Assembly (NCBI GenBank): GCA_016935485.1
Contig: JAFGQW010000123.1
Span: 1 to 32,543 of the forward strand
Length of the DNA: 32,543 nt
From: Planctomycetota bacterium
Lineage (GTDB): Bacteria > Planctomycetota > JAFGQW01
Direction of reading: 5' to 3'
The notes under the pieces are model-generated. The model was not told where the DNA came from. It ran no database searches and was given only the letters and a program-made list of their open reading frames with translations. Of this stretch, positions 1 to 32,543 are shown piece after piece (position 1 is the first letter of the stretch; every line of letters begins with the position of its first letter). Position numbers and translations under genes: made by a program.

Positions 1-922
1 TCACTGCCTGCGCGCCGCGGTAGAGCGCGAAGAGCGCGTCCCGCGGCTGGTGGCCGAGGAAACGGATGTGGGGGGCGCCCCCGGCGCGCCGGCGGAGCCG
101 GGCCTCGTGTTTGCCCTCGCCCGCGATCCAGAGAGCGCTTGCGTCGTGGTGGCGAAACACGGCGACGGCGTCGTCGGCGCCCTTGTGCTTCTCGATCCGG
201 CCCGCGTAGAGGAAGTAGCGGGGTCCCATCGCGGCGACCGCTTCGTCGAGGGCGATTCTCTCGGGCTCCGACACGAAGTTCGGAAGGTGCGTGTAGGGAA
301 GATCGAGCCCATGATCCCGCAGGATCTGCATGACGAACACACTGGGGCAGAGGAAGGCGTCGATCCGCTTCAGTGCCCGAGCCAGCAGGCCCGTTGCGCG
401 CCAGGCCTGGGGAGGTCGCCCCGCGTGCAACCCGCAGCGGATGCACTGCCGATTGGTGCAGATCCGCCGGCCGTATTGCCAGAGCGTCGAGAGCGGGCAG
501 ACCGGCCAGTAGTCGTGCGCCGTGAAGAGCCGGACGGCGGCCCGTCCCAGTGCGATCACCGCCGGACCGCCCACGAGGGAGATGTTGTGGTAATGGATCA
601 CGTCGAAAGCGTGGTCCTCGAGAATGCGGGCGAGCCCCCGGCGCTTCGGCCCGGGCCGGCCGGTCTGGTGGGTGTAGACGGGCGACAGCGGGCCCAGGCG
701 GCTGCGGAGCGCGTGCACGCGGACGTTCGGATGGTCGGGCGGGTGGCGCGGAGGCGGCGCCCGGTTGAAGAGCCGGTACGAGTCCACGCAGTAGATCACG
801 TCCACCTCGTGGTGGCGCCGGGCGAGCGCGCTGGCCAGCCGGTAGACGAGCACGCCGTCGCCCCCGAAGTGGTGGGGCGGATAGAAGGTCGTCACCAGGC
901 AGAAGCGCAGCGTTCGGCTCAC
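1..922 (-). CDS. GT4-type glycosyltransferase, 3' end cut by window
   Basis: This is a family-4-type glycosyltransferase that probably transfers a sugar from a nucleotide-sugar donor during cell-surface glycan synthesis. The frame is open from a GTG at 922-920 to the left edge (307 codons seen). The N-terminus reads FYPPHHFGGDGVLVYRLA, the typical first Rossmann strand and acceptor-side loop. A Cys cluster follows (CTNRQCIRCG, about residues 160-169), as seen in many glycosyltransferases of this type. The C-terminal donor domain begins at YFLYAGRIEKHKGADDA (about residue 240). The gene is short-starting by GTG: its GTGA overlaps the TGA stop of the upstream glycosyltransferase, so the two are translationally coupled. 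The EX7E end of the domain lies outside the window. The substrate cannot be told from sequence. Confidence 0.88.
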   Translation of the reverse strand, partial: MSRTLRFCLVTTFYPPHHFGGDGVLVYRLASALARRHHEVDVIYCVDSYRLFNRAPPPRHPPDHPNVRVHALRSRLGPLSPVYTHQTGRPGPKRRGLARILEDHAFDVIHYHNISLVGGPAVIALGRAAVRLFTAHDYWPVCPLSTLWQYGRRICTNRQCIRCGLHAGRPPQAWRATGLLARALKRIDAFLCPSVFVMQILRDHGLDLPYTHLPNFVSEPERIALDEAVAAMGPRYFLYAGRIEKHKGADDAVAVFRHHDASALWIAGEGKHEARLRRRAGGAPHIRFLGHQPRDALFALYRGAQAV

Positions 923-2112
923 GGATCGCTCCCCGCCTGAGCGACCTCGGCAAAAACCGCCAGGGCCTGCCGGGCGGCCGTGGGCCACGCGTAGTCGCGT
1001 GCCCGCGCGAGGCTGCGGGTTCGGAGCTCGTTGCGCACGCCCTCGTCTCCGAGCACGACGGTGAGCGCACGGAGGATCTCGTCCGGCTGGTGGGGATCGA
1101 AGAAGAGACCGGCATCCCCCACCACCTCGGGAAGGGACCCGGCGCGGCTCGCCGCGACCGCGGCGCCGCACGCCATGGCTTCCACCGCCGGCAATCCGAA
1201 GCCCTCCTCGAACGACGGGAGCACCACCGCGGCGGCGGCGCCGTACAGGTGGACGAGATCCCCGTCCGGTACGAAGCCGGTGAACCGAACCCGGGGCTGG
1301 ATCCCGAGCTCCTCGACCCGGCACCGGAGCGCCGGGACATGGGTGTGGAAGGCATCGTTCTCCAGATCACCGACCAGGGCCAGGTCGACGTCGGCATTCG
1401 TGGGTCGGCCGGCCAGCCGGGCGAACACCGAGAGCAGCGCGAGCAGGTTCTTGTGGGGGCTGAAGCCGCCGACGTGAAGCAGGAACCGCCGGCCAGGATC
1501 CAGGCCGTGGCGCCACAGGGCCGCGTGTCGATCGGGGCCATCCGGGAGCGGTCGGAACCGCGGCGCGGCGGCCTCGGTCACCACGGCCACGCGACCCGGC
1601 GGCAGCCGGAATCGCTCCAGGATCCGCCGGCGGGAATGCTCGGAGACGGTGAGGAGCCGGTCGGCCTGGCCGCGGGCCACCCCTTCCTTCCATCGCCACA
1701 GGAGGCTCCGTGTTCGGTTCTCGAACGTGAGCGCGGGAAACCGGTCCGCGATCAGGTCGTGCACCGTGACCACGATCCGGGTGCCGGCGTTCAGCACGGG
1801 GAAGTAGGTGTAGACCGCGGGAAAGAAGAAGAGATCGATCTCCCGCGAGAGCACCGCCCGGCTCATGGCCCACAGATCGCGGAGGGTGCGGCGGCTCTGC
1901 GCGGAGGCGGCCGCTACCGGGGCCTGGCCGACCTCGGCGATCACGACGTCCGCGCGCGCGGGAAACGTGCATTGCCCGGCGGTGTGAGCATCGACGAAGA
2001 ACACGTAGTCGTGCGCGTCTTCGAGGGCGAGCATGGCGGTCAGCAGCTCGCGCGTGAAGCGTCCGAACCCGCGGCGATTCGTCCAGCAGCAGGCGTCGAT
2101 ACCGATTCTCAT
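919..2112 (-). CDS. GT4-type glycosyltransferase
   Basis: This 397-residue protein is a complete GT-B fold glycosyltransferase of the family-4 type and is probably cytoplasmic or membrane-peripheral. The N-terminal domain starts MRIGIDACCWTNRRGFGRF, containing the glycine-rich acceptor loop. The interdomain region leads to FLLHVGGFSPHKN (about residues 210-222), the start of the donor domain. The signature PSFEEGFGLPAVEAMACG (about residues 300-317) holds the EX7E pair that binds the donor nucleotide sugar. It is the first gene of a minus-strand pair, with its stop overlapping the GTG start of the next glycosyltransferase. A promoter-like pair lies at 2154-2182. Two linked transferases suggest lipopolysaccharide-, capsule- or glycoprotein-glycan assembly. 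The exact sugar is unknown. Confidence 0.93.
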   Translation of the reverse strand: MRIGIDACCWTNRRGFGRFTRELLTAMLALEDAHDYVFFVDAHTAGQCTFPARADVVIAEVGQAPVAAASAQSRRTLRDLWAMSRAVLSREIDLFFFPAVYTYFPVLNAGTRIVVTVHDLIADRFPALTFENRTRSLLWRWKEGVARGQADRLLTVSEHSRRRILERFRLPPGRVAVVTEAAAPRFRPLPDGPDRHAALWRHGLDPGRRFLLHVGGFSPHKNLLALLSVFARLAGRPTNADVDLALVGDLENDAFHTHVPALRCRVEELGIQPRVRFTGFVPDGDLVHLYGAAAAVVLPSFEEGFGLPAVEAMACGAAVAASRAGSLPEVVGDAGLFFDPHQPDEILRALTVVLGDEGVRNELRTRSLARARDYAWPTAARQALAVFAEVAQAGSDP

Positions 2113-2153
2113 GGCGTCCGTATCTCGGTGGCGCGTGCGTGCGATGAGACGGG

Positions 2154-2182
2154 ATCTTACCAGAAGAGGAGATCGATCCCAA
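2154..2182 (-). promoter_or_regulatory. Predicted promoter of the glycosyltransferase pair
   Basis: On the minus strand, TTGGGA (2177-2182) and TAAGAT (2154-2159) are 17 bp apart. Each matches four of six bases of the sigma-70 hexamers. The expected transcript start lies about 35 nt before the ATG at 2112. Assigned by eye. Confidence 0.4.
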
Positions 2183-2258
2183 CCACGACTCCGGGTGCGG
2201 TCTCGAGCCCGCCGGATTCCGCGTCAACCCGCGCCTCCGCCCCGATCACGCCCCCGCC

Positions 2259-2330
2259 TGGTCCCGACCTCGACCCTCCGTTACCCTGCTCGGCAGGCCG
2301 GAACCGCGGTTGTTTGTCCTGTCCGCTTCG
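2259..2330 (+). repeat. Copy 1 of a promoter-leader repeat
   Basis: This 72-bp stretch aligns without gaps to 10431-10502. By hand count 54 of 72 bases are identical, and 32 of 37 in the core (2291-2327 against 10463-10499). The copy at 10431 has a good TTGACC-N17-TACGCT promoter. This copy keeps a weaker form (TGGTCC, then TACCCT at 2282-2287). It lies about 80 bp before the antitoxin gene at 2410; the other copy lies before a PIN toxin gene. Confidence 0.6.
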
Positions 2331-2374
2331 TCGCCACCTGGCGGTCGGCCGGGCGGCTGGGCCCTGCCCGCCAC

Positions 2375-2403
2375 TTGGCGAACACGAGCATGCGAGATAC
2401 CAT
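2375..2403 (+). promoter_or_regulatory. Predicted promoter of the antitoxin/toxin pair, apparently leaderless
   Basis: TTGGCG (2375-2380) and TACCAT (2398-2403) are separated by 17 bp. The start site predicted 6-7 bp after the -10 box falls on the A of the antitoxin ATG at 2410, and no Shine-Dalgarno sequence precedes that ATG. A leaderless mRNA is therefore likely if this promoter is used. The region overlapping the -10 box and start (2389-2412) repeats CATG-type half sites and could be an autorepression operator, but this is only suggestive. Confidence 0.42.
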
Positions 2404-2409
2404 GATGCC

Positions 2410-2628
2410 ATGAGTCCTGACCTGAACCTATCCGCCCTCAGCGCGGCCGAGCGCCTTCGGTTGATCGAGCAACTCTGGGAGAGTCTCTGCCAGGATCCCT
2501 CGCAGGTGCCGGTGACCGACGCGCAAAGGACCGAGCTCGAACGCCGTCTGGACGAGATCGATGCCGGGGACGTCGAGGGTATTGCCTGGGAGGAAGTGCT
2601 CCGCCAGATCCGCGGACGTCAGCCGTGA
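2410..2628 (+). CDS. Addiction-module antitoxin component
   Basis: This small acidic protein (72 residues) matches the putative addiction-module component family (Unstab_antitox type). The features are the conserved helical start LSALSAAERLRLIEQLWESL (residues 7-26), the VPVTDAQRTELERRLDEI segment and the C-terminal WEEVLRQIRG, which in this family precedes the toxin-binding tail. Its role is to bind and neutralise the ParE/RelE-type toxin encoded next, and probably to repress the operon with it. The stop TGA overlaps the toxin's GTG start (GTGA), so the pair is translationally coupled. The length is normal for the family. There is no visible ribosome-binding site, which fits the leaderless promoter call. 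Confidence 0.88.
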   Translation: MSPDLNLSALSAAERLRLIEQLWESLCQDPSQVPVTDAQRTELERRLDEIDAGDVEGIAWEEVLRQIRGRQP

Positions 2629-3086
2629 GCAAGATCCTGCTCCGACCGGCGGCGGCTGACGTGGACGACGCGTTTCTCTGGTACGAGGCGCAAGAGCCAG
2701 GACTTGGCGAGGAGTTCCTCGCCGCGATTGAAGCCACCTTGCGGGCCATCCGCGAGAACCCTCACCGGTTTCCGGTCGTGTTTCGGGATACGCGACGAGC
2801 CCTCGTCCGACGCTTTCCGTATGCCGTGTACTATCGAGTCTTGGATGACCTCGCTCTCGTGATCGCGTGCTTTCATGCCCGGCGTGATCCCAAACGCTGG
2901 CGCAAGCGGAAGGAGGCACGGACCGGGCGCCAGAAGCGACTACCGGCCGGCTCCAGCCGACCAGCCCGGAGTCGATCGGCGCGAACGCCTCGAGGAGATC
3001 GCCACAAGGCAGGAATGCTCGTCACGGATCTTCGGCACTACCTGGACGCGGACGCTGGTCGGCAGGCTGGTTTCTGGCCGTCGTGA
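2625..3086 (+). CDS. ParE/RelE-type toxin with anomalous C-terminal tail
   Basis: The first 95 or so residues are a typical RelE/ParE-superfamily toxin. The visible features are the AAADVDDAFLWYEAQEPGLG helix hairpin, the IRENPHRFPVVFRDTRRAL segment, then RRFPYAVYYRVLDD and the closing strand ALVIACFHARRDPKRW. Toxins of this family usually end there. Here the frame runs on for about 55 more residues of unrelated, Arg-rich sequence to a stop at 3084-3086. That tail crosses recognisable gene debris (see 3015-3127), so it looks like read-through after loss of the native stop. It may or may not still be active. ParE members act on DNA gyrase and RelE members cleave mRNA; sequence alone does not decide. 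It starts GTG inside the antitoxin stop. Confidence 0.8.
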   Translation: MSKILLRPAAADVDDAFLWYEAQEPGLGEEFLAAIEATLRAIRENPHRFPVVFRDTRRALVRRFPYAVYYRVLDDLALVIACFHARRDPKRWRKRKEARTGRQKRLPAGSSRPARSRSARTPRGDRHKAGMLVTDLRHYLDADAGRQAGFWPS

Positions 3087-3127
3087 ACTTCCCCCCGAAG
3101 CAGATCGGCCCGCTCCGGTCCGATTCG
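3015..3127 (+). pseudogene. Gene debris with a CsaA-like (tRNA-binding fold) fragment
   Basis: The reading TLVGRL (3052-3069) followed, after a frameshift, by FLAVVNFPPKQIGPLRSDS (3071-3127) closely resembles the C-terminal strand of CsaA and related export chaperones of the tRNA-binding OB-fold, where LVGRxVVAVVNFPPKQIGP is characteristic. No more of the gene is left. Just before it, from 3015, the frame that ends the ParE ORF reads MLVTDLRHYLD, which resembles the start of a common short hypothetical protein. Two unrelated ends are therefore joined within about 60 bp. This is a remnant and not a working gene. Confidence 0.6.
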
Positions 3128-3367
3128 GCCACTCCGCGAAGTACATTGCCGCCCGGCTCCTCAAGCGGGGCGATCCCGCGGGCACGCTGACCAACTCGAT
3201 GAACGGCCGCCCGTTTCCGCGCGGCGGCACCCCACGTGCACCTCGCCTGCCCCGCGCCTCGACCACGGTACCCGAAGTCCGGAGCCTGTCCTCACGACCC
3301 GGCCTGACCCCGCCCGCCACGGCGGAATCGCCGCCGCTCCGTCGCCCCCCGGCCCGGCCGCTGGAGC
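3128..3367. other. Non-coding debris
   Basis: I see no intact gene here. A short plus-strand reading, SAKYIAARLLKRGDP (near 3130-3175), looks protein-like but is too short to name. The rest (3220-3367) is C-rich sequence without convincing coding bias or hairpins. Confidence 0.4.
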
Positions 3368-3598
3368 TCAGGCCGGCATGCCCCGGCCGGGCGGAAGGCA
3401 CTCCGAAGTGAGGCCCCGGAACGAATGGGTCAGGGCGGCGATTGGCTTGCGCCGGCTGGCCATCCGATCGTACATCGCACCATGGGGCACCGGTTCCATC
3501 TTCAACCGGTAGGTGGGGAACTCCCCGACGTTCAGGAGACGCTTGATCTCACCGCAGATCACGGCCGGCCGCGCGGATGTGAACCGGCGGCGAGACCG
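3368..3598 (-). other. Coding-like minus-strand stretch after the repeat-protein stop
   Basis: Directly after the stop of the 3599-6259 gene, the same frame stays open and reads protein-like sequence, for example VICGEIKRLLNVGEFPTYRL and MEPVPHGAMYDRMASRRKP. A 64-codon ATG-started ORF would span 3562-3368. I do not recognise a family. It could be a small gene, a remnant, or an ancient extension cut off by the stop at 3599. Amino-acid composition is unlike the flanking repeats, so a separate origin is more likely. Confidence 0.3.
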
Positions 3599-6259
3599 TC
3601 ACCCGCGCGGGGCAAGCCGGAGCGTCACGGCTGTCGTGGCACCGATCTCCACGTCGACGGCCACGGAGCCGCGCCCCTCGGAGACGTCCACCTCGATCGT
3701 GTAGCGCCCGCGCGGCAGAAACCGGCGGACGTGACGTCCGTTCTCGTCCGTCTGCAAGAGCCGCTGGTTCGCTCCCCGCGGATCGGTGCCGGGAGGGGGC
3801 TTGTCCTTGAAGTAGTCCGGTTGCATCAGGCGGCCGTCGCGGGAGAACTGCACCGGCACGCTGGCGACCGGCTTCCCGGCGCCGTCGACGACCGTCACCG
3901 TCACCGTGGCGCCGTCGGCGGCAAGGCGAAGCTCGACCTCCGGCAGAGCGTTGCCCGGCGTCACTTCCTTCTCGACCTCGACCCACTCGGGGTGGCTCGC
4001 GCGCACGATGACGCGCTCCTGCCTGAGTCCGATGCACCGGAACCACCCGTCGCGATCCGTCGCCGCGCGGCCCACCGTGCCGCGGGGCGATGACGTCCGC
4101 ACGACCTCGACGCCGGCGCGCTCGACCGGCGAACCGTCGGGTGCGAGCACGCGGCCCTGGATCGACGTGCCAGGGACAAGCCAGAGCTCGACAGGCGCCG
4201 GCGTGCCGCCGGGCGTCAGCTCGACGGTCGCGATCTCCGAGACGCGTCCGTCCTCGCTCGTGGCGAGCAGCGACTGCCGGCCCGCGGGTCTCCCGGCCAG
4301 GCGGAAGCGGCCGTCGCGGTCGCTGAACTTCTGCTGGAACGAGCCCCCGTCCTTGATGATCCACACCGAGAAGCGCGGGACGGGCACTCCGGTCGCCCGG
4401 TCGCTCACGACGCCCGTCACGGCGCCGGAGAGGGCTTCGAGCACGAGCGCCACGTCGGCCGTCCCTGCCGCGGCGAACACCGTCCGGTCTCCGCTCATCG
4501 GTGGTCCGTAGTCTGGCGAGAAGCAGCTGATCCGGTAGGTTCCCGCGGCGAGGTTCTTCACGAGGAATTGACCGTTCTCGTCGGTCGTGGCGTGCCCGAT
4601 GGCGGAGATCGCACCGCTCGCCGGGGATGCGGACACCGAGACCCTGGCCACGGGATGGCCGTTCGTGTCGCGAACCACGCCGCCGATCGAAAGCCCGGAG
4701 GAGAGCTGGAAGTCGACCCCGTTCAGGGGCTCCGGCTTCTCAAGCGTGCAGTCACGCGTCGCATGGGCGAACTCGTTCGCCGATACGTGAATCGTGTGGC
4801 GTCCGGGCGGGACGCGCTCCAGCGTGTAGCGACCGTCGGCGCCGGTGGTCTGCCGGGCGACCGGGACCGGGAGCGTGTCTCCGGACGGGCGGACCGAGAC
4901 TCTTGCCCCGGCGACCGGCTGGCCGTCGGGTCCGGTCACCCGGCCCGCGATGGACCCGGTCGCGGGGAGCGTCAATCGCACGTCGCGCCGCGTCTCGCCG
5001 GCGTACAGGGTGAGCGGTTCCGACTCGGCGAGCTGCCGCATGACCTCCACGGCGATCACGCGAACCGGAACGCCGGCCGGCACACCTTCGATCCGGAATC
5101 GACCGTCCCTGGCCACCTCCGCGACCCGGTCCGGACGAGCGAGCATGTGGCGCCGCTCGCCCTCCTTGTCCGCAATCACGCGGACATTCTCGGGCAGCAG
5201 CCCGCCGTCCTCCTTCTGGAGCACGCCCTCGATCACCGCGCCGCGCTCCAGTCGGACCACGTGCGGTCGTTCCGGCGACGTCTCGGCCACGTCCCGGAGG
5301 AGCATCGCCGCCGCTACGTACCCTGGCGCGGTCACGTGGTACCGTCCGTGCCCGACGTCGGGCAGCGTGAAGCATCCGTCCGGCCCGACCTCGATCGACT
5401 CCCGACCCAGCTGCGACCTGATGACCGCCCCCTGGACCGGGGCCTCCGACCCCGCATCCCGGACGATGCCGTGGACGGCCACGCTCCGTTTCACCCGGAA
5501 GTTCGCTTCCGTCTCGCTGTTGGCCTCGACCCTCACGTTCTCGTGCGCGAGCATGCGCCGGCCTGACCCGATCGTCGCGTGGTAGGCCCCGGGGCGAAGC
5601 GCTGCGATCCGGTAGTCGCCGTTCTCGTCCGTTTCCGCGTGTCCGCTCCCGCCTCGCATGTTCGACAGCTGCACGATGGCGCCCGCGCACGGCTCGTCCG
5701 TGCCCTCGTACACGACGCGCCCGCGGACCACTCCGGGCGGGCCGAGCGTGAGCGTGCAAGCGCTGTTCCCCTTCGTCGTGACGCGCAGCGCGTAGTACGA
5801 CGGGTGCGAAGCGGTGACGCTGAAGAGCGCGTCTTTCTCGTCGGGAAGGTCCGCGAACCGGAACCGACCGTCGGAGCCGGACACCACCTCGCGATCGACG
5901 TCCGTCTTGCCTCCGATACCGAACACCCGGAGCGTCTTCAGCCGGAGCGTGGCCCCCTCGATCGGCGCGCCGGCTTCGGTATTCACAACACCCCACACGC
6001 CGCCCTTCGGTTCCTGGACGGGCGCCGCAGTGGCGGGCGCCGCGGCGACCCTGGCCGACGCCGCCGGTTCGGGCCGCAACGCGACATCGGTGCGGGGTGG
6101 TTCGGGCTCGTGCTTCGTGGCCTCCGTTGCCGCCGCGGTCTTCGTCGGGGACGACCGGGCGTGGGCGGGCGTTTCGGGGGGTTCGCTGCGCGGCAGCACA
6201 AGAAGGACGACCGTGATCGCGACGAGCGCGACAACCAGGATCAGGTGCCAGACGCGCAT
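3599..6259 (-). CDS. Membrane-anchored protein with tandem carboxypeptidase-regulatory-like domains
   Basis: The protein has 886 residues from the chosen start. Residues 4-22 (HLILVVALVAITVVLLVL) form one membrane segment with no clear cleavage site. An Ala/Pro/Thr-rich linker follows to about residue 85. The rest is a string of eight or nine beta-sandwich domains of the carboxypeptidase regulatory-like type. Each has the pattern GxVxDxxGxPVxGAxV, then a DENG/DGRF turn and a LxxGxYxV close; examples are SIAGRVTGPDGQPVAGARV and GVVRDTNGHPVARVSVSA. No catalytic domain is present, so it probably has a surface, adhesive or structural role. The start is the third in-frame ATG (6259) because GGAGGG (6265-6270) sits six bases before it and a promoter lies at 6282-6310. 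Upstream ATGs at 6310 and 6292 would overlap that promoter. Confidence 0.88.
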   Translation of the reverse strand: MRVWHLILVVALVAITVVLLVLPRSEPPETPAHARSSPTKTAAATEATKHEPEPPRTDVALRPEPAASARVAAAPATAAPVQEPKGGVWGVVNTEAGAPIEGATLRLKTLRVFGIGGKTDVDREVVSGSDGRFRFADLPDEKDALFSVTASHPSYYALRVTTKGNSACTLTLGPPGVVRGRVVYEGTDEPCAGAIVQLSNMRGGSGHAETDENGDYRIAALRPGAYHATIGSGRRMLAHENVRVEANSETEANFRVKRSVAVHGIVRDAGSEAPVQGAVIRSQLGRESIEVGPDGCFTLPDVGHGRYHVTAPGYVAAAMLLRDVAETSPERPHVVRLERGAVIEGVLQKEDGGLLPENVRVIADKEGERRHMLARPDRVAEVARDGRFRIEGVPAGVPVRVIAVEVMRQLAESEPLTLYAGETRRDVRLTLPATGSIAGRVTGPDGQPVAGARVSVRPSGDTLPVPVARQTTGADGRYTLERVPPGRHTIHVSANEFAHATRDCTLEKPEPLNGVDFQLSSGLSIGGVVRDTNGHPVARVSVSASPASGAISAIGHATTDENGQFLVKNLAAGTYRISCFSPDYGPPMSGDRTVFAAAGTADVALVLEALSGAVTGVVSDRATGVPVPRFSVWIIKDGGSFQQKFSDRDGRFRLAGRPAGRQSLLATSEDGRVSEIATVELTPGGTPAPVELWLVPGTSIQGRVLAPDGSPVERAGVEVVRTSSPRGTVGRAATDRDGWFRCIGLRQERVIVRASHPEWVEVEKEVTPGNALPEVELRLAADGATVTVTVVDGAGKPVASVPVQFSRDGRLMQPDYFKDKPPPGTDPRGANQRLLQTDENGRHVRRFLPRGRYTIEVDVSEGRGSVAVDVEIGATTAVTLRLAPRG

Positions 6260-6281
6260 GGCAACCCTCCAGTCAGGGCGG

Positions 6282-6310
6282 ATCGTCCGCATGGACTCGT
6301 TTTCGGTCAA
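6282..6310 (-). promoter_or_regulatory. Predicted promoter of the tandem-repeat membrane protein
   Basis: On the minus strand, TTGACC (6305-6310) and GACGAT (6282-6287) are 17 bp apart. The -35 box is strong and the -10 box is weak. The predicted transcript start (about 6275) leaves a short leader carrying GGAGGG before the ATG at 6259. Confidence 0.45.
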
Positions 6311-6398
6311 TCAGACCGGAACGTCGACCTGACCCCATGCTACCCGATGATGAGAGCCCTCGGGAGACCTGTCCTGATAGCCTTTCAACGCCTCCTCG

Positions 6399-6685
6399 AA
6401 TCGGCGCCACGCCAGGGTCCCCCGGGCGGAGCTCTTGCCCCGGGTGTTCCAGATCGACGCCCTGGAATGCCCCCACTGCGGCGCCCGCCGCCGGCTCATC
6501 GCCCTGATCACGGACCTGTCCGCCATAGCTCGAGCAAAGCGAGAGCGACGGCGGATCCACCCGTGATCCGCGCCATCCTCCTGTGCCTCGGACTCGACCC
6601 CGACCCGCCCCCGCGCGCGCCGCCCCGGGATGACGAGCCGGCGCTCGCCCTCTGCCCGGACGCTCTCTTCCCCGACGAGTCCTGA
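6399..6685 (+). pseudogene. IS91-family (Y2) transposase, C-terminal remnant
   Basis: Two frames joined by a frameshift read the C-terminus of an IS91-type transposase. The first (6399-6566) reads RAELLPRVFQIDALECPHCG then ARRRLIALITD, matching the WAxLLxRVFxIDxLxCPxCG zinc-knuckle region. The second (6554-6685, ending in a TGA) reads PVIRAILLCLGLDPDPPPRA, matching the VIRAILxxLGLPxxPPxxxP tail. The remainder of the transposase is missing here. IS91 elements move by a rolling-circle mechanism using paired tyrosines, which lie in the lost part. Strand and frame make this a decayed copy. Confidence 0.72.
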
Positions 6686-6780
6686 CCCCCGGCGCCCCGT
6701 CGGCGACGGCCCCCGTCCGTCCCCACCCCCGCCCGGCCGCCCGCCAAGCCGCCCCGAGCCGCCCGGATCCCGCCCCCGCC

Positions 6781-6864
6781 ATGCTCGAACGCCTGGCTCG
6801 CGAGGATCCTGACGAGTCCGTTCGACATGCCGCGACGCAGGCCCTCAAGGAAAAGGACGAGTAG
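6781..6864 (+). pseudogene. HEAT-like repeat fragment
   Basis: A 27-codon frame reads MLERLAREDPDESVRHAATQ and ends KEKDE before a TAG. The spacing of the DPDxxVRxAA motif matches a single HEAT/PBS-lyase-like helical repeat. It looks like the last repeat of a larger protein whose upstream part has been lost. No ribosome-binding site was seen. Confidence 0.4.
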
Positions 6865-7095
6865 GGTCACATCGAACTTGCCCGAGGACGGAGGCGGATG
6901 GCCCAGACTTGTGCTCATTCCTGAGGGGTTCGCACGACGATCCAGCGATCCGCCGGCGGCGCAAAGACTCTCAAGATGGTGCGGCAGCCGGCCTTCATGC
7001 GCAAGGCCCACACGAAGAGCTGCCGCTCCTTGGTGACCGAGGAGCCTGCCTGGACCGAGCCGGCCCTGGAACGCGATGTGGCGAGCCCGCCTCGC
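6865..7095. other. Unassigned gap sequence
   Basis: There is no convincing gene. On the minus strand a stretch near 6915-7040 reads protein-like (KERQLFVWALRMKAGCRTIL, then RVFAPPADRWIVV) but has no start, no partner and no family I recognise; it may be another remnant. Confidence 0.35.
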
Positions 7096-7212
7096 GGTCC
7101 AGCAGGGTTCTCGCTCCACCCCGAAGTGCAGCAGCTCTCCGGCGCCGCCGGCGCGCGGCTCGAGTGGCTCTGTCGCCACGGCGCCGGACCGCCCATCGCG
7201 CCCCACGAAGCC
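7096..7212 (+). pseudogene. IS91-family (Y2) transposase, central fragment A
   Basis: The plus strand reads GPAGFSLHPEVQQLSGAAGA and then RLEWLCRHGAGPPIA. This matches the conserved AGFSLHAxVxxxxxDRxxLERLCRYxxRPPxA block of IS91-family Y2 transposases. Nothing of the catalytic core follows. It is in frame with, and immediately upstream of, the gene at 7282, so a start-site predictor would wrongly extend that gene through this remnant. It is similar at DNA level to the fragment at 16051-16167. Confidence 0.68.
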
Positions 7213-7222
7213 CGCGGGAGGA

Positions 7223-7251
7223 TTGACGCTCGCCGCGCATCCCGGTACGCT
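7223..7251 (+). promoter_or_regulatory. Predicted promoter of the squalene-cyclase-like gene
   Basis: TTGACG (7223-7228) and TACGCT (7246-7251) are separated by exactly 17 bp. The predicted transcript start near 7258 lies about 24 nt before the ATG at 7282, and GGAG at 7270-7273 serves as ribosome-binding site. This fixes the gene start downstream of the transposase remnant. Confidence 0.65.
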
Positions 7252-7281
7252 GCCCGCGGTGGAACCCGCGGAGCTACGGCC

Positions 7282-10200
7282 ATGGGTGCGTTTGCCCGGC
7301 TCGGTCCGGCGATTCTCGTCGTTGCGCTTCTTGCGGTCTCGGTCGCGGCCCAGCCGCCGCCACGCCCGGCCGGTGCCCCCGTCGCCGCACCGCTCGCGCA
7401 CACGGAGACCTGCCCGCGCGACTGTCCCGCCTGCGCCCGCGCCATCGAGCGCGGCCTCGCATTCGTCGCGGCGCGCCAGCTCGGCGATGGCGGCTGGGGC
7501 AAGGACAAGGCCGTCCCGGTCTACAGCCTCGTGAACGGGCTGGCGCTGCTGGCCGAGGGGAGCACCACGGCACAGGGCCGGTACCGCGCGCAGGTCAAGC
7601 GCTTCGTCGACTGGCTGCTCGGCGCCGTGCCGGAGAGCGGCGCGATCGGCGCCGGCGACTTCATGGAGACCTGGCAGGTGGCGTTCGCGACGCTCGCGCT
7701 CGCGGCGATCCACCAGCGGGAGCCAATCGACGGGGTTCGCGTGCGCCTCGAGGGCCTCGGCCGGCGGCTTGCGGCGCTGCAGCGACCGTCCGGCGGCTGG
7801 TTTCACGGCGGCCGGCCGCACGCGAACTACTCGACGGATCTCGTCGCCGCCACGAACCTGGCGGCGATCGCTCTGTGCGCGCTCCGGCGCGAGGGGATCG
7901 CCTTCGACGAGACCCTGCTGGACCGCGCGGTCGCGCACTACGGCGTGATGCAGAATCCAGACGGGGGCTTCTCCTACGGCACTGCCGCCCACATGGAGAA
8001 GCTCAAGCGCTCGGAGGGCGGGCGCACCGCCGGCGCGCTGTACGCGCTGCGGCTGATGAGCCGCGGCGAGACGGAGCTGGCCCGCAAGGCGCAGGACTGG
8101 ATCGATCGGAACTTCGAGACCCTCCACGGCGACTCCGTGCACGGCGCGTTCCCGGAGTGCTTCTGGATCTCCTCGATGCTGTGCTCCCACCTCGGCGGGA
8201 CCTTCGCGCAGCGCTACCAGCAGGCCTACCTCCGGCCGCTCGTGAAGCTCGCGGACCTCCAGGCGGACGGCCGCATCCAGCGCGCGCCCGAGCCGCTCGC
8301 CGCGGAGCCGGGCAACGAGGACCTGGCGAAGTTCCGCAAGTTCGGCTTCAGCAGCATCGCGTACGACACGGCGCTCGGGCTGCTGGCGCTGCTCCATCCC
8401 TTTGGCCGCCTGTCCTTCGACCCCGGACCGCCGCCGGAGGTCCGCGGCGACCTCGTCCGCCGCGCCGCCGAGTGGCTGCTGGCCGAGCGGGACGCGGCGA
8501 CGGGAAGCTGGACCGCACTCTTCGGCGGCGAATCGGCGGACATCACGCTCACGAGCCTCGCCGCACTCGCCTTCCTGGCCGGCGGCAGCACGCCGCGGGC
8601 CGGTCCTCACCAGGAGGTCGTCGCGCGCGCGGTCGACTACGTGCGCGCAGCGGCCCGGAGCTACCGGTCGCACTGGACCTTCCAGCAGCCCTTCGCGATC
8701 CTGCTGCTGAGCGAAGTGCACCGGATCGATCCGAAGGAGCCGCTCCAGAAGACGATCCGGGACCTCCTCGACGAGGCCCGCCGCTATCAGAACGACGACG
8801 GCGGCTGGACCTACGGCGACCCGCGGAAGCTTCCTTTCGGCTCGAACATGGCTTCCGCATACTGCGTGGCGCTGGCCATGGCCCATGCGAAGGAGTGCGG
8901 CCTGCCGGTTCCCGAGGACTCCTTCGCGCGCGCGCTCGCCTACCTCCGCACATTCCTCAATCCCGACGGCGGCTTTCGCTACCACCAGGAGACGCAGTTC
9001 GTCTCCACGGCCGGAGCGCTCGCCACGTTCCTCGTGGCCGGCGAGCACGGCGCGATCGTCGACGCCGCCGTGCCCCACTTCCGGCGGGCGGCCATCGCCT
9101 ACACGGCCGGCGGATCGGCCGGCCATCTCGAGGGACACTTCATCGACGCGTTCGCGCTGGTGTACGGCACGATCGCGGCGCATCGCATCGGCGGCGAGAC
9201 CGCGGCCCGGTGGGACCGCGAGCTGCTGCGGCGGCTGAGTCCGGCGCAGGACCCGGCCGGCTGGTGGCGGCTCGAGACCGAGCCGCGACGCGCGGAGACT
9301 CCGCTCGCCGGGAAGCTCGACACGATCGCCGCCCTCTTCGCGCTCTCCGCCCCCGGCGACCGCATCCACCTCCTGCGTCCCGCGCGCCCGCGCGAGATCC
9401 CGCGGCAACCGGGCGAGGCGGCCGTCTCACCGCCAGCTGCTGCGGACGCACCGACGCGGCCGCCGCCCCAGGACGCCGCAGCGAAGCGCCGGGTCCGTCT
9501 GGCCCTCGGCCAGGCGTTTCTCGCCGGAGAGGGCCGCGCCGCCTTCCTCGCACGCCTCGACCAGGCCGGTCTTTGCGACGAGGACTGGATCGACATCGCC
9601 TGGCTCGTTCCCGGCGAGGAGCGATACCTCGGCGTGCTCCTGTCCCGCACGCCCGCCGCGCTCGAGCGCATGAGCGACGCGGAGTTCGCAGCCTTCCGCG
9701 CGCAGTGGTCCGCGAGCGCCGACCGTGCCTACCGCCGCTGGCACCCCCTGCCGGGCGAGCTCACCGGCTACGGCACCGAGCGCCAGCGGAACCGCGCTCT
9801 CGAGACGACCTGGATTCTCCTCCACGCGGCGACCGGGGCCGAGTTCCTCGAGCGCGTGCAGGACCGCATCGGCGACGCCGCGAGCCCGCTCTCGAGCGGA
9901 AAGGACAGTCTCGCGCTCCTCTTCCACCCGAAGAGCGGCGGTCCGACCCTGTACGGCCTGTCCGCCGCAGCCATCGCCGGTCTGACCGAGGCGCAGTTCC
10001 ATCTCTGGCGCGCGCGCTTCCTCCGCTGGGTAGAGCTCCACGTCCCCGGCCAGTCCGACGTCGCTCGCTTCGCGACCCTGTCCGACGAGGAGTTCGAATC
10101 GCACTTCCGGGAGATGCGCGAGCGTTACCAGCGCCTCGCTCTCCGGAATACGCTTCGCCGATTCCAGGAGCAGACCGGCCTCGGGATCGCGCGGCCGCGG

Positions 10201-10434
10201 TTTGCCGCCGGCGAGACCGCCGCCACGCTCGCCGCGGTCACGCCCGATTCCCCGGCGGCCGCTGCCGGCCTGCAGGCTGGGGACACCGTGGTGCGCGTCG
10301 AGGACGAGGCCACGCCGGAGTGGGACGACCTCATCTACCGGATCGGCACCTACCGGCCCGGCTCGTCCGTCCGGCTCGAAGTCAGGCGCGGCACGGCGTC
10401 CGTCGTCGCGATCCTCGCCCTGCCGGGGCCTTGA
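7282..10434 (+). CDS. Secreted squalene-cyclase-like repeat protein with C-terminal PDZ domain
   Basis: The protein has 1050 residues. A signal peptide (MGAFARLGPAILVVALLAVS, cleavage near VAAQ-PPP) predicts export. A Cys motif, C44-X3-C48-X2-C51 (CPRDCPAC), opens the first domain. The body is an alpha/alpha toroid of the prenyltransferase/squalene-oxidase type, with repeated QxxDGGW-like turns: QLGDGGWGKD, LQRPSGGW, MQNPDGGF (from residue 223), YQNDDGGWTYGD (from 502) and LNPDGGFRY (from 559). The DxDD acid motif of true class II terpene cyclases was not seen, so terpene chemistry is unlikely. Residues from about 967 to the end form a PDZ domain (VTPDSPAAAAGLQAGDTVVR). Its stop overlaps the next promoter. 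The role is unknown; PDZ suggests a periplasmic protein-binding scaffold. The start was chosen by promoter, GGAG and signal peptide. Confidence 0.88.
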   Translation: MGAFARLGPAILVVALLAVSVAAQPPPRPAGAPVAAPLAHTETCPRDCPACARAIERGLAFVAARQLGDGGWGKDKAVPVYSLVNGLALLAEGSTTAQGRYRAQVKRFVDWLLGAVPESGAIGAGDFMETWQVAFATLALAAIHQREPIDGVRVRLEGLGRRLAALQRPSGGWFHGGRPHANYSTDLVAATNLAAIALCALRREGIAFDETLLDRAVAHYGVMQNPDGGFSYGTAAHMEKLKRSEGGRTAGALYALRLMSRGETELARKAQDWIDRNFETLHGDSVHGAFPECFWISSMLCSHLGGTFAQRYQQAYLRPLVKLADLQADGRIQRAPEPLAAEPGNEDLAKFRKFGFSSIAYDTALGLLALLHPFGRLSFDPGPPPEVRGDLVRRAAEWLLAERDAATGSWTALFGGESADITLTSLAALAFLAGGSTPRAGPHQEVVARAVDYVRAAARSYRSHWTFQQPFAILLLSEVHRIDPKEPLQKTIRDLLDEARRYQNDDGGWTYGDPRKLPFGSNMASAYCVALAMAHAKECGLPVPEDSFARALAYLRTFLNPDGGFRYHQETQFVSTAGALATFLVAGEHGAIVDAAVPHFRRAAIAYTAGGSAGHLEGHFIDAFALVYGTIAAHRIGGETAARWDRELLRRLSPAQDPAGWWRLETEPRRAETPLAGKLDTIAALFALSAPGDRIHLLRPARPREIPRQPGEAAVSPPAAADAPTRPPPQDAAAKRRVRLALGQAFLAGEGRAAFLARLDQAGLCDEDWIDIAWLVPGEERYLGVLLSRTPAALERMSDAEFAAFRAQWSASADRAYRRWHPLPGELTGYGTERQRNRALETTWILLHAATGAEFLERVQDRIGDAASPLSSGKDSLALLFHPKSGGPTLYGLSAAAIAGLTEAQFHLWRARFLRWVELHVPGQSDVARFATLSDEEFESHFREMRERYQRLALRNTLRRFQEQTGLGIARPRFAAGETAATLAAVTPDSPAAAAGLQAGDTVVRVEDEATPEWDDLIYRIGTYRPGSSVRLEVRRGTASVVAILALPGP

Positions 10435-10459
10435 CCCCGCCCCGAGCCCCCGATACGCT
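10431..10459 (+). promoter_or_regulatory. Predicted promoter of the PIN toxin pair
   Basis: TTGACC-N17-TACGCT matches the best promoters of the window. The -35 box overlaps the TGA stop of the squalene-cyclase-like gene. The leader to the ATG at 10660 is long (about 195 nt). A second possible -10 box, TAGACT (10574-10579), lies closer but has no good -35. Confidence 0.5.
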
Positions 10460-10502
10460 CCCCGGCGGGCCAGAACCGCGCTGGTTTGTCCTTTCCGCTC
10501 GG
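10431..10502 (+). repeat. Copy 2 of the promoter-leader repeat
   Basis: This stretch aligns gap-free to 2259-2330 (54 of 72 identical by hand). It contains TTGACC (10431-10436), a 17-bp spacer and TACGCT (10454-10459), then the shared block GAACCGCG (10473-10480) and GGTTTGTCCTTTCCGCT (10483-10499). A third, more diverged version lies at 17699-17767 with the same spacing. Confidence 0.6.
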
Positions 10503-10659
10503 GCAATCCTCTCCCACGCCGGCGCCCCACGGCCGCTTCCCACACCCCTCGTGTCCCGAAGCGCCGGGCATGGTAGACTGGTCGCACCGGGCGCCGCACT
10601 GTGACCCGGGATTACTGCAGAACTGCCCAACAGGAAGTCACGCCGAAGAAGAGCGACGG

Positions 10660-11145
10660 ATGACGAAACCCGCGGTGTACCTCGAAACCACCGTGATCGG
10701 CTACGCTACGTCGCGGCCCAGCCGGGATCTGGTCGTCGCTGCGCGTCAGCAGATCACGCACGAGTGGTTCGCTCTTCGGGCCTCCACGTACGAGCTCTTC
10801 ATCTCGCAGCTGGTTGCCACCGAGGCCTCGGCCGGAGACGAGAACGCGGCGCGAGAGAGGGCAGCATTCCTGGAGGGGATCGCGCGGCTTCGCGTCACGA
10901 ATGCAGCCGGCGAGCTTGCGGCGCGACTCGTCGAGAGCGGCGTCATCCCCAGGACGGCCGCCGAGGATGCTCTGCACATCGCGGTGGCGACGGTCCACGG
11001 TGTAGACTACCTCCTGAGCTGGAACTGCAGGCATATCGCGAACGCGACGATGCGGCAGGCAATCGAATGTGCATGCAGGGAGGCCGGGTACGAGCCACCC
11101 GTCATCTGCACGCCCGAGGAGTTAATGGATGACACCCCGCGTTGA
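10660..11145 (+). CDS. PIN-domain (VapC-like) toxin
   Basis: This 161-residue protein is a PIN-domain nuclease of the VapC-like toxin group, expected to cleave RNA with Mg ions. Its opening VYLETTVIGYATSRPSRDL has the first acidic residue of the PIN site in the variant YLETTVIGY form (Glu instead of Asp). The second acid falls in QLVATEAS and the C-terminal acid cluster in TAAEDALHIAVATVHGVDYL, with LLSWNCRHIAN closing the fold. Length is normal for this subgroup. The next gene, starting 17 bp before this stop, encodes a small basic helical protein found beside such toxins, so the order is toxin first, antitoxin second. The start at 10660 has only a weak AAGAG-like ribosome-binding site. Confidence 0.85.
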   Translation: MTKPAVYLETTVIGYATSRPSRDLVVAARQQITHEWFALRASTYELFISQLVATEASAGDENAARERAAFLEGIARLRVTNAAGELAARLVESGVIPRTAAEDALHIAVATVHGVDYLLSWNCRHIANATMRQAIECACREAGYEPPVICTPEELMDDTPR

Positions 11146-11320
11146 TGATGAGATCGTCGCTGCCATTCGACGCCATCGGCAAGCTCATGCCGAGTCGCTC
11201 GGCTACGACCTGAAGCGGATCACCGGGGATCTTCAGCGGCGGGAGAGGGAGTCCAGCGCTCCCGTGGTGGAACGTCCGCCCCGCAAGCCACAAGTCGTAT
11301 CCAAGCGGTCCTCGGCCTGA
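11129..11320 (+). CDS. Probable antitoxin partner of the PIN toxin
   Basis: This 63-residue protein reads VDDEIVAAIRRHRQAHAESL then GYDLKRITGDLQRRERES and ends in a Pro/Arg/Ser-rich tail. This pattern (DxIVxEIRRxRxxxAxxxxYDLxxIxxDLxxRQxES) is a small family encoded next to PIN-type toxins, probably the antitoxin. The gene starts inside the toxin coding region (17-bp overlap), and GAGGAG about ten bases upstream can act as ribosome-binding site. Translational coupling with the toxin is likely. The family role is inferred from neighbours and not from a proven mechanism. Confidence 0.72.
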   Translation: MTPRVDDEIVAAIRRHRQAHAESLGYDLKRITGDLQRRERESSAPVVERPPRKPQVVSKRSSA

Positions 11321-11444
11321 GAAGCCGATCTTCCACGGTGCCGCCCTGACCCGTTCGAAACCGTTCCCCATCGCACGCGACCTCTCGCCCCGAAGGGCGA
11401 GATCGAGTGTCACACGCCCAGGCCGCTCCCGAACGTACGCGTCC

Positions 11445-11609
11445 ACCTCGCGCTATCGCCGCCGCCGTCCCGAGCGCACCGCGCTCGACCGCGTGATGCA
11501 GCAGCATCTGGAGACCTCCGCCGCCCGGGTGGAGGCCCTGGCCACGACCGCCCCGTGGCCGGCCTTCCTCCTGCGCGAGTTCCTCGCTTTCCTCACCGGG
11601 TCGCCACCT
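11445..11609 (+). pseudogene. IS91-family (Y2) transposase, N-terminal remnant
   Basis: The plus strand reads SRYRRRRPERTALDRVMQQH, then LETSAARVEALATTAPWPAF and LLREFLAFLTGS. This matches the N-terminal zinc-binding region of IS91 transposases (YxPRxPExTxLYxVVQxHLExFLAxxE...LPxFVxREFxAFLxCG). The Cys-rich part that should follow is missing. No start codon or promoter remains. Together with the central and C-terminal pieces elsewhere in the window, all in plus orientation, it shows decay and dispersal of this element family. Confidence 0.68.
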
Positions 11610-11814
11610 GGAGCTGGCCTCCCGGGCCGGCGGCAGCGCGGAGAATGCTCCGTTCGATCGAGATCACCAGCTGGCGGCCGCTTCGCTCCACCGTCAAGGA
11701 GAGCGGCCTCTGGGAGCCGACGAGCAGGCGCTGCATGTCCAGGAAGCCCGCGAAGAGCTTCCCTCCCTCTCCCACGATCAGGAGCGCTCGGCTCATGGCG
11801 AACGACCCTTCCAC
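11593..11814 (-). other. Coding-like minus-strand ORF of unknown family
   Basis: A frame of 73 codons reads MSRALLIVGEGGKLFAGFLD, then MQRLLVGSQRPLSLTVERSG and RQLVISIERSILR. The composition and alternating hydrophobic pattern look like a small beta-rich protein, and the frame stays protein-like for about 20 codons before the ATG. There is no recognisable ribosome-binding site or family. It could be a short gene or the remnant of a longer one. Confidence 0.3.
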
Positions 11815-12023
11815 GATCCACGTTTCGGCCGTGGTCGAGACTATCCCCCCGGTGGGCGCCGGTCAAGCCGAGGATGGCGTGACGATGCCGGGACACCGGT
11901 GGTCGCCGTGGGGTCGGCACGCGCGAACACCACGGCCCCGCCGCCTCCCGACCAGTGCCAGGCGCGCGACCACGACGGCACCGTGCTCTACCGCCTGTGC
12001 CGCCCGCGTGCCGCACGGTCGAC
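11815..12023. other. Gap sequence without a gene
   Basis: I see no gene here. The block CCCGCGTGCCGCACG near 12003-12017 recurs at about 17780-17794, where it forms one arm of a leader hairpin, but no partner arm is present here. Confidence 0.35.
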
Positions 12024-12052
12024 TTGCCGGCCGGCGATCCATTCGGGAGAAT
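12024..12052 (+). promoter_or_regulatory. Predicted promoter of the subtilisin-like protease
   Basis: TTGCCG (12024-12029) and GAGAAT (12047-12052) are 17 bp apart. The leader to the ATG at 12177 would be about 118 nt. Confidence 0.38.
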
Positions 12053-12176
12053 GGGGCGCACGGGGATCCCGCATCGCGGCGCCGGATCGGGACCGGTAGC
12101 GGCCCCGCCCGCGCGCCCTCAGTGCGACGGACCATCCGTTCGCACGTCCACCGGATCCAGAGGAAGTCGCCATCCG

Positions 12177-13634
12177 ATGAAGCCAGGCGTCCTCGCGCTC
12201 GCATCGTTGCTGGTGCTCCCGCTCGGCGCGTCCGGACAGGAGGAGTGGGCGTACTACCTGGTGCTGGGCAAGAGCCAGCTGCTCGCCGACGGAGGGGCGT
12301 TCGCGGAGTTCCAGAAGGAGAACGGAGGACTCCCGGCGGCGGAGCTCCGCAAGAAGACGATCGCCCGTTTGAAGGCGATCGCCGCTCAGGAGCAGCCGGG
12401 GTTGCTCGCGGCGCTCGGCTCGCCGCGGGATGTGCGCCCGCTCTGGATCGTGAACGCCGTGGTGGTGCCGCTTTCCCAGACGAAAGCGCGCGCGGCACAG
12501 GCGCTCGAGTGCGTGCGATGGGTCTACCCGGCGGAGTATTTCCCCTGGGAGGAGGGCGGCGCCGGCAAGGTCGCCGAGGTGCTGTCTCGGACGAAACGCG
12601 AGCCGTTCGCGATCGGGAGGAAGAGGATCCCGTGGAACCTCAAGGAGCTGAACGTGCCCGCGGTATGGAAGAGCCTCAAGGTCACGGGGGAGGGCGTGGT
12701 CGTCACGTCGTTCGACGAAGGTCTCAACTACCGGCACCGGGACCTGCGAAAGAACATGTGGTTGAACTCCGACGAGATCCCGAACAACGGCAAGGACGAC
12801 GACCAGAACGGCCTGGTCGATGATCTCTACGGTTTCGACTTCACGCGGATGAAGGCCGAGGTGCTGGATGCCGGCCCGGACCAGCACGGGACCTTGACCT
12901 CGTGCCTCATCGTGGGCGACGGCACGGGCGGACAGGTCACCGGCGTCGCGCCGCGGGCCGAGCTCATGGCGGTTCGCGCGGAGGGAGGAGCGTACCTGGC
13001 CGCCCGCGCCTTCCAGTACGCCCTGGAGGAAGGCGCTCGGGTGGTCAACATGAGCTTCAGCATCCCCGATCTCGGGGAGACGCGCGGCCTGTGGCGGATG
13101 ATGGCCGAGCACGCCACCTGTGCGGGGATGGTCCTCGTGTCGGGCGCCGGGAACTTCCGCCAGGACGCCGACGTGCCGGAGCAGATTCGCATCCCGGAGG
13201 GCATCCCCTGCGTCATCTGTGTGGGCGGCGTGGACGAGCACAGACGACTCGCGCCTTTCTCCAGCACGGGACCCGTCGAGTGGAAGAGCGTCAAGCTCTA
13301 CCAGGACTTCCCCCTGCCCCGCGGCCTCGTGAAGCCGGATGTGGTGGCGTTTCCCGGACCGCGGCTCGGGCTGGTCGGCACGGACGACGACGCCTCGTAC
13401 CTGGACGACGGCAACCTGCGCCAGGGCAACTCGCTCAGCGGTCCGCAGGTGGCCGGCGTCTGTGCGCTGATGCTCTCCGCGAATCCGGACCTCCCGCCGT
13501 GGCGGGTCAAGGAGCTGCTCGAGAGCACGGCCCGGGACCTGGTTCCGCGCGGCAAGGACAACGAGACCGGGGCGGGCCTCGTGAACGCGTTCAAGGCGGT
13601 CCAGGCCGCGATCCGGGAACGCAAGCGCCGGTGA
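12177..13634 (+). CDS. Secreted subtilisin-like (S8) serine protease
   Basis: The protein has 485 residues. A signal peptide (MKPGVLALASLLVLPLGASG) precedes a propeptide-like segment to about residue 165. The S8 catalytic domain has all key residues. Asp180 is in VVVTSFDEGLNYRHRDL, His237 in GPDQHGTLTS, oxyanion Asn326 in VSGAGNF, and Ser419 in GNSLSGPQVAGV. The serine motif differs from the usual GTSMAxP by having NSLSGP. After Asp180 comes an acidic stretch, NNGKDDDQNGLVDDLYGFDF, typical of subtilases with a Ca-binding insertion. It is predicted to cleave proteins outside the cytoplasm. The ATG at 12177 is preceded by GAGGAAG ten bases upstream. It is monocistronic; the next gene has its own promoter. 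Confidence 0.92.
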   Translation: MKPGVLALASLLVLPLGASGQEEWAYYLVLGKSQLLADGGAFAEFQKENGGLPAAELRKKTIARLKAIAAQEQPGLLAALGSPRDVRPLWIVNAVVVPLSQTKARAAQALECVRWVYPAEYFPWEEGGAGKVAEVLSRTKREPFAIGRKRIPWNLKELNVPAVWKSLKVTGEGVVVTSFDEGLNYRHRDLRKNMWLNSDEIPNNGKDDDQNGLVDDLYGFDFTRMKAEVLDAGPDQHGTLTSCLIVGDGTGGQVTGVAPRAELMAVRAEGGAYLAARAFQYALEEGARVVNMSFSIPDLGETRGLWRMMAEHATCAGMVLVSGAGNFRQDADVPEQIRIPEGIPCVICVGGVDEHRRLAPFSSTGPVEWKSVKLYQDFPLPRGLVKPDVVAFPGPRLGLVGTDDDASYLDDGNLRQGNSLSGPQVAGVCALMLSANPDLPPWRVKELLESTARDLVPRGKDNETGAGLVNAFKAVQAAIRERKRR

Positions 13635-13749
13635 AGCGACCATGGGGATCGCGGTGGCAGGGCGTACGGTGCCAGAACCGGATTCTCGCGGTAGCCCTCC
13701 TGCCGCGCCAATCCGTGCCAGGGGAAGTTCGCGCGCTGCACGTCGCGCC

Positions 13750-13777
13750 TTGCCTCGTTCCTTCCCCCGCCTACAAT
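13750..13777 (+). promoter_or_regulatory. Predicted promoter of the lyase-like gene
   Basis: TTGCCT (13750-13755) and TACAAT (13772-13777) are 16 bp apart; the -10 box matches five of six bases. An ATG at 13776 lies inside the -10 box, which argues against it as a translation start. Confidence 0.5.
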
Positions 13778-13847
13778 GGCGTGCGGCGGGCCGCGGCCCA
13801 CGGATGGCCGCGTCCCCGCGGCCGGCACTTTCGGGACGGAGGTCGCC

Positions 13848-15899
13848 GTGAAGACCGTGATCGCGCTGTTTAGCCTGTGGCTGGCCGCGCATCCGTCATG
13901 GGCCGGAGATCGCGGTGATCTCGCGCCGGGCCCGCACCCGAAACTGCTGCTGACCGCGGCCCAGGTGGACGCCCTGCGGCTCCGCCTTCGCGAGAAGCCG
14001 TGGGTCGCCAAGGCGCTCGCCGCGGTGCTGAGCAACGCCGACGCCTGGATGGAACGTCCCATCAAGCTGCCGCCTCGCGGCGGCCAATGGTGGCATCACT
14101 ACACGTGCAAGAAGTGCGGCAGCACCCTCGAAACGCTCTCCGCCAGGGAGCACCGGTGCCCCACCTGCAGGAAGGTCTACACCGGGGAACCGTACGACAC
14201 CGTGATCCTCTCGCGCGAACACAGCGCTCTGGCCCAGGCGTGCCGGGACCTGGGGCTGGTCTACCAGCTTCGCCGCGAACCCCGCTACGCCGCCAAGGCC
14301 CGGGAGATCCTGCTCGCCTACGCTCGCCGCTATCTCCGGTACGAGCGGCATACCATTCATGGAGAAAACCGGGTGGGCGGCGGTCGCGTGGGCTCGCAGA
14401 CGCTCGACGAATCCGTCTGGTTGATCCCCATGGTGCAAGGGTGCGATCTGATCCACGAGGCCCTGACCCCGGAGGAGCGCAGGCAGATCGAGCACGGACT
14501 GCTCCGGCCGGCCGCCCAGACCATCCGCGACCACCGGATGGGCATTCACAACATCCAGTGCTGGAAGAACGCGGCCGTGGGTCTGGTCGGGCTCTACCTC
14601 GACGACCCGGAGCTGATCGACAGTGCCTTTCACTCCCGCCACGGCTACTTTCGCCAGATCGAGCGCGGCGTGCGGGCCGACGGCTCGTGGTTCGAGGGCG
14701 CGTGGGGCTACCACTTCTATACGCTCCGCGCCCTGGAGCCGCTGGTCGCCGCAGGGCTGAACAGCGGCATCGCGGTGGACGTGCCGGAGTACCGGGCGAT
14801 GTTCCTGGCGCCGCTCCGGCAAGCGCTGCCCAACCTGACGCTCCCGGGGTTGAACGACAGCCGGGACGTCGACCTGAGGCAGTGCCGCGAGGTGTTCGAG
14901 GCCGGCTACCAACGAAGCGGCGAGGCGGAGGTGCTGCGCGTGCTGCACGCCGGGCCGCGGGATTCGCTCCAGGCCGCGCTGTGGGGCATCGACACGTTGC
15001 CCCCGGCGCCGCCGTCGGTCGAGGCGAGCCGCAACAGCGAGGCGAGCGGGATCGCCGTGCTGCAGCTGGACGGCGGACCGGATGCGGTGTGCGTGATGAT
15101 GGACTACGGACCCCACGGCGGCGGCCACGGCCACCCGGACAAGCTGAGCGTGATCGTCTACGGCTACGGCAAGATCCGCGCTCTCGATCCCGGTTGCATC
15201 CGCTACGGCGCGCCGCTTCACGGTCAGTGGTACCGCCGGACCCTCAGCCACAACACCGTGGCCATGGACGGGCGCTCGCAGCGGTCCGCGACGGGAACGC
15301 TGCGCTATTTCCGCACCTCTCCGCCAGACGCCCCCCTGCGGTTCGCCGCGGTGTCGGCGACGGCCGATCCGGCGCTGCCCGGCGCCCGGTTTCGTCGCAG
15401 CCTGGCCTTGCTCGACGGCGGCATCCTGATCGACGTGGTGGAGGTCGAAAGCGAAACGAAGCACACCTTCGACTGGACCTTCCACTGTCGCGGCGCGCTC
15501 ACGTCCTCGCTGCACGGCAAGGCCGTGAAGCGGCTGGGCACCTCGGATGGGTACGAGATCCCGCGCGAGGTGCGCCTGGCCCGAACCGCGAAGCGATGGC
15601 GCGCCGTCTGGCAGGACGAAGGGGCCTCACTTGCCCTGGACATGGAGGCCGCACCCGACACCGAAGTCTTCACGGCCGTGGCCCCCGGCAATCCGGCCAC
15701 GGAGGAGGTGCCCATGGTCGTTGCCCGGCGGAAGGGCGAGAAGACCCACTTCGTGGCCGTGATGCAGCTCGCGGCCCGCCCCGCCAGCATCCCCTGGCGG
15801 ATCGAAACGAGCGGCGGGCTCGCGGTCGTGGTCGACACGCCGAACGGGGCCGTGACGTTTGCCGTCGAGAGCGGCGCAGTTTCGCGGGCCGCGCGATGA
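13848..15899 (+). CDS. Secreted heparinase II/III- or alginate-lyase-like polysaccharide lyase
   Basis: The protein has 683 residues from a GTG start preceded by GGAGG (13838-13842). A signal peptide (VKTVIALFSLWLAAHPSWA) directs export. The N-terminal alpha toroid contains a Cys4 knuckle (C87, C90, C104, C107; YTCKKCGS and HRCPTCRK). The catalytic-type motif GSWFEGAWGYHFYTLRAL follows (Tyr288, His289). The C-terminal beta-sandwich of the heparinase II/III type starts with HGGGHGHPDKLSVIVYG (His423, His427, His429) and TLSHNTVAMDG (His468, Asn469). These match the lyase families that cleave uronate polysaccharides (PL15/PL17-like). The protein is therefore expected to depolymerise an acidic polysaccharide by beta-elimination outside the cell; substrate is not readable. 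No sulfatase, transporter or other sugar gene is adjacent. Confidence 0.86.
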   Translation: MKTVIALFSLWLAAHPSWAGDRGDLAPGPHPKLLLTAAQVDALRLRLREKPWVAKALAAVLSNADAWMERPIKLPPRGGQWWHHYTCKKCGSTLETLSAREHRCPTCRKVYTGEPYDTVILSREHSALAQACRDLGLVYQLRREPRYAAKAREILLAYARRYLRYERHTIHGENRVGGGRVGSQTLDESVWLIPMVQGCDLIHEALTPEERRQIEHGLLRPAAQTIRDHRMGIHNIQCWKNAAVGLVGLYLDDPELIDSAFHSRHGYFRQIERGVRADGSWFEGAWGYHFYTLRALEPLVAAGLNSGIAVDVPEYRAMFLAPLRQALPNLTLPGLNDSRDVDLRQCREVFEAGYQRSGEAEVLRVLHAGPRDSLQAALWGIDTLPPAPPSVEASRNSEASGIAVLQLDGGPDAVCVMMDYGPHGGGHGHPDKLSVIVYGYGKIRALDPGCIRYGAPLHGQWYRRTLSHNTVAMDGRSQRSATGTLRYFRTSPPDAPLRFAAVSATADPALPGARFRRSLALLDGGILIDVVEVESETKHTFDWTFHCRGALTSSLHGKAVKRLGTSDGYEIPREVRLARTAKRWRAVWQDEGASLALDMEAAPDTEVFTAVAPGNPATEEVPMVVARRKGEKTHFVAVMQLAARPASIPWRIETSGGLAVVVDTPNGAVTFAVESGAVSRAAR

Positions 15900-16050
15900 G
15901 CTCCATGCCGCTCCCGAAGACGCGGGCATGCACCGGATCGGCTTGGGCCGGCGATCACGACCCGGCCCTGCACGGCGTCGGCGTAGGTGGCGCCGAGCGA
16001 CTCGGCCGCGATCCCGATGCTCCCGTCCCGCCAGCCGCCGGCGCAAGCCT
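15900..16050. other. Gap sequence, possible remnant on the minus strand
   Basis: Nothing clear on the plus strand. On the minus strand a coding-like reading (GGWRDGSIGIAAESLGATYA, then DAVQGRVVIAG) is seen at about 15935-16050, but it has no start or recognised family. Confidence 0.3.
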
Positions 16051-16167
16051 CGCCGTCCAGCAGGCTTCTCGCTCCACGCCGGGGTGCGCCTCTCCGGCAC
16101 CGACCGGGCGCGGCTCGGGCGACTGTCGCGCTCCGGCGCCCGCCCACCCACCTCGCTTGAGCCGCTC
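16051..16167 (+). pseudogene. IS91-family (Y2) transposase, central fragment B
   Basis: The plus strand reads PAGFSLHAGVRLSGTDRARL and then GRLSRSGARPPTSLEPL. This matches the same internal block of Y2 transposases as the fragment at 7096-7212 (AGFSLHxxVxLSG, then RPP). Two copies of the same block prove that at least two ancestral transposase copies left debris here. The piece ends 3 bp before the stop of the archaemetzincin-like gene on the other strand. Confidence 0.7.
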
Positions 16168-16170
16168 CGT

Positions 16171-17358
16171 TCAGCTGCGGATGGCGGCCTCGATCCGGGC
16201 CCGGCACTCGGGGCAGCAGATCTCGGTCTTCGCGTCGTGGTCGCGCAGTCCGTTGGCATAGCGGCAGGCGCACCTCGGGCTCGAACACTTCGCGATGCCG
16301 ACGCTCCGTCCCACGGAGCAGAGCACCTGCTTGAAGGTGCGCGTGACGAGCTTCTTCCACTCAGGCATCTCCCCCGTGAACCAGGGCAGGAAGCGGTTGT
16401 ACGAGATTACCGACCAGCGGTTTCCGCTGACTGCGAAGTTGAAGCCGAGGTCCTTCGTGAAGAAGAGGTCCGCACCCGTGACCAGGAGGAGGATATCCTG
16501 CGGCCGGCGAACCAGGGCGATCTGCTTGTTGATCGTGCAATCCATGATCTGCTCGCCGCTCCACTGCGGCCGGTATTGCCGCGTCACGCCAAGATCGAAC
16601 AGGCGCAGGTTCTTCCACCGGTCGGTCTGCCGGAGCCAGCCCCGATAGGCCGTCACGAAGACGTGATCCACGCGCAGCTCCTCCGCGGTGAAACCCGTCT
16701 CCTTGAGCAGCGCCTGAACCTCGGACTCGCTCGCGTCCTTGTCGAACCGTGCCCGGTGCTGGCCCACCTCGAGCAGCATCGAGCCGCGCTCCGCCTGGGG
16801 CAGCGGTCGGAACGGGAACGACCGGATGCGGACCTCGATCGGAAACTCGCCCTTCAGACGCTCCGCCACCGCCTGCACGAGCCCCACCTCCACCGGCGGC
16901 AGCGCAACGAGCACGATCCCGATCGGATCCGCGACGGAGCGCTCGAGCTTCGGCGGGACCGGCCGCACGGGCTCGCCGAACACGCGGCGGGCCGCGTCCC
17001 GCGCCCGATCCTCGCACGCGTGCTCCAGCACCCACCGCGCGGTCTTCTCCGCCGCCTTGACCTGTCCGAGGTCGTTGAGGGTCTCGGCGTAGAGCCCCTG
17101 GCAGATCATGTCGCGGGGCGCTGCCGCCACGGCCTTCTTCAGGACCACGAGCGCTCGCTTCCGTTCCCCGGCTGCACGCAGCCGCTCGACCCACTCGTGC
17201 ACGATCCCGAGGCTGCCCTCGATCTCGGACTTCCGGGCCTGCAGCGCCAGGCTCGCCTCGCGGGCGAGCTCCCTCGGAATCGCGTCCTCGCTCTGTCCCG
17301 GCGCCGACAGCGCAAGCGCGACAAGACCGCACCACCCCAACCCGCTCCAAAACGACAT
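16171..17358 (-). CDS. Archaemetzincin-family protein lacking the catalytic histidines
   Basis: The protein has 395 residues. A signal peptide (CGLVALALSAPGQ) precedes a helical TPR-like region (about residues 30-125). The archaemetzincin (M54) domain follows: IGIVLVALPPVEVGLVQAVA at its start, then the family hallmark VTGADLFFTKDLGFNFAVSG and WSVISYNRF. In M54 proteases the next element is HExxHxxGxxHC-X4-C, then CxxC. Here the aligned stretch is CSVGRSVGIAKC. Cys347, Ser348, Arg351 and Lys357 stand where the three zinc His and the catalytic Glu should be, and only Gly354 is kept. The structural zinc cysteines remain (C358, C363, C382, C385). The gene is thus probably a secreted pseudo-protease. 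It lies 64 bp after a small membrane protein gene, likely in one operon. Confidence 0.82.
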   Translation of the reverse strand: MSFWSGLGWCGLVALALSAPGQSEDAIPRELAREASLALQARKSEIEGSLGIVHEWVERLRAAGERKRALVVLKKAVAAAPRDMICQGLYAETLNDLGQVKAAEKTARWVLEHACEDRARDAARRVFGEPVRPVPPKLERSVADPIGIVLVALPPVEVGLVQAVAERLKGEFPIEVRIRSFPFRPLPQAERGSMLLEVGQHRARFDKDASESEVQALLKETGFTAEELRVDHVFVTAYRGWLRQTDRWKNLRLFDLGVTRQYRPQWSGEQIMDCTINKQIALVRRPQDILLLVTGADLFFTKDLGFNFAVSGNRWSVISYNRFLPWFTGEMPEWKKLVTRTFKQVLCSVGRSVGIAKCSSPRCACRYANGLRDHDAKTEICCPECRARIEAAIRS

Positions 17359-17422
17359 CGCTCACCGCCTTTCGACCTGCGCCGACCCGCGGCGCACCGG
17401 ATCGCACCCCGAACCCCCGGCG

Positions 17423-17614
17423 TCACTCCTCCCGATCGTCTCTCCGGTCGCAGAACCAGTCCAGCGCGAAGCACAGGACGAGGACGATCACGGCGAATAC
17501 CGCGAAGAGCGGGAGCGTCGTCGAATCGAACGCCAGCCAGACGAAGCCCCCGACGAAGACAATGGCGCCGGCGAGGGCGAATCGGTGCTTCGCGATGCCT
17601 CCGCTCGACGTCAC
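17423..17614 (-). CDS. Small two-helix membrane protein
   Basis: This 63-residue protein starts at GTG 17614, preceded by GAGG six bases upstream; an ATG at 17710 is possible but its added N-terminus looks non-coding. Residues 12-29 (FALAGAIVFVGGFVWLAF) and 34-54 (LPLFAVFAVIVLVLCFALDW) are two membrane helices, followed by a charged tail CDRRDDREE. No family is recognised. It lies 64 bp before the archaemetzincin-like gene on the same strand, so the two may be co-transcribed. It could serve that secreted protein, but this is inference. Confidence 0.55.
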   Translation of the reverse strand: MTSSGGIAKHRFALAGAIVFVGGFVWLAFDSTTLPLFAVFAVIVLVLCFALDWFCDRRDDREE

Positions 17615-17698
17615 GTGCAACCTCGTCCCATGATGCGCGGTGCACGTGGCGGCCGTCAAGCTCCAACGTCCCGGGGCCGTGCGCTGCCAGCACCGCGA

Positions 17699-17727
17699 TT
17701 GACCGCACACCGTCCCGCAGATACGCT
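17699..17727 (+). promoter_or_regulatory. Predicted promoter of the exported unknown protein
   Basis: TTGACC (17699-17704), 17 bp, TACGCT (17722-17727). The 69 bp from 17699 resemble the repeat at 10431 (43 of 69 identical by hand, no gaps), including CGAACTGCGCT at 17740-17750. Confidence 0.65.
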
Positions 17728-17760
17728 ATCGCAGGATTCCGAACTGCGCTCGTCCCGCCT

Positions 17761-17792
17761 TGCGGCACGCGCGTCTGCACCCGCGTGCCGCA
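17761..17792 (+). promoter_or_regulatory. Strong hairpin in the 5' leader
   Basis: Arms TGCGGCACGCG (17761-17771) and CGCGTGCCGCA (17782-17792) form a perfect 11-bp stem with a 10-nt loop. It lies about 35 nt into the predicted transcript and 63 nt before the ATG at 17856. No T-run follows, so it is not a simple terminator. It may affect mRNA stability or bind a regulator. Confidence 0.5.
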
Positions 17793-17855
17793 CGATCCCG
17801 CGCCGCCCGCCCGCGGCCACGCCGCGTGGTCCGGCCCGCTGGAGGGAGAACGACC

Positions 17856-19433
17856 ATGTCTGGATTGCTGCGTCCCACGCTCGTCTTCGTGCTCCTGTCC
17901 CTGGCGGGCTCCGGACTCTCCGCCCAGAAGGAAGCCCGCCGCGGCACCTACTTCCGCAACGACAAGCCGCCCTTCGGGCTCTGGATCCCGGCCGGCCTGG
18001 CCGGCGGCCGCGAAGCGGAAAAGGACGGCTCAGGCATGCTTGCGCGCTTCCGGGGCGAGGAGTACCTGGGCGGCAACCTCTCGATCTATCTCCGGCCGGC
18101 CATCAGCGTCGAGGCGGTGGCGGCCCAGTTCGAGCAGGACCTGGAACGTCGCTTCCCGGGCCAGACGTCCCAGGTGATCCCGGGCGAGCCGGACTGCGCG
18201 TTCGAGAACATCGTCCTGCAGACGTCCGGGCTCGGCGCCAAGGCGGAGTTCCGCGAGGGCATGGTCCTGACGGCGGTGATTCGCCTGGACCGCCACAGCG
18301 CCGTGGCCCTGCACTGGAGCTTCGCGGGCGAGACCCTGGACGCCGCGCTTCCGGCTCTGCGCTGGATGCTCCGGACGTTTCGCGCCGGTGGCGCGAGCTC
18401 TCTCGACCGGTTCCTCGAGAAGCGCTGGTGGCATGCCGGCACGGGGTTCTCGTTTCGACCGCCGCGCGGATTCGGCGCGGCGCCGCCAGCAGAAGCGGCC
18501 GACTTCCTCTACGGTGCGACGAGCATGCCGCCGGAGAGGACCCTCATGGTCCGCCGCGCCGGCAGCCTCTCCGTGCACATGATTCTCCAGGATCTCCGCG
18601 ACTGCGGGCAGCGCGACGGAGAGATCTGGAAGAGCCCGAACGATGTCGGTGCCACCGCCGCCGCCGCGTTCTTCGTCGACGACGCGGGCGCCCGCGGCAC
18701 CGCGGCCGTGGCGGTCGGCTTCGCTGAGGAGCACTTCCTCCTGTTCGCCGTCGCGGGACCGATCGGCCGTCGCGAGGACTTCCTCGAAACCGCCGAGCTC
18801 GTCGCGGCGTCCGCCGAACACGTGGACCTCGCCGAAGCGCAGCGGGCCGTGGCCGAGGCCATCGCCGCGCTCGAGCACGCGCGCGTGCGGCGTGAGACCG
18901 CCGGGCAGAGGGAAGCGCTCGCCGTGCTGGCGCGCTACCCGTTCCTGCCGGAGGCCTCGACGGCGCTGGCACGCGCTCTGCCGGCCATCGCGGAGCCCGA
19001 GCTCGCGGTCGCGGTCGCCACGGCGCTCGCGGATGCGCCGAACCCGGCCGTCGCGGGCGATGTGCTCAAGGCGCTGCGCCACTTCGAGTCCGCGCGACAG
19101 GTCTCCGTCGTCATTGCGCTCCTCGGCACGCTCGGCGGCGTCCGCGACCGGCGCGCGATCACCATCCTCTTCCGGCACGCCGAGAAGGCGCCCGTCGACG
19201 AGGCGACGGCGGCGATCCAGTCGCTCGGCCGCTATCGCGACATCGACGGCGACCTCGTCGCCCGACGCCTCGTCCAGCTTCTGGAGAAGCTCGAGATCGC
19301 CGCCCAGCGCAGCGAGGAGCAACAGCTCCGCGCCCGCGGGCTCCGGCCGGCCTTCTTCGCGGCGCTCTCGGCGCTCTCGGGTGAGGCGGTGTCGTCGCTC
19401 GCGCAAGCTCGCGAGGTCCTCCGCCGGCAGTAG
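17856..19433 (+). CDS. Exported protein of unknown function with helical C-terminal repeats
   Basis: The 525-residue protein has a signal peptide (MSGLLRPTLVFVLLSLAGSG, cleavage near LSA-QKE). Two related domains follow. The first opens YFRNDKPPFGLWIPAGL (about residue 30) and the second WWHAGTGFSFRPPRGFG (about residue 190), both with a FxPPxGF-like start and later ALHWSFAG / AVAVGFAEEHFLLFAVAG strands. This resembles proteins that carry a duplicated PsbP- or lipoprotein-like beta domain, but I cannot name a family. From about residue 330 it is Ala-rich and helical, with HEAT-like spacing (ALADAPNPAVAGDVLKALRH). The start ATG has GGAGGGAG eight bases upstream. It is convergent with the kinase operon; no terminator is evident between them. 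Confidence 0.85.
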   Translation: MSGLLRPTLVFVLLSLAGSGLSAQKEARRGTYFRNDKPPFGLWIPAGLAGGREAEKDGSGMLARFRGEEYLGGNLSIYLRPAISVEAVAAQFEQDLERRFPGQTSQVIPGEPDCAFENIVLQTSGLGAKAEFREGMVLTAVIRLDRHSAVALHWSFAGETLDAALPALRWMLRTFRAGGASSLDRFLEKRWWHAGTGFSFRPPRGFGAAPPAEAADFLYGATSMPPERTLMVRRAGSLSVHMILQDLRDCGQRDGEIWKSPNDVGATAAAAFFVDDAGARGTAAVAVGFAEEHFLLFAVAGPIGRREDFLETAELVAASAEHVDLAEAQRAVAEAIAALEHARVRRETAGQREALAVLARYPFLPEASTALARALPAIAEPELAVAVATALADAPNPAVAGDVLKALRHFESARQVSVVIALLGTLGGVRDRRAITILFRHAEKAPVDEATAAIQSLGRYRDIDGDLVARRLVQLLEKLEIAAQRSEEQQLRARGLRPAFFAALSALSGEAVSSLAQAREVLRRQ

Positions 19434-19506
19434 CGGGCGGGCACAGGCTCTGACCCCGCGCGGCGGAAGGCGATTGCGATACCGGGCCGGAGATCGGAGC
19501 CGGCGC

Positions 19507-22500
19507 TCACCGCTCGCGAAGCTCGGTGCACACCGCCTCGCCGAATCCGAGGCCCGCCCGTTTCCACCGGGCAAGACACGAATAGCGCGGCATGCCCTTG
19601 CGGAGTGCTTCGCCGAGCGCAGCCGCGGCGCCCGGCACGCGCCCGAGGCGGCCCAGCGCCTCGGCCGCGTGCAGATGGACCAGTCCGTGGTCGAGGGCCT
19701 GGCAGGCTCGCTCCAGGGCCGGCCACGCCTCGGCGGCCGCGCCGAGCGCGAGCCACGCCTCGCCGAGCACCCATGCGCTCGGACCGTCCTCGAGGACCGG
19801 CAAGCTGCGCCGCAATTCCTCGTCGAGGTTCCTGCCCGCAAGCCGCCGCCGGGCCAGCTCCCGGAGGGGATCGCCGGCCGGCGCCGGGCGGTCCGTCTTG
19901 CCCGTCCCATCGCCTTCCCGCGCCAGGAAGATCCAGGTCCGGAGCAGCTCGAAGCAGCCGCCGCTCGACGCGGGGTTCACAGCCGGAAGCCCCGATTCCT
20001 CCCAGCAGACCACGGCCGCATGCCATCCCTGCGTGCGCCCCGCCACCCGCACGGCGAGGGCGTCCACCTGGCAAGCGTCCTCGGCAGGATCGCCCGGTCT
20101 CAACAGGGCCCGGCAATGCTTCACCGACCGATCCGCCTCCGCCGTGCGATCCGGCCGGTCCAGCTCCCAGCCGGCCTTCAGGATCTCCAGCGCCAGACGT
20201 TCCTCCCTCTTGAGCTCCTTCTTCAATGCCGTGGCGAAGACCGCCTCCACGGTCGGGGCGTCATCCGCGAGTGTGGCCACCTCGGCCCACACCCGCCACG
20301 CCCAGGCGGGCGCGTCCTGGCCCCAGAGCGTGAGCGCTCTCTCGATGTCGGCCCCCGCGCCCTCCAGATCTCCGGTGAAGAGGCGGCATCTCGCGCGCTG
20401 GGCCCGGGCCGCCTTGTGCATGGGCACGCGCTCCAGCAGCGCATCCAGCTCCGGGAGCGCCTCGCCGTAGCGCTCCTCGTCCATGAGATACATGGCCAGC
20501 TTCTCGTGGACCAGCGGCCGGTAGCAGACGGCCAGCGCGTTTCGAAGGTCGCGGTAGGCCGCGGCGCGCTCTCCCCGGCGCCACCCGTAGCGGGCCCGTT
20601 CGTGCAGGATGGCGGCCACGTTGGCGGGCGGCTGCCGCGGATCCTCGATCCCCTGCTGCCAGAACCGCACGGCTTCGTCCTCGCGGCCCAGCGCCAGGAG
20701 CGCGTTGCCCAGGTTGATCTGCGCCAGCTCCAGATGCGGGTCGACCCGGAGCGCGGCGGCGAAGTCCTCGACCGCACCCGCGTGGTTTCCGGCCCGGTGC
20801 CGTTCCCAGCCCCGCGAGTTCAAGAGCCACCGGGAACGCGGCTCGATGGCGAGCCCCTCGGCCAGCACCTGGTCCGCTTCCGCGCGACGGTCCTTGCCGA
20901 GCTCGCGCAGCGCGTAGAAGAGCGCCACCCGCGCCTCCTCGTACCTCGGGTCCGCAGCCAGGGCCGCGCGAAAATCCCCCTCGGCCAGGGCCCACTGCCG
21001 GGCTTGCCGGTGCACGTAGCCCTGGAGCAGCAGCAGCGTCGGGTCTCCGGGTCGCATCCCGAGCAGCGTCCCGCACGCCGCAAGCGCCGCGCCGTAGTCG
21101 CCGGTCGTCCGGGCCAGCTCGACCTGGACGATGCGCGCGGGCAAGTAGTCAGGGCACGCCTCCACCATGCGCTCGCACCGGCCCCGCGCCTCGGTCCGCT
21201 CGCCTTGCTGCGTGCCGAGGTAGAGCGCGGTCAGCAGGTAATCCAGCCGGGTGCGCATCTGGTGCGACTCGGCCCGGTCGACCTCGTCCTGCGCCGCGGC
21301 GTAGCGCCACATCGACCGCAGCACGATGGCGCGAAAGTAGTGCGCCGCCCGGCGGCTCCGAAGCTCCTCCAGCGGGTCCAGCCGCTCCAGCGCGCGCCCG
21401 GGTTCGAGGCGCTTGTACGCGATCCACGCCCGGAGGATGCGGGCCTCGTCGATCTCGTCGGCCGTGGCGGGCGCAAAGGCCGCCATCTCCCGGTCCAGCG
21501 ACTCCAGCACCGGCGCGTCGTGCGAGGCGAAGAGCTGGATCCAGGCATCCTCGCGGATCCGGATCCACGAGGCCGACGCGTTCTCGGCCCACGGCGAAGG
21601 CGACCGGATCAGGATCAGGGCCATGAGACACGTCGCCACCGCCACCAGGGCCACGATCGTGGCGGCCACGAGTGGTCTTTGCCGGAGCTGCCGCGCATAC
21701 CGGCGAACGCGGCGGACGGGCCGCGCGTGGACCCGCTGTCCCGCGGCCACCCGGCGCAGATCCTCGCCGAGCGCCGCGGCCGAGGCCAGGCGCGCCTCGG
21801 GCCTTTTTTCCAGGCAGCGAAGGAGCACGACCTCCAGCGCCCGCGGAACCTGGGGATTCACCCGGCGCGGCGGCAGCGGGGGCTCGCTCGCGATCCGCGT
21901 GATCAGCCCGGCGCAGCCCTCCACCGCGTCGAAGATCGGACGGCGGGTCACCACCTCGTAGAGCGTCGCGGCCAGGGCGTACACGTCGGTGGCTGGTCCC
22001 ACGTCCCGCGACCGACCCAGCGCCTGTTCCGGCGCCATGTAGAGCGGCGTGCCCAGGATGGCCGAGGTGGCGGTGAGGGTCTCCGCGTCCGCGGTGCGGG
22101 CGATCCCGAAGTCGACGAGCCGGAGCCGGCCGTGCTCGTCCTCGAGGATGTTGGACGGCTTCACATCGCGGTGGATCACGCCCGCCTGGTGCGCGTGGTG
22201 GAGCGCATCGGCCAGCGCGGCGAAGCGACCGGCCCACCGGCGGCAGGCATCGGCGTCGGGCCGCGACGCGGCGACGTCTCCGGTTTCCGCGAGACCCGCA
22301 CCCAGGACCGCCTGCAGGGATCGCCCTTCCACGCGCTCCATCTTGTAGTAGAGAAACGCGCCGTCCTGGCCCGCACCGAGCACCTTGACCACGTGGGGAT
22401 GATCCAGCCGCTCGGCCAGACGGGCCTCGCGCTTGAAGCGAAGAAGCGCCACGGTGTCGCCCTGGAGGGCCGGGCCCAGGATCTTCAGGGCCACGCGCGC

Positions 22501-22845
22501 GCCGCCGGGCTCCACCGCGTCGTAGACGATGCCCATGCCGCCCCGGCCGATCACCCCCCGGATCTCTGCTCCGCCCAGCCGGTCGCCCGCCTGGAGCACG
22601 GGCGCCGCCGCCGACGGGAGCTCGGCCTGCAACGCCTCGAGCGCGTGCAGGGCGTCGTCGAACGTGGCCGTGGACCGGACCCCGGCCGTCCGGCGGAGAT
22701 CCGGCACGGAGAGAACGTGCCCCTGGTTGAACAGATCCTGCGCTTCCCAGAGGAGGTCGGCCAGCGGCTGTTCCTGCGGCGAGAGCGCATCCGCGGGGTC
22801 CGGCGCCGGCGGCGGCGAGGACGGAGGCGGCCGGTGCGCGCTCAT
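19507..22845 (-). CDS. Ser/Thr protein kinase with membrane segment and TPR repeats
   Basis: The protein has 1112 residues. After a Pro-rich start (1-90), a Hanks-type kinase domain spans about 95-370. It has the Gly loop GRGGMG (100-105), catalytic Lys121 in VALKIL, VIHRDVKPSNIL (Asp227, Lys229, Asn232), Asp245 of LVDFGIAR and YMAPEQAL, so it should be active. Residues 392-412 (PLVAATIVALVAVATCLMAL) form one membrane helix. The rest to the C-terminus is TPR-like helical repeats (AAAYRDLRNALAVCYRPLVH, ALLALGREDEAVRFW), probably a sensor outside the membrane. Its ATG at 22845 overlaps the TGA stop of the sigma factor gene (ATGA), so the two are translationally coupled. Kinases next to ECF sigma factors are known in Planctomycetota, where the kinase is thought to control the sigma factor. 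Confidence 0.93.
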   Translation of the reverse strand: MSAHRPPPSSPPPAPDPADALSPQEQPLADLLWEAQDLFNQGHVLSVPDLRRTAGVRSTATFDDALHALEALQAELPSAAAPVLQAGDRLGGAEIRGVIGRGGMGIVYDAVEPGGARVALKILGPALQGDTVALLRFKREARLAERLDHPHVVKVLGAGQDGAFLYYKMERVEGRSLQAVLGAGLAETGDVAASRPDADACRRWAGRFAALADALHHAHQAGVIHRDVKPSNILEDEHGRLRLVDFGIARTADAETLTATSAILGTPLYMAPEQALGRSRDVGPATDVYALAATLYEVVTRRPIFDAVEGCAGLITRIASEPPLPPRRVNPQVPRALEVVLLRCLEKRPEARLASAAALGEDLRRVAAGQRVHARPVRRVRRYARQLRQRPLVAATIVALVAVATCLMALILIRSPSPWAENASASWIRIREDAWIQLFASHDAPVLESLDREMAAFAPATADEIDEARILRAWIAYKRLEPGRALERLDPLEELRSRRAAHYFRAIVLRSMWRYAAAQDEVDRAESHQMRTRLDYLLTALYLGTQQGERTEARGRCERMVEACPDYLPARIVQVELARTTGDYGAALAACGTLLGMRPGDPTLLLLQGYVHRQARQWALAEGDFRAALAADPRYEEARVALFYALRELGKDRRAEADQVLAEGLAIEPRSRWLLNSRGWERHRAGNHAGAVEDFAAALRVDPHLELAQINLGNALLALGREDEAVRFWQQGIEDPRQPPANVAAILHERARYGWRRGERAAAYRDLRNALAVCYRPLVHEKLAMYLMDEERYGEALPELDALLERVPMHKAARAQRARCRLFTGDLEGAGADIERALTLWGQDAPAWAWRVWAEVATLADDAPTVEAVFATALKKELKREERLALEILKAGWELDRPDRTAEADRSVKHCRALLRPGDPAEDACQVDALAVRVAGRTQGWHAAVVCWEESGLPAVNPASSGGCFELLRTWIFLAREGDGTGKTDRPAPAGDPLRELARRRLAGRNLDEELRRSLPVLEDGPSAWVLGEAWLALGAAAEAWPALERACQALDHGLVHLHAAEALGRLGRVPGAAAALGEALRKGMPRYSCLARWKRAGLGFGEAVCTELRER

Positions 22846-23423
22846 GACACGGCCTCCTGGATCGCGTGCAGCTCCTCGCCCAGGCGGGCGAGCGCCCGGA
22901 AGAAGAGCACGCGCACCGCTCCCTCGCTTCGCCCGAGGGCCTCGGCCGTGGCCCGGCCGTCGCGGCCCTCGAAGTGGCGGAGCAGCACCACCTGCCGGTA
23001 GTCGTCGGGCAGGCGATCCAGCGCAGCCATCACCAGCCGGCTCAGCTCGCGCTTGATGGCCCCGGACGCGGGCGTGGTATGAACCGACCGCAGCGGGGGA
23101 GCGTCCGTCCGATCCAAGCGCTCCGGCTCCTCGTGGCGCCGCCCGGATCGCAGCGCGTGCAGCGCCTTGTTCCGCGCGATGCCCGCCACCCAGCGGGCAA
23201 AGCCCCCGGGCCCCCGGTCCTGGAATCGGTTGAGAGACCGAAACGCCTCGAGGTGCACCTCCTGGAGCAGATCCTCCACGCGTTCGGCTCGATCCGGAAG
23301 CGAGTGCAGGCAGCCGCCCAGCACGCCGATCAGCCGCCGGTTCTGGCGCTGGATGAGCGAAGCCCACGCGGCCTCGTCGCCGGCGCGGGCGCGCTCGACC
23401 AGGGGCAGGGTCTCGTGGGTCAC
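22842..23423 (-). CDS. ECF-type RNA polymerase sigma factor
   Basis: The 193-residue protein has region 2 (RVEDLLQEVHLEAFRSLNRF, then GFARWVAGIARNKALHALRS, the -10 recognition helix) and region 4 (LDRLPDDYRQVVLLRHFEGR, then TAEALGRSEGAVRVLFFRAL, the -35 recognition helix-turn-helix). These are the two parts of an ECF sigma factor. The GTG at 23423 (VTHETLPLVERARAGDEAAW) is the likely start; a TTG one codon upstream is possible and its ribosome-binding site is weak. A -10-like TAGAAT lies at 23471-23476. The stop overlaps the kinase start, and no membrane anti-sigma factor gene is nearby, so the kinase is the likely regulator. Confidence 0.9.
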   Translation of the reverse strand: MTHETLPLVERARAGDEAAWASLIQRQNRRLIGVLGGCLHSLPDRAERVEDLLQEVHLEAFRSLNRFQDRGPGGFARWVAGIARNKALHALRSGRRHEEPERLDRTDAPPLRSVHTTPASGAIKRELSRLVMAALDRLPDDYRQVVLLRHFEGRDGRATAEALGRSEGAVRVLFFRALARLGEELHAIQEAVS

Positions 23424-23884
23424 CAAAGCACGCCTTGCGTTCCTCGGTTCGCACCAGGGCAAGGGCGGCCATTCTACCCGCTCCGGGAAACTCCGGCCCA
23501 CGTCTTTCTCGCGGGCGGGCCAGAGCGCACCACGGACCGCGCTTTGGAGCGAGACCGGCCGGCAGGCTCGGCCGGCAAGAAACGCAACACGGACGCCAGT
23601 CGCGACCGGGCAAGCGGAGCATGGTACCGATCCGCTTTCTGGCGGGATCGGAGTCGGTATCGCGATCGCGATCGGCGTGTTCCGTTTCGCCCGGGCACCG
23701 GTGCGGGCTCGACACCGATACCGGTTGCGATGGCGATGCCGAGGAAAACGAGCAGCACCCGTCGGAGTCGATCGGCAAAGCTCCTCGCTGGAGCCGCAGA
23801 TCCGAGGGGACGGCGGAGCAACGAGGGAGGGAAGCATGGAACCACTCCTGGGGCAACCCATCGCCGTGGCGGCGGCACGAAAAC
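23424..23884. other. Gap with imperfect GATCGC/GATACC simple repeats
   Basis: No gene is seen. Degenerate hexamer repeats of the type (GATCGC)n and (GATACC/GATGGC)n occur at about 23645-23685 and 23705-23740. They flank a CACCGGTG palindrome at 23694-23701. The function is unknown. Confidence 0.4.
23471..23476 (-). promoter_or_regulatory. Possible -10 box of the sigma/kinase operon
   Basis: TAGAAT on the minus strand matches five of six bases of the sigma-70 -10 box. It would give a leader of about 40 nt. No good -35 hexamer was found at 16-18 bp. Confidence 0.3.
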
Positions 23885-23913
23885 GCCCCGCACGGCCGGA
23901 GGCCGCGCGGGGC
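23885..23913 (-). terminator. Rho-independent terminator of the M6 protease gene
   Basis: Arms 23885-23897 and 23901-23913 pair over 13 positions around a 3-nt loop. The one mismatch (A opposite C on the plus strand) becomes a G-U wobble in minus-strand RNA, and TTTT follows on that strand (23879-23884 region). It lies 17 bp after the stop at 23931, so it terminates the minus-strand transcript. Confidence 0.75.
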
Positions 23914-23930
23914 ACGTCAAGAAGCCCGCG

Positions 23931-26900
23931 TCACTGGATGGCGATCATCACGCCGTTGGACACGGCATGAAGCACGGTATCGTAGGTCACGTACGCGCAG
24001 TGGAAGTTCACGCCGCGCAACCGGCCATCGTTGGGGATCGCCACGTAGGAGCAGCCCCAGCCGCCGGCATCCAGACGGTTCTGGAACTTCTGGAAGATGT
24101 GGGACAGGTAGGGCGTGGCGAAGAAGAGGCTGTCGGCGTGGAGCGGAATCGTGCCGACGCCGGGCACCACGAATCCGGGCGCCGAGCCGAGCGAAGCCCG
24201 CATCTCGTAGAACCGGCTGTTCTCGCCGGGGTAGTGACAATCCAGCTTCACCGTGCCGCCGGGGAAGCCTGCGCCATCGGTGATGAGCGTGTAGTGCAGC
24301 GTGCACGTGTCCGTGCACTGGATGGCGCTGCTCGTGGTGCTCTGCGCCTGGACCGTGACCGGCACGGAGAAGCCCGCCGGCATGTCCGGCATCACCTGGA
24401 GCTCCAGGATCCGCTGCTCGTATCCCTGCAGCGGCACGTAGGTCGTGGTCCACGACGCCCAACCCTTGACCGATACGGTCACCTTGAACTGATCGGCCGC
24501 GGTATGGGTGTTGACCAGCCGGATGCGGATGCTCTGCCGCCGGAAGGGGTCGATGGGCATGGCCAGCTGCTCCACCTGGCAGAGCACGCCCGGGCCGGGC
24601 ACGTCCAGAAACGCCCGGATGTTCCCCTGGTCGTCCACGCGCTGGATGGCCCACACGCCGATGCCGCTCGCCGTCAGGTCGTGCCACCGCGTGTCGGTCC
24701 GGGGAGAGCCCTGCCACAGGTCGTTGTCCAGGTGGAAGCCCGGCATGACGCCCCGGAAGAGGTAGTCCGGGTAGCGCAGCGTCGGACCACCGGCGGGCTC
24801 GATCTCCACGGCCGTGCGCCAGTTGGGCAGGCGGGATTCGTCGCAGTGCCACACGGCCAGGCCGTCGCTCGGCAGGTGGCAGTCGTAGCCCACGCGCTGG
24901 CGGTTCTCCACCAGGAAGTACTCGCCCTTGTGGCTCTGCGGGTCGTAGAGCTTGAGCAAGTTGCCCCCGAGCTCGATGGGCTTGATCACGCAGTAGCCGT
25001 CCGCGGTGATGCCCGCCGCCTCGTACCACCTGCCCTGGACGAGCTTGTGGAGCGGATCCAGGTGGCTGTTGTACCGGGCATCGTCCATGATGCTGTAGGG
25101 GCCGGGGGCCGTGGGATCGTTGGTTTCATACATGTCGCCGGCATCGAGCAGCAGGTGGCTCAGCTCGTGGTCGAGCACACCCAGCTCGGCGGGCAACTTG
25201 AAATCCGGGACGTAGGCGGTGGCGATCCAGCCCGAGTAGTCCAGGGTGACGCCGTCGTTGGTCACCAGCGCCGGAATGGGCCGCACCTCGCCGAAGATCG
25301 AATCCTGGTAGAAGACGCAGATCGCATAGAGCTCGTGGCGTGTCACCTTGCCGTCGCCATCCCGATCGTAATAGGAGAAGTCAAAGACCTGGTCGGCGAA
25401 CCGGAGCGCCTCGAGCTTCATCTCCGTGAACGGATCGGGGATGTTCTCGCGGTAGTACTTCTCGTCGTACTTCTTCAGGTTGGGCCCGATGACGGCCGCT
25501 TCCACCACGAAGAGGTGGCCGCCGGAGTTCTCCGCAAACCAGTCGGCCACGCCCGGATCGGCCCGGTAGAAGTTGTCGGCCACGTACGCCCGGAAGGTGC
25601 GCTTGCCGCCCACCATCGCCACCACGCCGCTCCCGAACTGCCCGCCGTACGGGTAGCCGGTCGGGCGGGTCGATTCCGTGGCCGTGACCAGCAGCGGCCG
25701 CTGCCCCACCACGGCGGTGACGATGAGCGTCCGGTCGCCGAGGTAGACGGTGCCGCCCATGCTCGCCGCCCACAGCACCTCCACGTTGTGCCAGCCCCGC
25801 TCCACGTTGCGCACCACGAAGACACCCTCCCGCGCCTGCTGCAGGGTGCCGGTGTCGGCGGCCAGGACATAGCTCTGGTCGTTCGTGGGCTGGCCGTCCA
25901 CGAGCACGCGCAGATAGAACGAGGCGCCCGGGCCGGTGCCCGCCTCCGCGGCCACCCGCACGGCGAGATCGCAACGGGCGGGCACGAAGACCAGGCCCCC
26001 CAGATCCGGGACCGGCACGTAGCTCGCGGAGCTGTTGACCTTGGACACGCCGCTGGGCGCGGCCTGCTGCAACCAGCCCGTCAGGCAGTTGATGGCGTCG
26101 GGCAATGCGGTCAGCGTGAGCGTGGGAAAGAGCACCATGGCGTAGTCGTCGCTCGCCCACTGGATCTGCACCGTGTGCCTCCCGCGGGCCAGCTTGGGCA
26201 CGATGAAGGTGAAGGCGCGCGTGCCCGAGGACACCCCCTCGGCGACGATCGTGTCGCTCGGAGAGGCCACGGTGTGGCCGTCGACGACCGCACGGATGAA
26301 CACGCGCCGGGTCGCAGCCAGCGCCAGGAACTCGCCCGACACGTGGATCCCCACGCGGGCGTCCCACGGGCAATCCACGGTCGCGGTCATGCCGGGCAGA
26401 TCCAGCCAGCCGCCGCCCTGCCGGGTGAGCGACTGGCCTTCCGCGCCCGCAAGCCGGAGGTGCGGCGAGTCGGGCGTGGCGAACCGGAGCACCAGCGAAC
26501 GTCCGTACCCGTGCGCGGTGGCGCCGGCGCCCACGCTCCACTGGAGGTTCACCTGGTGCGGGCCGGCCAGGAGCCCGGCAGCGAAGAACGTGCTCGACGT
26601 GGTCCGCGTGCCGGACGCGCCGGCAAACAGCTTGATGACCGTGGGGCTCAGCGCGTTGCCGTCCACCAGGGCGCGCACGTACAGGACCGGCGACGAGCCG
26701 CCGGTCACCTCGCCCTCGACGGTGAGGCTGACCATCAGGTCTCCGCCCTTGGGCAGGGTCACGGCACCCTTCATGCCGGGCAGATCGACCCAGGCCGTCG
26801 ACGAGGTCCACACATGCTGGCCGGACGGGGCGTGGACCACCACCTGGCCCGCGGTCTGCAGGTCATGGAGGCTGGCCTCCAACAGGGAGGCCGACAGCAG

Positions 26901-26957
26901 CGGCAGAGAAGCCGCCGCAAGGAGGAAGAGGAGGAGGAGGGTCTGCGCGTTTCTCAT
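23931..26957 (-). CDS. Secreted M6-type metalloprotease with N-terminal repeats and EF-hand loop
   Basis: The protein has 1008 residues. A signal peptide (LLLLFLLAAASLPLLSAS) is followed by three tandem beta-domains of about 130 residues. Each opens with W-V/L-DLPGM or YVPVPDLGG, has a (Y/F)xRxLVDG core and closes H-xVxxxW. The protease domain has HELSHLLLDAGD (His597, Glu598, His601, Asp605, Asp608), a variant of the M6 HExxHxxGxxD motif. Upstream, DRDGDGKVTRHE (531-542) is a canonical 12-residue EF-hand Ca loop. Further on, YFLVENRQRVGYDCHLP and GLAVWHCDE fit the M6 family, whose immune-inhibitor-A members degrade host or matrix proteins. AGGAGAG precedes the ATG. No -10/-35 pair was clear. 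The C-terminal 250 residues carry another beta domain. Confidence 0.9.
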   Translation of the reverse strand: MRNAQTLLLLFLLAAASLPLLSASLLEASLHDLQTAGQVVVHAPSGQHVWTSSTAWVDLPGMKGAVTLPKGGDLMVSLTVEGEVTGGSSPVLYVRALVDGNALSPTVIKLFAGASGTRTTSSTFFAAGLLAGPHQVNLQWSVGAGATAHGYGRSLVLRFATPDSPHLRLAGAEGQSLTRQGGGWLDLPGMTATVDCPWDARVGIHVSGEFLALAATRRVFIRAVVDGHTVASPSDTIVAEGVSSGTRAFTFIVPKLARGRHTVQIQWASDDYAMVLFPTLTLTALPDAINCLTGWLQQAAPSGVSKVNSSASYVPVPDLGGLVFVPARCDLAVRVAAEAGTGPGASFYLRVLVDGQPTNDQSYVLAADTGTLQQAREGVFVVRNVERGWHNVEVLWAASMGGTVYLGDRTLIVTAVVGQRPLLVTATESTRPTGYPYGGQFGSGVVAMVGGKRTFRAYVADNFYRADPGVADWFAENSGGHLFVVEAAVIGPNLKKYDEKYYRENIPDPFTEMKLEALRFADQVFDFSYYDRDGDGKVTRHELYAICVFYQDSIFGEVRPIPALVTNDGVTLDYSGWIATAYVPDFKLPAELGVLDHELSHLLLDAGDMYETNDPTAPGPYSIMDDARYNSHLDPLHKLVQGRWYEAAGITADGYCVIKPIELGGNLLKLYDPQSHKGEYFLVENRQRVGYDCHLPSDGLAVWHCDESRLPNWRTAVEIEPAGGPTLRYPDYLFRGVMPGFHLDNDLWQGSPRTDTRWHDLTASGIGVWAIQRVDDQGNIRAFLDVPGPGVLCQVEQLAMPIDPFRRQSIRIRLVNTHTAADQFKVTVSVKGWASWTTTYVPLQGYEQRILELQVMPDMPAGFSVPVTVQAQSTTSSAIQCTDTCTLHYTLITDGAGFPGGTVKLDCHYPGENSRFYEMRASLGSAPGFVVPGVGTIPLHADSLFFATPYLSHIFQKFQNRLDAGGWGCSYVAIPNDGRLRGVNFHCAYVTYDTVLHAVSNGVMIAIQ

Positions 26958-27218
26958 GGGTCTCTCCTGTCACGGGGTTTCTCGCACGGCACTCGAAGGC
27001 GTTTCACGCCGACGAGAGCCTCTTTCCCGGAGAGGCCGTGTGGTTACAGGTTTTCTCGGTCCGGGCCATTCGCCACGGCCGCGGTGCCGCCTAACTGCGT
27101 GCGAGGCCGCGGGTTGGCGCTCCGGGCAGCGGGCGGTCCGGTCCGGATCTTCGGCGCCGCGGGCGGCGGCGGGGAATCGAGGTCCAGGCAGTGCGACCGG
27201 CGGTTCGAAAAGCACGCC
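26958..27218. other. Divergent intergenic region between protease and methyltransferase
   Basis: This 261-bp stretch should hold both promoters, but I found no convincing -10/-35 pair. A small hairpin (GCCTCT 27018-27023 and AGAGGC 27031-27036, loop of 7) lies in the leader of the protease. Confidence 0.35.
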
Positions 27219-27971
27219 ATGAGGATGAACCTCGCGCCGGCGCACGTGGCCGCGAAGATCCGGCGTGACCTGATCGAGCGGTCTCCGCGCGCGCTTCTTC
27301 GCTATGCGACGACGGTTCTCCGCACGTACGCGGTCAGTCGCGGCGAGTTCTACGTCCCTCCGCTCGGCAAGGAAGACTGGCGCTGCCACGCCGACGCGCA
27401 GAGCATTCTCCACCTCGTGCGCTACGAGTGGGCGTGCGCGGTGCTGGCAGCGGAGGGCGCCGGCACGGTCGTCGACGCGGCGTGCGGTTGCGGCTATGGC
27501 ACCTATCGCATCGCGACGTCGCTTCGTGCGCCGCGGGTTCACGGCATCGATCGGAACGCGCGCGCCCTCGCGTACGCGACCCGGCACTACGCGCGCGAGA
27601 ATATCGCGTACCACCGGCATGATCTCGAGCACCTCGACGCGGGGCTTCGGTCCGGGGCACCCGAAGCGATCGTGTCGTTCGACACCGTGGAACACCTCCG
27701 GCCGGAGAGCTGGCTCGCGTGGCTGGACCTGCTCGCGCCCGGCGGCATCCTCATCCTGAACACGCCGCTCCGGAGAGAAACCTCCTACCGTCCGTCCAAT
27801 CCGCACCACACGATCGAGTACGCCGCCGACGATCTGGTCGCCCTGCTGTCGGACAGGGGCGACGTGCAGTGGGGCGACGCGCTGCCGTGTCGGGAGGTGC
27901 TCGACGCGGTCAACGTCCGCTTCGGCACCCGTTTCTTCCAGCGCTCGCCCCTGATCTTCCGGAAGCGCTGA
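27219..27971 (+). CDS. Class I SAM-dependent methyltransferase
   Basis: This 250-residue protein has the class I methyltransferase fold. Motif I is VVDAACGCGYGTYRIA (about residues 87-102), a variant of the glycine-rich SAM loop with two Cys, and GIDRNARAL is the acidic loop that binds the ribose. FDTVEHL and LAPGGILILNTPLRR are later motifs of the Methyltransf_11/25 type. The N-terminal 65 residues (HVAAKIRRDLIERSPRALLR) are helical and may recognise the substrate. Methyltransferases of this type often act on sugars or small molecules; the substrate is not readable. The ATG at 27219 has no clear Shine-Dalgarno sequence, and an in-frame ATG at 27225 is equally possible. It is divergent from the M6 protease. 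Confidence 0.85.
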   Translation: MRMNLAPAHVAAKIRRDLIERSPRALLRYATTVLRTYAVSRGEFYVPPLGKEDWRCHADAQSILHLVRYEWACAVLAAEGAGTVVDAACGCGYGTYRIATSLRAPRVHGIDRNARALAYATRHYARENIAYHRHDLEHLDAGLRSGAPEAIVSFDTVEHLRPESWLAWLDLLAPGGILILNTPLRRETSYRPSNPHHTIEYAADDLVALLSDRGDVQWGDALPCREVLDAVNVRFGTRFFQRSPLIFRKR

Positions 27972-28315
27972 GCGGCAGCGAGCGCCGGCCGGGGCACGCG
28001 CGCGCGCCGGCCGAGCGTGCGGGGCGGTGGACGTGCGAGGCGGGGGGGGCGGAACGGCCGGGGCGAACCGCGGGCGCCGCGAGCTCGTATCCGTCGCGCA
28101 TGCCGGGCCGGACCGCGGCGGGCAGCACCCGCCCCGGAGAATGGGCGGGAAGAAGTCTTCCGGCAAAGAATCGCGAACTTCCCGCCGCTCGCCGCGTCGA
28201 AGCCCGACTCGTTTGCCGGCCGCCGTTGCCGGCCGGACCGTGTCCGGCCCGCCGGCCCTTGCCCCCGGCGTCTCGCGTGGAGACGACTCGGGCTGGATTC
28301 CGAAGCGGCCCCGGC
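27972..28315. other. Intergenic region with two palindromes
   Basis: No gene is seen. Perfect inverted repeats occur at 28231-28249 (GGCCGGAC/GTCCGGCC, 3-nt spacer) and 28269-28285 (CGTCTC/GAGACG, 5-nt spacer). The second lies 30 bp before the -10 box at 28316 and could be an operator. No T-tract follows either hairpin. Confidence 0.4.
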
Positions 28316-28321
28316 TACACT
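28316..28321 (+). promoter_or_regulatory. Possible -10 box of the giant exported protein
   Basis: TACACT matches four of six bases of the sigma-70 -10 box and resembles TACGCT of the other promoters. No good -35 was seen at 16-18 bp. Confidence 0.3.
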
Positions 28322-28389
28322 GGGCGTTGGCAGCGGTCCCGGCGCGATGCCGGGCTCCCCGGTCCGTCCTGTCCATGGAGGGCGAAAGG

Positions 28390-31300
28390 ATGCGCATGAC
28401 TACTCCCCCCCTTGCCGGCTCGACGTTCCTCGGCCGGTGCCTGCTTCTCGCGGGCCTCGGCGCCGTTCTCGTCGCCGGAACCTGGGCGCCGCCGCCGGCC
28501 GCGGCCCAGGGGACTCCGATCGGATTTCCCGAAGACTTCGCCCTCGCCGCCGACCGCGCGGCCGTTTTGAAGCAGCTCGTGCCCGGGAGCGAGGATTACT
28601 ACTTCTATCAGTGCCTGCTCAAGCAGCATGTCGGGGCCTTCGACGAGGTGAAACCGCTGCTCGAGACCTGGATCCAGCGCCACGGCCGCACCCCCCGGGT
28701 GCTGGAGATCGAAAACCGCCAGGCGCTCCTCCTGGTCGACCGGGATCCGGCCGCGACCTACGCGCTGCTGCGCGAGCGGCTCGGGCTGCGCTTCGATGCC
28801 CAGCGGCAGGCGCGCGGCGAGAAGCCGGACCTGCCGACCGCGCTCGACCCCGAGCTCATCGCGCCGCGGAACCTGCTGCGCCGCGCCCTCGCCCAGCACC
28901 GGGGCTCCCTCGACGGGCTCCGCGATTCGGCCCTCGAGTCCATGGCCGGCGCCAGCCTGACCGACGACCTCCTCATGAGCCTCCTCGGGCGGCTCCGGCG
29001 CCCGGATCTCCCCAATCTCCCGGCGCTCATCGCCCGCAACCTGGACCACCCACGGAGCCGCGGCTTCGGCTCCCTCCCCATCCACCGAAACCTCCTCCTC
29101 GAGCAGCTGGAGGAGCTGGTGCAGCTCAGGCCGAAGCTCCTCGCCGAATCGGCCCTGATCGAGGTGTGGCTCCCGCGGCTCAAGCCGAGCGCCGATCTCC
29201 GCTGGTCGCGCGACCTCGAGGCGCGGGAGGCGTACCTCGATCGTCTGTGGATCTTCGCCCAGCGCCTGCCGCCGGCCCACAACTCCTTGAAGGCCCACGT
29301 CCTCTACGCCCGCCTGGCGCACGACCTCGAGGCCGGCAAGCCGAGCCCGGAGCGGTTCCTCGCCTACTTGCGGCTGCCGCGGCCCGGCACCTACGTGAAT
29401 CCCGACCACATCCGCCGCACGCGCGCCGGCACCGAGGTCGTCGACGCGAACCGCGACTTCCCGACCGAGCTCGGCCGGATCGGCAACGATGAGCCGCTCG
29501 TGCGCGCGTACCTACAGCACTTCTTCCAGAGCGAGGACGCCTACGCCCCCTATGCCGAGTTCGTGCGCGAGGACTACCTCCGGCGGCTCTTCGCCGAGAC
29601 CAAGATCCTGCTCGGCACGGGCGACATGGAGCGCTGGTACTCGCTCCTCGACGACCCCGCCTACTACGAACAGCTCAAGGAACGGGTCGAGATCCTCTTT
29701 GCCCCGACGCAGCGTCGCCACTTCGCGGCCGAGGAACCGGTGGCGATCGACGTGGACGTCAAAAACGTCGAGACCCTGCTCGTCAAGGTCTTCGTCATCG
29801 ACACCTTCGACTTCCACCGCGAGAAGAAGGCCGAGGTGGACGCCCGGATCGATCTGGACGGCATGATCGCCAACGAGGAGAAGACCTACACCTACGGCGA
29901 GTCGCCCTTCCGGCGCGTCCGCCGGCACTTCGACTTCCCGTCGCTCCGCGAGCCCGGCACCTACGTGGTCGAATTCCTGGGCAACGGGCTCTCGAGCCGG
30001 GCGGTGATCGAGAAGGGCCGGCTGCAGTACACCGAGCGTGTGGGCGTGGCCGGCCACGTCTTCCGCGTCCTCGATGAGGCGGGTCAGCACCGGCGCGCCG
30101 CGTCGATCTGGTTCGACGGGCGGAGCTTCGCCGCGGACGACCGCGGCGAGATCAACGTCCCGTTCGGCGCGAAGAACGAGACCCGCGATCTGGTGCTGCA
30201 CCACGGCCGGCTCTCCACCCGGGCCCGCTTCGAACATCGCGCCGAGACCTACCAGCTCGACGCCGGCATCGTCGTCGATCGCGAGGCGCTGCTGGCCGGC
30301 GGCAAGGCCAGGATTCTCGTGCGGCCCAGTCTCCGCGTGGCGGGGGTGCCGGCGAGTCTCGCGCTCTTGAAGGAACCGGAGCTCACGATCACTGCCGTCG
30401 ACCTCGAGGGCGTCGCCTCCAACCTCGTGGTGCGGGACCTCGCGCTCGCCGCGGACCGGGACCTGGTGCACGAGATCCGCGTTCCCGAGAACCTCGTGGA
30501 GCTGACCGCCGCGCTGCGCGGCAAGGTGGAGAGCCTGAGCGAGGGCAAGACGATCCCGCTCGAGAGCCCGACCGCGAGCTTCGCCCTCAGTCGCATCGAC
30601 GCAACGGCGGAGACTGCCTGCCCGCTGCTCGGCCGCACCGCCGAGGGCTACGTCCTGGATCTCCTGGGCAAGAACGGCGAGCCGAAGCCCGACCGCGCGG
30701 TCCAGCTCCAGCTCCAGCACCGCGACTTCACGGACGTGGTCCACGTGACCCTGAAGACCGACGCGCGCGGCCGCATCCGCCTCGGCCCCCTGCCGGGGAT
30801 CGTCTCGCTCCGCACCTCCGGCTTCCCGGCCGAGATCGGGGCCTTCACCCTCGAGGCGCCGCCGCGCGCCTGGCCCGAAAGCCTGCACGGCGCGGTCGGC
30901 ACGACCCTGCACGTCCCCTATCCGGGCCGGGCCGGCGCGCCGGCGCGCTCCGACCTCTCGCTCCTCGAGGTCCGCGGCGACACCTTCGCGCGCGACGCGT
31001 TCTCGCACCTCGCCGTCGCCGAGGGCTTCGTCGAGCTCAGGGAGCTGCCCGCCGGCGACTACGATCTGTGGCTCAAGGGGCCCGACCGGCACATCGCGGT
31101 CAGGGTCGCCGCCGGCGCGTCGCGGGACGGCTGGGTGATCGGCCGCGACCGGCTGCTCGAGCTCGCGGCGCGCGCGCCGCTGCACATCGTCAATCTCTCG
31201 ACGGCCGAGAACCACCTCGAGGTGCAGCTCGCGAACGCAACGCCACACACGCGCGTGCACCTGTTCGCCACGCGCTACCTGGAACCGTACGACCCGCTGA

Positions 31301-32543
31301 CCGGCATCGCCGTGGCGCCCGGTCCGGAGGCGCGCTGGGCGCTGGTCGACCACGCCGAGTCGAGCTACCACGCCGGCCGCGAGATCGGCGACGAGTACCG
31401 CTACATCCTCGACCGGCGCTACGCCCGCAAGTACCCGGGCAACATGCTGCGGCGGCCGGGGCTCCTCCTCAACCCGTGGGCGCTCGACGAGACGGCGACC
31501 GCCCTCGGTCTCGACGGCGGCGCCGGCGGCGCGTTCGGCGGCCGGCGCGGCGGAGTGGGTCGCCGCTACGGCGGCGAGGGCGGCGTGGCGCGGGCGGCGA
31601 CATCCACTGCACCGGGGATCTTCCCCAATCTCGACTTCCTGCCGGAAGCGGCGCCGACGCTGGCGAACCTGCGGCCGGACGCCGCGGGACGGGTGCGGGT
31701 ACCGCTCGCCGATCTCGGCCCGGGCCAGCTCGTGCACGTGCTGGCGGTGGACCGGCAGGACAGCACCTACGCGTCGCTCCCCATGGCCGAGCGGCCGTTC
31801 ACCCCGCGGGACCGGAGTCTCACCGCGGGTCTCGACCCGGACCGGCACTTCGCCGAGCAGCGGCGGATCGAGTTCGTCCGCGCCGGCACCGCCGCCGTGA
31901 TCGACGACGTCACGACCGCCCGGACCGAGATCTATGACTCCCTCGCCGGGGTGTTCCGGCTCTTGCAGACCCTGAGCGGGAACTCCGACCTCAAGACATT
32001 CGCATTCCTCTTGCGCTGGCCGGAGCTCGCCGCGGCCGAGAGGCGGGAGCTCTACTCGCGCCATGCCTGCCACGAGCTGCACTTCTTCCTCTACCAGAAG
32101 GACCGGCCGTTCTTCGACGAGGTGGTGCGGCCCTACCTCGCCAGCAAGGCGCACAAGACTTTCCTCGACCAGTGGCTGCTCGGCGCCGACCTAGGCGCCT
32201 ACCTGGAGCCCTGGAAGTTCGCGCGCCTCAACATCGTCGAGCGGATCCTCCTGGCCCGGCGCCTTGCCGGCCAGGCGGACAGTGGCGCGCGCCACGTGCG
32301 GGAGCTCCTCGAGATGGTGCGGCCGGACCCGGAGCGCGCCGCATTCCTGTTCGCCACCGCGCTTAGGAGCGGCGCTCTCGACGCGTCCCGCGCGCCGAGC
32401 CTGGCCGAAGCGGAGAAGAAGCTCAAGAGCGAGGACCGCGATGCGCCGGAGTCGGCCCGCCCGCCGGGCGCGCCGGCGCCGTCGCGGCTGGCTCGACTGA
32501 AGGACGCGCGCAAGGCCGAGGCGCCGGCCGACAAGATGGCGGA
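28390..32543 (+). CDS. Giant exported protein, macroglobulin-like, runs off the right edge
   Basis: At least 1384 residues are open to the window end. The start ATG at 28390 follows GGAGG eight bases upstream; ATGs at 28375 and 28396 are alternatives. A signal peptide (LLLAGLGAVLVAGTWAPPPA, cleavage near AAAQG) directs export. A helical region fills about 40-390. From about residue 430 the protein has repeated beta-sandwich units. One starts VEILFAPTQRRHFAAEEPVA then IDVDVKNVETLLVKVFVID, like the MG domains of alpha-2-macroglobulins; later units resemble domains with a GxVxxxxGxP turn. A Gly/Arg-rich linker (GGAGGAFGGRRGGVGRRYGG) sits near 1040-1068. No thioester CxEQ motif is visible in the part present. 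It is probably a large envelope or trapping protein. The family call is tentative. Confidence 0.75.
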   Translation, partial: MRMTTPPLAGSTFLGRCLLLAGLGAVLVAGTWAPPPAAAQGTPIGFPEDFALAADRAAVLKQLVPGSEDYYFYQCLLKQHVGAFDEVKPLLETWIQRHGRTPRVLEIENRQALLLVDRDPAATYALLRERLGLRFDAQRQARGEKPDLPTALDPELIAPRNLLRRALAQHRGSLDGLRDSALESMAGASLTDDLLMSLLGRLRRPDLPNLPALIARNLDHPRSRGFGSLPIHRNLLLEQLEELVQLRPKLLAESALIEVWLPRLKPSADLRWSRDLEAREAYLDRLWIFAQRLPPAHNSLKAHVLYARLAHDLEAGKPSPERFLAYLRLPRPGTYVNPDHIRRTRAGTEVVDANRDFPTELGRIGNDEPLVRAYLQHFFQSEDAYAPYAEFVREDYLRRLFAETKILLGTGDMERWYSLLDDPAYYEQLKERVEILFAPTQRRHFAAEEPVAIDVDVKNVETLLVKVFVIDTFDFHREKKAEVDARIDLDGMIANEEKTYTYGESPFRRVRRHFDFPSLREPGTYVVEFLGNGLSSRAVIEKGRLQYTERVGVAGHVFRVLDEAGQHRRAASIWFDGRSFAADDRGEINVPFGAKNETRDLVLHHGRLSTRARFEHRAETYQLDAGIVVDREALLAGGKARILVRPSLRVAGVPASLALLKEPELTITAVDLEGVASNLVVRDLALAADRDLVHEIRVPENLVELTAALRGKVESLSEGKTIPLESPTASFALSRIDATAETACPLLGRTAEGYVLDLLGKNGEPKPDRAVQLQLQHRDFTDVVHVTLKTDARGRIRLGPLPGIVSLRTSGFPAEIGAFTLEAPPRAWPESLHGAVGTTLHVPYPGRAGAPARSDLSLLEVRGDTFARDAFSHLAVAEGFVELRELPAGDYDLWLKGPDRHIAVRVAAGASRDGWVIGRDRLLELAARAPLHIVNLSTAENHLEVQLANATPHTRVHLFATRYLEPYDPLTGIAVAPGPEARWALVDHAESSYHAGREIGDEYRYILDRRYARKYPGNMLRRPGLLLNPWALDETATALGLDGGAGGAFGGRRGGVGRRYGGEGGVARAATSTAPGIFPNLDFLPEAAPTLANLRPDAAGRVRVPLADLGPGQLVHVLAVDRQDSTYASLPMAERPFTPRDRSLTAGLDPDRHFAEQRRIEFVRAGTAAVIDDVTTARTEIYDSLAGVFRLLQTLSGNSDLKTFAFLLRWPELAAAERRELYSRHACHELHFFLYQKDRPFFDEVVRPYLASKAHKTFLDQWLLGADLGAYLEPWKFARLNIVERILLARRLAGQADSGARHVRELLEMVRPDPERAAFLFATALRSGALDASRAPSLAEAEKKLKSEDRDAPESARPPGAPAPSRLARLKDARKAEAPADKMA

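Follow-up and report, generated by a model that had tools for sequence, protein, structure and literature searches.

What does a protein of a peptidase family do when the residues of its catalytic site have all been replaced? This question is raised by a gene lying at positions 16171-17358 on the minus strand of a 32,543-nucleotide stretch of planctomycete DNA (here called the window), whose product has the core of an archaemetzincin and lacks its zinc-binding site.

An archaemetzincin gene with an erased catalytic site

The gene encodes 395 amino acids from an ATG start, with an in-frame stop just before the ATG and an AAAGG resembling a ribosome-binding site about 12 bases upstream of it. 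Its GC content by codon position (0.68/0.47/0.90) is like that of the neighbouring genes. The features referred to below are the following:

16171-17358, minus strand: site-less archaemetzincin gene including its stop (16174-17358 without the stop), 395 aa
17287-17358, minus strand: probable signal peptide, residues 1-24 (hydrophobic stretch passing a crude test; clearer in relatives)
16981-17274, minus strand: TPR-like helical region, residues 29-126 (Pfam TPR_19 below cutoff, family profile, predicted helices)
16174-16920, minus strand: archaemetzincin (M54) domain including the insert, residues 147-395 (Pfam M54, Foldseek)
16585-16797, minus strand: lineage-specific helical insert, about residues 188-258, edges approximate (anchor distance, model helices at 193-244)
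16288-16320, minus strand: erased catalytic motif, residues 347-357 (alignment to solved archaemetzincins, column counts)
16204-16287, minus strand: Cys4 cluster, residues 358, 363, 382 and 385, together with the lost Met-turn Met, Cys365 (column counts, spacing)

Membership in the M54 homology family was established by a Pfam match (PF07998) over residues 309-390 that scored 26.7 bits against a cutoff of 24.4; the score of 58.6 bits for the NCBIfam model NF033823 (archmetzin) lies below its cutoff of 145. In phmmer searches the protein matched archaemetzincins of solved structure (3lmc, E 9e-6), and the alignment placed residues of the window protein over the HEIGHLFGLGHC-type site of 3lmc and 3zvs. 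A profile built from site-less proteins, which are described below, matched the archaemetzincins of the PDB with an E value of 8e-18. An AlphaFold model built on 12 sequences was of middling quality (mean pLDDT 72.6, pTM 0.53), with a pLDDT of about 90 across most of the C-terminal 80 residues. With this model as query, Foldseek returned archaemetzincins as the only matches with E<=0.001 (3lmc, E 9e-8; 2x7m, E 1.4e-6); the alignment behind the model contained intact archaemetzincins, and the agreement in fold therefore depends in part on the sequence similarity. The protein therefore has in common with the archaemetzincins of family M54 (2x7m, 3zvs/4axq, 3lmc) the fold, the VTxxDL...SYxR core, the Cys4 cluster with its spacing and the invariant residues R340 and D375. 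In contrast, it is devoid of the zinc-binding His residues, the catalytic Glu and the Met of the Met-turn, its domain is enlarged by about 50-70 residues of helical insert, and TPR-like helices precede that domain.

Metzincins work through a set of zinc ligands and a catalytic base, a mechanism that is established for the family. At the corresponding position the window protein reads C347-S348-V-G-R351-S-V-G354-I-A-K357-C358, so that CSVGRSVGIAK replaces the HExxHxxGxxH of active M54 enzymes. In 40 aligned intact homologs, H347, E348, H351 and H357 were each found in 40/40 sequences, and the four replacements (C347, S348, R351 and K357) are for this reason not chance variation. The Met of the CxM Met-turn, found in 38/40 intact homologs, is Cys365 here. 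Among the site-less rows, column counts revealed no lineage-specific conserved His, Glu or Asp able to rebuild the site, and a column-by-column search for a new catalytic triad found none; D297, R340 and D375 are conserved, but they are common to the intact enzymes too. A first reading made from the sequence only had described an archaemetzincin with its catalytic site erased and its fold kept. The Pfam match and the 40/40 columns bear this out, and the residue numbers it gave for the site and the cysteines are exact. Having neither metal ligands nor a catalytic base, the protein would be unable to act as a metzincin.

Site-less archaemetzincins form one lineage

The same genome encodes a paralog (L002) that is 30% identical and carries CTAGSAFEIGR at the site. 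A genome of the same family and class (G025) encodes a protein with CTSAEVLQLGR (L004) and also an intact archaemetzincin (L037). Other site-less proteins were found in G276, G070, G133, G148, G163, G044 and G106, and in total, genomes with site-less relatives number eight among the other planctomycetes, two among the Desulfobulbaceae and one among the Opitutaceae. The two Desulfobulbaceae MAGs encode a TPR protein of 855 aa that ends at a contig edge and has the site SSINFTFGIPR; the Opitutaceae MAG encodes a protein (L120) with SSVGFALGVPR. The site-less frames span 284-855 aa in several phyla. A contig scan gave matches with a three-row alignment as query and none with the window protein as single query, and a search for viral and plasmid homologs found none. 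In the window's own genome (405 contigs, about 90% complete) we found two archaemetzincins, both site-less, and no intact one. Among other planctomycete archaemetzincins, L060, L085, L081 and L105 have lost the site in part or entirely, in separate events (HEIGQ, HELGR, HALAR and others). Within the part of the archaemetzincin literature that was covered, co-mention with Planctomycetes was confined to work on mini-zincins.

When the motif columns were left out, the site-less rows fell on one side of a single branch with a support of 99/94 in two data sets, and the bootstrap trees contained this branch in 99 and 100% of cases; these are trees of long branches for which no root was inferred, and the order within the site-less lineage is unsure. 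In a quick tree built with the motif columns kept and every odd sequence included, the separation was less clean. One protein, L081 from G144, which is insert-free and long-branched, was excluded from the second tree; its site was probably emptied separately.

The lineage is also marked by an insert. Between the anchors R177 and W266, 69-90 residues are present in 10/11 site-less rows (90 in the window protein) versus 17-36 in the 40 intact rows; the insert is thus found in 10/11 site-less and 0/40 intact rows, L081 being the exception. The proteins of the Desulfobulbaceae and Opitutaceae (L118-L120) carry it too in the alignment, and in the model of the window protein it is helical at residues 193-244. 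By the loss of all ligands, its place on the 99/94 branch and its helical insert, the window protein belongs to this lineage.

The particular replacements vary among the members. Position 347 is Ser or Cys in 8/11 site-less rows, position 348 is Thr or Ser in 7/11, position 357 is Arg or Lys in 6/11, and position 351 is free. Whether the four substitutions of the window protein recur in homologs had been posed as a check; it is the loss of the site that is conserved, rather than the letters that replaced it. None of the nearest homologs has kept the site, and the close relative with an intact HExxHxxGxxH that would have pointed to a misread was not among them. The view that this is an intact frame and not a dying gene is upheld by the site-less paralog and by relatives across genomes and phyla that form one lineage.

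Selection could be measured on the sole close pair, the two Desulfobulbaceae proteins L118 and L119. Over their archaemetzincin part, dN was 0.030 and dS 0.175 (NG86), a dN/dS of about 0.17, and the pair is under purifying selection. For the window gene itself, no ortholog above about 30% identity was found among the genomes examined, and evidence for constraint on it is indirect, via this distant pair.

Export, TPR-like helices and the Cys4 cluster

The signal peptide of the window protein is plausible, with no positive charge ahead of the hydrophobic stretch, and signal peptides are clear in the relatives L002, L013, L018, L027 and L032. To judge from these leader sequences, the window protein is probably exported. 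The suggestion that a signal peptide is unusual for archaemetzincins did not hold, as 14/65 intact planctomycete ones passed the same crude test; export appears to be common, and ordinary, among planctomycete archaemetzincins. The TPR-like N-terminus proposed with it stands as helices, predicted at residues 29-126 of the model, and as a match between the profile of the site-less family (profile positions 53-114) and designed TPR proteins; by Pfam it is weak, TPR_19 scoring 20.6 bits under a cutoff of 25. In the Desulfobulbaceae protein L118, TPR-like helices flank the archaemetzincin domain on both sides.

The four cysteines C358, C363, C382 and C385 are kept as Cx4C...CxxC, and the CxxxxC and CxxC spacing is that of M54 (PMC3427221). 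In AfAmzA the four cysteines bind zinc, and other metzincins carry two disulfides at the equivalent place (PMC3427221). In an exported protein the cluster could, by analogy, be either a zinc site or a pair of disulfides. The sequence-only reading had spoken of a structural zinc site: the cysteines are indeed present, the zinc was assumed, and since an exported protein could hold zinc or disulfides the label should read Cys4 cluster. Two site-less proteins have lost cysteines, three of the four in the Opitutaceae protein L120 (3254-4501) and the first and last in L079 (G106); in L079, where two went together, disulfides would be a better explanation than zinc binding. Changes in the cluster were also observed in enzymes with an intact site. 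Seven Euryarchaeota MAG proteins (L125-L130, L132) have an intact HExxHxxGxxH, yet an Asp and a one-residue insertion replace the first cysteine (HELGHTFGLYHDDANPDC), and three planctomycete archaemetzincins with an intact site (L066, L067, L073) have Asp as the last residue of the cluster.

Genomic neighbourhood

No partner and no conserved neighbourhood or operon were found near the window gene or the relatives scanned. On the opposite strand, the window gene is adjoined by a subtilase gene (11955-13634, plus strand) followed by a heparinase/alginate-lyase-like gene (13776-15899, plus strand). A protein kinase with TPR repeats (19507-23856, minus strand) lies close to the window gene, and kinases lie near several relatives too; kinases being abundant in these genomes (32 in the window's genome and >130 in several others), their proximity is a weak link. 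A toroid-repeat protein beside the paralog was discounted, its family having 17 matches in the genome; a member of the same squalene-cyclase-like family lies in the window at 8536-8976 (plus strand), inside the gene at 6976-10434. The window also encodes, at 3599-6310 on the minus strand, a protein with seven carboxypeptidase-regulatory-like domains.

Comparison with known inactive proteases

The closest parallel is CarG of Myxococcus xanthus, which, like the window protein, is derived from an archaemetzincin, is not a protease and keeps the cysteine cluster. CarG retains His ligands (HQx2Hx2Ex2HC), binds two zinc atoms and acts by binding the regulator CarD (PMC8156234). It is short and has kept its His residues, whereas the window protein has lost all ligands and is probably exported. 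Membership of the window protein in the CarG family was rejected, with 30 bits against a cutoff of 250 for NCBIfam NF033824 and all three His replaced, and none of the neighbouring genes scanned around the window gene was noted as resembling CarD. Vertebrate AMZ1 is likewise an archaemetzincin with a site off the consensus; its third ligand is Asn, Ser or Thr and its activity is doubtful (PMC3427221). Only one ligand is changed in AMZ1, however, and neither insert nor TPR relates it to the window protein. The iRhom pseudoproteases offer a parallel in manner of working only, in that a protease fold is re-used without catalysis and with added domains (PMC6451368); they are eukaryotic and membrane-embedded, and their fold is unrelated. 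Inactive archaemetzincins as such are known from CarG; what the site-less proteins add is a lineage apart from it, emptied more completely and probably exported.

A probable binding protein

The kept fold, the cysteines, the insert and the TPR-like helices together fit a binding protein, and we consider it reasonably probable that the window protein is a maintained, non-catalytic pseudo-peptidase serving as an exported binding or adaptor protein. The lineage, now scattered across Planctomycetota, Desulfobulbaceae and Opitutaceae, carries the helical insert absent from intact enzymes, and the catalytic zinc site of its archaemetzincin fold most likely disappeared in a single event in its ancestor. 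Located outside the cytoplasmic membrane, the protein may hold a protein or peptide partner with its emptied metzincin cleft, its insert and its TPR-like helices, the four cysteines stabilising the fold as a zinc finger or as disulfides. A bolder version is put forward more tentatively: these proteins would be an undescribed family of exported pseudo-archaemetzincins with TPRs, old and spread across phyla, whose empty cleft and insert make up a dedicated protein- or peptide-binding site. The residues replaced in the cleft vary across the site-less rows, which argues against a single conserved ligand. An inhibitor, a scaffold and a binding protein had all been proposed, and the present data do not separate these three.

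The protein might instead regulate proteolysis by pairing with an active archaemetzincin, or with another exported protease, or by serving as its decoy, and so restrain its activity or its substrates. Intact archaemetzincins stand beside the site-less one in G025, G148, G276, G070, G044 and G106, and iRhoms, pseudoproteases of another fold, do regulate proteases (PMC6451368, PMC3149277). The window's genome, in its roughly 90% complete assembly, has only site-less archaemetzincins, however, and no intact one was found in G133 or G163 either; regulation of an active sibling is therefore not a likely role here, and we regard protease regulation as a whole as unlikely. Somewhat less likely again is a role centred on the Cys4 cluster, with the exported protein sensing metal or redox state through a zinc or disulfide switch and the cleft of no importance. 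Besides D375 and R340 the cysteines are the most conserved feature, and a redox switch of the cluster has been proposed for archaemetzincins (PMC3427221), but intact enzymes conserve the cluster just as strongly, and there it is most simply read as stabilising; L120 and L079 have dispensed with several of its cysteines.

Decay under relaxed selection, with a frame left open by chance, would accord with the long branches, the scattered distribution and the separate partial losses in L060, L081, L085 and L105. It is hard to reconcile with two intact copies in one genome, frames of 284-855 aa in several phyla, a Cys4 cluster invariant in most members, a common insert and the low dN/dS of the Desulfobulbaceae pair, and we hold it to be improbable. 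A new hydrolase with Ser/Cys347 or Ser/Thr348 as nucleophile in the old cleft is suggested by the prevalence of these residues in most of the lineage; since the lineage has no His or Asp of its own conserved as a partner, and L027 and L043 deviate at these positions, we think it very improbable. The chance that a sequencing or assembly error ruined an intact motif is negligible. The source assembly is fragmented, but four codons would have had to change with the frame left open, and independent assemblies of other species are without the same residues; for the lineage, the existence of a paralog, and of homologs from other assemblies and phyla, rules out error and lone decay alike.

The reading as a binding protein bears on how the family is understood and annotated. 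A Pfam match alone should not lead such genes to be named metalloproteases. Little archaemetzincin biology is known, and CarG, whose function is the best established in the family, is no protease. A second, far more thoroughly emptied lineage, probably exported and equipped with an insert and TPR-like helices, hints that the archaemetzincin fold may serve protein binding more widely, and the site-less lineage provides a set of proteins on which such a role can be tested.
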